This document shows positions 1 to 64,000 of a DNA stretch of 64,000 bases, piece after piece. The stretch's first letter is position 1, and the number at the start of each line of letters is the position of its first letter. This stretch comes from Pseudomonas sp. URMO17WK12:I2 (GTDB taxonomy: Bacteria > Pseudomonadota > Gammaproteobacteria > Pseudomonadales > Pseudomonadaceae). The position numbers and the translations under genes were made by a program. The notes under the pieces were generated by a model, which worked only from the letters and a program-made list of their open reading frames with translations, was not told where the DNA came from and ran no database searches. The DNA lies in NCBI RefSeq assembly GCF_003253735.1, contig NZ_QKYW01000004.1, positions 372,001 through 436,000 of the forward strand, read 5' to 3'.

Positions 1-1209
1 CATCTCCGGGAACTCGCCGACCATTTCACTGGCCAGGTCGCACTTGCTCAGCAGGCCGGCGCGGGCGCCACGCTTGGCGTCGCCGCCGATGCGCCCGGCG
101 ATGAAGCCGGCCAGGGCGGAAATACGCTGGGCCTTGTCGTAGACGGTGCCGAGCTGGGCCTGGAACACCACGTTGGCCAGGCGCTGATTGAAGGCTTCCA
201 GCGGCTGCTTCTTGTCCTGCTTGAAGAAGAACTCGGCGTCGGTGAGGCGTGGGCGTACCACTTTCTCGTTGCCGGAGACGATCTGCGCCGGATCCTTGCT
301 CTCGACGTTGGCCACGGTGATGAAGCGCGGCAGCAGCTTGCCGTTGGCATCGAGCAGGCAGAAGTATTTCTGGTTGTCCTGCATGGTGGTGATCAGCGCT
401 TCCTGGGGCACTTCCAGGAAACGTTCCTCGAAGGAGCAGACCAGCGGCACCGGCCATTCGACCAGGGCGCTGACTTCGTCGAGCAGCGCCGGCGGCACGA
501 TAGCGGTGCCCTGCTGCTCGGCGGCCAACTGTTCGATGCGCTTGGCGATTTGCTCGCGGCGCTCGGCGGCGTCGGCGATCACGTAGGCGGCGCGCAGCTC
601 CTGGGCGTACATGGCCGGCGCGGAGATACGCACTTCATGGTTGGCATGGAAGCGGTGGCCGCGGGAGAAGCGGTTGGCCTTCTGGGCGAGGATTTCGCAG
701 TCGACGATCTGGTCGCCGAACAGCATCACCAGCCACTGGCTCGGGCGGACGAATTCGGTCTTGCGGGCGCCCCAGCGCATGCGCTTGGGAATCGGCAGCT
801 CGTTCAGCGAGTTTTCCACGATGCCGGGCAGCAGCGTGTAGGCACGCTGGCCAGGGATGTGCTGGCTGAACTTCAGCTTCGGCCCGCTCTGGTCGATGGC
901 CGCAAGCTCCACGCCGCACTTCTTGGCGAAGCCCAGGGCGGCCTGGGTCGGGTTGCCCTCGGCGTCGAAGGCAGCCTGCACGGGCGGGCCGTCGAGGTTG
1001 ACGGTGCGGTCCGGCTGTTCGGTGGCCAGTTGCTCGACCAGCACGGCCAGGCGACGCGGCGCGGCGTAGTAACGCGCACCGCTGTAGCTCAGGCCGGCGG
1101 CCTTGAGGCCTTTTTCGACCCCGGCGAGAAAGGATTCGCCAAGGGTTTTCAGGGCTTTGGGTGGCAGCTCTTCGGTGCCCAGTTCAACCAGAAAATCGAG
1201 CGCACTCAT
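1..1209 (-). CDS. glyS: Glycyl-tRNA synthetase beta subunit (partial)
   Basis: Beta subunit of the bacterial alpha2beta2 glycyl-tRNA synthetase, which charges tRNA-Gly with glycine in the cytoplasm. Only the N-terminal 403 codons are visible; the reading frame runs off the left edge of the window without a stop. The usual length is about 680 residues, so the tRNA-binding C-terminal part is outside. The protein starts [18 protein letters not shown], a typical GlyS start. Its ATG lies just inside the end of glyQ, so the two genes overlap by 4 bases (stop and start share ATGA) and are almost certainly translationally coupled. Confidence 0.97.
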
Positions 1210-2153
1210 TCTGCTGCCTCCAGCTTGGCCAGTACTTCATCACGCAGATCGGGGGCGGCGAGCGGGAAGCCCAGGCGGCGACGGGCCTGCAGATAACTCT
1301 GCGCCACGGCGCGGGCCAGGGTGCGCACGCGCAGGATGTACTGCTGGCGCGCGGTCACCGAAATGGCGCGGCGGGCGTCCAGCAGGTTGAAGGTATGCGA
1401 AGCCTTGAGGACCATCTCGTAGGTCGGCAGCGGCAGCTCCAGCTCGATCAGGCGGTTGGCTTCGCTCTCGTAGAAATCGAACAGCTCGAACAGCTTCTCG
1501 ACGTTGGCGTGCTCAAAGTTGTAGGTCGATTGCTCCACTTCGTTCTGGTGGAACACGTCGCCATAGGTCACCTTGCCGAACTGGCCGTCGGTCCATACCA
1601 GGTCGTAGACCGAGTCGACGCCCTGCAGGTACATGGCCAGGCGCTCGAGGCCGTAGGTGATCTCGCCGGTGACCGGGTAGCACTCGATGCCGCCGACTTG
1701 CTGGAAGTAGGTGAACTGAGTGACTTCCATGCCGTTTAGCCAGATTTCCCAGCCCAGACCCCAGGCGCCGAGGGTCGGCGATTCCCAGTTGTCTTCGACG
1801 AAACGGATATCGTGCACTTCAGGATCGAGGCCGATGGCCTTCAGCGAACCGAGGTACAGCTCCTGGAAGTTTTCCGGGTTGGGCTTGAGCACCACCTGGA
1901 ACTGGTAGTAGTGCTGCAGGCGGTTGGGGTTCTCGCCGTAGCGGCCGTCGGTCGGTCGACGCGATGGCTGCACGTAGGCGGCGTTCCAGGTTTCCGGGCC
2001 GATGGCACGCAGGAAGGTGGCGGTGTGGAAGGTACCGGCGCCCACTTCCATGTCATAGGGTTGCAGTACCACACAGCCTTGCTCGGCCCAGTATTGTTGC
2101 AGGGCGAGGATCAGGTCCTGGAAGGTGCGCACGGCAGGCGTTGTCTGGCTCAC
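1206..2153 (-). CDS. glyQ: Glycyl-tRNA synthetase alpha subunit
   Basis: Catalytic alpha subunit of the tetrameric glycyl-tRNA synthetase (class II type). It encodes 315 residues, the usual length in Pseudomonas. The conserved early segment [18 protein letters not shown] and the stretch [16 protein letters not shown] are characteristic. The frame is open further upstream, but I chose the GTG at 2153 because the protein then begins [14 protein letters not shown], as in relatives, and an AGGTGA ribosome site lies just before it. It is the first gene of the glyQ-glyS pair. Confidence 0.97.
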
Positions 2154-2601
2154 GAAAAATTCACCTGTTGGGGCTGCGACAGAAAGCCGGGGAGTATACC
2201 CGAAGCAAGGCGCAGGCCGCATGCGGCGCCGCGTTGACTGATAAAGTGCGGCGCCGCAGAGCACACCCTGTGGATATCCTCGCCACCTCGGTGAATGTGG
2301 CGCCAGCCAGACCCGAACCTTCCTGCGACAACTCCCTGCCCTTGTGGGAGCGGGCGGGGACGCCTAGCCAATGCCCACGAAATCACGGCCATGGGCCGTT
2401 CCACAGGGGTGGCGGGTCGCCTCTCACTCGGCGTAACCACCCAGCTTTTGTGGGAGCGCGCCATGCGCGCGAAACGGTCATCAGCGTTTCGGCGGGAAGC
2501 CTGTTGGTCGAGCGCCATATGGCCCCCGGGGTTCACCCAGGCTACAGGCGCTGATAGTCCGCGGTTATAGTCTGCCCTCGCCCCTCACCGAGCCGACTGC
2601 C
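2154..2601. other. Intergenic region with REP-like hairpins
   Basis: A 448-base divergent gap between glyQ and tag with no convincing gene. It holds two REP-like units (about 2343-2406 and 2448-2480) that start with GTGGGAGCG, and a plausible -10 (TATAGT, near 2566-2571) for tag. The short open frames here have no protein-like features. Confidence 0.7.
2343..2406. repeat. REP-like palindromic repeat
   Basis: The unit begins TTGTGGGAGCGGGCGGGGA, continues CGCCTAGCCAATGCCC and ends in a complementary GTTCCACAG. The same arrangement, including GACGCCTAG.CCATGCCC, recurs at about 38208-38273, which supports a dispersed family rather than chance. Confidence 0.7.
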
Positions 2602-3165
2602 ATGCCCCGCTGTTTCTGGTGTAACGACGATCCACTGTATCAGGCCTATCACGACAGGGAATGGGGCGTGCCGTCGCGCGATCGCCAGCACCTGTTCGAG
2701 ATGCTGTTGCTCGAAGGGGCCCAGGCCGGGTTGTCGTGGATTACCGTGCTGAAAAAGCGCGAGCGCTACCGTGAAGTGCTGTTCGGCTTCGATGCCGAGC
2801 GGCTGGCGGCGATGAGCGACGACTACATCGAAACCCTGATGCAGGACCCCGGCATCATCCGCAACCGTCTCAAGCTGCAGGCCGCGCGCAAGAATGCCCA
2901 GTCCTGGCTGCGCCTCGACGATCCGGTGGCGCTGCTCTGGTCGTTCGTTGGTGGCCAGCCGAAGATCAATCACTTTGCCGGCCGCGGCGACGTGCCGGCG
3001 GCCACCCCCGAAGCCGAAGCCATGAGCAAGGCGTTGAAAAAGGCCGGCTTCACCTTTGTCGGGCCGACCATCTGCTACGCCTTCATGCAGGCCACCGGCA
3101 TGGTCATGGACCACACCCGCGACTGCGATCGCTACGCACAACTGCAAACGGAGAAGCAGCCATGA
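2602..3165 (+). CDS. tag: DNA-3-methyladenine glycosylase I
   Basis: Base-excision repair glycosylase that removes 3-methyladenine from alkylated DNA. The 187-residue length is normal. The zinc-binding residues of Tag are recognisable: an early Cys in MPRCFWCNDD, a His in YHDREWG, and the C-terminal His/Cys pair in MDHTRDCDRY. It lies beside glyQ as in other pseudomonads. Its stop overlaps the next gene's start by 4 bases (ATGA), so the two are probably co-transcribed. Confidence 0.96.
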   Translation: MPRCFWCNDDPLYQAYHDREWGVPSRDRQHLFEMLLLEGAQAGLSWITVLKKRERYREVLFGFDAERLAAMSDDYIETLMQDPGIIRNRLKLQAARKNAQSWLRLDDPVALLWSFVGGQPKINHFAGRGDVPAATPEAEAMSKALKKAGFTFVGPTICYAFMQATGMVMDHTRDCDRYAQLQTEKQP

Positions 3166-3776
3166 GCACCACCATCGACACCCTCGAACAACTCCAGGCG
3201 CTGTACGGCGTGCCCCATGAGCGCTCGCTGCGCAAGGAACTGACGTACCTGAGCGCGCCTTATCAGGCCCTGGTGGCCGCCTCGCCGTTCGTGGTGCTGG
3301 CTACCCATGGCCCGGACGGGCTGGACTGCTCGCCGCGCGGTGATGCGCCAGGTTTTGCGCGGATTCTCGATGAGCACACCCTGCTGCTGCCGGATCGCCC
3401 GGGCAACAATCGCATCGACAGCCTGCGCAACATCATCCACGACCCGCACGTGGCGCTGCTGTTCCTGATTCCCGGGGTGGGCGAAAGCTTTCGGGTCAAC
3501 GGCCGCGCGACCATAACGCTGGAACCCGAGTTGCTGGCGCTGTGCGAGGCGCAGGGCAAGCTGCCACGCAGCGTGCTGCGCATCAGTGTCGACACCTGCT
3601 ATTTCCAGTGCTCCAAGGCGGCAGTGCGTTCCGGTCTGTGGGCGGCCGATCGGCAGGTCGAGCGAGCCAGTCTGCCGTCAGCCGGCGAGCTGCTGAAAGC
3701 GGTGATGGACCCGCAATTCGACGTCCAGGCCTATGAGCAGCAGCTGCAGGAGCGTCTCAAAACCCAGCTTTATTGA
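3162..3776 (+). CDS. PPOX-class FMN-binding flavoprotein
   Basis: A 204-residue protein of the pyridoxamine-5'-phosphate-oxidase-like fold (MSMEG_1061-type subgroup). The segment SPFVVLATHGPDGLDCSPRGD is the usual first strand and turn of the flavin site, followed by LPDRPGNNRIDSLRNI, typical of these split-barrel flavoproteins. Substrate is unknown; family members reduce or oxidise small molecules with FMN or F420. It overlaps tag by 4 bases, which suggests joint expression. Confidence 0.85.
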   Translation: MSTTIDTLEQLQALYGVPHERSLRKELTYLSAPYQALVAASPFVVLATHGPDGLDCSPRGDAPGFARILDEHTLLLPDRPGNNRIDSLRNIIHDPHVALLFLIPGVGESFRVNGRATITLEPELLALCEAQGKLPRSVLRISVDTCYFQCSKAAVRSGLWAADRQVERASLPSAGELLKAVMDPQFDVQAYEQQLQERLKTQLY

Positions 3777-3863
3777 ACGTTTCGTCGTTTCTGATCGTGA
3801 ATGTAACAGTCAGGGCCGGCCCTGGACGGTTACAATACGCGCCCTTTTTATCGGGAGCTGCTT

Positions 3864-4751
3864 GTGGAAAAGCTCAAAGGCGCGCTGGTGGTCGGATCCC
3901 TGCGCTTGTTCGCCCTCCTACCCTGGCGTGCGGTGCAGTCGCTCGGCGCAATGATCGGCTGGTTGATGTGGAAGTTGCCCAACGGCTCCCGTGACATCGT
4001 GCGCATCAACCTGGCCAAGTGCTTTCCGGAACTGACTGCCGCCGAGCACGACAAGCTGGTTGGCCGCAGTTTGATGGACATCGGCCGCACCCTCACCGAG
4101 AGCGCCTGCGCCTGGGTGTGGCCGGCGCACAAGTCCCTGGCCCGTGTGCGCGAAGTCGAAGGCCTGGAAGTGCTCGAAGCTGCTCTGGCCTCCGGCAAGG
4201 GCGTGGTCGGCATCACCAGCCACCTGGGCAACTGGGAAGTGCTCAACCACTTCTACTGCTCGCAGTGCAAACCGATCATTTTCTACCGCCCGCCCAAGCT
4301 CAAGGCGGTCGATGACCTGCTGCGCGAGCAGCGCGTGCAACTGGGCAACCGTGTCGCGCCTTCGACCAAGGAAGGCATCCTCAGCGTCATCAAGGAAGTG
4401 CGCAAGGGCGGCGCCGTGGGTATCCCCGCCGACCCGGAACCGAGCCTGTCGTCCGGCATGTTCGTACCCTTCTGCGGCACCACCGCGCTGACCAGCAAGT
4501 TCGTGCCGGGCATGCTCGCCGGCGGCAAGGCCGTCGGCGTGTTCCTGCATGCCCTGCGCCTGGAAGACGGCTCCGGCTACAAGGTGATCCTCGAAGCTGC
4601 GCCGGACGGCATGTACAGCGACGACACCTACACCGCCGTGGCGGCCATGAGTGGTGTGGTCGAGAAGTACGTGCGCGCCTACCCCAGCCAGTACATGTGG
4701 AGCATGAAGCGCTTCAAGAAACGCCCCGATGGCGAAGAGCGCTGGTACTGA
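3864..4751 (+). CDS. Lipid A late acyltransferase (LpxL/HtrB family)
   Basis: Inner-membrane acyltransferase that adds a secondary acyl chain to lipid A. It has 295 residues. An N-terminal hydrophobic segment (about 7-36) anchors it. The HX4E catalytic motif is H120 to E125 in SHLGNWE, and FYRPPK follows as in the family. The start is a GTG at 3864, preceded by GGGAG; no better ATG exists. A promoter-like TTACAATA lies about 30 bases upstream. Whether the donor is laurate or another chain cannot be read from the sequence. Confidence 0.92.
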   Translation: MEKLKGALVVGSLRLFALLPWRAVQSLGAMIGWLMWKLPNGSRDIVRINLAKCFPELTAAEHDKLVGRSLMDIGRTLTESACAWVWPAHKSLARVREVEGLEVLEAALASGKGVVGITSHLGNWEVLNHFYCSQCKPIIFYRPPKLKAVDDLLREQRVQLGNRVAPSTKEGILSVIKEVRKGGAVGIPADPEPSLSSGMFVPFCGTTALTSKFVPGMLAGGKAVGVFLHALRLEDGSGYKVILEAAPDGMYSDDTYTAVAAMSGVVEKYVRAYPSQYMWSMKRFKKRPDGEERWY

Positions 4752-4754
4752 AAC

Positions 4755-4784
4755 CGGCGGCGCCTCGCAACATGGCGCCGCTGC
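4755..4784 (+). terminator. Hairpin after the acyltransferase gene
   Basis: GCGGCGCC and GGCGCCGC form a perfect 8-bp stem directly behind the stop codon. There is no T-run, so it could be a mRNA-stabilising hairpin rather than a factor-independent terminator. Confidence 0.4.
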
Positions 4785-4847
4785 GCTGGCGCGGGTTCGG
4801 CGATTTGAGTTATTAACAGGGCACATTTTTCTCGAGGCTGTCAGGAC

Positions 4848-5114
4848 ATGTCCGCCAACCAGCGTCAGCACCCCCGTACCCCGATGAAGTGCCGCATCAA
4901 GATCTGCCACCCGAGCTTCGGTGAGCTGGTCGCCCAGACCCGCGATCTTTCCGATGGCGGCGTGTACGTCAAGCACGAGGCCCTGGCTGCGCTTGAGCCT
5001 GGTACCCGGGTGACCGGCCAGGTGCAGGACCTGCCCATCGAGGCGCCGATCCTGGAGATGGAGGTCATGCGCGTCACTCCCGAGGGTGTGGGGCTGCGCT
5101 TTATCCGCGACTGA
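4848..5114 (+). CDS. PilZ-domain protein
   Basis: An 88-residue single-domain PilZ protein. The cyclic-di-GMP binding signature is present: RQHPR (RxxxR) near the N-terminus and DLSDGG (DxSxxG) about 25 residues later. Such small PilZ proteins act as cytoplasmic c-di-GMP effectors; the partner is unknown. A PilZ gene at this place near glyS/tag is also found in P. aeruginosa. Confidence 0.92.
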   Translation: MSANQRQHPRTPMKCRIKICHPSFGELVAQTRDLSDGGVYVKHEALAALEPGTRVTGQVQDLPIEAPILEMEVMRVTPEGVGLRFIRD

Positions 5115-5120
5115 ATCCAA

Positions 5121-5146
5121 CGGGCCGGCGCCCTGCTCCGCCGGCC
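5121..5146. terminator. Hairpin between convergent genes
   Basis: GGCCGGCG and CCGCCGGCC form a strong GC stem between the convergent PilZ and choline-binding-protein genes. It lacks a clear T-run, so termination is inferred from position and stem strength. Confidence 0.45.
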
Positions 5147-5159
5147 TCGTTCGTTGTGC

Positions 5160-6086
5160 CTACAGCTTGGCCTTCACCGCCGCCAGACCATCGCCGCCGT
5201 CACGGGTTTTCACCCCTTCCAGCCAGCCGTCCAGCACCTGTGGGTTGGCCTTGATCCAGTTCTTGATCGCCGTGGCATTGGCCACTTTGCGGTTGAGTAC
5301 GTCGTCCATGATGGTGTTCTCCATCTCCTGGGTGAACTTCAGGTTGGTCAGCAGTTTGCCCACGTTCGGGCATTCGGCAACAAAGCCCTTGCGCGCCAGG
5401 GTATTCACCGAGCCGGTGCTGCCGAAGAATTTCTCGCCACCCTTGAGGTACTGCATGTCGAACTGCACGTTCATCGGGTGCGGCGTCCAGCCGAGGAACA
5501 CCACGAACTGGCCGCGTTTCTCGGCGCGGCCGACCTGCACCAGCATGGCCTGCTCACTGGACTCCACCAGCTGCCAGTCACCGAGGCCGAATTCGTTGTT
5601 GGCGATCATCTGGCGGATGTAGTCGTTTGCCGGCGAGCCGGAGCCGATGCCGTAGATCTTCTTGCCGAAGCGGGCGGCGAATTTGTCCAGGTCCTTGAAG
5701 TCCTGTACGCCCTCTTCGTAGGCGTAGGTCGGCACGGCGAGGGTGTATTCGGTGCCGCCGAGGTTCTCCACCACCTTGTCGATCTGCCCGCTGGCCACGT
5801 AGCGGTCATAGTCATGCTGGCCGGCCGGCATCCAGTTGCCGAGAAACACGTCGACCTGACCTTTCTGCAGGCCGGCGAAGATGATCGGCACGGCCAGGGT
5901 ACGGGTCTGCGGTTTGTAGCCCAGGCCATCGAGCAGCAGGCTGGCGATGCCATTGGTGACCGCGATGTCGCTCCAGCCCGGGTCGGCCAGGCTGACACTG
6001 GCGCATTTGGCGTTTTCCGCCTGGGCGTACAGGCTGGCGCTCAGGGCCAGCAGGCTGGCGGCAATCACGGTCTTGAAGGGCTTCAT
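5160..6086 (-). CDS. Choline/betaine-type ABC substrate-binding protein
   Basis: Periplasmic binding protein of the ProX/ChoX class, 308 residues with a signal peptide ending near ASLYAQA. Aromatic-box segments of choline binders are present: DPGWSDIAVTNG, NWMPAGQHD and LGWTPHPMN. The frame is open upstream, but the ATG at 6086 gives the complete signal peptide. No permease or ATPase gene is nearby, so it is an orphan binding protein that probably feeds a shared choline/betaine transporter elsewhere, as CaiX and BetX do in pseudomonads. Confidence 0.88.
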   Translation of the reverse strand: MKPFKTVIAASLLALSASLYAQAENAKCASVSLADPGWSDIAVTNGIASLLLDGLGYKPQTRTLAVPIIFAGLQKGQVDVFLGNWMPAGQHDYDRYVASGQIDKVVENLGGTEYTLAVPTYAYEEGVQDFKDLDKFAARFGKKIYGIGSGSPANDYIRQMIANNEFGLGDWQLVESSEQAMLVQVGRAEKRGQFVVFLGWTPHPMNVQFDMQYLKGGEKFFGSTGSVNTLARKGFVAECPNVGKLLTNLKFTQEMENTIMDDVLNRKVANATAIKNWIKANPQVLDGWLEGVKTRDGGDGLAAVKAKL

Positions 6087-6342
6087 CGGCGGTGTCCTTG
6101 TACGTGAGGGAGCCGTAACCCTAGCAGATGAAGGGGGGATTTTTGCGACTGTTGCAGAGCGCCTGAAACGCATACCGTTCGTCGCTCGAGATGAGCAGAA
6201 TTGAACCCATCGCTGTCACGGGCTGTCCGTCCACAGGACGTGCGGAGCACTCTCATATTTCATTGTTTAGGTTGCAAGTGGCTGATTCAGGAAAGGATTC
6301 ACGGCGGCTTGGCTTGCGTCTCTTTCTTTCTGGGTCAACGAA

Positions 6343-6885
6343 TTGAATAAATTTATCGTCTCTCTGATTTTAGGCAGCACCCTTTTATGTGCTGCGGCTG
6401 GCAATGCATCCGCCAGCTTCCGGGTTCACCTACAGGACGGCAGCAGCCGTATCGTCGCCCCTGCCAAGCCCGATCCGAATTCCTCCCAGGCTGTCGTCAA
6501 CCGCGCACTGAGCGCGCTGGGCACACCCTATCGCTGGGGCGGCACCAGCCCCGATCACGGCTTCGATTGCAGCGGCCTGGTCAAATACGCCTTCAAGCAG
6601 GTCGATGACCTCGACCTGCCGCGCACCTCCCGTGGCCTCGCCCGTTTTGACGGCCCCAAGGTGTCCAAGGGTGATCTGGAACCTGGCGACCTGCTGTTCT
6701 TCCGCCTTCGCGGGCGCAGCGTCGATCATGTGGCCATCTACCTGGGCAACGACCGCTTCATTCATGCACCACGTCGCGGCACCAACGTGCGCATCGACAA
6801 GCTCAGCGACGGCTACTGGAAAAAGCACTTCCAGCTGGCCCGCCGGGTGATGCCCGAAGGCGCGCAGCTGGCGAGTAACGGCTGA
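6343..6885 (+). CDS. Secreted NlpC/P60 peptidoglycan endopeptidase
   Basis: A 180-residue exported cysteine peptidase likely to cut peptide cross-bridges in peptidoglycan. A signal peptide (1 to about 24, ending NASA) is followed by one NlpC/P60 domain. The catalytic Cys76 is in FDCSGL, His129 in VDHVAIYLG, and the third polar residue His141 in FIHAP. The start is a TTG at 6343 with only a weak ribosome site; no ATG or GTG would keep the signal peptide. A terminator follows. Confidence 0.9.
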   Translation: MNKFIVSLILGSTLLCAAAGNASASFRVHLQDGSSRIVAPAKPDPNSSQAVVNRALSALGTPYRWGGTSPDHGFDCSGLVKYAFKQVDDLDLPRTSRGLARFDGPKVSKGDLEPGDLLFFRLRGRSVDHVAIYLGNDRFIHAPRRGTNVRIDKLSDGYWKKHFQLARRVMPEGAQLASNG

Positions 6886-6908
6886 AGGGAACGGCGAACG
6901 ACTGTTAT

Positions 6909-7337
6909 GTGGCGAAAGCGGCCGGTCGGCCGCTTTGCCTTTTTGGTGCTCCTCATTCCACAGAATTATCAGGCGGCACCAATCGCCCCTTCAGGAGGCC
7001 GAGCGGAATCGTTGTGGAGAGGGTTGAGCGACATGGATGTCGCGAGAGCCGTGATGGGCCAGGGACGGCCCTTCGCGGCGGGCCCTCGGAACAATGATGG
7101 AGCGAGGGAACCCCAGCGAAGCTGGGGCCGTATGCCGGGGCTAGACCTTTTGGTTTCTTTTGGCGGGGCCGGCCATCCGGGCGATGCCAAAAGAAACCCG
7201 CTCGACAGAGCGGAACCGAACGTATCCACAACGCGATAACGCTGGCAAACCACAGGTCACGCATAGCGCGTGGAACGTAAAGAGCTCGCGGCTAAAGCTC
7301 CTCCTACGAATTACGCGAACGACCGCTTCTGCCTTCT
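6909..7337 (+). repeat. Long dispersed repeat, copy 1
   Basis: About 430 bases, almost identical to the reverse complement of 51122-51533 and partly matched at 63594-63868. It begins with the terminator hairpin, continues through GGCACCAATCGCCCCTTCAG, holds a palindromic TTTCTTTTGGC / GCCAAAAGAAA pair and ends near ACGACCGCTTCTGCCTTC. Several frames are open across it, but the same frames reappear only because the DNA is repeated, and none resembles a known protein. No transposase is present. Confidence 0.85.
6915..6948 (+). terminator. Terminator after the NlpC/P60 gene (also in repeat copy 2)
   Basis: GCGGCCGGTCGGCCGC forms a tight stem followed by TTTGCCTTTTT. The same hairpin recurs in reverse orientation at about 51,500-51,530, because it belongs to the large dispersed repeat. 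Confidence 0.7.
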
Positions 7338-7439
7338 AAGCGTCACCAATCAAAGAGGCTCTTGATCCGCCGGGCGGACTGTCGCAAGTGCAGCCCAGGC
7401 AGTACACTGCGCGCCGCTTCCAGCCATGTCGGCTGAGGC

Positions 7440-7473
7440 AATGGGTTCCCTAACCCCATTTCCCGAAAAAGGA
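7440..7473 (+). promoter_or_regulatory. preQ1-I riboswitch
   Basis: The leader reads ATGGGTTCCCTAACCCCA, then TTTCCCGAAAAAGGAC. This matches the compact preQ1-I aptamer (similar to the Thermoanaerobacter tengcongensis form): a TGGG/CCCA P1 stem, a TTC..CTA loop containing the ligand-pairing C, an A-rich tail, and GGA that can pair with loop CC to close the pseudoknot. The AAGGA tail is also the ribosome site of the next gene, so ligand binding should block translation. Confidence 0.82.
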
Positions 7474-7479
7474 CATCCA

Positions 7480-8130
7480 ATGACCCTGCTCCCTGCATCG
7501 GTCAGTCGCACCGTATTGGCTGCGCTGATCGCGTTTCACATCCTCATCATCATCGCCAGCAACTACCTGGTGCAGCTGCCGATGACCGTCTTTGGCTGGC
7601 ACACCACCTGGGGCGCGTTCAGCTTCCCGTTCATCTTTCTGGCCACCGACCTCACCGTCCGCCTGATCGGCAAACACGCCGCGCGCGTGGTGATTGCTCG
7701 CGTCATGCTGCCGGCGCTGGTCGCCTCCTACATCGTTTCGGTGCTGTTCCATGAAGGCGCGTTCGGTGGCGTTGCGGCGCTGGGCGAATTCAACCTGTTC
7801 GTGTTCCGCATCGCCCTGGCCAGCTTCCTGGCCTATGTGCTCGGGCAGCTGCTCGACATCCAGGTATTCGACCGCCTGCGCAAGCTCAAGCACTGGTGGG
7901 TCGCCCCGGCCGCCTCCAGCGTGTTCGGCCAGGCCATGGACACCCTGGCGTTCTTCTCCATCGCCTTCTGGCAGAGCAGCGACCCCTTCATGGCTGCCAA
8001 CTGGGTGGAAATCGCCATGGTGGATTACGTGATCAAGCTGGCGGTCAGCCTGGCGCTGTTCGTGCCGCTGTACGGCATGCTGCTTAGCGCCATCGTGCGC
8101 CGGGTACCGCAGCGCACCGTGCTGAACTGA
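7480..8130 (+). CDS. Queuosine-precursor transporter (YhhQ/COG1738 family)
   Basis: A 216-residue inner-membrane protein with about six hydrophobic helices. Conserved family segments include LATDLTVRLIGKHAARVVI and FGQAMDTLAFFSIAFW. Members import preQ0/preQ1 for queuosine synthesis in tRNA. The ATG at 7480 is chosen because its ribosome site (AAAAAGGA) is the tail of the preQ1 aptamer just upstream, and that regulator supports the function independently. A strong terminator follows. Confidence 0.92.
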   Translation: MTLLPASVSRTVLAALIAFHILIIIASNYLVQLPMTVFGWHTTWGAFSFPFIFLATDLTVRLIGKHAARVVIARVMLPALVASYIVSVLFHEGAFGGVAALGEFNLFVFRIALASFLAYVLGQLLDIQVFDRLRKLKHWWVAPAASSVFGQAMDTLAFFSIAFWQSSDPFMAANWVEIAMVDYVIKLAVSLALFVPLYGMLLSAIVRRVPQRTVLN

Positions 8131-8144
8131 GGCAGGCACGAACT

Positions 8145-8178
8145 AAAACGCCGGACCCCCTACGGGAGTCCGGCGTTT
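8145..8178. terminator. Bidirectional terminator
   Basis: CGCCGGACCCCCTACGGG is followed by AGTCCGGCG with an A-run before and TTTTT after. It lies between the convergent transporter and MFS genes and can stop both. Confidence 0.9.
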
Positions 8179-8198
8179 TTCGTTGCCTGGCGGGTGGT

Positions 8199-9488
8199 TC
8201 AGCGCGACGGCATGGCCAGCGGCAACGCCTGCAAGCGCGACAGGTGCAGGGCCACGGCCAGGGATATCAACAGCAGCGAGCCGATGAACAGGCCCAGGCC
8301 ATCCCAGCCGCCAGCCTGCCAGAACACCCCGCCCAGGGTGCCGGCGACACTGGAGCCCAGGTAGTAGCAGAACAGATACAGCGACGACGCCTGGCCCTTC
8401 GCCTGGGTGGCGCGGCGGCCGATCCAGCTGCTCGACACCGAGTGGGCGCCGAAGAAGCCGAAGGTGAACAGCAGCATGCCGACCAGGATCACCGGCAGCA
8501 CGTCGAACAGGGTCAGCACCAGGCCAGCCAGCATCAGGCCGATCACCGCCCAGAGCACCTTGCGGCGACCCAGCTTGTCGGCCAGGGCGCCGACCTGGGC
8601 GGAGCTGTAGATGCCCGACAGGTAGACGATCGACAGCAGGCCGATGCTGGTCTGGTCGAGCTTGAAGGGGGCTTCGATCAGCCGGTAACCGATGTAGTTG
8701 AATAGCGTCACGAAGGCGCCCATCAGCAGGAAACCCTGTAGGAACAGCCATGGCAGGCCGGCATCGCGGAACTGCAAGGTGTAGCCCTGCAGCAGGCTGC
8801 GCGGGCGCAACGAGCGGGGCCGGAAGTTGCGCGATTCCGGCAGCAGGCGCCAGAACGCCGCGCCGGCCAGCAGGCCTAGGCCGCCAAGGGTGCCGAGTAC
8901 CGCGTGCCAGGACATGAAGTCCACCAGCACGCCACTGAGCAGCCGGCCGCTCATGCCACCGATGGCGTTACCACCGATATACACGCCCATGGCCAGGCCC
9001 AGGTGCAGCGGGTCGATTTCCTCGCTCAGGTAGCTCATGGCCACCGCGGCCAGGCCGCTGAGGGCCAGGCCGACCAGCGCGCGCATCACCAGCACGCCTT
9101 CCCAGGTCGGCATCAGCGCGCTGCCGACGGTGAACACGGCGGCGGCGAGCAGCGAAACGACCATCACCGGCTTGCGCCCGAGCGCGTCGGACAGTGGCCC
9201 GGTTATCAACAGGCCAACGGCCAGGGTGATGGTGGAGACCGAGAGGATCAGGCTGCTTTGTGCGGCGCTGAGATCAAACTGCTGTGCCAGCATCGGCATC
9301 ATCGGCTGCACGCAATAGAGCAGCGCGAAGGTGGCGAAACCTCCTGAACACATGGCGAGAATGGTGCGCAGAAAAGCGCGGGTGCCTTTCTGGATATAAA
9401 CAGGTTCTGCCGAAACGCTGCGCGGCGCAGGCTCCCCAAAGTTGGCGGAAACGCACTCGTGCGGTGCGTTTGGAACGGGCTGACTCAT
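8199..9488 (-). CDS. MFS transporter (YnfM-like)
   Basis: A 429-residue major facilitator with about 12 membrane helices. The loop 2-3 motif is GPLSDALGRKP and the related loop between helices 8 and 9 is GALADKLGRR. Its substrate is unknown; relatives are drug or metabolite efflux proteins. The ATG at 9488 is taken because upstream in-frame codons would give an unlikely extension. It is transcribed divergently from a LysR gene, the classic arrangement for a transporter controlled by its neighbour. Confidence 0.88.
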   Translation of the reverse strand: MSQPVPNAPHECVSANFGEPAPRSVSAEPVYIQKGTRAFLRTILAMCSGGFATFALLYCVQPMMPMLAQQFDLSAAQSSLILSVSTITLAVGLLITGPLSDALGRKPVMVVSLLAAAVFTVGSALMPTWEGVLVMRALVGLALSGLAAVAMSYLSEEIDPLHLGLAMGVYIGGNAIGGMSGRLLSGVLVDFMSWHAVLGTLGGLGLLAGAAFWRLLPESRNFRPRSLRPRSLLQGYTLQFRDAGLPWLFLQGFLLMGAFVTLFNYIGYRLIEAPFKLDQTSIGLLSIVYLSGIYSSAQVGALADKLGRRKVLWAVIGLMLAGLVLTLFDVLPVILVGMLLFTFGFFGAHSVSSSWIGRRATQAKGQASSLYLFCYYLGSSVAGTLGGVFWQAGGWDGLGLFIGSLLLISLAVALHLSRLQALPLAMPSR

Positions 9489-9616
9489 TACGACCTCTTG
9501 AACACTCGATTCCCAGGCGAAGCGCCGCCGCATGCACTGACGAATGTCGGCATGGGTGGTTGTTGTTATTGGGAATGGGCTCAGGATAAATAGCCAGGCA
9601 AGTTCTTTCCAATATA

Positions 9617-9636
9617 ATATTCGACCCAATCGATAT
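9617..9636. promoter_or_regulatory. Possible LysR-type operator
   Basis: ATATTCGACCCAATCGATAT is an imperfect dyad of the T-N11-A kind in the MFS/LysR intergenic region, about 25 bases before the LysR start. Position and symmetry fit a LysR site; no binding evidence is available. Confidence 0.35.
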
Positions 9637-9660
9637 GTTCTACGACCTATTGGGGATGGA

Positions 9661-10560
9661 ATGGAGCTGCGCCACCTGCGTTACTTCGTGGCTGTTGCCG
9701 AAGAGCTGCACTTTGGCCGTGCCGCCGAGCTGCTGGGTATTTCCCAGCCGCCGCTGAGCCAGCAGATCCAGGCACTGGAACAGGAGTTGGGCGTTCGCCT
9801 GTTGGAGCGCAGCAACCGCCACGTGGCGCTCACCGATGCCGGGCGGCTGTTTCTCGAGGAGACCCGGCAGACCCTGGCGCAGGTCAGCAAATCGGTGGAC
9901 GTGGTGCGCCGCGCCGAACAGGGCGAAATCGGCGAACTGCAGATCGGCTTTACCGCGTCGGCACCCTTCGTGTCGATCATCCCGCGCGCGGTGTTCGCCT
10001 TTCGCCAGGCGTTCCCGGCGGTGCACCTCAACTTGCAGGAGATGACCAGCCGCCAGGTCAGCCAGGCGCTGCTGGAAAAGAAACTGCAGATCGGCATGAT
10101 TCGCCCCCTGGAACTCCCCACCGAGCTGGATGCGGTTGAGCTGCTCAGCGAACCGCTGGTGGCCTTGCTGCATGCCGGCCACCCGTTGGCTGGCGAACAG
10201 GATCGAGGGCTGGCTCTGGCCGAATTGGCCGATGAGCCCTTCGTTTACTTTCCGCGCAATTATGGCTCGGGCCTGTATGGGCAGTTCTTCAACCTGGCCC
10301 GGCAGGCCGGTTTCACCCCGCGGGTTACCCAGGAGGCTAACGAGGCGCTGACCATCATCGGCCTGGTGGCGGCGGGGCTTGGGGTTTCGGTACTGCCGGC
10401 ATCGTTCCGACGTATCCGCATCGATGGCGTGGTGTTCCGCACCCTGATGGACGCAGATGCCACCACTGCGGTGTGGCTGGTCAAGCGCCGCCAGGAACGC
10501 TCGCCGCTGGCTCAGGCCTTTATGGATCTGCTGACCCGCGAGGTACAGGCGCTCAAGTAG
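9661..10560 (+). CDS. LysR-family transcriptional regulator
   Basis: A 299-residue LysR regulator with an N-terminal winged helix (ELRHLRYFVAVAEELHFGR, then LGISQPPLSQQIQALE) and a C-terminal effector domain (about 90-295). It belongs to the BenM/CatR-like branch by its start. It probably senses a small ligand and controls the divergent MFS transporter. The ATG at 9661 gives the standard LysR N-terminus; upstream in-frame codons are rejected. Confidence 0.9.
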   Translation: MELRHLRYFVAVAEELHFGRAAELLGISQPPLSQQIQALEQELGVRLLERSNRHVALTDAGRLFLEETRQTLAQVSKSVDVVRRAEQGEIGELQIGFTASAPFVSIIPRAVFAFRQAFPAVHLNLQEMTSRQVSQALLEKKLQIGMIRPLELPTELDAVELLSEPLVALLHAGHPLAGEQDRGLALAELADEPFVYFPRNYGSGLYGQFFNLARQAGFTPRVTQEANEALTIIGLVAAGLGVSVLPASFRRIRIDGVVFRTLMDADATTAVWLVKRRQERSPLAQAFMDLLTREVQALK

Positions 10561-10575
10561 CCGAGGGGATTTTTG

Positions 10576-10608
10576 TAGCCTGGGTGTCGCTGCTCTCAAC
10601 CCAGGCTA
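10576..10608. terminator. Hairpin between convergent genes
   Basis: TAGCCTGGGT and ACCCAGGCTA form a perfect 10-bp stem between the LysR and TPR genes. The same TAGCC(C/T)GGGT wording is seen in small repeats elsewhere (for example 33917-34030), so it may be a REP-like unit used as a terminator. Confidence 0.55.
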
Positions 10609-10612
10609 TGGC

Positions 10613-10930
10613 CTATTGAGCGGCTTTATCCAGCTTGCGCAGAAACACCGTCATTTCCTTTTCCGCCTGCTTGTCACCTTTCGCCTGCGCCGCCTGCAGC
10701 CCGCTCTGCCAGGCATTGCGCGCCGCTTCGAGATTGCCGGCAGATTGATGGGCCTTGCCGAGCAGTTTCCAGGCCGCCGAGTACTGCGGGTCGTGCTCGA
10801 CGCAGCGCTGCAGGTGTTCGGCGGCCCGGGCGGCATCGCCTGCATCCAGGTAACCCTTGCCGAGGCCGAAACGCAGCAGCGCGTTATCCACACCCTTGGC
10901 GAGCATCTTTTCCAGTGCATCGGTGCTCAT
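10613..10930 (-). CDS. Small tetratricopeptide-repeat protein
   Basis: A 105-residue soluble protein made of about two and a half TPR units (for example LGKGYLDAGDAARAAEHLQR and LGKAHQSAGNLEAARNAWQ). TPR folds bind other proteins; the partner is unknown. It follows trkA on the same strand with a 10-base gap and may be its co-transcribed neighbour. Confidence 0.85.
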   Translation of the reverse strand: MSTDALEKMLAKGVDNALLRFGLGKGYLDAGDAARAAEHLQRCVEHDPQYSAAWKLLGKAHQSAGNLEAARNAWQSGLQAAQAKGDKQAEKEMTVFLRKLDKAAQ

Positions 10931-10940
10931 GAAAGGCTCC

Positions 10941-12314
10941 TTAGAAGAAGGTCAGGCCGACCTGGAACAGCCGCTCCACATCGCGGATGTGCTTCTTGTC
11001 CATCAGAAACAGGATCACGTGGTCGCCGGATTCGATCACCGTGACGTCATGGGCGATCAGCACCTGTTCATCACGGATGATCGCACCGATGGTGGTGCCA
11101 GGCGGCAGCGAGATGTCCTTGATCGCCTTGCCGACCACCTTGCTCGAACGCGCGTCGCCGTGGGCTATGGCTTCGATGGCTTCGGCAGCGCCGCGGCGCA
11201 GCGAGTGCACGCTTTCGATATCGCCACGGCGCACGTGGGTCAGCAGGCTGCCGATGGTGGCCAGCTGCGGGCTGATGGCGATGTCGATCTCGCCGCCCTG
11301 GATCAGGTCGACGTAGGCCGGGTTGTTGATCAGCGTCATCACCTTGCGCGCGCCCAGGCGCTTGGCCAGCAGCGACGACATGATGTTGGCTTCGTCGTCG
11401 TTGGTCAGGGCCAGAAAGATGTCGGCATCCTTGATGTTCTCTTCCACCAGCAGATCGCGGTCCGACGAGCTGCCCTGCAGCACGATGGTGCTTTCTAGGT
11501 TCTCCGAGAGGTAGCGGCAACGCGCCGGGTTCATCTCGATGATCTTCACCTGGTAGCGGCTCTCGATGGCTTCGGCCAGGCGCTCGCCGATATGCCCACC
11601 GCCGGCGATCACCACCCGCTTGTATTCGTTCTCGACCCGGCGCATTTCGCTCATCACCGCGCGGATGTCGGCCTTGGCGGCGATGAAGAACACCTCGTCA
11701 TCGGCCTCTATCACCGTGTCGCCTTGCGGCATGATCGCCCGGTCACGGCGGAAGATCGCCGCCACCCGGGTGTCGACCTTGGGCATGTGCTGGCGGATCT
11801 GCTTGAGCTGCTGACCGACCAGTGGGCCTCCATAGTAGGCCTTGACCCCGACCAGCTGGGCCTTGCCATCGGCGAAGTCGATCACCTGCAGGGCGCCAGG
11901 GTATTCGATCAGGCGCTTGATGTAGTTGGTCACCACCTGCTCGGGGCTGATCAGCACGTCGACCGGGATGGCCTCGTTGTCGAACAGCGCTTCGCGGGTC
12001 AGGTAGGCCGCTTCGCGCACCCGGGCGATGCGCGTTGGCGTATGGAACAGGGTATAGGCGACCTGGCAGGCGATCATGTTGACTTCGTCGCTGTTGGTCA
12101 CCGCCACCAGCATGTCGGCATCGTCGGCGCCGGCCTGGCGCAGTACGGTCGGGAACGAGCCCTTGCCCTGCACGGTACGAATGTCCAGGCGGTCGCCGAG
12201 GTCGCGCAGGCGATCACCGTCGGTATCCACCACGGTAATGTCATTGGCCTCGCTGGCCAGGTGCTCGGCCAGGGTGCCGCCAACCTGGCCGGCGCCGAGG
12301 ATGATGATTTTCAT
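10941..12314 (-). CDS. trkA: Trk potassium-uptake regulatory protein TrkA
   Basis: A 457-residue cytoplasmic regulator that binds NAD(H) and gates the TrkH/TrkG potassium channel. It has the double RCK layout: a first Rossmann motif [16 protein letters not shown] at the N-terminus and a second, [17 protein letters not shown], at about 233, each followed by a TrkA-C domain. It starts inside the end of rsmB (4-base ATGA overlap), as in the conserved rsmB-trkA arrangement of pseudomonads. Confidence 0.97.
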
Positions 12315-13627
12315 CGGGTTGCTCCAGCGGCTGCGATCTTGATCAGCTTGGCATAGTAGAAGCCGTCATGGCCGTCCTGCTGGGCGAGCAACTGGCGGCC
12401 GTGGGGCTGCTTGAGGCCGAACGGGCCGGCGATGTCCAGCTCGCGGGCACCCGGCGTGCGCTCGAGAAAGGCACCGATGACCTCGGTATTTTCCGTCGGC
12501 AACGTCGAGCAGGTGGCGTACAGCAGGATGCCGCCAACCTCCAGGGCCGACCACATGGCGTCGAGCAGCTCGCCTTGCAGCGTGGCCAGCGCCGGAATGT
12601 CATCGGCCTTGCGGGTGAGCTTGATGTCCGGATGGCGGCGGATCACGCCGGTGGCCGAGCAGGGGGCATCGAGGAGGATGCGCTGGAACGGCTTGCCGTC
12701 CCACCAGGCAGCGGTATTGCGGCCATCGGCGGCGATCAGTTTGGCGTCGAGGCCCAGGCGCTCGAGGTTCTCGCGCACGCGCAGCAGGCGTTTGGCTTCC
12801 AGATCCACGGCGACCACTTCGCTCAAGCCCGACTCGGCTTCGAGCAGGTGGCAGGTCTTGCCCCCGGGCGCCGCGCAGGCGTCCAGCACGCGCTGGCCGG
12901 GGGCCAGCTGCAGCAGGTCGGCGGCCAGTTGTGCGGCCTCGTCCTGCACGCTGACGTGGCCGTCGGAGAAACCCGGCAGCAGGGTGACGTCGCAGGCCTG
13001 CAGCAAGCGGATGCCGTCGCGGCTGAAGGTGCAGGGTTCGGCGTCGAAACCGACCTGGCGCAGCCGCGTCAGGTAGTCATCGCGGCTGCCGTGGCGTCGG
13101 TTGACCCGCAGGATCAGCGGCGGATGAGCATTGTTGGCGGCGCAGATCGCCTGCCAGTGCTCGGGCCAGAAGGCTTTGAGCTGCTTCTGCAGCCAGCGCG
13201 GGTGGGCGGTGTGCAGCACCGGGTCGCGGTCCAGTTCGGCCAGAATACTTTCACTGTCGCGCTGGGCGTTGCGCAACACGGCGTTGAGCAGGCCCTTGGC
13301 CGAGGTCTTCTTCAGCTTGTCGACGCAGCCGACGGTCTCGCCGATGGCCGCATGGGCAGGAATACGGGTGTAGAACAACTGGTAGAGGCCGACCAGCAGC
13401 AGAGCTTCGAGGTCGCGGTCGCCATCCTTGAAGGGCTTGCGCAGCAGCTTTTCGGCGATCAGCGCCAGGCGCGGCTGCCAGCGCGCGGCGCCAAAGGCCA
13501 GGTCCTGGGCAAGGCCACGGTCGCGGGCTTCGACCTTGTCGAGCAGCGGTGGCAGGCTGGTGCCCAGCGACGCCTTGCCTTCGAGCACCGCGGCCAGGGC
13601 GCGGGCCGCTGCCAGCCTGGGGTTCAT
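12311..13627 (-). CDS. rsmB: 16S rRNA (cytosine-967-C5)-methyltransferase
   Basis: Ribosomal RNA methyltransferase (Sun/RsmB), 438 residues. The N-terminal NusB-like RNA-binding region (about 1-135) is followed by a SAM-dependent m5C methyltransferase domain. Catalytic motifs are DAPCSATG and YATCST, each with one of the two cysteines of the mechanism. It lies between fmt and trkA and overlaps both by 4 bases, so fmt-rsmB-trkA is one translationally coupled unit. Confidence 0.97.
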
Positions 13628-14565
13628 GCCAGCACCGTGCCGACGGCGAACTGTTCGCGGCGGCTGTTGAACAGGTCACTGAAGTTCAGCGCCTTGCCGC
13701 CAGGCAATTGCAGACGGGTGAGCAGCAGGGCGCCGCTGCCACAGGCGACGGTCAGGCCTTCCTTGCTGGCGGCGAGAATTTCCCCGGGCCGGCCCTGGCC
13801 TTCACCGATACGGCCGGCCAGCACCTTGAGCGGTGCCTCGTTCAGCGTGCTGTGGCAGATCGGCCAGGGGTTGAAGGCGCGGATCAGCCGCTCCAGCTCG
13901 ATGGCCGGGCGGCTCCAGTCGATACGCGCCTCGTCCTTGTTGAGCTTGTGGGCGTAGTTGGCCAGGGCGTCGTCCTGCACTTCGCCCATCAGGGTGCCGC
14001 TGGCCAGGCCGGCGATGGCTTCGATCACTGCCGGTGGGCCGAGCTCGGCCAGGCGGTCGTGCAGGCTGCCGCCGGTATCTTCGGAAGTGATTGGCGTGCG
14101 CACCTTGAGCAGCATCGGCCCGGTGTCCAGCCCGGCTTCCATCTGCATCACGGTCACGCCGCTCTCGGCATCACCGGCCTGCACGGCGCGCTGGATCGGC
14201 GCCGCACCGCGCCAGCGTGGCAGCAGCGAGGCGTGGCTGTTGATGCAGCCGAAGCGCGGGATATCCAGCACCGCCTGGGGCAGGATCAAGCCATAGGCGA
14301 CCACCACCAACAGATCCGGCTCCAGCGCCGCCAGTTCGGCCTGGGCAGCGGCGTCCTTGAGGCTCGGCGGCTGCAGAACGGGAATGGCGTTTTCCACGGC
14401 GAGCTGCTTGACCGGGCTGGGCATCAGCTTCTGACCACGGCCGGCCGGGCGATCCGGCTGGGTGTACACCGCGACGATCTGGTGCGGCGTGTCGAGCAGG
14501 GCCTTGAGGTGGGCGGCGGCGAATTCGGGGGTGCCGGCGAATACGATACGCAGAGCTTCGGTCAT
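13624..14565 (-). CDS. fmt: Methionyl-tRNA formyltransferase
   Basis: Formylates initiator Met-tRNA using 10-formyltetrahydrofolate. It has 313 residues, the normal length. It begins [20 protein letters not shown] and holds the conserved catalytic-loop stretch [15 protein letters not shown] (family [12 protein letters not shown]). The ATG at 14565 gives this standard start. It follows def, whose product removes the formyl group, although a terminator-like hairpin separates the two genes. Confidence 0.97.
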
Positions 14566-14591
14566 GGGGTCTCGCTTTGACTGGATGCTGG

Positions 14592-14622
14592 AAAAACAAA
14601 AGGCTTGCCGCGGCAAGCCTTT
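14592..14622 (-). terminator. Terminator/attenuator between def and fmt
   Basis: Read on the minus strand, GGCTTGCCGCGGCAAGCC forms a perfect stem followed by TTTTGTTTTTCC. This is a good factor-independent terminator lying between def and the fmt-rsmB-trkA genes. Confidence 0.75.
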
Positions 14623-14635
14623 GCTGTGGGCCTGA

Positions 14636-15142
14636 TCAGGCCTGCTGGCGGTGCTGCTTTTCGAGCTTCTTCTTGATGCGGTCGCGCTTGAGCGTGGACA
14701 GGTAGTCGACGAACAGCTTGCCGTTGAGGTGATCGCATTCATGCTGAATGCACACCGCGAGCAAGCCTTCGGCGATCATCTCGAACGGCTGGCCGTCGCG
14801 ATCCAGGGCATTGATCTTGACTTTCTGCGGGCGGTCGACGTTCTCGTAGAAGCCGGGCACCGACAGGCAGCCTTCCTGATACTGATCCATTTCTTCGGTG
14901 AGCGATTCGAATTGCGGGTTGATAAACACCAGCGGCTCGCTCTTGTCTTCGGACAGGTCCATCACCACCACGCGCTTGTGCACATTCACCTGGGTAGCGG
15001 CGAGGCCGATCCCGGGGGCGTCGTACATGGTTTCGAACATGTCGTCGATCAGTTGACGCAGAGCGTCATCGACCACGTCCACCGGCTTGGCGATGGTCCG
15101 CAGGCGCGGATCGGGAAATTCGAGAATGTTTAAAATCGCCAT
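14636..15142 (-). CDS. def: Peptide deformylase
   Basis: Metal-dependent enzyme that removes the N-formyl group from new proteins. It has 168 residues with all three family motifs: GIGLAATQ (44-51), EGCLS with metal ligand Cys92, and HECDH with ligands His134 and His138 around catalytic Glu135. It is divergent from the LysM gene, as in other Pseudomonas. Confidence 0.98.
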
Positions 15143-15294
15143 AATACGTTTGTGATGCACTTGTGGAATAAATTCAAAATCCGCTGCTAAGATGACGCAA
15201 GCATTCAAAAACGGCGTCAAGCCGCGGATTTACTGGGCTCTGTCGCAGCGCTAGGGCGCTTCACGCGAAGGCACATCATAAAGGGATTCACCGC

Positions 15295-16335
15295 ATGAGG
15301 AAATCACTACTCGCCCTGCTGCTGGTCGGCGCGAGCAGCCTGGCGCAGACCGGGATGGCCCTGGCCGAGGTGCAGCTCAAGGAAGGCCACCCGGAGCGCT
15401 ACACGGTCGTGAAGGGCGATACCCTCTGGGATATCTCTGGCAAGTTCCTGCGTCAGCCCTGGAAGTGGCCGGAAATCTGGCACGCCAACCCTCAGGTGCA
15501 GAACCCTCATCTGATCTATCCCGGCGATGTGCTGAGCCTGGTGTATATCGATGGCCAGCCACGGCTGGTGCTGGGCCGCGGTGATTCGCGCGGCACCATC
15601 AAGCTGTCACCGAAGGTGCGCAGCACGCCGATGGCCGAAGCCATTCCGACCATTCCGCTGGAAGCGATCAACAGCTTCCTGCTCAAGAACCGCATCGTCG
15701 ATTCCCCGGAACAGTTCCAGAGCGCGCCCTACATCGTCGCCGGCAACGCCGAGCGCGTGGTCAGCGGCGCTGGCGATCGCGTATATGCCCGCGGCAGCTT
15801 CGACCCGGCCGCGCCGGTGTACGGCATCTTCCGTCAGGGCAAGACCTACACCGACCCGGTGACCAAGGAATTTCTCGGGATCAACGCCGATGATATCGGC
15901 GGTGGCGAAATCGTCGCCGAAGAAGATGGCATCGGTACCCTCAACCTGACGCGCACCACCCAGGAAGTGCGCAACGGCGACCGCCTGTTCCCTACCGAAG
16001 AGCGGGCGATCAATTCGACCTTCATGCCCAGCGAGCCGAAGAGCGAGATCAAGGGCCTGATCCTCGACGTGCCGCGCGGCGTCAGCCAGATCGGTCAGTT
16101 CGATGTGGTCACCCTGAACAAGGGCGCCCGCGATGGCCTGGAGATCGGCAACGTGCTGGCGGTCTACAAGACCGGCGAAACCGTACGCGACCGGGTTACC
16201 GGCGAGTCGGTGAAGATTCCGGACGAGCGTGCCGGCCTGCTGATGGTGTTCCGCACCTACGAAAAGCTCAGCTACGGCATGATCCTCAATGCCTCGCGGC
16301 AGTTGGCGGTGATGGACAAGGTACGCAATCCGTAA
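15295..16335 (+). CDS. LysM-domain cell-envelope protein
   Basis: A 346-residue exported protein with a signal peptide (1 to about 24, ending MALA) and one LysM peptidoglycan-binding domain (about 36-83: YTVVKGDTLWDISGKFL to IYPGDVLSL). The long C-terminal region has no motif I can name. An orthologue sits between def and dprA in P. aeruginosa. A role in the cell wall or near the DNA-uptake machinery is only inferred from domain and position. Confidence 0.92.
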   Translation: MRKSLLALLLVGASSLAQTGMALAEVQLKEGHPERYTVVKGDTLWDISGKFLRQPWKWPEIWHANPQVQNPHLIYPGDVLSLVYIDGQPRLVLGRGDSRGTIKLSPKVRSTPMAEAIPTIPLEAINSFLLKNRIVDSPEQFQSAPYIVAGNAERVVSGAGDRVYARGSFDPAAPVYGIFRQGKTYTDPVTKEFLGINADDIGGGEIVAEEDGIGTLNLTRTTQEVRNGDRLFPTEERAINSTFMPSEPKSEIKGLILDVPRGVSQIGQFDVVTLNKGARDGLEIGNVLAVYKTGETVRDRVTGESVKIPDERAGLLMVFRTYEKLSYGMILNASRQLAVMDKVRNP

Positions 16336-16338
16336 CAC

Positions 16339-16366
16339 CTGCAAGCCCCGCCCACGCGGGGCTTGT
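16339..16366 (+). terminator. Terminator after the LysM gene
   Basis: AAGCCCCGCCCACGCGGGGCTT forms a strong stem 3 bases after the stop, followed by a short T-containing tail (GTGCTATTC). Confidence 0.7.
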
Positions 16367-16403
16367 GCTATTCGATAGGGCCCACGATCAAGGATGATCC
16401 GCC

Positions 16404-17504
16404 ATGTCGCCCTCGCTTTCTCCCGCCGAACTCGAAGCCCGCCTGCGCCTGCATTGTCTGCCGGAGCTGGGCCCCAAGCGTTTCCGTAAATTGCTCAGCG
16501 CCTTCGATAGCGCGTCGGCCGCACTGAGTGCACCCGCCAGCGCCTGGCGTTCGCTCGGCTTGCCGCTGGCCTGCAGCGAGGCGCGGCGCAGCCCGGAGAT
16601 TCGTGAGCGGGCGCGCCTGGCACTCGAATGGTTGCAGGTGCCTGGTCAGCAATTGGTGATGTGGGACGAGCCAGGGTACCCCGCGTTGCTGGCGGAGCTT
16701 GCCGACGCGCCGCCGCTGCTGTTCGTGGCGGGCGACCCGACCCTTCTCGAGCGCCCGCAGCTGGCCATGGTCGGCAGCCGCCGCGCTTCCAGGCCTGGGC
16801 TGGATACCGCGCACAGCTTCGCGCGTAGCCTGGCGCGTGGTGGTTTCGTGGTCACCAGCGGGCTGGCCCTGGGCATCGACGGCGCTGCCCACCAAGGCGC
16901 CCTGGATGCCGACGGGCATACCGTGGCGGTGCTCGGCACCGGATTGCAGTGCCTGTACCCGGCGCGCCACAAGCGCCTGGCCCGGGATATCGTCGAGCGC
17001 GGCGGGGCGCTGGTCTCCGAGCTGCCGCTGGACAGCCCGCCCCAGGCCGCCAACTTCCCCCGTCGCAACCGCATCATTTCCGGCCTGTCGCTGGGCGTGC
17101 TGGTGGTCGAGGCCAGCCCGTCGAGCGGCTCGCTGATCACCGCGCGCCTGGCCGCCGAGCAGGGCCGTGAGGTGTACGCGATTCCCGGCTCCATTCATCA
17201 TCCGGGCGCCAAGGGCTGCCATCAGCTGATCCGTGATGGCGCCACGCTGGTGGAAAGCATCGAGCATATTCTCGAAGCCCTGCGCGGTTGGCAGCAGGTG
17301 CCTTTTGCCGAGCCTGCAAGTACGACATCGCCGGGCGCTGCCAATCCATTGCTGGCGCTGCTGTACGCCGCACCGCACAGCAGCGAAGCGCTCGCTCACG
17401 CCGCCGGCTGGCCGTTGCCCGAGGTGCTGGCGGCGTTGACCGAGCTGGAGCTGGACGGTCTGGTCGCCTGCGAAGCCGGGCTTTGGGTGGGCCGCAAGCC
17501 GTAA
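16404..17504 (+). CDS. dprA: DNA-processing protein DprA
   Basis: Binds incoming single-stranded DNA and loads RecA during natural transformation. It has 366 residues. An N-terminal helical (SAM-like) part precedes the Rossmann-like DprA core with [29 protein letters not shown] and [12 protein letters not shown], and a C-terminal winged-helix-like part follows (about 300-366). It precedes tsaC, as in many gammaproteobacteria. Confidence 0.96.
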
Positions 17505-17539
17505 TACACTGCGCCGAGTGTTTTTCGGCGGAGGTATGC

Positions 17540-18097
17540 ATGGTCACCACTTGGCAGGTTCAGCAGGCAGCGCGCGTGGTGCGTGCCGGTGGCGTGATCG
17601 CCTACCCGACCGAGGCGGTCTGGGGGTTGGGGTGCGACCCGTGGGACGAGATGGCCGTGGATCGGCTGCTGGCGCTCAAGGAGCGGCCCGTGCACAAGGG
17701 GCTGATTCTGGTGGCCGACACCATTCGCCAGTTCGACTTTCTGCTCGAAGACCTGCCAGAGGCCTGGCAGGACCGCCTTGCCAGCACCTGGCCGGGGCCC
17801 AACACCTGGCTGGTGCCGCACCAGGATCGCTTGCCGCAGTGGATCACCGGTCAGCACGATACCGTGGCCCTGCGGGTCAGCGACCACCCGCGGGTGCGCG
17901 AGCTCTGTGCGCTGACCGGGCCGCTGGTGTCGACCTCGGCCAACCCAGCCGGTCGGCCGGCGGCGCGTTCGCGGTTGCGGGTCGAACAGTACTTTCCGCG
18001 GCAGCTGGATGCAGTGCTGGGTGGTGCCCTGGGTGGGCGGCGCAATCCGAGCGTGATACGTGATTTGGTCACCGGCGACGTGCGCCGACCAGCCTAG
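17540..18097 (+). CDS. tsaC: Threonylcarbamoyl-AMP synthase TsaC
   Basis: Makes threonylcarbamoyl-adenylate for the t6A modification of tRNA (YrdC/Sua5 family). It has 185 residues with the conserved [18 protein letters not shown] near the N-terminus and STSANPAG. The ATG at 17540 has a GGAGGT ribosome site. The TAG stop codon lies inside the terminal inverted repeat of the repeat element that starts at 18094. Confidence 0.96.
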
Positions 18098-18236
18098 AGC
18101 CGTTTATGATCAGCTGCGCGTCGGCCCTGCGGCGTTAAAAACAGACTCGGAATGCTCATGTACAACAGTACACTCCGCTTCCTCGCCTGTTTTTGCCTTG
18201 CATGGCTCTAGCTCGCAAGCTCATAAACGGCTCTAG
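18094..18236. repeat. Hairpin repeat element, copy 1 (MITE-like)
   Basis: A 143-base element bounded by a perfect 16-bp inverted repeat, CTAGAGCCGTTTATGA and TCATAAACGGCTCTAG. The interior holds CAGCTGCGCGTCGG, TGCTCATGTACA, GTACACTCCGCTT and TTGCATGGCTCTAGCTCGC. A second, diverged copy with different arm sequences is at 31453-31614. There is no open reading frame of note. It overlaps the last 4 bases of tsaC. Confidence 0.85.
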
Positions 18237-18371
18237 CCAGACTCAATAGGTTTACGGCAACAGGGTGGATCACGCTTCACCGATCCACCGCTGCAACTGT
18301 ACCCAATGGCCACAAAATCCCGCCGCCTTTCGCGCTAAGTAAACATGAAAGGCAGCGGATAGCGCCCCAGC
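18237..18371. other. Intergenic spacer with a GGTGGATC hairpin
   Basis: No gene is seen. It holds a small palindrome, GGTGGATCACGCTTCACC with GATCCACC, and the 12-base word TTACGGCAACAG at 18253-18264, which is repeated at the qor stop codon (18373-18384). Confidence 0.5.
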
Positions 18372-19349
18372 TTACGGCAACAGAATCGTCGAGCCCGTGG
18401 TCTTGCGGTCGCTCAGCAGCGTCTGCGCGGTGGCCGCTTCGCTCAGTGGATAACGTTGGGCGATTTCCACGCTGAGCTTGCCCTTGGCGATCATGCCGAA
18501 CAGTTCGTCGGCCATCTTCTGCAGGCTTTCCGGCGTGCTGGCATAGCTGGCCAGGGTCGGGCGGGTGACGTACAGCGAGCCCTTTTGCGAGAGGATGCCG
18601 AGGTTGACGCCGGTTACCGCGCCGGAGGCATTGCCGAAGCTCACCAGCAGGCCACGCGGCGCCACGCAGTCGAGCGAGGTTTCCCAGGTGTCCTTGCCGA
18701 CGCCGTCGTAGACCACCGGGCACTTCTTGCCGTCGGTCAGTTCCAGCACGCGCTGGGCGACGTTCTCGTGGCTGTAGTCGATGGTCGCCCAGGCGCCTTG
18801 CTGCTTGGCGTATTCGGCCTTCTTCGCCGAACTCACGGTGCCGATCAGCTTGACGCCCAGGGCCTTGGCCCACTGGCAGGCGAACGAGCCGACGCCGCCT
18901 GCCGCCGCATGGAACAGGATGATGTCGCCGCTCTTCAGCTCAGCGGTTTGGCGCAGCAGGTACTGCACGGTCAGGCCCTTGAGCATCACCGCGGCGGCCT
19001 GCTCGAAGCTGATCGCATCGGACAGTTTGACCAGCTTGTCGGCCGGCAGCACGTGCAGCTCGCTGTAGCCACCCAGCGGGCCGGTGGCGTAGGCCACGCG
19101 GTCGCCAACCTGCAGGCCCTTGACCTCCGAGCCGATGGCATCGACGAAGCCGGCACCTTCGGTGCCCAGGCTGGAGGGCAGGGAGGGCGGCGCGTACAGG
19201 CCGCTGCGGAAGTAGGTGTCGATGAAGTTGAGGCCGATGGCCTGGTTGTGCACACGCACCTCGTGGGGGCCGGGCGCGGCAGGCTGGTAGTCGACGTATT
19301 CGAGAACCTCGGGGCCACCATGGCGGCTGAACTGGATGCGTTTGGCCAT
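18372..19349 (-). CDS. qor: Quinone oxidoreductase, NADPH-dependent
   Basis: A 325-residue zinc-free medium-chain dehydrogenase of the zeta-crystallin/QOR type that reduces quinones with NADPH. The nucleotide-binding segment is VLFHAAAGGVGSFACQWAKA in variant form (ILFHAAAGGVGSFACQ), and the early GLNFIDTYFRSGLY matches QOR. It is divergent from hemF, as near the P. aeruginosa origin. Confidence 0.94.
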   Translation of the reverse strand: MAKRIQFSRHGGPEVLEYVDYQPAAPGPHEVRVHNQAIGLNFIDTYFRSGLYAPPSLPSSLGTEGAGFVDAIGSEVKGLQVGDRVAYATGPLGGYSELHVLPADKLVKLSDAISFEQAAAVMLKGLTVQYLLRQTAELKSGDIILFHAAAGGVGSFACQWAKALGVKLIGTVSSAKKAEYAKQQGAWATIDYSHENVAQRVLELTDGKKCPVVYDGVGKDTWETSLDCVAPRGLLVSFGNASGAVTGVNLGILSQKGSLYVTRPTLASYASTPESLQKMADELFGMIAKGKLSVEIAQRYPLSEAATAQTLLSDRKTTGSTILLP

Positions 19350-19407
19350 CGTCTTGCTCCTGCTTGAAGAGTGAATGCAATAGACCCCGAGTGTTTCGCG
19401 GGGTTGA

Positions 19408-20442
<1,035 letters not shown>

Positions 20443-20500
20443 AGCGCGCCGCCAAAAGCTTCAGGCTTGCCGCCTTTGGCTTTTACGCGCGGAAATGTTC

Positions 20501-21322
20501 ATGGATCGCTACGGTGTATTCGGCAACCCCATCGGCCACAGCAAGTCGCCGCTGATCCACCGGCTGTTCGCTGAACAGACCGGCCAGCAGCTGAGCTACG
20601 ACGCGCTGTTGGCGCCGTTGGACGATTTCGACGGTTATGCCCGCGCCTTCTTTGCCGAAGGTCACGGTGGTAACGTCACGGTGCCGTTCAAGGAGCAGGC
20701 CTTCGCCCTGGCCGACAGCCTCACCGAGCGCGCCCGCCGCGCCGGGGCGGTGAATACCCTGAAGAAGCTCGACGACGGCAGCCTGCTCGGTGACAACACC
20801 GACGGCGCCGGCCTGGTGCGCGACCTGACCGTGAATGCCGGCATCGACCTGCGTGGCAAGCGCATTCTGCTGCTCGGCGCAGGTGGCGCGGTACGTGGCA
20901 TTCTCGAACCCTTTCTGGCCGAGCAGCCGCAGAGCCTGGTAATCGCCAACCGCACGGTGGACAAGGCCGAGCAACTGGCTCGCCAGTTCGCCGACCTCGG
21001 CCCGGTGGTGGCCAGCGGCTTCGACTGGATCGATGCGCCGGTGGACCTGATCGTCAACGGCACCTCGGCCAGCCTGGCCGGCGAACTGCCGCCGATTGCC
21101 GCCAGCCTGATCCAGCCCGGTCACACCTGCTGCTACGACATGATGTACGGCGCCGGCCCCACCGCGTTCAACCGCTGGGCGGCCGAGCAGGGCGCGGCGC
21201 GCACCCTGGACGGCCTCGGCATGCTGGTCGAGCAGGCCGTCGAGGCATTCCACCTGTGGCGCGGTGTACGCCCGGACAGCGCCCCGGTGCTCGCCGAACT
21301 GCGTCGCCAACTGGCCGCGTAG
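20501..21322 (+). CDS. aroE: Shikimate dehydrogenase
   Basis: NADPH-dependent reduction of 3-dehydroshikimate in aromatic amino-acid synthesis. It has 273 residues. The substrate site [13 protein letters not shown], catalytic Lys in GNVTVPFK and the cofactor motif [11 protein letters not shown] are all present. An ATG 6 bases earlier is in frame, but the second ATG is better spaced from GCGGAAA and gives the usual [10 protein letters not shown] start. Confidence 0.96.
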
Positions 21323-21383
21323 CAGCATGCCCCGGCGCCGGCGTTTGTGTCTGGAACCAGACGATACCAGCCGTTCGTGATCG

Positions 21384-21454
21384 CGTGGGAGGGGCTTTAG
21401 CCCCGAGCTCTTTACGCCTAGCCGGGCACAATCGAGGCTAAAGCCTCTCCCACA
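21384..21454. repeat. REP-like hairpin (GTGGGAGGGGCTTTAG type)
   Basis: GTGGGAGGGGCTTTAGCC pairs with GGCTAAAGCCTCTCCCAC, separated by about 35 bases. The same 70-base unit, with a few changes, is at 42062-42131, and one arm is part of long repeat copy 2 (about 51150). Confidence 0.8.
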
Positions 21455-21507
21455 AAAGCTCCGGTTTGCCTCGTCCTTCCTTGGATCTTCGCTGGCGAGC
21501 CGCCCTC

Positions 21508-23937
21508 TCAGAAGCTGTAGCGTGCCGTCACCTTGAAATTGCGTGGGTCGCCGTAGATGTCGTAGGGGTACCATTCGCCATCAGCCACGCTGCTGTAGTA
21601 GGTGCGGTCGAACAGGTTGTTGACGTTGAGTTGCACATCCAGCTGTTCGCTGGCCTTGTACCCGGCGACCAGGCCCACCACGGTGTAGGAGCCCTGCTGG
21701 TTCTTCCAGGCGGCGGCACCGGTGCCGCCTGAGGTGCGGATGCGGCTCTGCTGGTAGACATCACCCCCTATGCGCCAGCGCTGCAGTTCCCCGGGCAAGG
21801 TGTACAGTGTGGACAGTTTGAACAGCTGGCGCGGTTTCTTGCGGTCGAAGTCCTCGCCTTCGCGGGCTGCGTTGGCGTCGCTGACATACTTGGTCTGGGT
21901 GTAGGTGTAACCCGCAGCGACCTGCCAGTCGTCGCTCAAGGCACCCTGGATTTCCAGGTCGATGCCGCGGCTGCGCACCAGCCCGGCGGCCTCGTAGCAG
22001 GAGCTGTCAGGCGTGGAACCACAGCCTAGTCGGCCCGTCAGGGTCTGGGCACGATTCTTCTGGTCGATCTGGAACAGAGCCAGGCTGGCATTCAATGCGC
22101 CGTCGTAGTATTCGCCCTTGATACCGACTTCATAGTTCTCACCAACCATCGGCTCCAGTGGCTTTTTGTCCAGGCCGCGATCGTTCTGGGGTTTGAAGAT
22201 ATCGGTGTAGCTGATGTAGACCGAGTGGTTCGCATCCAGGTCGTAGACCACGCCGGCATAGCGGGTCAGATTGCGAGTGACCTTGTAGTCGCTGTCGCTG
22301 CTTTCGCGATCATCGTATTCGTACCAGTCGACGCGGCCGCCGAGGATCAGCGACAACGGTTCGCTCAGGCGCAGGCGGGTCGTGGCGTAGACGCTGTCCT
22401 GGGTGGTGAGCTCTCCCGTCCAGGTAGAGTTGGCCACGAAGTTCGGTTTTGCGTGACCGCGAGGGTTCCAGGCGAAGAGGTCGATGTCGTCATCGATGAA
22501 GTCGCTCCAGCTGTCACCCGTGCGGTAGGTCAGCTCACGCTTGCTGGCGCCCACGCTCAGGTCGTGATCCAGACCGAACAGCTGGAAGGGCCCGCCGAGC
22601 GCCAGGTCGTAGCCGACTTCCTTCTGCTCCATGGCCTGCGTCCACAGGTAGTGGCGGTCGTATGCCCAGATCGAAGAAGCCAGCACCTCGGTATCGGTTT
22701 TCGCCTGCATCGCCGCCAGGCGCAGCGTCCAGTCGTTGGCGAAGCCATGCTCCAGGGTGGCGAAGTAGCCGGTGGTGCGGTTGTCCGAATATTCCCAGTC
22801 ATGCCCCAGGAAGGTGTCGCGCGGCAGTCCCAGATGACCGCCGCCACGGGCCATGGGCAATCCGCCCCAGATGTAGTTGCTGTAGTTCTTCTGCCGGTAG
22901 GCGCCGAGGGTCAGGGTGGTGCTTTCGCTGAGGTCGGCGTCGACCACGCCGTAGAACAGGTCGTGATCGTGTTCGACCGAATCACGGAAGCTCTTGGCGT
23001 CCTGCCGGGAGATCACGGTGCGGGCGCGCAGGGTGCCGTTTTCATTGAGCGGGCCGCCGACATCCAGGGTTCCGGTGTAGTCGTCCCAACTGCCGGCGCT
23101 GCCGGTGAGCGTGCCCTGAAATTCATGGGTCGGGCGCTTGCGCACCAGGTTGATGGCGCCGGATGGGCTGCCGGCGCCCTGGGCCAGGCCCGTGGCACCG
23201 CGGACGATCTCCACGCGGTCGTACATGGCCAGGTTGGCTTCGCCGCTGGGCAGGTAGGTCAGCAGGCTGGTGGGGAAGCCGTCGTACATGACGTTGTCGA
23301 CATCGAAGCCGCGGGCGCTGAAAGACGGCCTGCCGACACCTCCCGAATTGTTCAGGAACACGCCGGGAGTGCTCTGCACCACCTCACTGATGCTGGTCAT
23401 GGCCTTGTCGTCCATGCGCTTGCGGGTAACCACACTGACCGACTGCGGTGTTTCGCGCAGGCTCAGGGGCAGTTTGGTGGCGGTCTGCATGGTGCCGGTG
23501 GTGTAAGAGCCGCTGTTCTCGGTAGTCGCCGCCAAGCTCTGTCCGGTGATGCTGGTCGCGCCCAGCTCCAGGCTGGCACCCGCTTCCTGATGAGTCAGCA
23601 GATACAGGCCATTGCCTTGCGGCGCAGCTTGCAGGCCGGTGCCCTGCAGCAGTTGCCGCAGGCCACCTTCCACGCTGGTGGCGGCGTTCAGGCCGGGGCT
23701 GCGCAAACCTTCCACCAGGCCCGGCTCGATGGGCAGGGTAATGCCTGCCTGACTGGCGAAGTCGGACAGAGCATTGCTCAGGTTACCGGCCGGTACCTGG
23801 TATGTCTGGCTCTGCTGCGCGCCTTGTTCGGCGGCTTGCAGCGAGGCCGCAGCCAAGTTGCCGCCCGCGATGATCAGCCCCAGTGCAGCGGCGTGTACCG
23901 CCCGTGCCAGTGGCTGCATGCCCTGCGTCGTCGTCAT
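21508..23937 (-). CDS. TonB-dependent siderophore receptor with signalling domain
   Basis: An 809-residue outer-membrane receptor that imports a ferric siderophore. After the signal peptide comes an STN signalling domain (about 45-115: NALSDFASQAGITLPIEPG), then a TonB-box/plug region (RETPQSVSVVTRKRMDD, IVRGATGLAQGAGSPSG) and the 22-strand barrel ending in Phe. The STN domain shows it signals to a FecR/sigma pair, which lies directly upstream. The ligand is unknown; no siderophore genes are in the window. Confidence 0.93.
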   Translation of the reverse strand: MTTTQGMQPLARAVHAAALGLIIAGGNLAAASLQAAEQGAQQSQTYQVPAGNLSNALSDFASQAGITLPIEPGLVEGLRSPGLNAATSVEGGLRQLLQGTGLQAAPQGNGLYLLTHQEAGASLELGATSITGQSLAATTENSGSYTTGTMQTATKLPLSLRETPQSVSVVTRKRMDDKAMTSISEVVQSTPGVFLNNSGGVGRPSFSARGFDVDNVMYDGFPTSLLTYLPSGEANLAMYDRVEIVRGATGLAQGAGSPSGAINLVRKRPTHEFQGTLTGSAGSWDDYTGTLDVGGPLNENGTLRARTVISRQDAKSFRDSVEHDHDLFYGVVDADLSESTTLTLGAYRQKNYSNYIWGGLPMARGGGHLGLPRDTFLGHDWEYSDNRTTGYFATLEHGFANDWTLRLAAMQAKTDTEVLASSIWAYDRHYLWTQAMEQKEVGYDLALGGPFQLFGLDHDLSVGASKRELTYRTGDSWSDFIDDDIDLFAWNPRGHAKPNFVANSTWTGELTTQDSVYATTRLRLSEPLSLILGGRVDWYEYDDRESSDSDYKVTRNLTRYAGVVYDLDANHSVYISYTDIFKPQNDRGLDKKPLEPMVGENYEVGIKGEYYDGALNASLALFQIDQKNRAQTLTGRLGCGSTPDSSCYEAAGLVRSRGIDLEIQGALSDDWQVAAGYTYTQTKYVSDANAAREGEDFDRKKPRQLFKLSTLYTLPGELQRWRIGGDVYQQSRIRTSGGTGAAAWKNQQGSYTVVGLVAGYKASEQLDVQLNVNNLFDRTYYSSVADGEWYPYDIYGDPRNFKVTARYSF

Positions 23938-24017
23938 GTTTTCGTCTCTGCCCTGTGAGAATGCTGTGGTTACGGGAGGGGACACGCAGCCTGAAGAAAA
24001 CACGACAATGATTCTTC

Positions 24018-24986
24018 TTACGCGTTGGCGCGCGCCGTGACGGTCACCCAATAGGCCGTGCGGTAATGCACGCTCACTGGCAGGGTCTGGCTCAGGGCGC
24101 GGAGAATCTGGTCGGTGTCGCGCAGCTGAAAGGCGCCGGAGATCAGCAGCCCGGCCACCGCCGGATCGCAACGCAGCAGACCGGGACGATAGCGATCCAG
24201 CTCGGCGACGAAGTCATCGAGGCGCATCTTTTCCGCGCGCAGCACGCCGCTTAGCCAGTCGAGACGGTTATGCGCCAACGCCACGGCGGGCTCTGCAGCG
24301 TGGGCGCTGACGTGGGTCTGCTGGCCGGCCGCCAGACGCATGAGGCCGTCATCGCCACGGGATCGCCGTGGACGCACTTCCACAGCACCTTCCAGCGCGG
24401 CCAGGTAGGTGCTTTGCGGGTACTGACGAACCATAAGGCGACTGCCCAGCACGGCGATTTCCGCTTCGGCGGTATCGACGATGAGGGGCCGGCTGGCATG
24501 CTCGCGTGGCGCTTCGACGAGCATCTCGCCGTCGATCAGGCGTATGCGCCGAACGTTGTCATCGTAGGCGATATCTACCGCGCTGCCGGTGTTCATGCGA
24601 AGTCGACCACCATCCGGCAGCTTCAGGGTGCGCTGTTCTCCGGTGGCGGTACGTTCGTCCGCCTGCCATTCGCGCCACGGCAGACCGCGGTGTGCAGCAA
24701 GGCCGAGTGGCGCGGCGGCGATCAGCAGGGCAAGGGTTTTGAGCACCTGGCGACGCTCCAGGCTACGCGGGCGATCCAGGGCCGTTCTTGCAGCGCCACC
24801 GGAGAGCTGCTGGGCGCGACCGCTGAAGCGCTCGGCCAGTTGCCAGGCTCGCTCGTGATCGGCATGCCGGGCCCGCCACTCGGCGCAGGCAGCATGCTCG
24901 CCGGCGCTGGCGCCGCTGTTCTGCAGGCGCACGAACCAGCCGGCTGCCTCGCGGGCGACACGCCGGTCGATGGGCGACTCACTCAT
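24018..24986 (-). CDS. FecR-family anti-sigma/signal-transducing protein
   Basis: A 322-residue membrane protein that passes the receptor signal to the ECF sigma factor. It has an N-terminal cytoplasmic domain with the DUF4880-like REAAGWFVRLQNSGAS, one membrane helix (about 84-100: LKTLALLIAAAPLGLAA), and a periplasmic FecR domain (GEQRTLKLPDGGRLRMNTGS). It overlaps the sigma gene by 8 bases. Confidence 0.93.
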   Translation of the reverse strand: MSESPIDRRVAREAAGWFVRLQNSGASAGEHAACAEWRARHADHERAWQLAERFSGRAQQLSGGAARTALDRPRSLERRQVLKTLALLIAAAPLGLAAHRGLPWREWQADERTATGEQRTLKLPDGGRLRMNTGSAVDIAYDDNVRRIRLIDGEMLVEAPREHASRPLIVDTAEAEIAVLGSRLMVRQYPQSTYLAALEGAVEVRPRRSRGDDGLMRLAAGQQTHVSAHAAEPAVALAHNRLDWLSGVLRAEKMRLDDFVAELDRYRPGLLRCDPAVAGLLISGAFQLRDTDQILRALSQTLPVSVHYRTAYWVTVTARANA

Positions 24987-25515
24987 GCTGGGCGCCCAGG
25001 CTGGCGAGCACGATGCACTCCTCGAAGGCCCGTGCCAGATGGCGCTGCACCGAGCGCACGCTGATGCCGAGCCGGCTGGCGATCTCCTCTTGGGTATAAC
25101 CCTCCAGCTGCGCCATCAAAAATGCCTGACGCGCCTTGGCGGGTAGCACGGCGAGCACGCGGTCGACCTCGTCGAGGGCTTCGAGCACCAGAGCCTGATG
25201 TTCCAGCGATGGCGCCAGCCCTTCCGGTACTTCTGCCAGCGCCGCCAGATAGGCCTGCTCCAGCGAGCGGCGGCGGTAGAGGTTGATGGTCAGGCGATTG
25301 GCGATGGTGGCCAGATAGGCCCGTGGCGCCGTGAGGTTCAGCGGCTCGCCCGGCGTACTGCTGAGCAGACGCACGAAGGTATCCTGAGCCAGATCCGCGG
25401 CATCGGCAGCATTGCCCAGGCGCATGCGCAGCCAGCCCTGTAGCCAACTGTGATGGTGGCTGTAGAGCTGATCGATGGCCTGGTGGTGGTGGGGTGCCGA
25501 TGAGCTGGGATGCAC
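24979..25515 (-). CDS. ECF sigma factor (FecI type)
   Basis: A 178-residue sigma-70 family iron-signalling factor. Region 2 has ADAADLAQDTFVRLL and region 4 has YTQEEIASRLGISVRSVQRH. The protein should direct transcription of the receptor gene two positions downstream. The start is a GTG at 25515 with a weak ribosome site; a later start would cut into region 2. Iron control is expected, and a weak Fur-like site lies just upstream. Confidence 0.92.
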   Translation of the reverse strand: MHPSSSAPHHHQAIDQLYSHHHSWLQGWLRMRLGNAADAADLAQDTFVRLLSSTPGEPLNLTAPRAYLATIANRLTINLYRRRSLEQAYLAALAEVPEGLAPSLEHQALVLEALDEVDRVLAVLPAKARQAFLMAQLEGYTQEEIASRLGISVRSVQRHLARAFEECIVLASLGAQHE

Positions 25516-25530
25516 GGGATATGGTCGGTG

Positions 25531-25556
25531 GGAATGAGAATTCGTCGCATTCTATC
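25531..25556 (-). promoter_or_regulatory. Possible Fur box upstream of the sigma gene
   Basis: AATGAGAATTCGTCGCATT resembles a degenerate Fur site (GATAATGATAATCATTATC-type) and lies about 20 bases before the sigma gene. The match is partial, so the call rests mainly on position and on the known iron control of fecI-type genes. Confidence 0.3.
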
Positions 25557-25771
25557 AATGTAACCCTGGGCTCGTGCAAACAAAGGGCGCGGCTTGAGCG
25601 CCTTCTGGGCATCGCTGCGCTCAACGCCAGACTACGGGCGATGCCAGTGTTGATCGGACTATGCTGAATTCGTCATCTGCCGGGAGCAAAGGCATCAAGC
25701 CAGCGGCTGCCTCAGACCTCACTGTATAACGCCAATCCGGCCCAGCGGCCGCCTCGAACAAGGAGCTGAAG

Positions 25772-26776
25772 ATGATTCGACTGACCCTGGCCGAAGCCGA
25801 GGAGCTGGCGCTGTCGATCATGCGCCATAATGGGTTCAGCGAAGCCCAGGCGCGTGCCGTGACCGCCACCGTGCTGGCGGGTGAGCGCGATGGCTGCGCC
25901 TCCCACGGTCTGTACCGTGTGCTGGGCTGCGTCAGTTCGCTGAAGGCCGGCAAGGTGGTGGCCGATGCCGAGCCCGAGCTGATCGACCAGGCACCGTCGA
26001 TCGTGCGCGTGGATGCCCGCGGCGGCTTCTCGCAACTGGCCTTTCAGGCGGGGTTGCCGGTGCTGGCCGAAAAGACCAAGGCCAACGGCATCGCGGCCCT
26101 GGCGATAAATCGCTGTGTGCATTTTTCCGCATTGTGGGTGGAAATCGAGCAGCTCACCGAAGCCGGGCTGGTGGCCCTGGCCTGTAACCCCAGCCATGCC
26201 TGGGTCGCGCCGGCTGGTGGCAGCAAGCCGATCTTCGGCACCAACCCGATCGCCTTTGGCTGGCCGCGCGCCGGTAAGCATCCGTTCATTTTCGACTTCG
26301 CCACCAGCGCCATCGCCCGTGGCGATATCGAGCTGCATCGGCGCGCCGGCAAACCGATTCCGGAAGGCTGGGGCATCGATGCCAGTGGCCAGCCGAGCAC
26401 CGACGCCGAGGCGGTGATGAACGGTGCCATGCTGACGTTCGGTGGGCACAAGGGCTCGGCGCTGGCGGCCATGGTGGAGCTGATCGCCGGGCCGCTGATC
26501 GGCGACCTGACCAGCGCCGAGTCGCTGGCCTACGACGCTGGCAGCAAGTCGTCGCCGTACCACGGCGAGCTGATCATCGCCCTCGACCCGCAGCGCTTTC
26601 TCGGTGCGGCTGCCGATCAGCACCTGGCAAGGGCCGAGGCGCTGTTCGACGGCATCGAAGGGCAGGGCGCGCGGCTGCCTTCGCAGCGCCGCTACGACGC
26701 CCGTACCCGTAGCCTGGTCGACGGTGTGCAGATCCCCCAGGCGCTCTACGACGACCTCAACGCGCTGCTCGGCTGA
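25772..26776 (+). CDS. LDH2/MDH2-family oxidoreductase, DpkA-like
   Basis: A 334-residue NAD(P)H-dependent reductase of the malate/L-lactate dehydrogenase 2 family. Segments such as CASHGLYRVLG, FGTNPIAFGWPR and GGHKGSALAAMVELI fit the delta1-piperideine-2-carboxylate / delta1-pyrroline-2-carboxylate reductases of pseudomonads, which act in D-lysine and hydroxyproline breakdown. The subfamily assignment is from memory of family sequences. It is convergent with the cob genes and not obviously linked to them. Confidence 0.85.
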   Translation: MIRLTLAEAEELALSIMRHNGFSEAQARAVTATVLAGERDGCASHGLYRVLGCVSSLKAGKVVADAEPELIDQAPSIVRVDARGGFSQLAFQAGLPVLAEKTKANGIAALAINRCVHFSALWVEIEQLTEAGLVALACNPSHAWVAPAGGSKPIFGTNPIAFGWPRAGKHPFIFDFATSAIARGDIELHRRAGKPIPEGWGIDASGQPSTDAEAVMNGAMLTFGGHKGSALAAMVELIAGPLIGDLTSAESLAYDAGSKSSPYHGELIIALDPQRFLGAAADQHLARAEALFDGIEGQGARLPSQRRYDARTRSLVDGVQIPQALYDDLNALLG

Positions 26777-26794
26777 CGCGTTAGCCGCCCCCGC

Positions 26795-28453
26795 TCAGGG
26801 TTGTGGATAACTGCGCGGCGTGTACACCCACTCGTCGCCGTCGCCCCGTGGGAAGCGCCGGGTCTGGCTGGAGCCGATGATCACCAGGGTGCGCATGTCG
26901 ACCATTTCCGGCGTCAGCTCGCCGAGGCTGAGCACGCGCAGCGCCTCTGCCGGGCGGCCGATATCGCGGCCGAGCACCACCACGGTGTCGGGCGTACGAT
27001 GGGTGCGGACGATGTCCAGGGCGCGGCCGAGCTGCCAGGGGCGGGCCTTGGAGATCGGGTTATAGAAGGCCATGGCGAGGTCAGCCGCGCCAGCGTGGTC
27101 GAGGCGGTTTTCGATCACCGCCCAGGGCTTGAGGTTGTCCGATAGGGAGATCAGGCAGAAATCGTGGCCCAGCGGCGCCCCGGCCTTGGCTGCGGTGGCC
27201 AGGGCCGCGGAAACGCCGGGCAGCACTTGCAGCTTGACGGCGTGCCACTCGGCGGGTGCCGCGGTCTCTTCGAGAGCCTCCAGCACCGCCGCGGCCATGG
27301 CGAATACGCCGGGGTCGCCGGAGGAAATCACCACCACGCGGCGGCCGCTGGCAGCCAGCTCGAAGGCGTGACGGGCGCGCTGCAGTTCCTCGCGGTTGTC
27401 ACTGCAATGGCGCACCTGATCATCGCGCAGCGGCTCGGCCATGCGCACATAGGTTTCGTAGCCGAGCAGATCCTGGGCTTCATCCAGGGCGCGGCGCACG
27501 GCTGGGGTCATATGTTCGGCGGCGCCGGGACCAAGGCCGATCACGCTCAGGCGCCCGCGTGGGCGGCCGATGGTTTGCGCAGCATCGGGCGACGCGGCCT
27601 GTAGCAGCTGCAGGTTTCCGCTGTGCTTCACCTGCGGCGGCAGTGCATCGTCAGCGCCGATAAAGCGTAGCGGCACGGCGAGATCGGCCGCGACCTGAGC
27701 CAGCTGCTTGTCGCTCATCAGCGTTTGCGGCGCGAGCAGGGCGGCAAGGGATTTCTGTGCCAGGCCAGCCTGTTCGAACGTCTGGCCGATTCGCGCGGCA
27801 AGGTTGTCCGCGTCCTCGACCAAGGCCAGCAGCGTGCGTGGATGAATCAGCAGTTCGTCCGGCCGGGTCGTGCGTTGCGCCGTGGTGATATGCAGGGTGC
27901 GCCCGGCATCCTCGGCCATCGGCAGCTTGCCCTGCTCCAGCCATGGTGCGTCACCGTCAACGCGCAGACTTTCGCCGCCGAGCAGGTCGGAGACGAAGTG
28001 TTTGCCCTGCTCGATATCGGCCAGCACGTAGCCGTTCGGCGGGTCGAGCAGGCAGGTGCCGAAGCGCAGCTCACCGCTGGTGGTGATTGCCGCGCTGACC
28101 TGCAGTTCAGCGGCGATCTCGCGAGCCATACGGTTGACCCCACCTAGGCCACCGAGCAGCGGTACCACGGCGCTGCCGTCTTCGGCCACGGCCAGTACCG
28201 GCGGCTCGGCGCCCTTGTTGGCGAGCAGCGGCGCCAGGCTGCGGATCACGATACCGGCAGCGCACAGGGCGATGATCGGCGTGTCGCTACGGTACAGGCT
28301 GCGCAGGGTATCGCCGAAGTCGTCATAGGCCTGATCGGCCTCGACTCGTCCACTCAGGCCATGGATAACGGCCTGTGGATAAAGTGCCTGGATGAGCCGG
28401 CCGGTGGCCAGGGCGGAGGGGCCGAGGATGACGATGGCGGGGGAAGCAGTCAT
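26795..28453 (-). CDS. cobJ: CbiG/CobE - CobJ fusion (precorrin-3B C17-methyltransferase)
   Basis: A 552-residue fusion. The first about 290 residues are CbiG/CobE-like (IALCAAGIVIRSLAPLLANK, PLLGGLGGVNRMAREIAAEL). The rest is the SAM-dependent CobJ methyltransferase (SVIGLGPGAAEHMTP, VVVISSGDPGVFAMA), which drives ring contraction of the corrin precursor. It is the last gene of cobG-cobH-cobI-cobJ, 37 bases after cobI. In the aerobic route the CbiG part should not be needed for delta-lactone opening, so its role is uncertain. Confidence 0.93.
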   Translation of the reverse strand: MTASPAIVILGPSALATGRLIQALYPQAVIHGLSGRVEADQAYDDFGDTLRSLYRSDTPIIALCAAGIVIRSLAPLLANKGAEPPVLAVAEDGSAVVPLLGGLGGVNRMAREIAAELQVSAAITTSGELRFGTCLLDPPNGYVLADIEQGKHFVSDLLGGESLRVDGDAPWLEQGKLPMAEDAGRTLHITTAQRTTRPDELLIHPRTLLALVEDADNLAARIGQTFEQAGLAQKSLAALLAPQTLMSDKQLAQVAADLAVPLRFIGADDALPPQVKHSGNLQLLQAASPDAAQTIGRPRGRLSVIGLGPGAAEHMTPAVRRALDEAQDLLGYETYVRMAEPLRDDQVRHCSDNREELQRARHAFELAASGRRVVVISSGDPGVFAMAAAVLEALEETAAPAEWHAVKLQVLPGVSAALATAAKAGAPLGHDFCLISLSDNLKPWAVIENRLDHAGAADLAMAFYNPISKARPWQLGRALDIVRTHRTPDTVVVLGRDIGRPAEALRVLSLGELTPEMVDMRTLVIIGSSQTRRFPRGDGDEWVYTPRSYPQP

Positions 28454-28490
28454 TGGGAGTCCAGATTCAATGTGCAGGAGAGGGCGCGGC

Positions 28491-29252
28491 TCAACCGCGC
28501 CACTTCTCGCCCGGCACCACGATCATCGAAAAATACGGCGAGGCCATTGGCTCGACTTCGTCCAGCGGCACGATGCGCTGGTTGGCCATGGTCGCGCGCT
28601 CGACGTAGTGGGCACGGCCGTGCAGGCCCAGGCTCTGCAGCACGCGGCGTACCTTCTCGAAGTTGCGCCCGAGTTTCATCACCACGGCGGCTTCGGCGCT
28701 ACGCAGGCGCTCGCGCAGCTCGTCCTCGGGCAGCACGCCGGAGAGCACCGACAGGCTCTGGTTGCGGTACACCAGCGGCACGCCGAGCACCGCGGCGCTG
28801 CCGAGCATCGAGCACACGCCGGGGATCACCTCGGCCTCGTAGCGCTCGGCCAGACGGTCGTGCAGGTACATGTAGGAGCCGTAGAAGAACGGGTCGCCTT
28901 CGCAGATCACCGCCACGTCGCGGCCGGCGTCCAGGTGCGTGGCGATCTGCACCGCGCAGGTGTCGTAGAAGTCGCTGATCACGCCTTCGTAGGTCAGCGG
29001 CGGTTCGAGCTTTTCGGTGGTCACCGGGTAGACCAGCGGCAGGCGCTGCTGGCTGTCGTCCAGGTGCGCCTCGATGATGCCGAAGGCATTGCCGCCCTGG
29101 CCGATGTTGGCCTTGGCCTTGGCCACGAAGTAGCCGACCACTGGCGCCGATTTCAGCAGGCGCAGGGCCTTGAGGGTGATCAGCTCCGGGTCGCCCGGGC
29201 CAACGCCCAGGCCGAGCAGGCGGCCTTTGCCGGGGCGGTCCATGCCGGTCAT
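28491..29252 (-). CDS. cobI: Precorrin-2 C20-methyltransferase
   Basis: Methylates precorrin-2 at C20 with SAM in cobalamin synthesis. It has 253 residues and the tetrapyrrole-methylase signature [18 protein letters not shown] plus [16 protein letters not shown]. Its ATG shares one base with the stop of cobH (TGATG), pointing to coupling. A GTG one codon earlier is possible and would not change the product meaningfully. Confidence 0.95.
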
Positions 29253-29884
29253 CACTCGACCTCCGTGGCCAGGGCGTTGATCGCCGCGGCGGCCATGGCG
29301 CTGCCACCGCGGCGGCCCTGGACGATCACGTAGGGCACGCCATGCTCGGCATAGGTGGTGGCGAGCAGATCCTTGGATTCGGCGGCGCCGACGAAGCCGA
29401 CCGGGAAGCCGAGAATCAACGCCGGTTTGGGCGCGCCTGCGGCGAGCATATCGAGCAGGTAGAACAGCGCCGTCGGCGCATTGCCGATCACCACCACCGA
29501 ACCTTCGAGGTGCTCGCGCCAGTGCTCCAGCGCCACCGCCGAGCGGGTGTTGCCGAGCTTCTTGGCCAGCTCCGGCACGCCGGCATCGTTGAGGGTGCAG
29601 ATCACCGGGTTGGCGGCCTGCAGGCGTGCACGGGTGACGCCTTCGGCGACCATACGGGCGTCGCAGAGGATCGGCGCACCATTGGCCAGTGCCTGGCGCC
29701 CGGCCGCTCCGGCACCGGGTGAGAAACGCAGATCCTGCACCACATCGACCATGCCGCAGGCATGGATGACCCGCACCGCGAGCTTTTCCAGATCAGCCGG
29801 AATACCGCTCAGGTCGGCCTCGGCACGGATGATGGCGAAGGAATTGCGATAGATCTCCTGACCATCGCGGATGTAATCGGTCAT
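29252..29884 (-). CDS. cobH: Precorrin-8X methylmutase
   Basis: Moves a methyl group from C11 to C12 to form hydrogenobyrinate. It has 210 residues with the active-site His in [10 protein letters not shown] and [13 protein letters not shown], both conserved in CobH/CbiC. It overlaps cobG by 4 bases (ATGA) and cobI by 1 base. Confidence 0.96.
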
Positions 29885-31236
29885 CGGGTGAAACTCCGGG
29901 TAGCGGTGAGCGAGGCCAGCAGTTCGGCGGCGTCGTCAGGTGTCAGGTGGTGGCCCAGCAACTGGCCGAAACCACTGCCGAGTGTCTGGCGGGCGAACAG
30001 GTCGTAACGACCTTCGGCCACGGCCAGCAAGGTGAAGGGCGCGCGGTGGGCAGCGGCGCAGGAGCGGCTGCAGCCCGTCAGGTGAATGCCTGGCTGCTCG
30101 TCGCCGGCAGGGAGCAGTTCTCCCAGGCGCAAGGCATCGGCCTTGGTGTCGGCCAGGCCCTTGGCGCAGCCGCTGGCGCCCGTGCAGGCGATGATATGAG
30201 CCAGCGGTTCGCTGGCATCGGTCAGCAGGCCGAGGGCACGCAGGTTGTGGATAACCGCATCGGCGGCCGTCTCGGCAATGTTGGCTAGAAGCACGCTCTG
30301 CCAGGGCGTCAGGCGCAGGTTGCCATCGCCGTAACGGCGGGCGAGATCCGCCAGGCCGAGTAACTGTTCGGCAGCCAGCCGACCCAGCACGGTGGCGGCG
30401 CCGATATGCACCAGACCCGGCTGGTGCTGAGCATGGACGCCAAGATGGGCATTGCCTTGCGCCGGGGCACGGCGCCAGTCGCCTGTCGGCAGCAGCGCAT
30501 CTCCCAGCCGCTCCTGCAGGCGCTGCAGCAGGTCGGCAGGCGAATGGTTTTCCAGCAGATGGCGCATGCGTGTCTGCTCGGGCTTGGCCAGCTCCAGGAA
30601 CAGGTCGAGCAGGGCGATGATCAGCGCATGGGCCTGGGCAGCGGGCACGATGGCCAGCGCCGGGGCATCGTTTGCCGAAACCGGCGGGCAACCGGCCAGG
30701 CCGAAGGCGTAGCCGACCCCCTCTTCGAGGGGCAAGGCGCAGAGCCAGATATCGTGGGGGTGTTCGAGCATCGCCAGGCGCTCACCACCGTCGAGCAGCA
30801 GGGCAAATTTTGGCGACAGGGCATGCAGGCGCGGGGTGTTTTCCAGCGTAGCCAGCAGCTCGGCGGCCAGGGGCGAGATATCCACAAGCGCCTGCGGATC
30901 GACCCCAGCGGCCGGGCTGACCATCAGGTTGCGCACGTCATCGGCGCCGGGCGTGCTGGGGCCTAGGCCGGCGTCCAGCAGCTCACCGATCAAGGCATCT
31001 TCATTGCCGGCGCGGATACCTCGAATCTGCAGGTTGCCGCGGTTGGTGGCTTCGATCACCCCGCCGGCATGCTGTAGCGCGGCCCTGGCGATGCGTTCTG
31101 CCTGGTCGACGTCGAGGCGCCCACAGGGCAACTTGATGCGGCAGATGCCGCCATCCTTCGCCTGCACGATACGCAGCAACCCCGGACAGGCCGAGGGGCG
31201 AACAGCAGGGGATGGAATGCAAAAAGCCTGTTTCAA
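29881..31236 (-). CDS. cobG: Precorrin-3B synthase (CobG)
   Basis: Oxygen-dependent iron-sulphur monooxygenase that prepares precorrin-3B for ring contraction; its presence marks the aerobic cobalamin route. It has 451 residues with the nitrite/sulphite-reductase half-repeat layout and the 4Fe-4S cysteines in ACTGASGCAKG and GCSRSCA. It is the first gene of the minus-strand cob operon, and its leader carries the interrupted cobalamin riboswitch. Confidence 0.94.
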   Translation of the reverse strand: MKQAFCIPSPAVRPSACPGLLRIVQAKDGGICRIKLPCGRLDVDQAERIARAALQHAGGVIEATNRGNLQIRGIRAGNEDALIGELLDAGLGPSTPGADDVRNLMVSPAAGVDPQALVDISPLAAELLATLENTPRLHALSPKFALLLDGGERLAMLEHPHDIWLCALPLEEGVGYAFGLAGCPPVSANDAPALAIVPAAQAHALIIALLDLFLELAKPEQTRMRHLLENHSPADLLQRLQERLGDALLPTGDWRRAPAQGNAHLGVHAQHQPGLVHIGAATVLGRLAAEQLLGLADLARRYGDGNLRLTPWQSVLLANIAETAADAVIHNLRALGLLTDASEPLAHIIACTGASGCAKGLADTKADALRLGELLPAGDEQPGIHLTGCSRSCAAAHRAPFTLLAVAEGRYDLFARQTLGSGFGQLLGHHLTPDDAAELLASLTATRSFTR

Positions 31237-31345
31237 CGGATCACCGGGGTCGGGTCACATGGGCATCCGTTCGAGGATAGGCCAGAGAAGGGTCAGCTTC
31301 TATCACCGGGACACCCCGCCCGGTGTGGGCTCATGCGACTGAATC

Positions 31346-31665
31346 GGTCGGCAGGTCTCCTGGCTCGCAGGTCATCGCGCCTGGCCGGCCTTCCCGGTTT
31401 CCCAGTGGCGATTGGCAAGGCGCTCGCTGCTACAGTTGCGGGGGCAGCCACGGCGGAAAAGCTGCCCAATAGCTGCTGCGCGTCGGTCCTGCAAGGCATA
31501 ACCTGACTGGAGCGCCAGCCCGGTCGGACTGCTCATGTACAGAAGTACACTCCGCTTTCTCGCCAATTTCTACCTTGCAGGGCTCTAGCTCGCTAGCTAT
31601 TGAACCGCTTTTCTCGTGTTCCCTCTTAGGCCCGCTTTTGCTCACATGTAGCCGCTGGGCACCGA
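31346..31665 (-). promoter_or_regulatory. Cobalamin riboswitch, interrupted by a hairpin repeat
   Basis: On the minus strand the 5' half reads GGTGCCC (31663-31657), then GGGCC-TAAGAGGGAACACG (to 31615). The 3' half resumes CGTGGCTGCCCCCGCAACTG (from 31452), then GCCACTGGGAAACCGGGAAG and AGCCAGGAGACCTGCC (to 31350). These are the conserved boxes of the adenosylcobalamin aptamer. The flanks CACG and CGTG pair, and about 160 bases of a hairpin repeat are inserted between them, where the GGTG/CC hairpin normally is. It leads cobG. Confidence 0.85.
31453..31614. repeat. Hairpin repeat element, copy 2 (inside the riboswitch)
   Basis: A diverged copy of the 18094-18236 element. Shared words include GCTGCGCGTCGG, TGCTCATGTACA, GTACACTCCGCTT, CTTGCA.GGCTCTAGCTCGC. 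Its arms, AAAAGCTGCCCAATAGCT and AGCTATTGAACCGCTTTT, pair with a few mismatches and differ from the arms of copy 1. It splits the cobalamin aptamer but, as a hairpin, could extend one of its stems. Confidence 0.82.
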
Positions 31666-31751
31666 CAGAGGCGCTATTATGCCCGCTTTGCCTGCCGGGA
31701 TGAAAAGCCGCGTCGTCGGATGGTAGCCATGCCCTACGAATCGCCGGCCTG

Positions 31752-31917
31752 AGTAGGGTGGACAACGCTGTTTTTGTCCACCAGGCGCACAGGTTCAGCA
31801 GCGGACGCGAAGCGTCCTGAGCGGCATTCCCATGCAGACGTAGGGTGGACGACGCTCCATCCGGCCACCGTTCCAGCATTGCAAAGGTGGACAAGAAGAG
31901 CATTGTCCACCCTACGG
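31752..31917. repeat. GTAGGGTGGACAACG-type repeats
   Basis: GTAGGGTGGACAACGCTG..TTTTTGTCCACC and, about 90 bases on, GTAGGGTGGACGACGCTCC with TTGTCCACCCTAC form inverted pairs. They lie between the riboswitch and cobL. No protein is encoded. The word GGTGGA..TCCACC also forms the small hairpin after tsaC. Confidence 0.6.
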
Positions 31918-31979
31918 AAAGCACGCTGGTCCTTTATGGCGAATGAGTACGGGTAGTTCTGATTAATGAGGAAAAACGC

Positions 31980-33185
31980 ATGACACCCTGGCTGACCGTC
32001 GTGGGCATTGGTGAAGACGGCTACGCCGGCCTCGGCAAGGCGGCGCGGCATGCGCTGCTGGCGGCCGAGCAGGTGGTCGGCAGCGAGCGCCAGCTGGCGC
32101 TGTTGCCGCATTGCATCCGTGCCACGCGCCTGCCCTGGCCGAAGCCATTTTCCCTGACACCGGTGCTCGAGCGCCGCGGTACGCCGGTCTGTGTGCTGGC
32201 CAGCGGCGACCCGATGTTGTTTGGCGTCGGCGCCAGCCTGGCCCGTGAACTGGCGCAGGACGAGCTGCGCATTTTGCCGGCGCCGTCGTCCGTGTCCCTG
32301 GCAGCGTCACGTTTAGGCTGGCCGCTGCAGAGCACGCCGGTGGTGTCGCTGGTGGCCCGGCCGCTGGCGGCGTTGCAGGCGCAGATTTACCCTGGTGTGC
32401 GTCTGCTGGTGTTGAGCAACGATGGCGAGAGCCCCGCAGCCATCGCCGAATTGCTGCGTGAACGGGGTTTCGGCCCCAGCCGGCTAAACGTGTTCGAGCA
32501 CCTGGGTGGCGAGCATGAGCGGCGTATCGATGGGCTGGCCGACGGCTGGTCGCTGGCGCGCGCGGCGGATCTCAACCTAGTGGCCATCGAGTGCCTGGCC
32601 GGTGAAGACGCTCGCTGCCTGCCGCTGACCCCCGGCCTGCCGGACGACGCCTACCGCCACGACGGCCAACTGACCAAACGCGACGTGCGGGCGATTACCC
32701 TGTCGCGCCTGGCACCATCGCCTGGCGAGCTGCTCTGGGATGTCGGCGCCGGCTGCGGCTCCATCGGCATCGAGTGGCTGCGCGCGCACCCCAGCTGCCG
32801 CGCCATCGCCATCGAGGCCGATCAGGGGCGCCAGGCACATATCGCCCATAACCGTGATGCCCTTGGCGTGCCGGGCCTGCAACTGGTGGCCGGGCGGGCG
32901 CCCGAGGCGCTGGAGGGGTTGGCGGCGCCGGATGCGATCTTCATCGGTGGCGGCGCCACCGTGCCGGGCGTGCTGCTCAAGTGCTGGCAGGCGCTCAAGC
33001 CCGGCGGACGGCTGGTCGCCAATGCCGTGACGCTGCAGAGCGAGGCCGCGCTGATCGCCTTTCGCGGCGAGCACGGCGGCGAGCTGACCCGTATCGAGGT
33101 GGCCCAGGCCAAACCCCTGGGCGGCTTCGACACCTGGCGCGGCGCCCTGCCGATCACCCTGCTCGAGGTCCGCAAACCGCGATGA
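31980..33185 (+). CDS. cobL: Precorrin-6Y C5,15-methyltransferase (CbiE-CbiT fusion)
   Basis: A 401-residue bifunctional enzyme: the N-terminal CbiE-like domain (about 1-195, [13 protein letters not shown]) methylates C5, and the C-terminal CbiT-like domain (about 215-400) methylates C15 and decarboxylates. The SAM motif VGAGCGSIG is at 254-262. Its stop overlaps cobK by 4 bases (ATGA). Confidence 0.96.
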
Positions 33186-33916
33186 GCCGCATCCTCTTGC
33201 TCGGTGGCATCGGTGAAGCGCTGAATCTCGCCCGCCGCCTTGGCAGCCAGCATATCTACAGCCTCGCCGGGCTGGGCAAGGTGCCCGAGGATCTGGCCTG
33301 CCAGGTCCGCGTTGGCGGCTTTGGCGGTGCCGAAGGGCTGGCTGATTTCATCCACAGGGAGCGCATCGAGTTGCTGGTCGATGCCACCCACCCCTATGCA
33401 GCGCAGATCAGCCATAACGCGGCACGCGCTGCAGAGCAGGCGGGCGTCCCCTGCTGGGCGCTGCGCCGTCCCGGCTGGACGGCCTCACCGGGCGATGACT
33501 GGCGCGAGGTATTCGACTGGCCATCGCTGATCACCGCACTGGGCGATTTCCAGCGGCCGCTGTTCACCCTGGGCCGTGAGCCGCTGGAGCACTTGCACGA
33601 GATTCCTGCCCATCAACACTGGACGGTGCGCTGCCTGCAAAGCCAGCCGGCCAGCGAGCGGGCCGAAGTGATCGGTGCACGCGGGCCGTTCAGCCTGGAG
33701 GGCGAGCGCGCGCTGTTCGAGCGGCTGAACTGCGACGTGCTGGTCAGCAAGAACAGCGGCAGCGCCGCCACCGAGCACAAGCTGCAGGTCGCCCGCGAAC
33801 GTGGCGTGCCGGTGCTGGTGTTGCAGCGGCCAGTGTTGCCGGCGGTGGACCGTGAGTTCGCCGAGCCCGAGGCGCTGTGGCAGGCGCTGCAGGAAAGTGG
33901 CGTAACCAACCCGTAG
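33182..33916 (+). CDS. cobK: Precorrin-6A reductase
   Basis: NADPH-dependent reductase of the corrin precursor, 244 residues. It begins [19 protein letters not shown] and has the conserved [11 protein letters not shown] motif. The ATG at 33182 overlaps the cobL stop. In P. aeruginosa a cbiD-like gene lies between cobL and cobK; none is present here. Confidence 0.95.
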
Positions 33917-34089
33917 CCCGTGGTAGAGCGCAGCGAAACCCGGGGAGCAATTTCGATAGATACGCGAATCCAGAAGCCCTTCTGGGTATCGCTTCGCTCG
34001 ACCCAAGCTACGAAACCGCGCTCAACCGGGCTACGAAACCCGTCCGTCACGACGCTGTTAAACTGCCGCACTTTTTGCGGAGCCCGACC
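33917..34089. repeat. Small imperfect TAGCCCGG-type repeats
   Basis: The spacer holds GTAGCCCGTGGTAGAGCGCAG, ACCCAAGCTACGAAACC and CGGGCTACGAAACCCG, fragments of the short GGGT(T)..AGCGCAGCG..ACCCGG repeat common in pseudomonads. They can fold on themselves. No gene is seen. Confidence 0.45.
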
Positions 34090-34800
34090 ATGACTGCCAT
34101 GCCCTACGCCCAGGTGCTATTCGCTGGCCCTGATTTGTTCGACGGTTCCTTCGCCGAGCTGTTTCGTGCCCGCTTGGTCGAGCTACGCGGCGCTGCGGCG
34201 CTGGCCGATATCGTCGATACCAGCGCGGGCTACGACGGCCTCTGGCAGCGCCTAGGCGAGGGCTGCGGCACGCTGCTGGTGATCGACCTGGAGCCGCAGA
34301 GCAGCAGCCAGCATGTCGATTGGCTGCGCAGCGAGCTGGCGGCCAGGACCGATCCCGAGCGGGTATTGGTGACCAGCCTGTTCGGCCAGCTCGATGCCGA
34401 TGTGGCCGCAGTCGCCTGTGCGCTGATCGAGCGCCCTGAACTGCACCTGAGCTGCGTCGATGTGCCGGCGCTGCCCGGCAGCCACGCCTGGTCGAAGATT
34501 CCCGCCCACCAGTACCGCGTATTGCTCTGCAACGGCCCGCGCTGCACCCGCCGTGGCGCGCTGCCGCTGTGGAAAATGCTGCGCGAAAAGGTCAAGGCAG
34601 CGGGCAAGCTGGAGTGCGAAGGCGGTGTGCATATCACCCGTACGCAGTGCCAGTTCCCCTGCGATCAGGGCCCGACCCTGACGGTTTATCCACAGGGCCA
34701 TTGGTACCAGGTACGCAGCGAAGCAGACGTGATCCGCCTGGTCGACGAACAGTTCGTTGCTGGCCGTGCGGTACCCGAGCTGATGATGCCGCAGTCCTGA
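34090..34800 (+). CDS. [2Fe-2S] thioredoxin-like ferredoxin protein beside cobK
   Basis: A 236-residue protein. The C-terminal part (about 140-220) is a thioredoxin-like [2Fe-2S] ferredoxin with four cysteines: C147 and C152 in LLCNGPRCTRRG, C187 and C191 in TQCQFPCDQGP. The N-terminal part (1 to about 135) has no motif I can name. It lies 173 bases behind cobK, so a role as electron donor in cobalamin synthesis, for instance to CobG, is plausible but only inferred from context. Confidence 0.82.
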   Translation: MTAMPYAQVLFAGPDLFDGSFAELFRARLVELRGAAALADIVDTSAGYDGLWQRLGEGCGTLLVIDLEPQSSSQHVDWLRSELAARTDPERVLVTSLFGQLDADVAAVACALIERPELHLSCVDVPALPGSHAWSKIPAHQYRVLLCNGPRCTRRGALPLWKMLREKVKAAGKLECEGGVHITRTQCQFPCDQGPTLTVYPQGHWYQVRSEADVIRLVDEQFVAGRAVPELMMPQS

Positions 34801-34935
34801 TCGGTACCGTCCCGGCCTGGGCGCGGGCGTATCGATGCCCGGGTAGCCCAGGCATCCCGAACCAGGCTATATCGGCGGCTCGACCAGCACGCGTTTCGGG
34901 CTAACATGCCGGCATCATAAAAATTCGAGTCATGC

Positions 34936-36684
34936 ATGACCGCCCTGTTTCTGCGTTATCGCACCGTCGCCATCGTGCTGCTGGTGATCATCGGCCTGGC
35001 CGTCAGCCTGTGGCTGGCCAGCCGCTATGCCGAGCAGCGTGCCTGGGAGGATCGCAGCAGCGAAGCCCACGGCCAGCTGCAGCTGTACGCGCAATCGATC
35101 CAGACCCTGGTCGACCGCTTCCGCTCGGTGCCGCAGCTGCTGTCGATGGACGGCGACATCCAGGCCTTGCTGCAAGCGCCGGATGATCCGCAGCTGCGCG
35201 ACAAGCTCAATCGCCGTTTCGAGCTGCTCAACGCCGCCGCAGGTGCCAGTGTTCTCTACCTGATCGACCGCAGTGGCCATACCCTGGCGGCCAGCAACTG
35301 GAACGAGTGGAGCAGCTTCGTCGGCAGCAACTACAGTTTTCGCCCCTATTTCCAGGATGCACTGCACCGTACCGCCGGCCGCTACTTCGCGGTCGGGGTG
35401 ACCACCGGTGTACCTGGCTACTTCCTCTCCCACGCGGTGTACGACGACAACGGCGCGGTGATCGGCGTGCTGGTGGTCAAGCTCGAACTGGAGGAGCTAC
35501 AGCGCGAGTGGGTTGGCCAGCCCGGCGTATTGCTGGTTGCCGACAGCTACGGTGTGGTGATTCTCAGCAGCCGCCCGGCCTGGCGTTTCCTGGCCCTGGA
35601 AGAGCTCGATGAACTCGATCACGCCGAGCTGGTGGAAGTGCGCAAGTACGCCGAGCGCCCGCTTGACGTGCTCTCCAAGGAACCTGGCCCGTACTTCGAA
35701 GGCAATGCCGACTGGATGAATATCGACGGCCCGGATGGCCGGCAGAGTTATCTCTGGCAGCGTCAGGATCTGGCCAGTGAAGCCTGGACGCTGCACCTGT
35801 TGATCGAGGAGAGCAGCCTTGGTGATACCGCGCGCAGCTACCGCCTGGCCGCCGCCGGTATATGGCTGACCCTGGTGTTCCTGGTGCTTTTTCTGCTGCA
35901 GCGCCGCAAGAACCAGCGCCTGCAGGCGAGCATCCGTGAGAACCTCGAACGCGAGGTGATGCTGCGTACCGCCGAGCTGCGCGAAGCCCAGGAGGGGCTG
36001 GTGCATGCGGCAAAAATGGCCGCCCTGGGGCAGATGTCGGCGGCCATGGCCCACGAGATCAACCAGCCGCTGACGGCCATCCAGATGCACCTGGGCAGCC
36101 TCGGTCTGCTGCTCGATAACGGCCGTGCAGCGGACGTGCGCGCCGGCCTGACGCGCATCGACGGCCTGCTGCAGCGCATGGCCAGCCTGACGGGCCACCT
36201 GAAAACCTTCGCCCGCAAGAGCCCGGCGGGGCTCAACGAACGCCTGCTGCTCAGCGATGTGCTGGAGCAGGCGCTGTTGCTGCTGGCGCCACGGTTGCGC
36301 AGTGAGCAGGTCGAGCTGCACCGTGAAGTGCTTAGCGAGGCGCGGGTCTCCGGCGATGCCATTCGCCTCGAGCAGGTGGTGCTCAACCTGCTCAATAACG
36401 CGCTGGATGCCATGGTCGACAGCCCGCAGCGAAGCCTAGGCGTGCTGATCGAACTGCAAGGCGACAGCTGCGTATTGCAGGTCAGCGATACCGGTGGCGG
36501 GATTGCCGAAGAGCACCTGGGCAACGTCTTCGAGCCGTTCTTCACCACCAAGCCGGTGGGCGAGGGGCTGGGCCTAGGCCTGGCGATTTCCTACGGCATC
36601 GTGCGCGATCTGGGCGGCAGCCTGGAGGCGCGCAATGGCACTGATGGCGCGATCTTCATCCTGCGCCTGCCGTGCGCCGGGTGA
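34936..36684 (+). CDS. DctB-type sensor histidine kinase
   Basis: A 582-residue membrane sensor. Two membrane helices (about 9-27 and 308-325) enclose a periplasmic double-Cache/PAS-like domain ([21 protein letters not shown]). A short coiled coil leads to the HisKA domain with His373 in [10 protein letters not shown]. The ATPase domain has the N box [12 protein letters not shown] and [15 protein letters not shown]. It forms a pair with the sigma-54 activator downstream and probably senses the substrate of the adjacent TRAP transporter. Confidence 0.92.
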
Positions 36685-36770
36685 GCGCTGCGGCATTTCG
36701 TGTAACACCCGTCGGGCACCGCTGGGAGAGCTCGGCGCTACACTGCGCCCTCGAGTAATAAGGAGGTTCC

Positions 36771-38114
36771 ATGGCTGGTCAGGTAATCGTCGTCGATGAT
36801 GAAGCAGCGATCCGCGAGGCGGCGCAGCAGTGGCTGGAGCTGTCCGGCTTCAGCGTGCAGACCTGCGCCACGGCCGTCCAGGCGCTGGCCCTGCTCGATG
36901 GCGACTTTCCCGGCGTGCTGATCAGCGATGTGCGCATGCCCGGCACCGATGGCTTGCAGCTGCTGGAGCGGGTGGTCGAACTCGACCGCGACCTGCCGGT
37001 GATCATGATCACCGGCCATGGCGATGTACCGATGGCCGTGCAGGCGCTCAAGCGGGGCGCCTACGACTTCATCGAAAAGCCTTTTACCCCCGATCGCTTG
37101 CTCGACACCGTGCGCCGCGCCCTGGAAAAGCGCCGCCTGGTCTGCGAGAACCGCGCACTGCGTCAGCGGTTCGCCCTCAAGGACGGCATCGCCGCGAAGC
37201 TGCTCGGTGTGTCGCGGCCCATGGAACGGTTGCGCCGGCAGATTCTCGACCTGGCCGGCACCTCGGTGAATGTGCTGATTCGTGGCGAGACAGGCTCCGG
37301 CAAGGAACGCGTGGCGCGCTGCCTGCACGATTTCAGCGAGCGCGCCGACAAGCCGTTCGTGGCGCTCAACTGCGCGGCAATTCCCGAACACCTGTTCGAG
37401 AGCGAACTGTTCGGCCATGAGAGCGGTGCCTTTACCGGCGCCCAGAGCAAGCGCATCGGCCGTATCGAACACGCCGATGGCGGCACCCTGTTTCTCGATG
37501 AGATAGAAAGCCTGCCGCTGGCGCAGCAGGTCAAACTGCTGCGCGTGCTGCAGGAAAAGACCCTGGAACGGCTGGGCTCCAACCGCAGCATCCACGTGGA
37601 TCTGCGAGTGATCAGCGCGGTGAAGCCGGACCTGCTCGATGAAGTGAAAGCCGGACGTTTCCGTGAGGATCTGCTCTATCGGCTGAATGTCGCCACCTTG
37701 CACATTCCGCCGCTGCGCGAGCGTCGCGAAGACATTTCACTGTTGTTCGAGCACTTCGCCGAAGAGGCCGCCCAGCGCCACGGCCGCATGCTGGAGCCGT
37801 TGACGCCCGCCGAGCTGGCCGGTCTGCTCGGCCATGAATGGCCGGGCAACGTGCGCGAGCTGATCAACGCCGCCGAGCGCCATGCCTTGGGCCTCGGTGA
37901 CACCTCCTCCGAGGAGGCCAGCCAATCGCTCGCCGGGCAGATGGAAGCGTTCGAGGCGCAGTGCCTGCACAACGCGCTGCTACGTTGTCGCGGCAGCATC
38001 CTGCAGACCATGGAGCTGCTGCAACTGCCGCGCCGCACCCTCAACGAAAAGATGCAGCGCCATGGCTTGCAGCGCAGCACTTATCGACCTGCGGGTAGTA
38101 GCGACGAGGATTGA
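36771..38114 (+). CDS. DctD-type sigma-54-dependent response regulator
   Basis: A 447-residue NtrC-family activator. Receiver domain with phospho-acceptor Asp53 (ISDVRMPG), AAA+ domain with Walker A GETGSGKE (172-179) and the sigma-54 contact loop GAFTGA (219-224), and a C-terminal Fis-type helix-turn-helix (LLQLPRRTLNEKMQRHG). An AAGGAGG ribosome site precedes the ATG. Directly downstream is a TRAP operon with a sigma-54 promoter, its most likely target. Confidence 0.94.
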   Translation: MAGQVIVVDDEAAIREAAQQWLELSGFSVQTCATAVQALALLDGDFPGVLISDVRMPGTDGLQLLERVVELDRDLPVIMITGHGDVPMAVQALKRGAYDFIEKPFTPDRLLDTVRRALEKRRLVCENRALRQRFALKDGIAAKLLGVSRPMERLRRQILDLAGTSVNVLIRGETGSGKERVARCLHDFSERADKPFVALNCAAIPEHLFESELFGHESGAFTGAQSKRIGRIEHADGGTLFLDEIESLPLAQQVKLLRVLQEKTLERLGSNRSIHVDLRVISAVKPDLLDEVKAGRFREDLLYRLNVATLHIPPLRERREDISLLFEHFAEEAAQRHGRMLEPLTPAELAGLLGHEWPGNVRELINAAERHALGLGDTSSEEASQSLAGQMEAFEAQCLHNALLRCRGSILQTMELLQLPRRTLNEKMQRHGLQRSTYRPAGSSDED

Positions 38115-38145
38115 GCTACGGCTGGTTGGGTGTTAACCCTCGTTG

Positions 38146-38173
38146 GTGAGGTGGCGCCCGCCTCAATTTTTTG
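38146..38173 (+). terminator. Terminator after the response-regulator gene
   Basis: TGAGGTGGCGCCCGCCTCA forms a stem followed by ATTTTTTG, 30 bases after the stop codon. Confidence 0.7.
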
Positions 38174-38207
38174 ACGGCAGCGCTCTGAGGCTGCCATTGG
38201 TCCGCTT

Positions 38208-38273
38208 TTGTGGGAGCGGGTGGGGGACGCCTAGTCCATGCCCGCGATTCGCGCGCATGGCGCGCTCCCACAG
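38208..38273. repeat. REP-like palindromic repeat
   Basis: TTGTGGGAGCGGGTGGGGGA, CGCCTAGTCCATGCCCGCGA and GCGCGCTCCCACAG. It matches the unit at 2343-2406 in its first 40 bases and ends with the complementary CTCCCACAG. Confidence 0.75.
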
Positions 38274-38423
38274 TTAGTCCTCTGGTAGTGCCCCTGCAAA
38301 TCACCGCTGGGCGGCTTACATAAGCGGAATCCTGCCGATTGCCGCTCGCGCAATAGGCGACCTTTCGCTGCTTTCTCTCCGTTCCTCATCGCGCAGCCGC
38401 TCTGGCTAGGGGCTTTTATCCAC

Positions 38424-38439
38424 TGGCACGGCACCTGCT
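38424..38439 (+). promoter_or_regulatory. Sigma-54 promoter of the TRAP operon
   Basis: TGGCACGGCACCTGCT matches the sigma-54 consensus TGGCACG-N4-TTGCW, with -24 GG (38425-38426) and -12 GC (38437-38438) exactly 12 bases apart. It lies 63 bases before the binding-protein ATG. About 105 bases upstream, AGCGGAATCCTGCCGATT is an imperfect dyad that could bind the activator. Together with the neighbouring DctD-type gene the call is strong. Confidence 0.85.
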
Positions 38440-38502
38440 ATGGCTGCTGGTAACCGGACATTCAACCCGGCTCTCTGACAAGAATAATCACGGAGATACA
38501 CC

Positions 38503-39459
38503 ATGCGACTGACCAAGCGCGTCACCCTGTTCGCCGCTGCCGCGGCCTTCACTGCCAGCACCGCGGTACTTGCCGCACCGACCTTCATCAACGTGCTTAC
38601 CGGCGGGACCAGCGGGGTGTACTACCCGATTGGCGTGGCCATGTCGCAGCTGTATGGCAGCGGTATCGAGGGCGCGAAAACCTCGGTACAGGCCACCAAG
38701 GCCTCGGTCGAGAACCTCAACCTGCTGCAGTCCGGCCGGGGCGAGATCGCCTTTGCTCTGGGCGACTCGGTCGAAGACGCCTGGAACGGCGTGGAAGACG
38801 CCGGCTTCAAGGCACCGCTGACGCGTATTCGCGCCATCGCCGCCACCTACCCCAACTACATTCAGATCGTTGCCAGCAAGGAATCCGGGATCAAGACCCT
38901 GGAAGACCTCAAGGGCAAACGCATTTCCGTAGGGGCGCCGAAATCCGGCACCGAGCTCAATGCCCGCGCCATCTTCAAGGCCGCTGGCCTGAGCTACAAG
39001 GACATGGGCCGCGTCGAATTCATGCCGTACGCCGAGTCGGTCGAACTGATCAAGAACCGCCAGCTGGACGCCACCCTGCAGTCTTCCGGCCTGGGCATGG
39101 CGGCCATTCGTGACCTGGCGTCGATGGTACCGATCACCTTCGTCGCCATCCCCGAAGAGGTCGTGGCGAAGATCGACAGCCAGGCCTACCAGGCCAAGGT
39201 CATCCCGGCCGGCACCTACGACGGCCAGGATCAGGACGTACCGACCGCGGCCATCGTCAACCTGCTGGTCAGCCACGAGAAGGTCTCCGATGAGGTGGCC
39301 TATCAGATGACCAAGCTGCTCTACGACAACCTCCCTCGCCTGCGTACCGCGCACTCCGCGGCCAATGACATCAAGCTGGAAAATGCCACCGAGGGCCTGC
39401 CGATCCCGCTGCACCCGGGGGCCGAGCGCTTCTACAAGGAAGCCGGCGTACTCAAGTAA
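38503..39459 (+). CDS. TAXI-family TRAP transporter solute-binding protein
   Basis: A 318-residue periplasmic protein with a signal peptide (1 to about 25, ending VLAA). The start of the mature protein, FINVLTGGTSGVYYPIGVAM, is diagnostic for the TAXI class of TRAP binding proteins; LKGKRISVGAPKSGTELNAR is also typical. TAXI ligands include glutamate, glutamine and 2-oxoglutarate in studied cases; the ligand here is unknown. A GGAG ribosome site and the sigma-54 promoter lie upstream. Confidence 0.94.
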   Translation: MRLTKRVTLFAAAAAFTASTAVLAAPTFINVLTGGTSGVYYPIGVAMSQLYGSGIEGAKTSVQATKASVENLNLLQSGRGEIAFALGDSVEDAWNGVEDAGFKAPLTRIRAIAATYPNYIQIVASKESGIKTLEDLKGKRISVGAPKSGTELNARAIFKAAGLSYKDMGRVEFMPYAESVELIKNRQLDATLQSSGLGMAAIRDLASMVPITFVAIPEEVVAKIDSQAYQAKVIPAGTYDGQDQDVPTAAIVNLLVSHEKVSDEVAYQMTKLLYDNLPRLRTAHSAANDIKLENATEGLPIPLHPGAERFYKEAGVLK

Positions 39460-39573
39460 CACGCAGGCAGAGCGGGCGGCCGTACGCGCTGCCCGCACGC
39501 CTGTCGGGTCGGCGCTTGGCCATGCATATAGGCAATGGCCCGCCGTTATTGCAGCTGCATCGAGAATCTATCC

Positions 39574-41637
39574 ATGAGCGATCATCCAGGTCTGACCGGC
39601 AATCCCGGTCAGTGGCCCAAGGCCGTGTTCTACGTCGCGATCCTGTTTTCGGTCTACCAGATCATCGGGGCCGCCTTCCATCCGTTCTCCAGCCAGGTGC
39701 TGCGCGCCGGGCACGTCGGCTTCGTGTTGCTGATGGTGTACCTGTGCTTCCCGATGCGTGGCCAGGGTCGGCCGTGGACACCGCTGGCCTGGGTGCTGGG
39801 CCTGGCGGGGTTGGGCACGGCGCTTTACCAGTGGTATTTCGAGGCCGACCTGGTGCAGCGTTCGGGTGACCTCACCCCCTCTGACATGGTGGTCGGGGTG
39901 ACCTTGCTGGTGCTGGTGTTCGAGGCGGCGCGCCGGGTCATGGGCCTGGCCCTGCCGCTCATCTGCGGTTGCTTCCTGGCCTATGGCCTGTTTGGCGAGC
40001 ACCTGCCGGGCGACCTGGCGCACCGTGGCTACGACTTCGACCAGATCATCAACCAGCTGTCGTTCGGTACCGAAGGGTTCTACGGCACACCGACCTATGT
40101 GTCGGGTACCTATATCTTCCTGTTCATCCTGTTTGGTGCGTTCCTGGAGCAGGCGGGAATGATCCGGCTGTTCACCGATTTCGCCATGGGCATGTTCGGC
40201 CACAAGACCGGCGGCCCGGCCAAGGTTTCGGTAGTGACCTCGGCGCTGATGGGCACCATCACCGGTTCGGGGGTCGCCAACGTGGTCACCACCGGCCAGT
40301 TCACCATCCCGCTGATGAAGCGCTTCGGCTACAAGGGCACCTTCGCCGCCGCAGTGGAGGCCTCGGCCAGCATGGGCAGCCAGATCATGCCGCCGATCAT
40401 GGGCGCGGTGGCGTTCATCATGGCCGAGACCATCAACGTGCCGTACGTGGAGATCGCCAAGGCGGCGCTGATCCCGGCGCTGCTGTGGTTCGGCTCGATC
40501 TTCTGGACCGTGCACCTGGAGGCCCAGCGCCTGAAGCTGACCGGCCTGCCGAAAGAGGAATGCCCGGATCCGTTCGCGGCCATCAAACAGCGCTGGTACC
40601 TGCTGATTCCGCTGGGTGTGCTGGTGTACCTGTTGTTCGCCGGCTTCACGCCGATGTTCTCCGGCACCGTGGGCCTGGCCCTGACCGCCATCGTGATCCT
40701 GGGCACGGCGATCGTCATGCGCGCCAGCAACCTGTGGTTGAAGATCGCCTTCTGGATCGCCCTGGGGCTGGTCAGTTCCGCGTTCCTCAAATTCGGCATC
40801 GGCGTGGTGTTCGGCGTGATCGCGGTACTGGTCGCCGGCTGCTTCTACGTCAAGGGCGGGCGGGAAACCCTGCGCGCCTGCGTGTGGGCCCTGGCCGAAG
40901 GGGCGCGCCATGCGATCCCGGTTGCGGTGGCGTGCATCCTGGTGGGGGTGATCATCGGTGTGGTGTCGCTGACCGGCATCGCCACCACCTTCGCCGGTTA
41001 CATCATGGCTATCGGCAAGGACAACCTGTTCCTGTCGCTGGTGTTGACCATGCTCACTTGCCTGGTCCTCGGCATGGGTATCCCGACCATTCCCAACTAC
41101 ATCATCACCAGCGCCATCGCCGCGCCGGCGCTGCTGGAACTGGGCGTGCCGCTGATCGTGTCGCACATGTTCGTCTTCTATTTCGGCCTGATGGCCGACC
41201 TCACGCCCCCGGTGGCGCTGGCCTGCTTCGCCGCCGGTTCGATCGCCAAGGAGAACGGCCTGAAGATCAGCCTGTGGTCGGTGCGCATAGCCGCGTGCGG
41301 CTTCGTGGTGCCGTTCATGGCGGTGTATGACCCGGCGCTGCTGATGCAGGGCGACGACTGGGGCGCGATCCTCTACATGTTGATCAAGTCGGTGTTCGCC
41401 GTTGGCTTGTGGGGCATGGCGGTGGTCGGCTATTTCTCGGCGCCAATGCGTGCATGGGAGCGGCTGCTGGTGTTCGCTGCCGGTGCTTCGCTGGTGATTC
41501 CGGCCTCGGTGTTCAGCTATGACCTGCTCGGGCTGTACAGCGTGACCACCGATGAAATCGGCTTCCTGATCGCCGCCGCGGTGATCGCCCTGCATGTGCT
41601 GCGTGCCCGTCGCCAGCCGTCTCTGGCGGCCGCTTGA
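39574..41637 (+). CDS. TRAP transporter fused permease (4TM-12TM)
   Basis: A 687-residue inner-membrane permease in which the small (DctQ-like) and large (DctM-like) TRAP subunits are one chain, as usual in TAXI systems. Segments GTITGSGVANVVTTGQFTIP and ASMGSQIMPPIMGAVAFIMA are the family's Na+/substrate-site regions. The ATG at 39574 is chosen; 13 codons upstream are open but not protein-like. Its stop overlaps the next gene. Confidence 0.93.
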   Translation: MSDHPGLTGNPGQWPKAVFYVAILFSVYQIIGAAFHPFSSQVLRAGHVGFVLLMVYLCFPMRGQGRPWTPLAWVLGLAGLGTALYQWYFEADLVQRSGDLTPSDMVVGVTLLVLVFEAARRVMGLALPLICGCFLAYGLFGEHLPGDLAHRGYDFDQIINQLSFGTEGFYGTPTYVSGTYIFLFILFGAFLEQAGMIRLFTDFAMGMFGHKTGGPAKVSVVTSALMGTITGSGVANVVTTGQFTIPLMKRFGYKGTFAAAVEASASMGSQIMPPIMGAVAFIMAETINVPYVEIAKAALIPALLWFGSIFWTVHLEAQRLKLTGLPKEECPDPFAAIKQRWYLLIPLGVLVYLLFAGFTPMFSGTVGLALTAIVILGTAIVMRASNLWLKIAFWIALGLVSSAFLKFGIGVVFGVIAVLVAGCFYVKGGRETLRACVWALAEGARHAIPVAVACILVGVIIGVVSLTGIATTFAGYIMAIGKDNLFLSLVLTMLTCLVLGMGIPTIPNYIITSAIAAPALLELGVPLIVSHMFVFYFGLMADLTPPVALACFAAGSIAKENGLKISLWSVRIAACGFVVPFMAVYDPALLMQGDDWGAILYMLIKSVFAVGLWGMAVVGYFSAPMRAWERLLVFAAGASLVIPASVFSYDLLGLYSVTTDEIGFLIAAAVIALHVLRARRQPSLAAA

Positions 41638-42023
41638 TCGGATTGTGCATGGGCCTGGCCGGGGTGGTGTGGGCGCAGGTGCCCGCCCCGGCCTTCACCC
41701 TGGCCTGGAACCACACGATCGAGAAGATCCGCTGGGAAGAGGATTACCGCGTCACGCCGGCCGGGCTGCTGCTTGGCGAGGCGCGGGTACGCGGTAGCGG
41801 CGCCGGTATGGAGATCCCGGATGGCGCCGAACTGCGTGATGGCGCCTGGCATTACCAACGCCAGCTGCCGCCGCTGCAACCGCTGCGCCTGGGGCGCACG
41901 CCCGAGGCGGGCGACTACCAGCTGTGCGATGCCAAGGGCTGCAAGCCTTTCAGCGAGTGGCTCGGGCCGCCTAGGGCGAGTCAGCCGGTTGTGGAGTTGT
42001 GGAGTTGTGGAGCTGTGAACTGA
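41634..42023 (+). CDS. DUF1850 protein of the TAXI-TRAP operon
   Basis: A 129-residue DUF1850 protein with an N-terminal hydrophobic export signal (to about 15) and FTLAWNHTIEKIRWEEDYRV, typical of the family. DUF1850 genes regularly follow TAXI TRAP permeases; the function is unknown. The likely start is a TTG at 41634 that overlaps the permease stop (TTGA); an ATG at 41649 is the alternative. Confidence 0.85.
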   Translation: MIGLCMGLAGVVWAQVPAPAFTLAWNHTIEKIRWEEDYRVTPAGLLLGEARVRGSGAGMEIPDGAELRDGAWHYQRQLPPLQPLRLGRTPEAGDYQLCDAKGCKPFSEWLGPPRASQPVVELWSCGAVN

Positions 42024-42061
42024 TGGGCGGGTAAAAGGTGGAAGCGGACATCCAGCCACCT

Positions 42062-42131
42062 AGTGGGAGGGGCTTTAGCCGCGAGCTCTTGCGCCTAGCT
42101 AGGCAAAATCGAGGCTAAAGCCTCTCCCACA
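42062..42131. repeat. REP-like hairpin (GTGGGAGGGGCTTTAG type)
   Basis: The same 70-base unit as at 21384-21454: GTGGGAGGGGCTTTAGCC and GGCTAAAGCCTCTCCCAC, with CGAGCTCTT.GCCTAGC between them. It sits between the convergent DUF1850 and channel genes and could act as a terminator. Confidence 0.8.
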
Positions 42132-42162
42132 GAAGCGCTGCTCACCGGTCGCTTTCGCCTGC

Positions 42163-42978
42163 TCACCGCCCCCGGCGCATCTCCCCCAACTCCGCCCGCA
42201 ACGCCTTCAACTCCCGAAGAATCATCTCCTCGCGCTGTACCCGCGCCTCGGCTTCGGCATCCGGCCCTTTGGCATCCTCCATGGCGTTGACCAGTACCGC
42301 GATAAACAGGTTGAGCATCATGAAGGTGGCGATCAGCACGTAGGGGATGAAGAACAGCCAGGCCAGTGGGTAGACCTCCATGATCGGCCGCACGGTGCCG
42401 CTCGACCAGCTGTCCAGGGTCATCATCTGGAACAGCGAATACAGGCTGGCGGTCAGCGAGCCGAACCACTCGGGAAAGCGCTCGCCGAACAGCTGCGTGG
42501 CCATCACCGCCGACACGTAGAAGATCAGCCCCATCAGCATGATGATGCTGCCCATGCCGGGCAGCGAAGCCAGCAGCGCCTGCACCACCTTGCGCATGTT
42601 CGGGTTGATCGACACCAGGCGCAGCACCCGCAGAACACGCAATGCCCGCAGCACGCTGAACGGCCCGCTGGCCGGCACCAGGGCGATGCCCACTACAATG
42701 CAGTCGAACACCGCCCACGGATCGCGCAACAGGCCAATGCCCCGGGCCGCGAAACGCAGCGCCAGCTCGGCCACGAATACCGCCAGGATGACCATATCCA
42801 CAGGCACCAGCAGCCAGCCCCACTCGCTGGCGATCTCCTTCGAGGTGAGCATGCCGAGAATCGCCGCGTTGATCAGGATCAGCGCGGTGATCAGGCGCTG
42901 CACGGGCTTGCCATCCATGACCGCGGCCAGTTGTTGGCGCCAGACGCTGGTGGGCGGGTTCGAGCTGGTGTCGTTCAT
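42163..42978 (-). CDS. Voltage-gated cation channel (NaChBac-like)
   Basis: A 271-residue six-helix channel subunit, the size of NaChBac, which works as a tetramer in the inner membrane. The S4 voltage sensor has Arg111, 114, 117 and 120 in VLRALRVLRVLRLV. The selectivity filter is TLDSW (187-191); studied sodium channels of this family have TLESW. S6 is YVLIATFMMLNLFIAVLVNA, followed by a predicted C-terminal coiled coil (about 240-268). The ATG at 42978 fits the family N-terminus. Confidence 0.9.
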   Translation of the reverse strand: MNDTSSNPPTSVWRQQLAAVMDGKPVQRLITALILINAAILGMLTSKEIASEWGWLLVPVDMVILAVFVAELALRFAARGIGLLRDPWAVFDCIVVGIALVPASGPFSVLRALRVLRVLRLVSINPNMRKVVQALLASLPGMGSIIMLMGLIFYVSAVMATQLFGERFPEWFGSLTASLYSLFQMMTLDSWSSGTVRPIMEVYPLAWLFFIPYVLIATFMMLNLFIAVLVNAMEDAKGPDAEAEARVQREEMILRELKALRAELGEMRRGR

Positions 42979-43182
42979 GGCGAGTTCGGCGGCGACTGTC
43001 GGGCTGTCGAGGGTAAATAAGCATGGTGACGGAAGAAAGCGCTGGGCGCCTGGTTTGCAGACTGCTTTTTCACCAGATGTGTAGCCTGCCGCGTGCCACC
43101 GGATTGCCGAATCCATCGCGGGTCATTAGCCTGCGCTCTTTGCCTGGGCCAGGTGGCCCTGACCAATACGACGGATCACGGC

Positions 43183-43686
43183 ATGAGCGAGCGCGGCGAC
43201 AACATCACCTATTACCTGGACATGCACAGCCCCGAGCAGCTGCGTGGCAAACCCCTGCCCGATGATCTGCAGGTGGTCGAGTGCCGCATCAAGCAGTTCC
43301 AGCTCAACCGCTTTCTCTACCAGCTGATCGGCGAGCCTTGGAAATGGACGGACAAGCTGGCCTGGTCGGATGCGCAATGGCGCGAAGCGATCGAGCGCGA
43401 CGATCACCGCACCTGGGTGGCTTATCACCAGGGCGCCATCGCCGGTTACTACGAGCTGCAGCGCGACGCCGACGGCGCGGTGGAGATTCTCTATTTCGGT
43501 CTCGCCGAAGCGTTCTTCGGCCAGGGTTTCGGTGGCCCGCTGCTGACTCACGCGCTGCAGTCCGCCTGGGCCTGGCCAGGCACCCGGCGTGTCTGGGTGC
43601 ATACCTGCAGCCTCGACCACCCCAGCGCGCTGGCCAATTATCAGGCGCGGGGCCTGGAGCTCTATCGCCAGGAACGCGAGGGCTAA
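43183..43686 (+). CDS. GNAT-family acetyltransferase
   Basis: A 167-residue GNAT protein. The acetyl-CoA motif A is AEAFFGQGFGGPLLTHAL, followed by VWVHTCSLDHPSALANYQARG, a typical end of the fold. The substrate is unknown. I chose the ATG at 43183 (MSERGDNITYY); an earlier in-frame ATG adds a stretch with no family similarity. Confidence 0.88.
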   Translation: MSERGDNITYYLDMHSPEQLRGKPLPDDLQVVECRIKQFQLNRFLYQLIGEPWKWTDKLAWSDAQWREAIERDDHRTWVAYHQGAIAGYYELQRDADGAVEILYFGLAEAFFGQGFGGPLLTHALQSAWAWPGTRRVWVHTCSLDHPSALANYQARGLELYRQEREG

Positions 43687-43769
43687 AGCGGCATTGCGTC
43701 GAGACATCCTGACGGTTGCGCTGTCAGATATCGAGCGAGCCGCGTCGCGGTCACTGAACGGAGTTCTAC

Positions 43770-44297
43770 ATGCCAAAGCTTAGTGTGAAGTTGCTGCCTC
43801 TCTGCCTGCTGGCGCTGCCATTCATGGCGTCTGCCCAGCAGCAGATCCAGCCCGGTCTCTGGGAAATAACCTCGAAGAACATGCAGCTCGGCGGCAAGAC
43901 CCTGCCGAGCAGCGACGTGATGCTGCAGCAGTTCAAGAGCCTGCCCCAGGCCCAGCGTGAAATGATGGAGCGGGCCATGGCCCAGCAGGGCATCCAGCTC
44001 GGCGAGAAGGGCGTGCAGTACTGCATCAGCCAGGCCCAAGTGGACGCACAGAACATACCCCTGCAGGACCCCAACTGCAGCCAGGAGATCACCTCGCGGG
44101 ACAACGACCGCTGGGTATTCAACTTCACCTGCCCGCAGGGCCGCGGCCAGGGCGAGGCGCATTTCCTCGACGACAAGTCGTTCACCTCGAAGGTCAGCGG
44201 TGATTTCGACAGCGGTGCCGGTCGCCAGCAGGGCAGCATGGAATCCGAGGCGCGCTGGGTGTCGGCTGACTGTGGCGCGTTGAAACCGCGTCAGTAA
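43770..44297 (+). CDS. DUF3617 exported protein
   Basis: A 175-residue periplasmic protein with a clean signal peptide (1-22, ending MASA). IQPGLWEITSKNMQLGGK at the mature N-terminus and YCISQAQVDAQ are typical of DUF3617, a family of unknown function. Four cysteines (in YCIS, NCSQ, FTCPQ, ADCG) could form disulphides. Confidence 0.86.
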   Translation: MPKLSVKLLPLCLLALPFMASAQQQIQPGLWEITSKNMQLGGKTLPSSDVMLQQFKSLPQAQREMMERAMAQQGIQLGEKGVQYCISQAQVDAQNIPLQDPNCSQEITSRDNDRWVFNFTCPQGRGQGEAHFLDDKSFTSKVSGDFDSGAGRQQGSMESEARWVSADCGALKPRQ

Positions 44298-44394
44298 GGC
44301 GAAGCTTCTGGCAGCGACTTACAGTCGCTGCTGGATCACCCGCGGGGTGTGCTCGAAATCGGCCAGCCGCTCGCACCTGGCCGCGATTCCTGGA

Positions 44395-44856
44395 TCAAGG
44401 CAGGCATTCTGGATCGACCGGGCCCGGCGTGCAGGCGGACGGATTGCTTGCTGTGCGGCGGCAAAATTCCATATCCCGCCTGGCCCGGCAATAGTCGCTG
44501 TGCAACCGGCGTTCGGCGCTGGGCGAGGGCGGCACTACGCCGGATTGGCAAGCGGGTAGGTCGGGTTGGAGGGTGCACCAGCTAGGGTACTGCTTCGGCA
44601 TCCTGTACCCGGCAGCAATCAGGCAGTTTTGGGTCTCGGCCCGCTGGTTGGGCGGGCGGTCATCGTCCTGCGGATGTGGCGACCCGCATTCCAGCAGGGC
44701 TTTCTTGACCTCCAGGGTTGAGGCGCCCGGTTTTTGCCAGATCTCGAAGTTGAATGGTGGCGGCTGGAAGGGCTGCCGTCCCCAGCAGGCGGTCAGCGTG
44801 CTGAACAGCAGAATCAGAATGAGGCTTCGCATGCGGCGGGTCTGAGGTGAAAACAT
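44395..44856 (-). CDS. Small Cys-rich lipoprotein, unknown function
   Basis: A predicted lipoprotein of about 153 residues (ATG at 44856) or 145 (ATG at 44832). The lipobox is LTAC in LILLFSTLTACWG. The mature part contains QKPGASTLEVKKALLECG, then QNCLIAAGYR and several cysteines near the end. I do not recognise a family with certainty. It follows an unknown membrane-protein gene on the same strand with at most 7 bases between, so the two are likely co-expressed. Confidence 0.72.
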   Translation of the reverse strand: MFSPQTRRMRSLILILLFSTLTACWGRQPFQPPPFNFEIWQKPGASTLEVKKALLECGSPHPQDDDRPPNQRAETQNCLIAAGYRMPKQYPSWCTLQPDLPACQSGVVPPSPSAERRLHSDYCRARRDMEFCRRTASNPSACTPGPVDPECLP

Positions 44857-44863
44857 CGTGTGC

Positions 44864-45277
44864 TTACCTGACCGACGACTGTTTTGGCAGTGCATAGAGC
44901 GCGATCAGAAACGAGGTCACCACGCCCAAAACTAAACTGCTGTAAGGATTGCTCCCGTCTCCCATCTGCAGCACTTCAGACCATGCCTGCGCGCCCAAAC
45001 CGCCTGCCACGCAAATGAACAGAATGTGCCGAAGGCCCCGGTGAAGACCCAGGCACGCATACAGCAGCGCCAGGCCGAGCGCAGGAACGCCGTATAAAAC
45101 CATGGCTGTTACCGCAGAGAGAATGCCGAACCAGAACGAGCCAGCCAGCATTGCCAGGGCATTAGAATCGGATGACTCGACTACCAGTCCGATTGTCGCG
45201 ATGTATGCAAAATTGAATATCCCCACCAGCGCCGGGCAAAGCGTGAATGACAGCACTACAGGTTTGAACGGATACAT
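44864..45277 (-). CDS. Small integral membrane protein, unknown function
   Basis: A 137-residue protein with four predicted membrane helices (about 8-32, 43-66, 70-95 and 112-131). I recognise no family. It lies directly upstream of the lipoprotein gene, and base use is somewhat less GC-rich than around it, which could mean recent acquisition. Confidence 0.65.
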   Translation of the reverse strand: MYPFKPVVLSFTLCPALVGIFNFAYIATIGLVVESSDSNALAMLAGSFWFGILSAVTAMVLYGVPALGLALLYACLGLHRGLRHILFICVAGGLGAQAWSEVLQMGDGSNPYSSLVLGVVTSFLIALYALPKQSSVR

Positions 45278-45371
45278 CGCAACCTGCTCCCATTCCCTGT
45301 CGGTTTAGTAGGCGTGCTTTTAAACCAGTCTCGCAGACTGAGCAACTCGGGCGATCTGGTCCCTACCCAGC

Positions 45372-46811
45372 TCAGAGAATCGGCGAGATCAGCCGTGCCA
45401 CGCGCATGCCCAGCTGTTGCAGGCGATGCACTTCGCGGCGGTCGGCGCCGATCAGTTCGCGGGACTGGCTGAAGTCTTCCAGCAGCATCGCTTCGACCTG
45501 ACGGGCGAACTCCGGGTCGACCGTTACCAGGGTGATTTCGAAGTTGAGGCGGAACGAGCGGTTGTCCAGGTTGGCGCTGCCGACCACGCCGATGTCGCCA
45601 TCGATCAGCGCGACCTTCTGGTGCAGGAAGCCCGGCAGGTAGCGGAAGATCCGTACGCCGGCGCGCAGCGCTTCCAGGGCGAACAGGTTGGAGGCCGCGT
45701 AGACGATGCGGTGGTCCGGCCGTGAGGGCAGCAGGATACGCACGTCCACGCCGCGCAGCACGGCCAGGCGCAGGGCGGCGAACAGTGCCTCGTCGGGGAT
45801 GAAGTAGGGGCTGGTCAGCCAGATGCGCTCGCGGGCGGCGTTGAGCATTTCCACGAACAGCAGCGAGCAGGTTTCCTGGGCGTCGGCCGGGCCGCTGGTG
45901 ATCACCTGGCAGAGCATGCCTTCGTCCGGGTAGCGCTCGGGCAGCAGCAGTGGCGGCAGCTTGCGCGTCGCCCAGAACCAGTCCTCGGCAAAGGACTCCT
46001 GCAGGCAGGCCACGGCCGGGCCGTGTACCTCGACGTGGGTGTCACGCCACGGCGACAGGCGCGGTTTTTCGCCCAGGTATTCATCACCAACGTTGTGGCC
46101 GCCGAGAAACCCGCGCCCGCCATCGACCACCACGATCTTGCGATGGTTGCGGAAATTCAGCTGAAAGCGATTGAGCACGCCGCCGCCGGTGGGGAAGGCG
46201 TGCATGTGCACACCGCCCTCGCGCAGGCGCTTGATATAGCGGCGCGGCAGGGCGTGGCTGCCGACCGCGTCGTAGAGAAAGTACACCTGCACGCCAGCCG
46301 ACGCGCGCTCGAGCAGGGCCTCCTGCAGGCGGTGGCCAAGCTTGTCGTCATGCACGATGAAGAACTGGATAAGGATCACCTGATGCGCTTCGGCAATCGC
46401 CTGGAAGATCGCCTCGAAGGTGGCCTTGCCATCGATCAGCAGGCTGACCTGGTTGCCCGCCAGGCAGGGCATGCGCCCCAGACGCGGCAGCGCGCGCAGC
46501 TGTCCGTAAGCCTCTGACTCACCAGCGGCGATGGCCTCCTGCACCCAGGGGCGCCAGTCCAGCGAGGCCATGGCCTTGTGCATCTGCTTGTCGACTATCC
46601 GGCGCGCCTCGATATAGGCGTAGAAGCGGCTGCGCCCGAAGATCACGTAGGGCAGAAGGGTCAGGTAGGGCATGAAGAACAGCGACAGTGCCCAGGCGAT
46701 GGCGCCCTGGGCGGTGCGCACGGTGAGGATCGCGTGCACGGCGGCGAGCGCACCGAGCCCATGGATCGCCGCGATCAGGTAACCGAAGAAATGCTCGATG
46801 CCGAATTCCAT
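45372..46811 (-). CDS. cls: Cardiolipin synthase
   Basis: A 479-residue phospholipase-D-type enzyme that joins two phosphatidylglycerols to cardiolipin at the inner membrane. Two N-terminal helices (about 8-28 and 38-58) precede two HKD motifs: H223/K225/D230 in HRKIVVVD and H397/K399/D404 in [10 protein letters not shown]. The ATG at 46811 ([12 protein letters not shown]) is preferred over an upstream GTG/ATG that would add 13 residues. Confidence 0.95.
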
Positions 46812-46933
46812 TGCCGTTCGCTTGTTGGCTGCAGTGCCAGCATAGACCACGCTATCGATGGGACGTCACCGATAGAAATCAGCGTTCCACGTGAAACTTC
46901 GCGGCAGCCTGCCTGGCTCGACTCGGCCGAATG

Positions 46934-46972
46934 AGCGCAAGCCCCGCACCGCAAGCGGCGGGGCTTTGCCAA
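46934..46972 (-). terminator. Terminator after the NCS1 permease gene
   Basis: AAGCCCCGC...GCGGGGCTT forms a strong stem, read on the minus strand right after the permease stop. Confidence 0.65.
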
Positions 46973-46981
46973 CGATAGCCA

Positions 46982-48376
46982 TCAGGCCCGCGACAGCGCC
47001 GAGATCTGTTTGCGCCGGTAGACCGTATCGCGGCGTGACAGCAGCAGGTAGAGCGGCAGGGTGACGACGATCGCCACCAGCCAGGACAGGTCGGCACCGT
47101 CGAGCTTGCTGGCCATCGGCCCGGTGTAGATCGGTGTGACGGCGAACGGCAGCTGCACCAGGATGCCGATGGCATAGGCGCTGACCGCGTTGGGGTTGAA
47201 GCGCCCGTAGATGCCGCCGCCGGCGTCGAACAGCGAGGGGATGTGGTAGCGCTGCTTTTGCACCAGATAGAAGTCGGCAAGGTTGATCACCGCCCAGGGC
47301 ACCAGCACGATCATCATCGCCAGGATCAGCTGCATGAAGCGCGAGATGAAGTCCGCTGGTGCGCTCACCGCGACCACGCAGCAGGCCACCAGCAGGATCG
47401 CCGAGAGCGCCACGCGGGCCTGGCGGCTCGGTGCCCAGTCGGCGGCGAAGGTCTGTACCGAGGTAATCAGCGCCAGCACCGCGCCGTACAGGTTCAGGGC
47501 GTTGTGGCTGATGATGCTGAGGATGAACAGCAGCATCAGCACCGGGCCGAACACGCCGGTGCTCTGCTTGACCGCTTCCATGGTATCGGTATCGGCGCTT
47601 ACCGACAGCGCCACCAGGGTGCCGAAGATGAAGCACAGTGAAGTGCCCAGCACGGCGCCGCAGTAGGTGGCGATAAAGGGCTTCCAGATGCCCACGTCGC
47701 GTGGCAGGTAGCGTGAGTAGTCCGAGGTGTAGGGCGCGAAGGAGATCTGCCAGATGGCGCCCAGCGAGGCCATGGCCAGCCAGCCGGCCAGGTTGAAGCC
47801 GCCACGGCTGGTGAAGTCCGCCGGCAGGCCGTTGGCGAACAGGGCGATGAAGCCGGCGAGCAGGCCGATGCCCATCACCCAGGTGCCGATGCGGTTGAGG
47901 GTGTGGATGAAGTTGTAGCCGAGGATGCCGATCAGCGTCGCGGCGCAGGCGCCGATCAGCACGGCGGCAGGCAGGGGCAGATCCGGCGCCACGCTATGGA
48001 TGGATTTGCCGGCCAAAACGCAGTTGGAGATGAAGAAACCGATGTACAGCACGGCGGCGATCACCACTACCAGCAGCGCGCCATAGCGGCCGAACTGACC
48101 GCGGCTCTGCAGCATCTGCGGCAGGCCCATCTGCGGGCCCTGGGCCGAAGCCAGGCCGAGCACGATGCCGCCGAGCAGGTGGCCGACCAGGATGGCGCAG
48201 ATCGCCCAGCCGAGGTTGAGGTGGAACACCTGCACGGCCATGGCACCGGTGACGATGGGCAGTGGCGCGATATTGGTGCTGAACCACAGGGTGAACAGGT
48301 CACGGACGCGGCCATGACGGTCGGCGTCGGCCACCTGGCCGACACTGTTGCTTTCAACGAGCTCTTGCTGGGACAT
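46982..48376 (-). CDS. NCS1-family nucleobase/cytosine-type permease (first)
   Basis: A 464-residue permease with about 12 membrane helices. The NCS1 features are FTLWFSTNIAPLPIVTGAMA in the first helix and FAPYTSDYSRYLPR. Members carry cytosine, purines, hydantoins, thiamine or allantoin with H+ or Na+. It lies downstream of the flavin monooxygenase, behind a hairpin, and probably belongs to the same uptake/oxidation locus. Confidence 0.88.
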   Translation of the reverse strand: MSQQELVESNSVGQVADADRHGRVRDLFTLWFSTNIAPLPIVTGAMAVQVFHLNLGWAICAILVGHLLGGIVLGLASAQGPQMGLPQMLQSRGQFGRYGALLVVVIAAVLYIGFFISNCVLAGKSIHSVAPDLPLPAAVLIGACAATLIGILGYNFIHTLNRIGTWVMGIGLLAGFIALFANGLPADFTSRGGFNLAGWLAMASLGAIWQISFAPYTSDYSRYLPRDVGIWKPFIATYCGAVLGTSLCFIFGTLVALSVSADTDTMEAVKQSTGVFGPVLMLLFILSIISHNALNLYGAVLALITSVQTFAADWAPSRQARVALSAILLVACCVVAVSAPADFISRFMQLILAMMIVLVPWAVINLADFYLVQKQRYHIPSLFDAGGGIYGRFNPNAVSAYAIGILVQLPFAVTPIYTGPMASKLDGADLSWLVAIVVTLPLYLLLSRRDTVYRRKQISALSRA

Positions 48377-48606
48377 GGACGGTTCTCCTGCGCAAGGTGG
48401 CGACGGCATGCAGCGCCGCGTCAGCGGGGCAGGCCGTTGGGTGTAGATGCGTGGGGGTGGCTGAACGAGTCAGCTGCGCCTGCTGCGGGGCAGCTTGCAG
48501 GCGGCGGAGAACGGGGAGGGGTGGAGCAGCAGGGCTGTGCGGAACACCATGGGAAACCTACTTCTTGTCGTTATTCGGATAGGGTTTTGCGTATCGCCAG
48601 GTTGGC

Positions 48607-48641
48607 GAAAAACCGCTGCCCGGCGTGGCCGGTGCAGCGGT
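48607..48641 (-). terminator. Terminator after the flavin monooxygenase gene
   Basis: On the minus strand CCGCTGC...GGCAGCGG forms a stem followed by TTTTTCGCC, 9 bases after the stop. The permease downstream may therefore also have its own promoter in the 273-base gap 48377-48649, where nothing else is seen. Confidence 0.6.
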
Positions 48642-48649
48642 GGCGGGGC

Positions 48650-49693
48650 TCAGCGGAAGGCTGGCACCACGTGCTGGATGAACAGCTCCAGGGACTTTTT
48701 CTTCTCGGCGTAGGGCAGGCTGTTGTCGGCCCAGAAGCTGAATTCGTCGACGCCCAGTTCCTGGTAGTGACGAATGCGCGCGATGATTTCCTCGGGTGTA
48801 CCGATCATGGTGTTCTTGCGGATGTTCTCCAGCTCGAACTCCGGGCGCTCCTTGAATTTCTCTTCGGGGCTCGGATCCAGCAGGCCGTCGACCGGGGTGG
48901 TCTTGTTGCCGAACCAGGCATCGAAGGTGCGGTAGAAACGCGAGATTGCCGCAGCGCCTACCTTCCAGCCTTCCGGGTCGTCGGCCAGGTGCACGTGGGT
49001 GTGGCGCAGCACCATCAACTGTGGGCGCGGTACGCCGGGGTTGTTGGCCAGAGCGGCATTGAACTTGTTGTTCAGGTCGACCACTTCCTCGTCGCCTTTC
49101 ATCAGCGGCGTGACCATCACGTTGCAGCCGTTGGCCACCGCGAAGTTGTGCGAGTCCGGGTCGCGGGCGGCGATCCACACCGGCGGCAGCGGCTGCTGCA
49201 GCGGCTTGGGCGACGAGGTGCTGGTGGGGAATTTCCAGATCTCGCCGTCGTGGGCGTAATCGCCTTTCCACAGCGCCTTGACCACCGGCACCATCTCGCG
49301 CAGGTACTTGCCGCCATCGCTGGCCGGCATGCCACCGGCCATGCGGTCGAACTCGTACTGGTAGGCACCACGGGCCAGGCCGACTTCCATGCGACCGTTG
49401 CTGATCACGTCGAGCAGAGCGCATTCACCGGCTACGCGGATCGGGTTCCAGAACGGCGCGATGATGGTCCCGGCGCCGAGGCGAATGGTGCTGGTACGGG
49501 CCGCCAGGTAGGCGAGGATCGGCATCGGGCTTGGCGAGATGGTGTATTCCATGGCGTGGTGCTCGCCAACCCACACGGTGCTGAAGCCGCCGGCCTCGGC
49601 CAGCAGGGTGAGCTCGGTCAACTGATCGAAGAGCTCGCGGTGGCCGACTTCCTGGTCGTAGCGTTCCATGTGGACGAACAAAGAGAATTTCAT
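48650..49693 (-). CDS. Luciferase-like (LLM) flavin-dependent monooxygenase
   Basis: A 347-residue TIM-barrel flavoenzyme of the bacterial luciferase-like family. GGFSTVWVGEHHAMEY and LDVISNGRMEVGLARGAYQY are characteristic. Such enzymes use reduced FMN and O2 to oxidise or cleave organic substrates. No flavin reductase is nearby, but a RibB-type riboflavin gene is in the same putative regulon. The ATG at 49693 follows a weak site; the palindrome TATGGTATACCATA lies 84-97 bases upstream. Substrate unknown. Confidence 0.9.
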   Translation of the reverse strand: MKFSLFVHMERYDQEVGHRELFDQLTELTLLAEAGGFSTVWVGEHHAMEYTISPSPMPILAYLAARTSTIRLGAGTIIAPFWNPIRVAGECALLDVISNGRMEVGLARGAYQYEFDRMAGGMPASDGGKYLREMVPVVKALWKGDYAHDGEIWKFPTSTSSPKPLQQPLPPVWIAARDPDSHNFAVANGCNVMVTPLMKGDEEVVDLNNKFNAALANNPGVPRPQLMVLRHTHVHLADDPEGWKVGAAAISRFYRTFDAWFGNKTTPVDGLLDPSPEEKFKERPEFELENIRKNTMIGTPEEIIARIRHYQELGVDEFSFWADNSLPYAEKKKSLELFIQHVVPAFR

Positions 49694-49776
49694 GTCGCTT
49701 TCCTCGATTCTTGTAAGGCCCCAGGCGCGAGGCACCGTCGGGACTGGCCGCCTGCAGGATCAGGTAGCTCATGGTC

Positions 49777-49790
49777 TATGGTATACCATA
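49777..49790. promoter_or_regulatory. Operator palindrome A (TATGGTATACCATA)
   Basis: A perfect 14-bp palindrome upstream of the monooxygenase. Related sites lie at 50928, 55637 and 56845. GGTATACC cores are typical of GntR/FCD-family regulators (for example UxuR/ExuR). No such regulator gene is in the window. Confidence 0.75.
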
Positions 49791-49838
49791 ATATAAAATA
49801 CTTTGGCGAGTACCCGAGACTCTTCTTGTCGAAAAGCG

Positions 49839-50846
49839 TCAGTTCCTGGCGGCTTGCCAGGCATACCAGCGCTCGGCGATGCGCTCGCCGTTGAGGCTCC
49901 AGTATTTGAAGTCGAGGGTGATCTGCCCGGCTTTATGGGCGCCCGGCTGGTTCTCCGCGAGCTTGGGATCGACCAGCGCCGAGGCACCGAGGTTGACCGG
50001 CGCGTAGCCGGTCAGCGAAGAGAAATCCGCTTGTGGTTTGGGGCTGGTGGCGTAGGCGATAAAGGCACGTGCGCCTTCGACGTTTGGCGCGCCACGGGGG
50101 ATGACCAGGAAATCTCCGGCCACCAGGTTCTGCTGCCAACTGATGCCCACCGGGGCGCCGCCATCACGCAGCGCATTGACCCGGCCATTCCAGAACATGC
50201 CCAGCCCGGCAGTGCCGGAGGACAGCAGCTGCTGGGACTCGTCACCGCTGCCCCACCAGGCGATGTCGCTCTTGATGTTGTCGAGCTTCTTGAAGGCGCG
50301 ATCCAGATCCAGCGGGTACAGCTGTGCCGGGTTCACCCCGTCGGCGAGCAGGGCGATTTCCAGCACGCCGGGGCTGGGCCATTTGTACAGCGCGCGCTTG
50401 CCCGGAAAGGCGCGGGTATCGAACAGCGCCGCCCAGTCTTGCGGCGCGTTGCCGAGCACCTTGGTGTTGTAGCCGAGGATGAAGGAGAAGTAGAACGAGC
50501 CTGCACCGTAGATGGTGACGAAGCGCGGGTCGATGGTGCGCTTGGCGATCTGCTTGAAGTCCAGTGGCTCGAGCAGGCCTTCCCGGCCGGCGCGCAGGGC
50601 GAAGTCCGCCTCCACGTCGACCACATCCCAGGTGACCTTGCCGCTTTCCACCATGGCCTTGAAGGCCGCGTAATCGGTGGGCCCGGCCTGCTCGACACGA
50701 ATGCCGCTCTGTTGAGTGAAAGGTTCGCTCCAGGCGCGGGTCTGCGCGGCCTGGGTGCTGCCGCCCCAACTGACGAAGGTGATGCTCTGTTCGGCGTGAG
50801 CCGCCAGTGTGAACAGGCAGAACAGACTGGCCATTACGCTACGCAT
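49839..50846 (-). CDS. Polyamine-type ABC substrate-binding protein 1
   Basis: A 335-residue PotD-like periplasmic binding protein with a signal peptide (1 to about 18). The mature start is EQSITFVSWGGSTQAAQT. It is clearly paralogous to the protein at 54460-55485 (shared DVVDVEADFALRA and KRALYKWPSPGVLE). It is separated from the transporter genes by a copy of the long repeat. GGGGAGGCAATTC before the ATG is a good ribosome site. Ligand unknown. Confidence 0.9.
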   Translation of the reverse strand: MRSVMASLFCLFTLAAHAEQSITFVSWGGSTQAAQTRAWSEPFTQQSGIRVEQAGPTDYAAFKAMVESGKVTWDVVDVEADFALRAGREGLLEPLDFKQIAKRTIDPRFVTIYGAGSFYFSFILGYNTKVLGNAPQDWAALFDTRAFPGKRALYKWPSPGVLEIALLADGVNPAQLYPLDLDRAFKKLDNIKSDIAWWGSGDESQQLLSSGTAGLGMFWNGRVNALRDGGAPVGISWQQNLVAGDFLVIPRGAPNVEGARAFIAYATSPKPQADFSSLTGYAPVNLGASALVDPKLAENQPGAHKAGQITLDFKYWSLNGERIAERWYAWQAARN

Positions 50847-50927
50847 TGAATTGCCTCCCCGAAGTGTTCGATATCGCCACGAAGCGCGCTGTCTTTTGCT
50901 GAGCAGAGAAGCACGCTTCAATGGCAG

Positions 50928-50940
50928 ACGGTATGCCGTA
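50928..50940. promoter_or_regulatory. Operator palindrome B (ACGGTATGCCGTA)
   Basis: A near-palindromic relative of site A, about 82 bases before binding protein 1. Confidence 0.6.
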
Positions 50941-51121
50941 ATATCGACTAGCAAAATGCGCTCCAGCGCGCCAACCTCGTGCTAGAGCGTCGCGTCAAGC
51001 TTGCGTGATGGAGAATCAATGCGACTGGGAAGTGCAGTACCACTCTTTGCCGGAGGGAGCGTTACGCTTCGCGCTGATCTTCTTGGCAGAGCGCCAGCCA
51101 AGGCTCTCTATAGGCCGGTGT

Positions 51122-51533
51122 AAGGCAGAAGCGGTCGTTCGTGTAATTCGTAGGAGGGGCTTTAGCCGCGAGCTCTTTACGTTCCACGCGCTATGCGTGA
51201 CCTGTGGTTTGCCAGCGTTATCGCGTTGTGGATACGTTCGGTTCCGCTCTGTCGAGCGGGTTTCTTTTGGCATCGCCCCAAAAGAAACCAAAAGGTCTAG
51301 CCCCGACATACGGCCCCAGCTTCGCTGGGGTTCCCTCGCTCCATCATTGTTCCGAGGGCCCGCCGCGAAGGGCCGTCCCTGGCCCATCGCGCCTCTCGCG
51401 GCATCCATGCCGCTCAACCCTCTCCACAACGATTCCGCTCGGCCTTCTGAAGGGGCGATTGGTGCCGCCTGATAATTCTCTGGCATGAGGAGCACAAAAA
51501 AGCCAAAGCGGCCGACCGGCTGCTTTCGCCATT
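51122..51533 (-). repeat. Long dispersed repeat, copy 2 (inverted)
   Basis: The reverse complement of 6909-7337 with a roughly 17-base deletion at GGGGCCGGCCATCCG, otherwise almost identical. It ends with the terminator hairpin GCGGCCGACCGGC. It carries one arm of the GGGGCTTTAGCCGCGAGCTC REP unit. Confidence 0.85.
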
Positions 51534-51567
51534 CTGCAGCCGCAGAGTTAATCAGCCAGGTTCGCGC

Positions 51568-52716
51568 TCAGTGGGCGCCCGCAGCCTTGTTGAGGTCGCC
51601 TTCGTTCCAGCTGTCGTACAGGCAGGCCTCGCTGGCCGCCCAGCGCACCTTGGCCTGGGCACCGGGTTGCAGCGGTTGCAGGCCGCTGCCCATGGCTTTC
51701 AGGGTCAGGTGGCAGCCGCCCGGCGTGACCACGTGGCAGGTCAGGCTTTCACCGAGGAATACCACTTCGGTGACCTGCACGGCGATCTCGTTCCAGCCGG
51801 CTGGCAGTGGCGTCTGTGCAGCGACGTCCAGCGACAGCACCTGGGCTTTTTCCGGGCGCAGCATCAGCAGCACGTCTTGCTCGTTCTTCAGGTTGGCGGT
51901 CGGCGTGATCGCCAGGCCCTGCTGCTCGAACTGTACGGCGGCCTGACCGCTTACCTTGGCACGCAAAAAGTTGGAGTTGCCGAGGAACGAGGCGACGAAG
52001 GCATTCGGCGGATTCTGGTAGAGGTCGTAGCCGGTGCCCAGGCCGACGATCCTGCCGTGGCTGAAGATGGCGATGCGCTGGGACAGGCGCATCGCCTCTT
52101 CCTGGTCGTGGGTTACGTAGAGGATGGTGATGCCCAGGCGCCGGTGCAGGTGGCGCAGCTCGTCCTGCAGGTCCTCGCGCAGCTTCTTGTCCAGGGCGCC
52201 GAGGGGTTCGTCCATCAGCAGGATGCGCGGCTCGTAGACCAGCGCCCGGGCGATGGCCACGCGCTGTTGCTGGCCGCCGGACATCTGCGACGGGCGACGG
52301 TGGGCGAAGGCTTCCAGTTGCACCAGCTTGAGCATGGCGTCGACCTTGCGCTTCTGCTCGTCGGCGCTGAGCTTGCGGATGCCCAGCGGGAAGGCGATGT
52401 TGTCGTGCACGTTAAGGTGCGGGAACAGCGAATAGCGCTGGAACACCATGCCGATATCGCGCTTGTGCGGCGGCACGTTGACCAGGGATTTGCCCTCCAC
52501 GAGGATTTCCCCCGAGCTGGGCGTCTCGAAGCCGGCCAGCATCGACAGCGTGGTGCTCTTGCCCGAGCCGCTGGAGCCGAGGAAGGTAAGGAACTCGCCC
52601 TCCTGGATATCCAGGGAAATGTTATCCACAGCGGTGAAGTCGCCGTAGTGCTTGTTCAGGTTGCGAAGGCTGACCAGGGTCTGGGGCGCCTGTTGTTCTT
52701 GGATGACGGCACTCAT
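51568..52716 (-). CDS. ABC transporter ATPase (PotA-like)
   Basis: A 382-residue importer ATPase. Walker A GSSGSGKST (47-55), signature MSGGQQQR, Walker B ILLMDEPLGALD, and a C-terminal TOBE domain (about 285-378). It serves the two permeases and, presumably, both binding proteins. The ATG at 52716 is taken; upstream in-frame codons belong to the other gene's end. Confidence 0.93.
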   Translation of the reverse strand: MSAVIQEQQAPQTLVSLRNLNKHYGDFTAVDNISLDIQEGEFLTFLGSSGSGKSTTLSMLAGFETPSSGEILVEGKSLVNVPPHKRDIGMVFQRYSLFPHLNVHDNIAFPLGIRKLSADEQKRKVDAMLKLVQLEAFAHRRPSQMSGGQQQRVAIARALVYEPRILLMDEPLGALDKKLREDLQDELRHLHRRLGITILYVTHDQEEAMRLSQRIAIFSHGRIVGLGTGYDLYQNPPNAFVASFLGNSNFLRAKVSGQAAVQFEQQGLAITPTANLKNEQDVLLMLRPEKAQVLSLDVAAQTPLPAGWNEIAVQVTEVVFLGESLTCHVVTPGGCHLTLKAMGSGLQPLQPGAQAKVRWAASEACLYDSWNEGDLNKAAGAH

Positions 52717-52733
52717 GGGGTTCTCCTCGGCGC

Positions 52734-53543
52734 TCAGCCTTTGGCTTCGGCGCGCCGGCGTGCAATGGCGGCGATGATCATGACCAGCAGGGAAAGGGCG
52801 ATCAGCAGCGTCGAGGCGACGGCGATCACCGGAGTGAGATCCTGGCGCAGCGTCGTCCACATCTTCACCGGCAGCGTCTGCAGGCCGGGGCTGGCCATCA
52901 TCACGCTGAGCACCACCTCGTCCCACGACACCAGGAAGGCGAACAGCCCACCGGAGACCAGGCCCGGGCGAATCGCCGGGAAGGTCACCTTGACGATGGC
53001 CTGCAGGCGCGTGGCGCCGCAGATCACCGCGGCATCCTCGATGGACTGGTCGAACAGCTTCAGCGAGTTGATGATCGAGATGATGGTGAACGGCAGCGCG
53101 ACGATCACGTGGCTGACCACGAAGGCGAACAGCGTGCCGGTGTAGCCGAGCTTGAGGAACAACGCGTACACGGCCACGGCGATGATCACCAGCGGCACGA
53201 TCATCGGCAGGGTGAACAGCGCGTACAGCAGCTCACGACCCGGGAACTTGCCGCGCACCAGGGCGAAGGCACTAGGCAGGCCGATGGCCAGGGCGCACAG
53301 GGTGGTCAGCATGGCCACCTTGAGGCTGACCAGGGCCGAGTCCATCCACTGGGCGTTGGAAAAGAACTGTCCGTACCACTTGAACGTCCAGCCCGGTGGC
53401 GGGAAAACCAGCCACTGCGAAGAGCCGAACGACAGCAGCACGATGAACAGGATCGGCAGCAGCAGGAACACGGCGATCAGCGCGGTGGTCGCGGTCAGGC
53501 CGTAGCGCAGGCCACGACCCATGGCATTGGGTGACAGCAACAT
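52734..53543 (-). CDS. ABC transporter permease (PotC-like)
   Basis: A 269-residue inner-membrane permease with about six helices. The EAA-type loop, which docks the ATPase, is EDAAVICGATRLQAIVKVTF. It lies 17 bases upstream of the ATPase gene and 6 bases downstream of the other permease, in one operon. Confidence 0.91.
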   Translation of the reverse strand: MLLSPNAMGRGLRYGLTATTALIAVFLLLPILFIVLLSFGSSQWLVFPPPGWTFKWYGQFFSNAQWMDSALVSLKVAMLTTLCALAIGLPSAFALVRGKFPGRELLYALFTLPMIVPLVIIAVAVYALFLKLGYTGTLFAFVVSHVIVALPFTIISIINSLKLFDQSIEDAAVICGATRLQAIVKVTFPAIRPGLVSGGLFAFLVSWDEVVLSVMMASPGLQTLPVKMWTTLRQDLTPVIAVASTLLIALSLLVMIIAAIARRRAEAKG

Positions 53544-53549
53544 GGCGGC

Positions 53550-54458
53550 TTACCTCGCAGTGCTGGAAGCGACCGGCGATTCCGGTTGCAGCTTCAGGTA
53601 GACGTAGAACAGCACCAGGGTGATGAGGATCAGCAAGGCTGCGGCCGCGCTGGCAATGCCCCAGTTGAGGAACGACTGCACCTGCTGGATGATGAATTCG
53701 GGCAGCATCATGTTCTGCGCGCCGCCGAGCAGCGCCGGGGTCACGTAGTAACCGAGGGACATCACGAAGACCATCAGAGCGCCGCTGAAGATGCCCGGCC
53801 GACACAGCGGAATGAACACCTTGAAGAAGTTGCGCCACGGGCTGGCGCCGCAGATCGAGCCGGCCTGCAACACCATCGGGTCGATGGCGCTCATGGTCGC
53901 CTGCAGCGGCAGCACGATGAACGGGATCATGATGTAGCTCATGCCGATCACCACGCCGGTCAGGTTGTGCACCATCTCCAGGGGTTGATCGATGATGCCG
54001 ATGCCCATCAGGAACTTGTTGACCACCCCCGAAGATTGCAGCAGCACCAGCCACGAGTAGGTGCGCGCCAGCAGGCTGGTCCACATCGACAGCAGCACGA
54101 TATTCAGCAGCCAGCGGCCCCAGCCACTGGGCATCAGGGTGATCGCCCAGGCCAGGGGAAAGCCCAGCAGCAGGCTGAACAGGGTGACCAGCCCGGCTAC
54201 CGCGAAGGTGTTGAACAACACCTTGGAGTAGGCCGAGTTGGCGAACAGTTGGGCGTAGTTGCCCAGGCCTGGCTCCGGTTCCAGCACGCCGCGCAGCAGC
54301 AGGCTTACCAGCGGTACCAGGAAGAACAAACCAAGGAACAGCAGGGCAGGCAGCAGGTACGGGGCACCGCGCCAGCGCGCCGCCCGTTCCGGGTTGCCGT
54401 CAGCGTTGCCACGCTGACGGTCTGCTGCACCGATCTCAGGGGTACGGGGCGCAGTCAT
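53550..54458 (-). CDS. ABC transporter permease (PotB-like)
   Basis: A 302-residue permease with about six helices after a basic N-terminal tail. The docking loop is MVLQAGSICGASPWRNFFKV. It starts 1 base after binding protein 2 and precedes the PotC-like gene, so the four genes form one transcript. Confidence 0.91.
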   Translation of the reverse strand: MTAPRTPEIGAADRQRGNADGNPERAARWRGAPYLLPALLFLGLFFLVPLVSLLLRGVLEPEPGLGNYAQLFANSAYSKVLFNTFAVAGLVTLFSLLLGFPLAWAITLMPSGWGRWLLNIVLLSMWTSLLARTYSWLVLLQSSGVVNKFLMGIGIIDQPLEMVHNLTGVVIGMSYIMIPFIVLPLQATMSAIDPMVLQAGSICGASPWRNFFKVFIPLCRPGIFSGALMVFVMSLGYYVTPALLGGAQNMMLPEFIIQQVQSFLNWGIASAAAALLILITLVLFYVYLKLQPESPVASSTAR

Positions 54459-54459
54459 C

Positions 54460-55485
54460 TCACTTCACCAGCCATTCGTTCCAGCGGGTGGCGATCTGCG
54501 CGCCGTTCTTGGCCCAGTAGGCGTAGTCCAGGGTGATCTGGTCAGCCTCGTGGGCGGTCGGCAGGTTCTCTGCCAAGACCGAGTCCAGGCGTGCCACGCT
54601 GTCCAGGTTGACCGGGGCATAGGCGGTCAGGTTGGAGAAGTCGGCCTGGCCCTTGGCGCTGCTGGAATGAGCCAGGAACTTCATGGCCGCCTCCTTGTTC
54701 TTGGCGCCTTTGGGGATGACCAGCATGTCGGCCATCACCAGGTTCTGTTTCCAGCTCGCCGCGACCGGCGCGCCGTCTTCCTGCAGCGCGTGGATACGGC
54801 CATTCCAGAACTGCCCGATGCTCGCTTCACCCGAGGCCAGCAGTTGCTGCGACTGCGCGCCGCCGCCCCACCAGACGATGTCTTTCTTGATGGTGTCGAG
54901 TTTCTTGAAGGCGCGGTCCAGGTCCAGCGGGTACAGCTTGTCCTTTTCTACGCCATCGGCCAGCAGGGCCAGTTCCAGCACGCCGGGGCTCGGCCATTTG
55001 TACAGGGCGCGTTTGCCGGGGTAGGTGGCGGTGTCGAACAGCGCGCTCCAGTCCTCGGGCTTCTTGCCGCCTACCGCACCCTCGTTGTAGCCGAGCACGA
55101 AGGAGAAGAAGAACGAACCGACGCCGTGGTCGTTGACGAAGCGCGGGTCGATGCGATCACGCTTGATGACGTTGAAGTCCAGCGGCTCGAGCAGGCCTTC
55201 GGCGGCGGCGCGCAGGGCGAAGTCGGCTTCCACGTCGACCACGTCCCACTGCACGTTGCCGCTCTCGACCATCGCCTTGAGCTTGCCGTAGTCGGTGGGG
55301 CCGTCCTGCACCACGGTGATCTTGCTGTCACGGCTGAAGGGGTCGGCCCAGGCGGCTTTCTGCGCATCCTGGGTGGTACCGCCCCAGCTGACGAAATTGA
55401 CGGTTTCCGCCGAGGCGGTGGTGGTGATTGCAGCACTCAGAATACTCGCGGCGAGCACCGAGGTAACACCTTTGATAAACACCAT
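54460..55485 (-). CDS. Polyamine-type ABC substrate-binding protein 2
   Basis: A 341-residue PotD-like binding protein with a signal peptide (1-26, ending TASA) and mature start ETVNFVSWGGTTQDAQK. It is the first gene of the ABC operon and the close paralogue of binding protein 1. The ATG at 55485 gives a complete signal peptide. Operator C lies about 150 bases upstream. Confidence 0.92.
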   Translation of the reverse strand: MVFIKGVTSVLAASILSAAITTTASAETVNFVSWGGTTQDAQKAAWADPFSRDSKITVVQDGPTDYGKLKAMVESGNVQWDVVDVEADFALRAAAEGLLEPLDFNVIKRDRIDPRFVNDHGVGSFFFSFVLGYNEGAVGGKKPEDWSALFDTATYPGKRALYKWPSPGVLELALLADGVEKDKLYPLDLDRAFKKLDTIKKDIVWWGGGAQSQQLLASGEASIGQFWNGRIHALQEDGAPVAASWKQNLVMADMLVIPKGAKNKEAAMKFLAHSSSAKGQADFSNLTAYAPVNLDSVARLDSVLAENLPTAHEADQITLDYAYWAKNGAQIATRWNEWLVK

Positions 55486-55636
55486 CTTGCTTGCCCTCTT
55501 TGTTGTGTTTGTGCGCAAGCGAGCGTTTGCCCGCTTAACCGGAGCAGTGGATCTTCAATGGCGGCCATCACCGGTGCTGCAGACGGGGTGGCCCGGCGAG
55601 ACACGCGATAATGTGGCTGGCATTAGGGATATCATA

Positions 55637-55651
55637 TTATGGTATTCCAAA
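55637..55651. promoter_or_regulatory. Operator palindrome C (TTATGGTATTCCAAA)
   Basis: An imperfect copy of the common palindrome in the 221-base gap between the RibB-type gene and the ABC operon, so placed to control the ABC genes. Confidence 0.55.
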
Positions 55652-55706
55652 CTTTCCGCAAGCAATTTGCCATACCGCTTGCAGCGTTTGTACAGCCGCT
55701 CATCCG

Positions 55707-56813
55707 TCACTCGAACGGTACGGTTTCCACCACTTCCAGCTCGTAGCCGGCAAGACCCGCGTACTTGAGCGGCGGGCCCAGGTGGCGCAGCTTGCCGACA
55801 CCGAGATCCTGAAGAATCTGTGCCCCGGTACCGACCTCCGAATACACCCGGCTCTGCCCACGGTTGAACGGCCGTTGCGGTTGGGTCAGTTGTGGTACGC
55901 GCTCAAGCAGCGCCTGGGAGGATTCGTGATTGGCCAGCACCACGACCACGCCCTGGCCATCCGCGGCGATGCGCTCCAGGGCAGCCCACAGCGTCCAGCT
56001 GCGCGGCCCGGAATACTCGGCGCCGACCAGGTCACGCAGTGGGTCGATGGCATGCACACGCACCAGGGTCGGCTGGTCGTGGCGGATGTCGCCCATCACC
56101 ATGGCCATGTGCACGCCACCGGCGATGCGGTCTTCATAGGTGATCAGGCGGAACTCACCGTGCACGGTGGGCAGCTCGCGCTCGCCGATGCGGGTAATGG
56201 TGTGTTCGGTGCTCAGCCGGTACTGGATCAGGTCGGCGATGGTGCCGATCTTGATGCCGTGCAGGGCGGCGAAGGCTTCCAGCTCGGGGCGGCGAGCCAT
56301 GCTGCCGTCCTCGTTCATCACCTCGACGATCACCGCGGCGGGCGTAACGCCGGCCAGCCGGGCCAGGTCGCAGCCGGCTTCGGTATGCCCGGCACGGGTC
56401 AGTACGCCACCTTCCTTGGCGCGCAGCGGGAAGATATGCCCAGGCTGCACCAGATCGGCTGCCGTCGCGCCTGGCGCCACGGCGGTCAGCACCGTGTGGG
56501 CACGGTCGGCGGCGGAAATGCCGGTGCTGATGCCGCTGGCCGCTTCGATGGAAACGGTGAAGGCGGTGGAAAATACGCTACCGTTGCTGGGCACCATCTG
56601 TTCCAGGCCGAGGCGCTGGCAGTGCTCGTCGGTGAGGGTCAGGCAGATCAGGCCGCGGGCTTCGCGCGCCATGAAGTTGATCGCCTGGGGCGTGCAGAAT
56701 TCGGCAGCGAGCAGCAGGTCGCCTTCGTTCTCGCGGTCTTCGTCGTCCACCAGCAAGACCATCTTGCCCTGGCGAAAGTCATCGATGAGTTCACGGATGG
56801 GATGGAAGGGCAT
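55707..56813 (-). CDS. RibB-type 3,4-dihydroxy-2-butanone-4-phosphate synthase with degenerate GCHII domain
   Basis: A 368-residue protein. The first about 200 residues are a complete DHBP synthase (acidic loop [11 protein letters not shown] at 23-33, [16 protein letters not shown]), which makes a riboflavin precursor. The rest is GTP-cyclohydrolase-II-like but lacks the three zinc cysteines ([15 protein letters not shown] in place of the Cys-containing loop), so only the RibB activity is expected. It probably boosts flavin supply for the monooxygenase. Operator D lies about 32-45 bases upstream. Confidence 0.9.
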
Positions 56814-56844
56814 GGCGGTACTCGCAGGTCGGATAATTTTGAAT

Positions 56845-56858
56845 TATGGTATACCGTA
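56845..56858. promoter_or_regulatory. Operator palindrome D (TATGGTATACCGTA)
   Basis: Nearly identical to site A, centred in the 74-base gap between the divergent RibB-type and DUF1330 genes; one site can serve both promoters. Confidence 0.72.
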
Positions 56859-56887
56859 ATACGTAATCAAGTTAAAGGAGTCAGCAC

Positions 56888-57181
56888 ATGAAGGGTTACT
56901 GGATCGCGCACGTGGACGTAACCGACCCCGAGCGCTACGTCGAATACACCAAGCGCGCCCCGGCCGTGTTCGCTGCCTTTGGTGGGAAGTTTCTCGCCCG
57001 TGGTGGGCGCTCGGAGGCGCAGGAGGGCCGTGATACGCCTCAGCGTAGCGTGGTGATCGAGTTCGAATCGTACGAGCAGGCGCTGGCGTGCTACCGCTCC
57101 GCGGCGTATCAGGAGGCGAGCAGCTACCGCGTTGGCGCGGCGCGTTCGGAAGTGATCATCGTCGAGGGCATGGCGCCCTGA
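56888..57181 (+). CDS. DUF1330 protein
   Basis: A 97-residue protein of the dimeric alpha-beta barrel DUF1330 family: KGYWIAHVDVTDPERYVEY and FLARGGRSEAQEG are typical. Function unknown; relatives accompany oxidative catabolic genes. An AAAGGAG ribosome site lies 7 bases before the ATG. Divergent from the RibB-type gene across operator D, it is the only plus-strand member of this locus. Confidence 0.9.
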   Translation: MKGYWIAHVDVTDPERYVEYTKRAPAVFAAFGGKFLARGGRSEAQEGRDTPQRSVVIEFESYEQALACYRSAAYQEASSYRVGAARSEVIIVEGMAP

Positions 57182-57247
57182 CTGGGCAGGGCTGAGCCAG
57201 CGCGGCCCGCCTTCGATCAGCTGAAGACCGATCGAGACGGGCTTGCG

Positions 57248-58180
57248 TCAGCCCATGGCCTGCTTGGCCACAAAGGCTTCGAGTTCACCCGCTGACGGGC
57301 AGGTCGCCGGGCCGGAGCGGGTGACCGCAATGGCTGCCGCGGCATTGGCGCGCGCGGCGGCGGCTGGCTCGGGCAAGCCGGCTGCCAGGCTGGCCAGGAA
57401 TACCCCGATATGGGCATCGCCGGCGCCGTTGGTGTCCACAGCCTCTACGGCGAAGCCCGGCACCTGCAGGCGCGAATCGCCCCGGGCCAGCCAGCAGCCC
57501 TGGGGGCCGTCGCGCAGGATCACCAGCGCGCCCTCCGGCAGGCGTGTCGTCAGGCGCTGCAGCGCCTGTTCCAGGCTTTCGGCCTTGGTGAATTGCAAGG
57601 CTTCCTCACGGTTGCTGCTCCAGATCGCCAGCCGCTCCAGCAACTGCTCGGCGCCCGGGATATCCGGGCTGCAGGCCAGCGGGCCGGGGTCGAACACCAG
57701 GGCACCGGCCGAGCCGCCCTGCTGCAGCCAGGCCAGCAGCGGGCCTGCCTTGTCGGCATGCAGCAGGCTGTAGCCGCTGACCATCACCCAGTCTGCGGCG
57801 TTGGCGGTTTCGCTACATAGATCCGCGGCCTGCAACACGCCTTCGGCACCGACCCGGGTGATGAACGAGCGCTCGGCGCTGGCGTCGGTCAGGGCAACGC
57901 ACAGCCCGGTATCACCGTCATCGCTTGGCGCCAGGCGGCATTCGATGCCTTCCGCCTGCATGGCCTGACGCGCCATGTCACCGAAGCGGCCAACGCCGTG
58001 GCGGCCCAGGTAGCAGGTGCTCAGGCCGTTACGTGCGGCAGCCGCCATCACGTTGAAGCCTCCACCCACTTCGAAGGCGGCGCTGCTGGCCAGCACATCC
58101 TGGCCCGCGGCCGGCAGGGCACTGACGGCCATCACCAGGTCGACGACCACCTGGCCCGTATACAGCAACCTAGCGGCCAT
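57248..58180 (-). CDS. PfkB-family sugar/nucleoside kinase (YegV-like)
   Basis: A 310-residue ribokinase-fold kinase. The PfkB signature near the C-terminus is DTNGAGDAH with Asp249 and catalytic Asp254; the early GGGFNVMAAAARNG is the sugar-binding signature. It overlaps the permease gene by 11 bases and ends a four-gene operon. With the glycohydrolase upstream it could phosphorylate a released sugar or a nucleoside. The exact substrate is unknown. Confidence 0.88.
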   Translation of the reverse strand: MAARLLYTGQVVVDLVMAVSALPAAGQDVLASSAAFEVGGGFNVMAAAARNGLSTCYLGRHGVGRFGDMARQAMQAEGIECRLAPSDDGDTGLCVALTDASAERSFITRVGAEGVLQAADLCSETANAADWVMVSGYSLLHADKAGPLLAWLQQGGSAGALVFDPGPLACSPDIPGAEQLLERLAIWSSNREEALQFTKAESLEQALQRLTTRLPEGALVILRDGPQGCWLARGDSRLQVPGFAVEAVDTNGAGDAHIGVFLASLAAGLPEPAAAARANAAAAIAVTRSGPATCPSAGELEAFVAKQAMG

Positions 58181-59633
58181 GGGCGGCCTCGTGGGTCACC
58201 GCGGCGCGTCGGTCACGGCAGCCGCCCAGCAGCCCATAGAGGCCGCCAGCGACGATAAAGGTGACGATCCAGCCCAGGCCATTCTGGCCAAACCAGGAAT
58301 CGGCCAGCCAGCCCTGGAACAGTACGTTGCCCGCGCCGATCTTCACGGTGGTGAAGCTGAAACCCAGCACGATCGCCAACGCCCAGGCGCCCAGCGCGCG
58401 CCACTCCACACCAGCGCTGTACCAGTAGGCGCTGCTCGGGCTGACGTTCATCAGGTCGGCCGGTTCATAGCGCTGACGATGGCGCAGGTCGACCAGGAAG
58501 ATGCCCACCCAGGCGGTGATCGGCACGGCCAGCATGGAGATGAAGGTGATGAACGGGCCGTAGAAGCTCTCGGCGATCAGCATGAAGTAGATCGAGCCGA
58601 TGAAGATCACCACGATATCGACCACCACGGCGTAGACCCGCTTGACCTTGAGGCCGAGGGTCAGGGTGGTGAGGCCCGCGGAGTACACCGACAGGTTGTT
58701 GGACAGCAGCAGGCCGCCGAACGCGGTGATCAGGTAGGGCACGGCCATCCAGGTCGGCAGCAGTTCGCGAATCGCCACGATGGGGTCGGTGGCCGAGGCC
58801 AGGTGGTCGTTGCCCACCGAGATCAGGCCGCCGAGGGTGATCAGCAGCACCAGCGGAATCCCCGCGCCGAAGGCCGCAGAGGCCACCAGCCCGGCCGCCC
58901 GCACGCTCTTGTGCTGGTAGCGCGACATGTCGGCCCCGGCATTGGCCCAGCCGATACCGGTACCGGCGGCCATGGTGCCGACGCCGATCAGCACGGCGGA
59001 CAGCGGCGCCGGGGTGGCCGCCCACACCAGGGCCCAGTCGATATGCAGGGCGAGAAAGCCGCCGACCACCAGGTTCAGCGCGCCGAATACCCAGGTGGCC
59101 CACTTCTGGATCACCAGCAGGGTGGCATGGCCGAGGCCGGAGACGCACAGGGTCAGCAGCACGAACAGGCCGATGAACAGCAGGGTGAGAAAGGGGGCGG
59201 ACTTGGCCTCGACGGGCGTGCCCTGAATGATCGACACCAAGGACAGCAGCACGAAAGCCGCCGTGGTGGTGTTGACCGTCTCCCAGCCCAGGCGCGAGCC
59301 GAGCGACACCAGGGTCGGGCCGATATTGCCGCGCATGCCGAAGATCGCCCGCGACAGCGTCAGGCTCGGCGCGCGACCTCGGCGACCGGCGATCGACAGC
59401 AGGCCGACGATGGCGAAGGAGCCGCCGGCACCGAGGATCGCGACGACCAGCGCCTGCCAGATCGACAGGCCCTGGAAGGCGATCAGGGTGGCGCCCAGCG
59501 GCAAGCCGAGGATGCTGATATTGGCCGCGAACCAGACCCAGAACAGCTGCAACGGGTGCCCGTTGCACTCATGCTCGGGTACCGGCTCGATGCCGCGGGT
59601 TTCCAGCTGGCCCACCTGTTCGGATGCGCGCAT
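58170..59633 (-). CDS. NCS1-family permease (second)
   Basis: A 487-residue permease with about 12 helices; FWVWFAANISILGLPLGATL is the NCS1 start and YRSKS-type loops are replaced by DMSRYQHKSVRAAG. Substrate probably a nucleobase or nucleoside-like compound. The ATG at 59633 has AGGAG 6 bases upstream; the open frame further upstream is rejected. It is only distantly like the permease at 46982. Confidence 0.88.
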   Translation of the reverse strand: MRASEQVGQLETRGIEPVPEHECNGHPLQLFWVWFAANISILGLPLGATLIAFQGLSIWQALVVAILGAGGSFAIVGLLSIAGRRGRAPSLTLSRAIFGMRGNIGPTLVSLGSRLGWETVNTTTAAFVLLSLVSIIQGTPVEAKSAPFLTLLFIGLFVLLTLCVSGLGHATLLVIQKWATWVFGALNLVVGGFLALHIDWALVWAATPAPLSAVLIGVGTMAAGTGIGWANAGADMSRYQHKSVRAAGLVASAAFGAGIPLVLLITLGGLISVGNDHLASATDPIVAIRELLPTWMAVPYLITAFGGLLLSNNLSVYSAGLTTLTLGLKVKRVYAVVVDIVVIFIGSIYFMLIAESFYGPFITFISMLAVPITAWVGIFLVDLRHRQRYEPADLMNVSPSSAYWYSAGVEWRALGAWALAIVLGFSFTTVKIGAGNVLFQGWLADSWFGQNGLGWIVTFIVAGGLYGLLGGCRDRRAAVTHEAAHGR

Positions 59634-59701
59634 GGCGTAACTCCTGCGATAGTTGTTGTTGGCAGGGCTGGGTGACCGCATGGGCGGCCACCTATGGGGT
59701 T

Positions 59702-60718
59702 TCAGGGCGTTCGCAAGGCCAGCAGCTGGTCGGTCAGGGGCGCCAGGTCGATCTGGCTGACCGCGCAGACCTGCGCCAGCGCCTCCCGCGGCCACGCGTC
59801 CAGGCCAAAGGCGGCGCCGAGCATGGCGCCGAGCACGGCGGCAATGGTGTCGGTGTCGCCCCCCAGGCTGGCGGCCATACACAGGGCCTGGTAGGGCGCC
59901 AGCTGGTCGTTGGCCACGGCGCGTGCCAGGGCGAATGCGGCGACCACCGATTCCTGGGAGGCCACCGAGGTGCCGATCACCTCGTAGATCAAGTCGGGCA
60001 GTGCCTCGGGGGCGGCTTCGGCACAGAGTCGCGCTGTCCACTCGATGCGTGCGGCGATATTGCCGCCGGCCACCCAATGGCCGAGCTGCTGGCCTTGGCG
60101 GGCAGCCTCGACGCCGCTGTCCAGGGCACTGGCCAGGCTGTCGCCATTGATACCCGCCGACACGACCGCCGCCACCGCAGCGGCGCTGGCGATGCCCAGG
60201 CCAGTGTTGTGGGTCACCTGGCAGGCCTGCAGCACCTGCTGCATGAAGCGCTCGGGGTCACGCACGTCGGCGGCGATGCCCACCGGTGTGATGCGCATCG
60301 CCGCGCCATTGGTGGTGCCGAAGCGCCCGGCCTGTTCCGGGCTGGCGCCGGCGAGAATCATCTCGATGGCGCGCTTGGTCGATGGGCCGAGCAGGTCCTG
60401 GGAGCCCTTGGCGCGCATGGCCGCTTCCCAGTCGATCAGGCGCTGCGCCAGGCCGGTGGGATCGATGTGACCCTGGCCGGCAACCAGCAGCTCGCCTACC
60501 AACATCGCCTGCTCGGTATCGTCGGTGATGGCGCCGGCCGGCATGTTGGGTGCAATGGGTTGATCGGCGTCGGCAGCGATCAGGCCGTCGATACGGCCGT
60601 AGCGTGCGCGGATCTGCTCGCGTGACAGCGACTGGGTCGGCATGCCGAGCGCGTCGCCCAGCGCCAGCCCGTGGAAGGCGCCGAGGGCGCGGTCTTGCGC
60701 GGTGGAAAGCTGGTTCAC
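59702..60718 (-). CDS. ADP-ribosylglycohydrolase-family protein (YegU-like)
   Basis: A 338-residue protein of the ARH family. The metal-binding motifs are GLALGDALGMPTQ near the N-terminus, TDDTE (65-69) and GGDTDT (286-291). The family cleaves N- or O-glycosidic bonds of ADP-ribose and related compounds with Mg2+. Here, between a GntR regulator, a permease and a PfkB kinase, it more likely splits an imported nucleoside-like compound. Its start overlaps the gntR stop by 4 bases. Confidence 0.9.
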   Translation of the reverse strand: MNQLSTAQDRALGAFHGLALGDALGMPTQSLSREQIRARYGRIDGLIAADADQPIAPNMPAGAITDDTEQAMLVGELLVAGQGHIDPTGLAQRLIDWEAAMRAKGSQDLLGPSTKRAIEMILAGASPEQAGRFGTTNGAAMRITPVGIAADVRDPERFMQQVLQACQVTHNTGLGIASAAAVAAVVSAGINGDSLASALDSGVEAARQGQQLGHWVAGGNIAARIEWTARLCAEAAPEALPDLIYEVIGTSVASQESVVAAFALARAVANDQLAPYQALCMAASLGGDTDTIAAVLGAMLGAAFGLDAWPREALAQVCAVSQIDLAPLTDQLLALRTP

Positions 60719-61428
60719 TGGGCGTCCCCGAAATCGAGATGAAGTTGAAAGTGCAGCGGGTCCAGGTAGCTCTCGACGCGTTCCATGAAGCGCCCGCGGC
60801 TATCGAAGGTTTCCCTGACCACCCTGAGGAAGACGCTGCCCGGTGTGCGTTGCAGCTGGCTGGCCGCTTCGTCGTCGAGCGGCGCGGCACCGATCCACTG
60901 CTTGCCCTGTCCGGCGCGATAGCCGTGGGCGGCCAGCGTGGCAGTCAGGGAGTCGTCGAGCAGGCCTTCCTCGACGAGGTTTTCCAGGCCGTCGCAGGCC
61001 GGAATCAGCGCACGCTCCAGCGATACCAGGCTGCCATCGGCGGCCCGCCGGCGGCGTTCGATCAGCATGAAGCGGGCGCGGCCGAATCGCTCGGCGAACT
61101 CCTCGCGCTCCACACTGGCGATGCCCAGCAGCTCGGTCTGGATCTGCACGCCACCGGCGGCGAGGGCCTGCGCCCAGCCGCCACCCTGGTGCAGGGGCAC
61201 GCCGTCGTAGGTGACCACGGAGCCGACGCCCGGCTGGGTACCGATATAGTTGCGCCGCTTGAGCTCGGAAAGGGCCTCGCGCAGGGTGCCGCGGCTGACA
61301 TCGAATGCCGCGGCCAGCTCGTGTTCGCCGGGCAGTCGCTCGCCTGCGCCTAGCACGCCCTGCTCGATGCGTTCGGCCAGGGCACGCACAACGCGGGTTT
61401 TCTTGTCGAATCGAACCTGTCTAATCAT
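60715..61428 (-). CDS. GntR/UTRA-family regulator (YegW-like)
   Basis: A 237-residue regulator of the HutC type: N-terminal winged helix (LPGEHELAAAFDVSRGTLRE) and a UTRA effector domain (about 80-230). It is the first gene of the gntR-ARH-NCS1-pfkB operon. The ATG at 61428 lies inside a palindrome that is probably its own operator, so it likely controls the whole operon, itself included. Confidence 0.91.
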   Translation of the reverse strand: MIRQVRFDKKTRVVRALAERIEQGVLGAGERLPGEHELAAAFDVSRGTLREALSELKRRNYIGTQPGVGSVVTYDGVPLHQGGGWAQALAAGGVQIQTELLGIASVEREEFAERFGRARFMLIERRRRAADGSLVSLERALIPACDGLENLVEEGLLDDSLTATLAAHGYRAGQGKQWIGAAPLDDEAASQLQRTPGSVFLRVVRETFDSRGRFMERVESYLDPLHFQLHLDFGDAQ

Positions 61429-61439
61429 GTACAAATTAG
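61421..61439. promoter_or_regulatory. Putative GntR operator over the gntR start codon
   Basis: CTAATCATGTACAAATTAG: CTAAT and ATTAG arms flank a TGTACA-like centre. It covers the gntR start codon, a common autoregulation layout. It differs from the GGTATACC sites further left, so the two loci have separate regulators. Confidence 0.5.
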
Positions 61440-61531
61440 TACTCGCAGAATGCTTCGTTCGCAAGCGCTTTTCGGCAAAAAGGCGCGTTTCGCTGTACCT
61501 GGTAGATGCCCGCAAGCCTTGTCAGGCCATT

Positions 61532-62428
61532 TCAGCCGGGGTGGACGAAGCCGGAAAGGTGGCTGACCAGTTGGCGGGCATGGGAGGGCAGGCTTTGCCA
61601 GTCCCTGATGCACAGGCGCAATTCACGGCTGGCCCAGCTGTCCGCGATACCGACCAGGATTAGCGGTAGTTCCTGGGCCAGCCGCGAAGCAGCGGCTTCG
61701 GGCAGCATGGCGATACCGGCGCCCTGGGCGACCAGCTGGGCGATGGCATCGAAGCTCGGCGCGCGTACCCGTACGCGCAGGGCGATGCCGGCGGCGATGG
61801 CCTTGTCCTCGATGAAGCGCTGCATCGCCCGCTCGCCGGGCAGGCCGATATAGGGAAAGCCCAGCGCTTCAACCAGCTTGACCTGTCGGCGGCCCGCCAA
61901 CTGATGGCCATGGGGCACCAGCAGCACCAGACGGTCGTCGCGAAACGGTAATGACAGCAGCCCGCCGGTTGGCTGGTTGCCGTCGTAGACGCCCAGGTCT
62001 ATTTCGCCGGCCTGCACGTCGCGCAGGATGGAGCGGCTGGTGCCTTCGGTCAGCTGCAGATCCACCTCCGGGTAATCGGCCAGGAAGGGGCCGAGCGCTG
62101 CCGGCAGAAAGGTGCTGTTGGCCACGGTGGAGGCGCACAGCTTGAGCACCACCCGCTGCTGGCCGGACAACGCATGCAGATTGTCCTTCAACTGCTGGGT
62201 TTCGTTGAGGATGCGTTGGCAGGCTTCGAGTACCAGGCGCCCCGCCGGGGTTGGCGTCATGCCGTTGGCATTGCGGACGAACAGGATGACCTGGCAGCGC
62301 TCCTCGAACTGCCGCAGCCGGGTGCTGGCAGCCGACACCGCTACGGGAAAGGTGGCCGCGGCCTTGCTGAGACTGCCGGTCGAGGCAATGGCGACCAGCA
62401 GGCGCACATCCACGAGGTCGAAATGCAC
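61532..62428 (-). CDS. LysR-family transcriptional regulator
   Basis: A 298-residue LysR regulator with the N-terminal helix-turn-helix (LLVAIASTGSLSKAAATFPV) and an effector domain (about 90-290) containing LTEGTSRSILRDVQAGEIDLG. It is divergent from the DMT transporter gene 102 bases away, which is its likely target. Confidence 0.9.
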   Translation of the reverse strand: MHFDLVDVRLLVAIASTGSLSKAAATFPVAVSAASTRLRQFEERCQVILFVRNANGMTPTPAGRLVLEACQRILNETQQLKDNLHALSGQQRVVLKLCASTVANSTFLPAALGPFLADYPEVDLQLTEGTSRSILRDVQAGEIDLGVYDGNQPTGGLLSLPFRDDRLVLLVPHGHQLAGRRQVKLVEALGFPYIGLPGERAMQRFIEDKAIAAGIALRVRVRAPSFDAIAQLVAQGAGIAMLPEAAASRLAQELPLILVGIADSWASRELRLCIRDWQSLPSHARQLVSHLSGFVHPG

Positions 62429-62530
62429 AGGGGTTCTCCAAAACAGAAGGCAGCCTTAGGGAAATACCTATTCTTGGCTGGCGTCATTCGGCTCAGAATA
62501 ACCATTCCCTGCCCCAGATCCAGGCCGAAA

Positions 62531-63502
62531 ATGAAGCCCTCCGCGTTTTTTCAACGCTGCGCCGGTAACGGCAGCCTGTTCGCCATCCTTGCTGCTGCCG
62601 GTTTCAGCATGAAGGCGATCTTCGTCAAACTGGCCTACGCCGCCGCCCCGGTGGAGGCGATCACCCTGTTGGCGATGCGTATGACCCTCGCCCTGCCGCC
62701 GTTCCTGTGGCTGGTCTGGTTGAGCCGCAGCGGCGTCGGTGGGCGCTTCACGCTGGCCGATGGCGCCCGCGTGGTGGTGCTGGCGCTGTTCGGCTATTAC
62801 CTGTCGAGCCTGTTCGATTTCTACGGTTTGCAGTACATCAGCGCGGGTCTGGAGCGGCTGATCCTGTTCACCTACCCGACCCTGGTGCTGGTGTTCCAGA
62901 TGATCGCCTTTCGCGAACGCCCCAGCCGCCGCACGCTGCTGGCGATGGCGGTCTGTTACCTGGGGCTTGGCGTGGCGCTGATCCACGACATCGGCGCCAC
63001 CGACATGGGCAGCCAGGTGATCATCGGCTCGCTCTGGGTGTTCGCCAGTGCCGTGACCTACGCGCTGTACTACCTGGGCACCGGGATGATGGTGAAACGC
63101 CTCGGCTCGATGCGCCTGGCCGGGCTGGCCGGCAGCGCGTCGTCGCTGATGGTGCTGGCGCACTTCGCCGTTACCGAGCCACTTGGCAGCCTGCTGGCAC
63201 AGCCGGCCCAGGTATGGCTGTGCGCCGCGCTGATGGCACTGATCTCCACGGTGCTGCCGGTGTACTGGATGGCCCTGGCGATCCAGCGCATCGGCACCAC
63301 CCATACCGCCGCCGTCGGCAATCTTGGCCCGGTGCTGACCATCTTCGCTGCCTGGGCGCTGCTCGGCGAAGCCATCTCGTCGTATCAGATGGCCGGGCTG
63401 GCGCTGGTGATGTTCGGTATCTGGCAGCTCAAGCCGGGCACGGCGAAGAAGGCCGTGGTTGCAGAAGTGGCGGGGGCGGGCAAGCCGAGTTCGGTGGGTT
63501 GA
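62531..63502 (+). CDS. DMT/EamA-family transporter
   Basis: A 323-residue inner-membrane exporter with ten helices in two EamA repeats; FTYPTLVLVFQMIAFRERPS and GNLGPVLTIFAAWALLGEAI end the repeats. Substrate unknown. The ATG at 62531 is selected; the long in-frame region before it is antisense to the LysR gene. Confidence 0.9.
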   Translation: MKPSAFFQRCAGNGSLFAILAAAGFSMKAIFVKLAYAAAPVEAITLLAMRMTLALPPFLWLVWLSRSGVGGRFTLADGARVVVLALFGYYLSSLFDFYGLQYISAGLERLILFTYPTLVLVFQMIAFRERPSRRTLLAMAVCYLGLGVALIHDIGATDMGSQVIIGSLWVFASAVTYALYYLGTGMMVKRLGSMRLAGLAGSASSLMVLAHFAVTEPLGSLLAQPAQVWLCAALMALISTVLPVYWMALAIQRIGTTHTAAVGNLGPVLTIFAAWALLGEAISSYQMAGLALVMFGIWQLKPGTAKKAVVAEVAGAGKPSSVG

Positions 63503-64000
63503 TCGGGGCCGTGGGGGAAGGGCTGCTACAAGGCAAAAGCGGACGGTCATCGCTGGCTTTGTAATGTCTTTCTTGCGCAAAAGTAACTGACGACGCCAAT
63601 CGCCCCTTCAGGAGGCCGAGTGGAATCGTTGTGGAGAGGGCCGGGCGGGCAGCCTTGAGCGACATGGATGTCGCGAGAGCCGCGATGGGCCAAGGATGGC
63701 CCTTCGTGGGGGGCCGCCTAGGTCGTGCCCTCGGAACAATGATGAAGCGAGGGAACCTCGGCGAAGCCGGGGCCGGATGGCGGGGCTAGACCTTTTGGTT
63801 TCTTTTGGCGGGGCCGGCCATCCGGGCGATGCCAAAAGAAACCCGCTCGACAGAGCGGAACCGAGCGCACAGGCAACTCGGTAATGCTGGCGGGCTCATT
63901 CTGGAGGGATGGGCTATGTCCATTATTTTCGCGGGCATGGCCCGCTCCCACAGATAGAGGTCTTACGTCCGCTTTCGCCACATAGCAGTACAACGCGCTA
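63503..64000. other. Right-end intergenic region: repeat copy 3
   Basis: No gene is supported in the last 498 bases. It contains long repeat copy 3 and, at about 63925-63957, a half REP unit (CGCGGGCATGGCCCGCTCCCACAG). Confidence 0.7.
63594..63868 (+). repeat. Long dispersed repeat, copy 3 (partial)
   Basis: It matches the middle of copies 1 and 2 from GCCAATCGCCCCTTCAGGAG to CCCGCTCGACAGAGCGGAAC, keeps the TTTCTTTTGGC/GCCAAAAGAAA pair and the GGGGCCGGCCATCCG segment found in copy 1, and carries short insertions (for example after AGAGGG). It lacks the terminator end. Confidence 0.8.

Follow-up and report, generated by a model that had tools for sequence, protein, structure and literature searches.

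Can a cobalamin riboswitch keep its function once a mobile hairpin has become lodged in one of its arms? The question is raised by the leader of cobG in Pseudomonas sp. URMO17WK12:I2, which lies within a 64,000-nucleotide stretch of contig NZ_QKYW01000004.1 (the whole stretch is called the window here, and all coordinates refer to it). The reading preferred here, to which a probability of roughly 0.78 is assigned, is that a MITE-like hairpin settled in loop L4 of the adenosylcobalamin riboswitch of cobG in the Pseudomonas straminea group, that P4 has thereby become a long arm with B12 control retained, and that hairpins of this kind have been accepted repeatedly in cobG leaders.

The riboswitch in front of cobG

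The riboswitch occupies positions 31333..31681 of the minus strand, where the Rfam covariance model RF00174 matches over its entire length (cmscan, model positions 1-189 of 189, from 31681 to 31333) with 95.8 bits and an E value of 1.3e-22, above the gathering score of 31.5 bits. The original prediction, made from the sequence, had recognised the riboswitch correctly and drawn it too short, at 31346-31665. It had also proposed that both halves of the aptamer are intact on either side of a hairpin element placed between CACG and CGTG; the sequence and the whole-model match, which includes the 5' half, bear this out. The model leaves out 162 nt inside the P4 stem-loop, with CACG on one side and CGTG on the other. 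Read along the minus strand, the order is P2 (GGTGCCC..GGGCC), UAAG, AGGGAAC, CACG, the 162 nt (31614-31453), CGTGGCTGCCCCCGCAACTG and the remaining aptamer up to AGCCAGGAGACCTGCC.

In the available text of PMC10653944 and PMC10907184, the ligand core of cobalamin riboswitches is the four-way junction of P3-P6, and L13 pairs with L5 (consensus UCCCG) in a kissing loop. Both partners are intact in the window: L5 (GCCCCCGC) at 31438..31445 and the P13/L13 hairpin (CACCGGG-CGGGGTGT-CCCGGTG), delimited by sequence and clade alignment, at 31304..31325, each on the minus strand. The L13 loop CGGGG (31318-31314) is complementary, as judged by eye, to CCCCG of L5. The insert replaces L4, the neighbour of the kissing loop; an insertion inside L5 itself was considered and ruled out, L5 being the adjoining GCCCCCGC loop by the consensus given in the available part of PMC10653944. 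Two further positions that are filled in other genomes carry no insert in this one, namely the UAAG of J2/3 (31625..31628, minus strand), which reads CTAAG with the preceding C, and the L6 region (CGCCACTGGGAAACCGGGAA, 31391..31410, minus strand).

A T-loop contact between L4 and L6 is normal in cobalamin riboswitches, according to the part of PMC10907184 that could be consulted. It was not found here, L4 being filled by the element, and it should be lost wherever an insert occupies L4 or L6. Elsewhere in Pseudomonas there are several short L4 loops that, by eye, do not resemble a T-loop either. Membership in RF00174 rests on the model score, and the L4-L6 contact is peripheral to it.

Downstream of the riboswitch, an open frame of 451 aa (29881..31236, minus strand) encodes CobG, precorrin-3B synthase (TIGR02435), followed on the same strand by frames matching precorrin-8X methylmutase, precorrin-2 C20-methyltransferase and precorrin-3B C17-methyltransferase. 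A pattern search of the leader gave, at its 5' end, a -10-like motif, CATAATA (31675..31681, minus strand), which is kept in relatives and would be a promoter element; a sigma-70 scan listed no site. The promoter/terminator scan gave no terminator-like site between 31200 and 32000 of the window. Five further cobalamin riboswitches match in the source genome.

The L4 element and its family

In CobG searches, the source genome falls next to P. argentinensis, whose CobG is 96% identical, and to P. punonensis, P. straminea and P. flavescens. Carriers of the L4 element are the sampled genomes G000, G378, G414 and G184, as well as P. argentinensis (L123), P. punonensis (L124) and Pseudomonas sp. PA27 (L125); inserts at the same place in the latter three rule out chance or an assembly artefact. 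Shorter inserts occupy L4 in G402 (83 nt) and G418 (a 34-nt remnant). A 17-nt loop is found instead of the element in P. straminea (L126; the leader of G167 is the same), P. flavescens, P. daroniae and P. seleniipraecipitans, all of the type CACGAGC(A/G)GA-NNN-TCTGC(C/A)GCGTG. Comparison with these relatives, which have the same aptamer with a short L4 loop, together with the covariance model, identifies the short hairpin that the element was originally proposed to have entered as P4/L4; in the four relatives the loop has the sequence just given, and is not the GGTG hairpin expected there. The RF00174 scores are 90.8-101.0 bits for six full-length L4-bearing loci (L123 was left out of this comparison), 100.9 for each of G402 and G418, and 102.4-105.3 for the four short-loop relatives.

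Outside the element, the leader of G184 resembles that of P. daroniae and the leader of G000 that of P. straminea. Carriers and non-carriers are thus found on both sides of the group, which implies loss, transfer or recombination. In the eight genomes searched for the arm TTCAATATCTAGCGAGCTAGAGCC, perfect matches were confined to the L4 copies of G414 and G184, and this restriction to L4 copies favours common descent of the G184 and straminea-group copies. Two separate L4 insertions, one in G184 and one in the straminea group, were considered and set aside as unproven; relatives of both lack the element.

The element itself (31453..31614, minus strand) is delimited by sequence, by its family members and by its covarying hairpin, and is 162 nt long between the P4 strands CACG (31618-31615) and CGTG (31452-31449). 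A second copy in the window (18097..18233, minus strand), found by sequence match, lies near tsaC, a gene name taken from the original prediction; the relationship suggested there between the two copies is reflected in an 86-nt stretch of 84% identity (18147-18232 against 31524-31609). With the insert as query, the source genome gives 51 blast pieces at E up to 1, its own copy included, corresponding to many dispersed short copies, and matches at E <= 0.001 occur in 12 of the 57 genomes of a sample of relatives, the source genome being one of them.

Twenty-two copies with recognisable ends were aligned: six from the L4 site, six from elsewhere in cobG aptamers, one from downstream of a cobG platform and nine from the source genome. 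Of the 50 pairs in the consensus hairpin, 31 are changed on both sides. Paired cells amount to 95.1%, against 84.3% in shuffles and 35-39% with slid partners, and none of 500 shuffles reaches the observed values, a comparison to be read with the caveat that related sequences can beat all shuffles without structure. Terminal inverted repeats are present in the form of helix 1: of its 18 pairs, 14 have changed on both sides, and 92.6% of its cells pair.

The ends could be named for 15 copies among 30 own-genome loci. TNA flanks them on both sides in eight cases, and 13 have it on one side or both. Identical 3-base flanks occur at six of 27 parsed copies, all six within these 15. At L2, J2/3 or L6, seven of nine main-family copies are flanked by TNA on one side or both; the flanks of the L4 copy are CGA/CGC, and not TNA. 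An IS5-family element in the source genome (L318, a match to NF033580) has the ends CTAGGTTTTGTACGAAAAGT and ACTTTTCGTACAAAACCTAA, and GTACGAAAAGT is common to it and to one hairpin subfamily (L023, L034, L035); a search for this one transposase family gave none with the ends of the main subfamily. From the TNA flanks and the resemblance of IS5-family ends to one subfamily, we infer a MITE-like family, probably of IS5 type; bacterial MITEs of the IS5-like kind are its closest known counterparts.

At many own-genome copies (L008-L036), the flank appears to supply a stop codon of a neighbouring frame, and the hairpin could act as a 3' end structure. In a search of plasmids, the 3' part of the riboswitch alone matched among the best 20 of 140 matches. 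The window also contains another repeat family, at 7079-7246, 51122-51531 and 63724-63891, whose copies are up to 99% complementary.

Occupied and empty positions in Pseudomonas cobG riboswitches

The 5' pattern of the leader matched 43 of 398 Pseudomonas genomes. The final set also numbers 43, G140 having been dropped and G260, found by its 3' part, added; more diverged cobG riboswitches could escape both the 5' and the 3' searches. G140 (L314) retains the conserved 5' motif before cobG, with no aptamer seen in the stretch read. All 43 riboswitches lie in front of cobG. Their 5' part and P4 were measured in each genome, and the 3' part was judged by alignments, profile search and reading.

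A hairpin repeat or its remnant lies inside the aptamer in 22 of the 43, at L4, L2, J2/3 or L6; the profile alone gave 20, the remnants in G418 and G268 being seen by eye. A repeat nested in a riboswitch arm had initially been called unusual, and proves to be common for this Pseudomonas riboswitch. L4 is occupied in G000, G378, G414, G402, G184 and G418, and L2 in G398, G113 and, in the opposite orientation, G401. At the CTAAG of J2/3, the MITE-like family is inserted in G007, G399, G389, G129 and G214 and an unrelated repeat in G197, G083, G275, G084, G222 and G290. L6 is filled in G186, G275, G084, G222 and G290, and holds a remnant in G268. The remaining 21 of the 43 aptamers, including those of G174 and G278, are free of inserts, and inserts in L5 or a core helix were seen in none of the 43. 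Since the genomes are related, genome counts are not event counts; by site, orientation and repeat family, as judged by eye and not from a tree, there were at least seven separate insertion events and probably about ten.

Several of these loci are more elaborate. In G275, G084, G222 and G290 (L270, L271, L272, L312), each aptamer contains two unrelated hairpin repeats, one at J2/3 and one at L6, with about 260 bases inserted. The second repeat family (GGAAACTCTGAAATAG..; L246, L247, L270, L271, L272, L312) uses the same CTAAG site as the MITE-like family. In G174 (L238) and G278 (L239), a hairpin copy follows the expression platform and precedes cobG; G401 contains further pieces of the element.

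Other cobalamin riboswitches served as a control. In 21 genomes, 98 were above the cut-off, 13 of the cobG type and 85 others, at least 68 of the latter in genomes with known element matches. A profile match of either repeat family was found in none of the 85, a count that covers the aptamers which the model still recognises and in which remnants would be missed by the profile. Of 94 loci checked by profile, which include some duplicates, some cobG loci and some loci of other genomes, only that of the window itself (L005) matched; L262-L266 were covered by a separate profile search, and hits were assigned to loci by hand.

The distribution of inserts could in part have a different origin, a tentative explanation that is rather less than an even bet and may hold beside the main reading: the transposase would prefer sites resembling CTNAG as well as the intergenic region of cobG, and RNA structure would play no part in where copies lie. 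The CTAAG within J2/3 is consistent with such a hotspot at the DNA level, as are the frequencies of TNA flanks given above, both for own-genome copies and for those at L2, J2/3 and L6, and the copies or pieces near cobG in G174, G278 and G401. However, the L4 copy has flanks other than TNA, CTAAG likewise occurs at J2/3 of a different cobalamin riboswitch of the source genome (GAGCTAAGAGGGAAC, L001), which is free of inserts, and no insert turned up in L5 or the core helices.

A probable extended arm, the constraint on the aptamer, and parallels

In the preferred reading, in which the insertion is tolerated, a MITE-like hairpin would have settled in L4; being a hairpin, the element would leave the P4 strands paired, and the aptamer would fold with P4 as a long arm. 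The predicted minimum-energy and centroid structures join P4 and the element in a single hairpin that contains small bulges. Folding of the leader thus agrees with the original prediction for this arm, although the unconstrained fold does not reproduce the known junction. The ligand-binding four-way junction and the L5-L13 readout are untouched in sequence, so that cobG would stay under B12 control without the usual L4. The cobG leader would repeatedly accept hairpins at terminal loops and at J2/3, a pattern seen among the 43 riboswitches, presumably because an arm is added at these positions and no helix is broken. The host would keep the aptamer under selection, and the element would drift or shrink by internal deletion, as the shorter inserts in G402 and G418 suggest.

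The long arm might also be cut by RNase III, with the two RNA pieces joined by P4 and tertiary structure into a working aptamer, in analogy to 23S rRNA with intervening sequences. This is compatible with a tolerated insertion, so that the odds of the readings do not sum to one, and it appears doubtful: the hairpin is long and covarying, but the arm has bulges. Precedents are nevertheless available. In the 23S rRNA of Coxiella, the hairpin of an intervening sequence in helix 45 is excised by RNase III, leaving an rRNA that is fragmented yet functional (PMC4990558, available part), and RNase III can cut or protect the Correia elements of Neisseria (PMC2649163, available part). A broader picture, in which mobile hairpins would occur in every terminal loop but the kissing loop, some doubly, and RNase III would make some of the hosts into two-piece yet B12-sensing riboswitches, seems improbable.

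Evolutionary rates bear on whether the switch still works. Relative to the rate at fourfold sites of cobG, that of aptamer plus platform has a median of 0.22 (range 0.02-0.37) in 21 pairs of seven L4-bearing sequences, a set that includes the shortened G402 and counts G378 and P. punonensis once; in six pairs of four relatives without the element, the median is 0.26 (range 0.12-0.34). The similarity of the two ratios indicates no relaxation. For example, G000 and G378 differ at 1 of 228 positions of aptamer and platform, a low value to which recombination of the leader could have contributed, at 10 of 162 positions of the element and at 57 of 249 fourfold sites. Between the doubly occupied G275 and G084, the differences are 5 of 216 in the aptamer, 8 of 114 and 9 of 144 in the repeats and 15 of 56 at fourfold sites. 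The opposite trend is found at J2/3 in G007 and G389 (aptamer 24 of 194, element 4 of 142, fourfold sites 17 of 53; G399, L237, was not parsable in this comparison), where the aptamer has changed more than the element, so that a better conserved aptamer is no general rule.

All 17 leaders and all 18 loci scanned pass the gathering score, although for J2/3 and L2 inserts the coordinates put the 5' part of the model on element sequence. Moreover, the L5 motif CTGCCCCCGCAACTG is kept in all 43 cobG aptamers, 42 of which were found via their 5' end and not by the motif. A broken switch should lose constraint, and its retention is evidence for function, though not proof. On these sequence comparisons, a tolerated insertion with a working switch is favoured over a broken one, and selection probably still acts on the switch, whose P4 would form a long arm. 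Of the two outcomes envisaged in the original prediction, the much extended arm is therefore preferred, and the other, in which the insertion would have broken the switch and left cobG constitutive, or silenced by the long hairpin, beside an aptamer decaying as a relic, is quite unlikely: the insert does replace L4, which in the available text of PMC10907184 takes part in a T-loop contact with L6, and the covariance scores lie somewhat below those of short-loop clade members, but the rate for aptamer and platform is about 0.2 times that at fourfold sites in carriers, much as in non-carriers, the L5 motif persists throughout and the region has no terminator-like site.

The inserts amount to what seems a natural insertion scan of a riboswitch, in which L2, J2/3, L4 and L6 accept a hairpin of about 110-200 nt and none was seen in L5 and the core helices; accepted and empty positions together outline the needs of the switch. 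This suggests that a sensing RNA can accommodate mobile hairpins. Should the switch function without the contact between L4 and L6, this lineage can dispense with that contact. Close relatives offer matched leaders with and without the element.

The components are of known kinds. A possible formation of riboswitches by MITEs has been raised in a review (PMC10969869, as far as its available text goes). No report of MITEs inside aptamer loops was found in the openly licensed literature searched, which is weak evidence of novelty, and the available part of a paper on stem-loop families (PMC2267715) contains no mention of repeats inside aptamer loops. The window riboswitch resembles other members of RF00174 in its full model match, its L5/L13 complementarity and its place before a cob operon; it differs in that L4 is a 162-nt mobile hairpin, with hairpins in L2, J2/3 and L6 of relatives. 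The element shares with bacterial MITEs its small size, its many copies, its terminal inverted repeats and, at many copies, TNA flanks, whereas the arms of this hairpin family vary between copies and yet remain self-complementary.

A repeat element is also part of a riboswitch leader in front of the pneumococcal trp operon, where a BOX element is joined to two T-box riboswitches in a leader that appears still to work in the available description (PMC3049150); the BOX element lies between two riboswitches, in contrast to the cobG element, which lies inside one aptamer, in a loop. With the intervening sequence of 23S rRNA (PMC4990558, in the part available), the cobG leader has in common a foreign hairpin within a helix of a structured RNA that still works, as the cobG switch probably does. 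The host RNA differs, being a riboswitch here, and excision, known for the rRNA of Coxiella, is hypothetical for the cobG leader.
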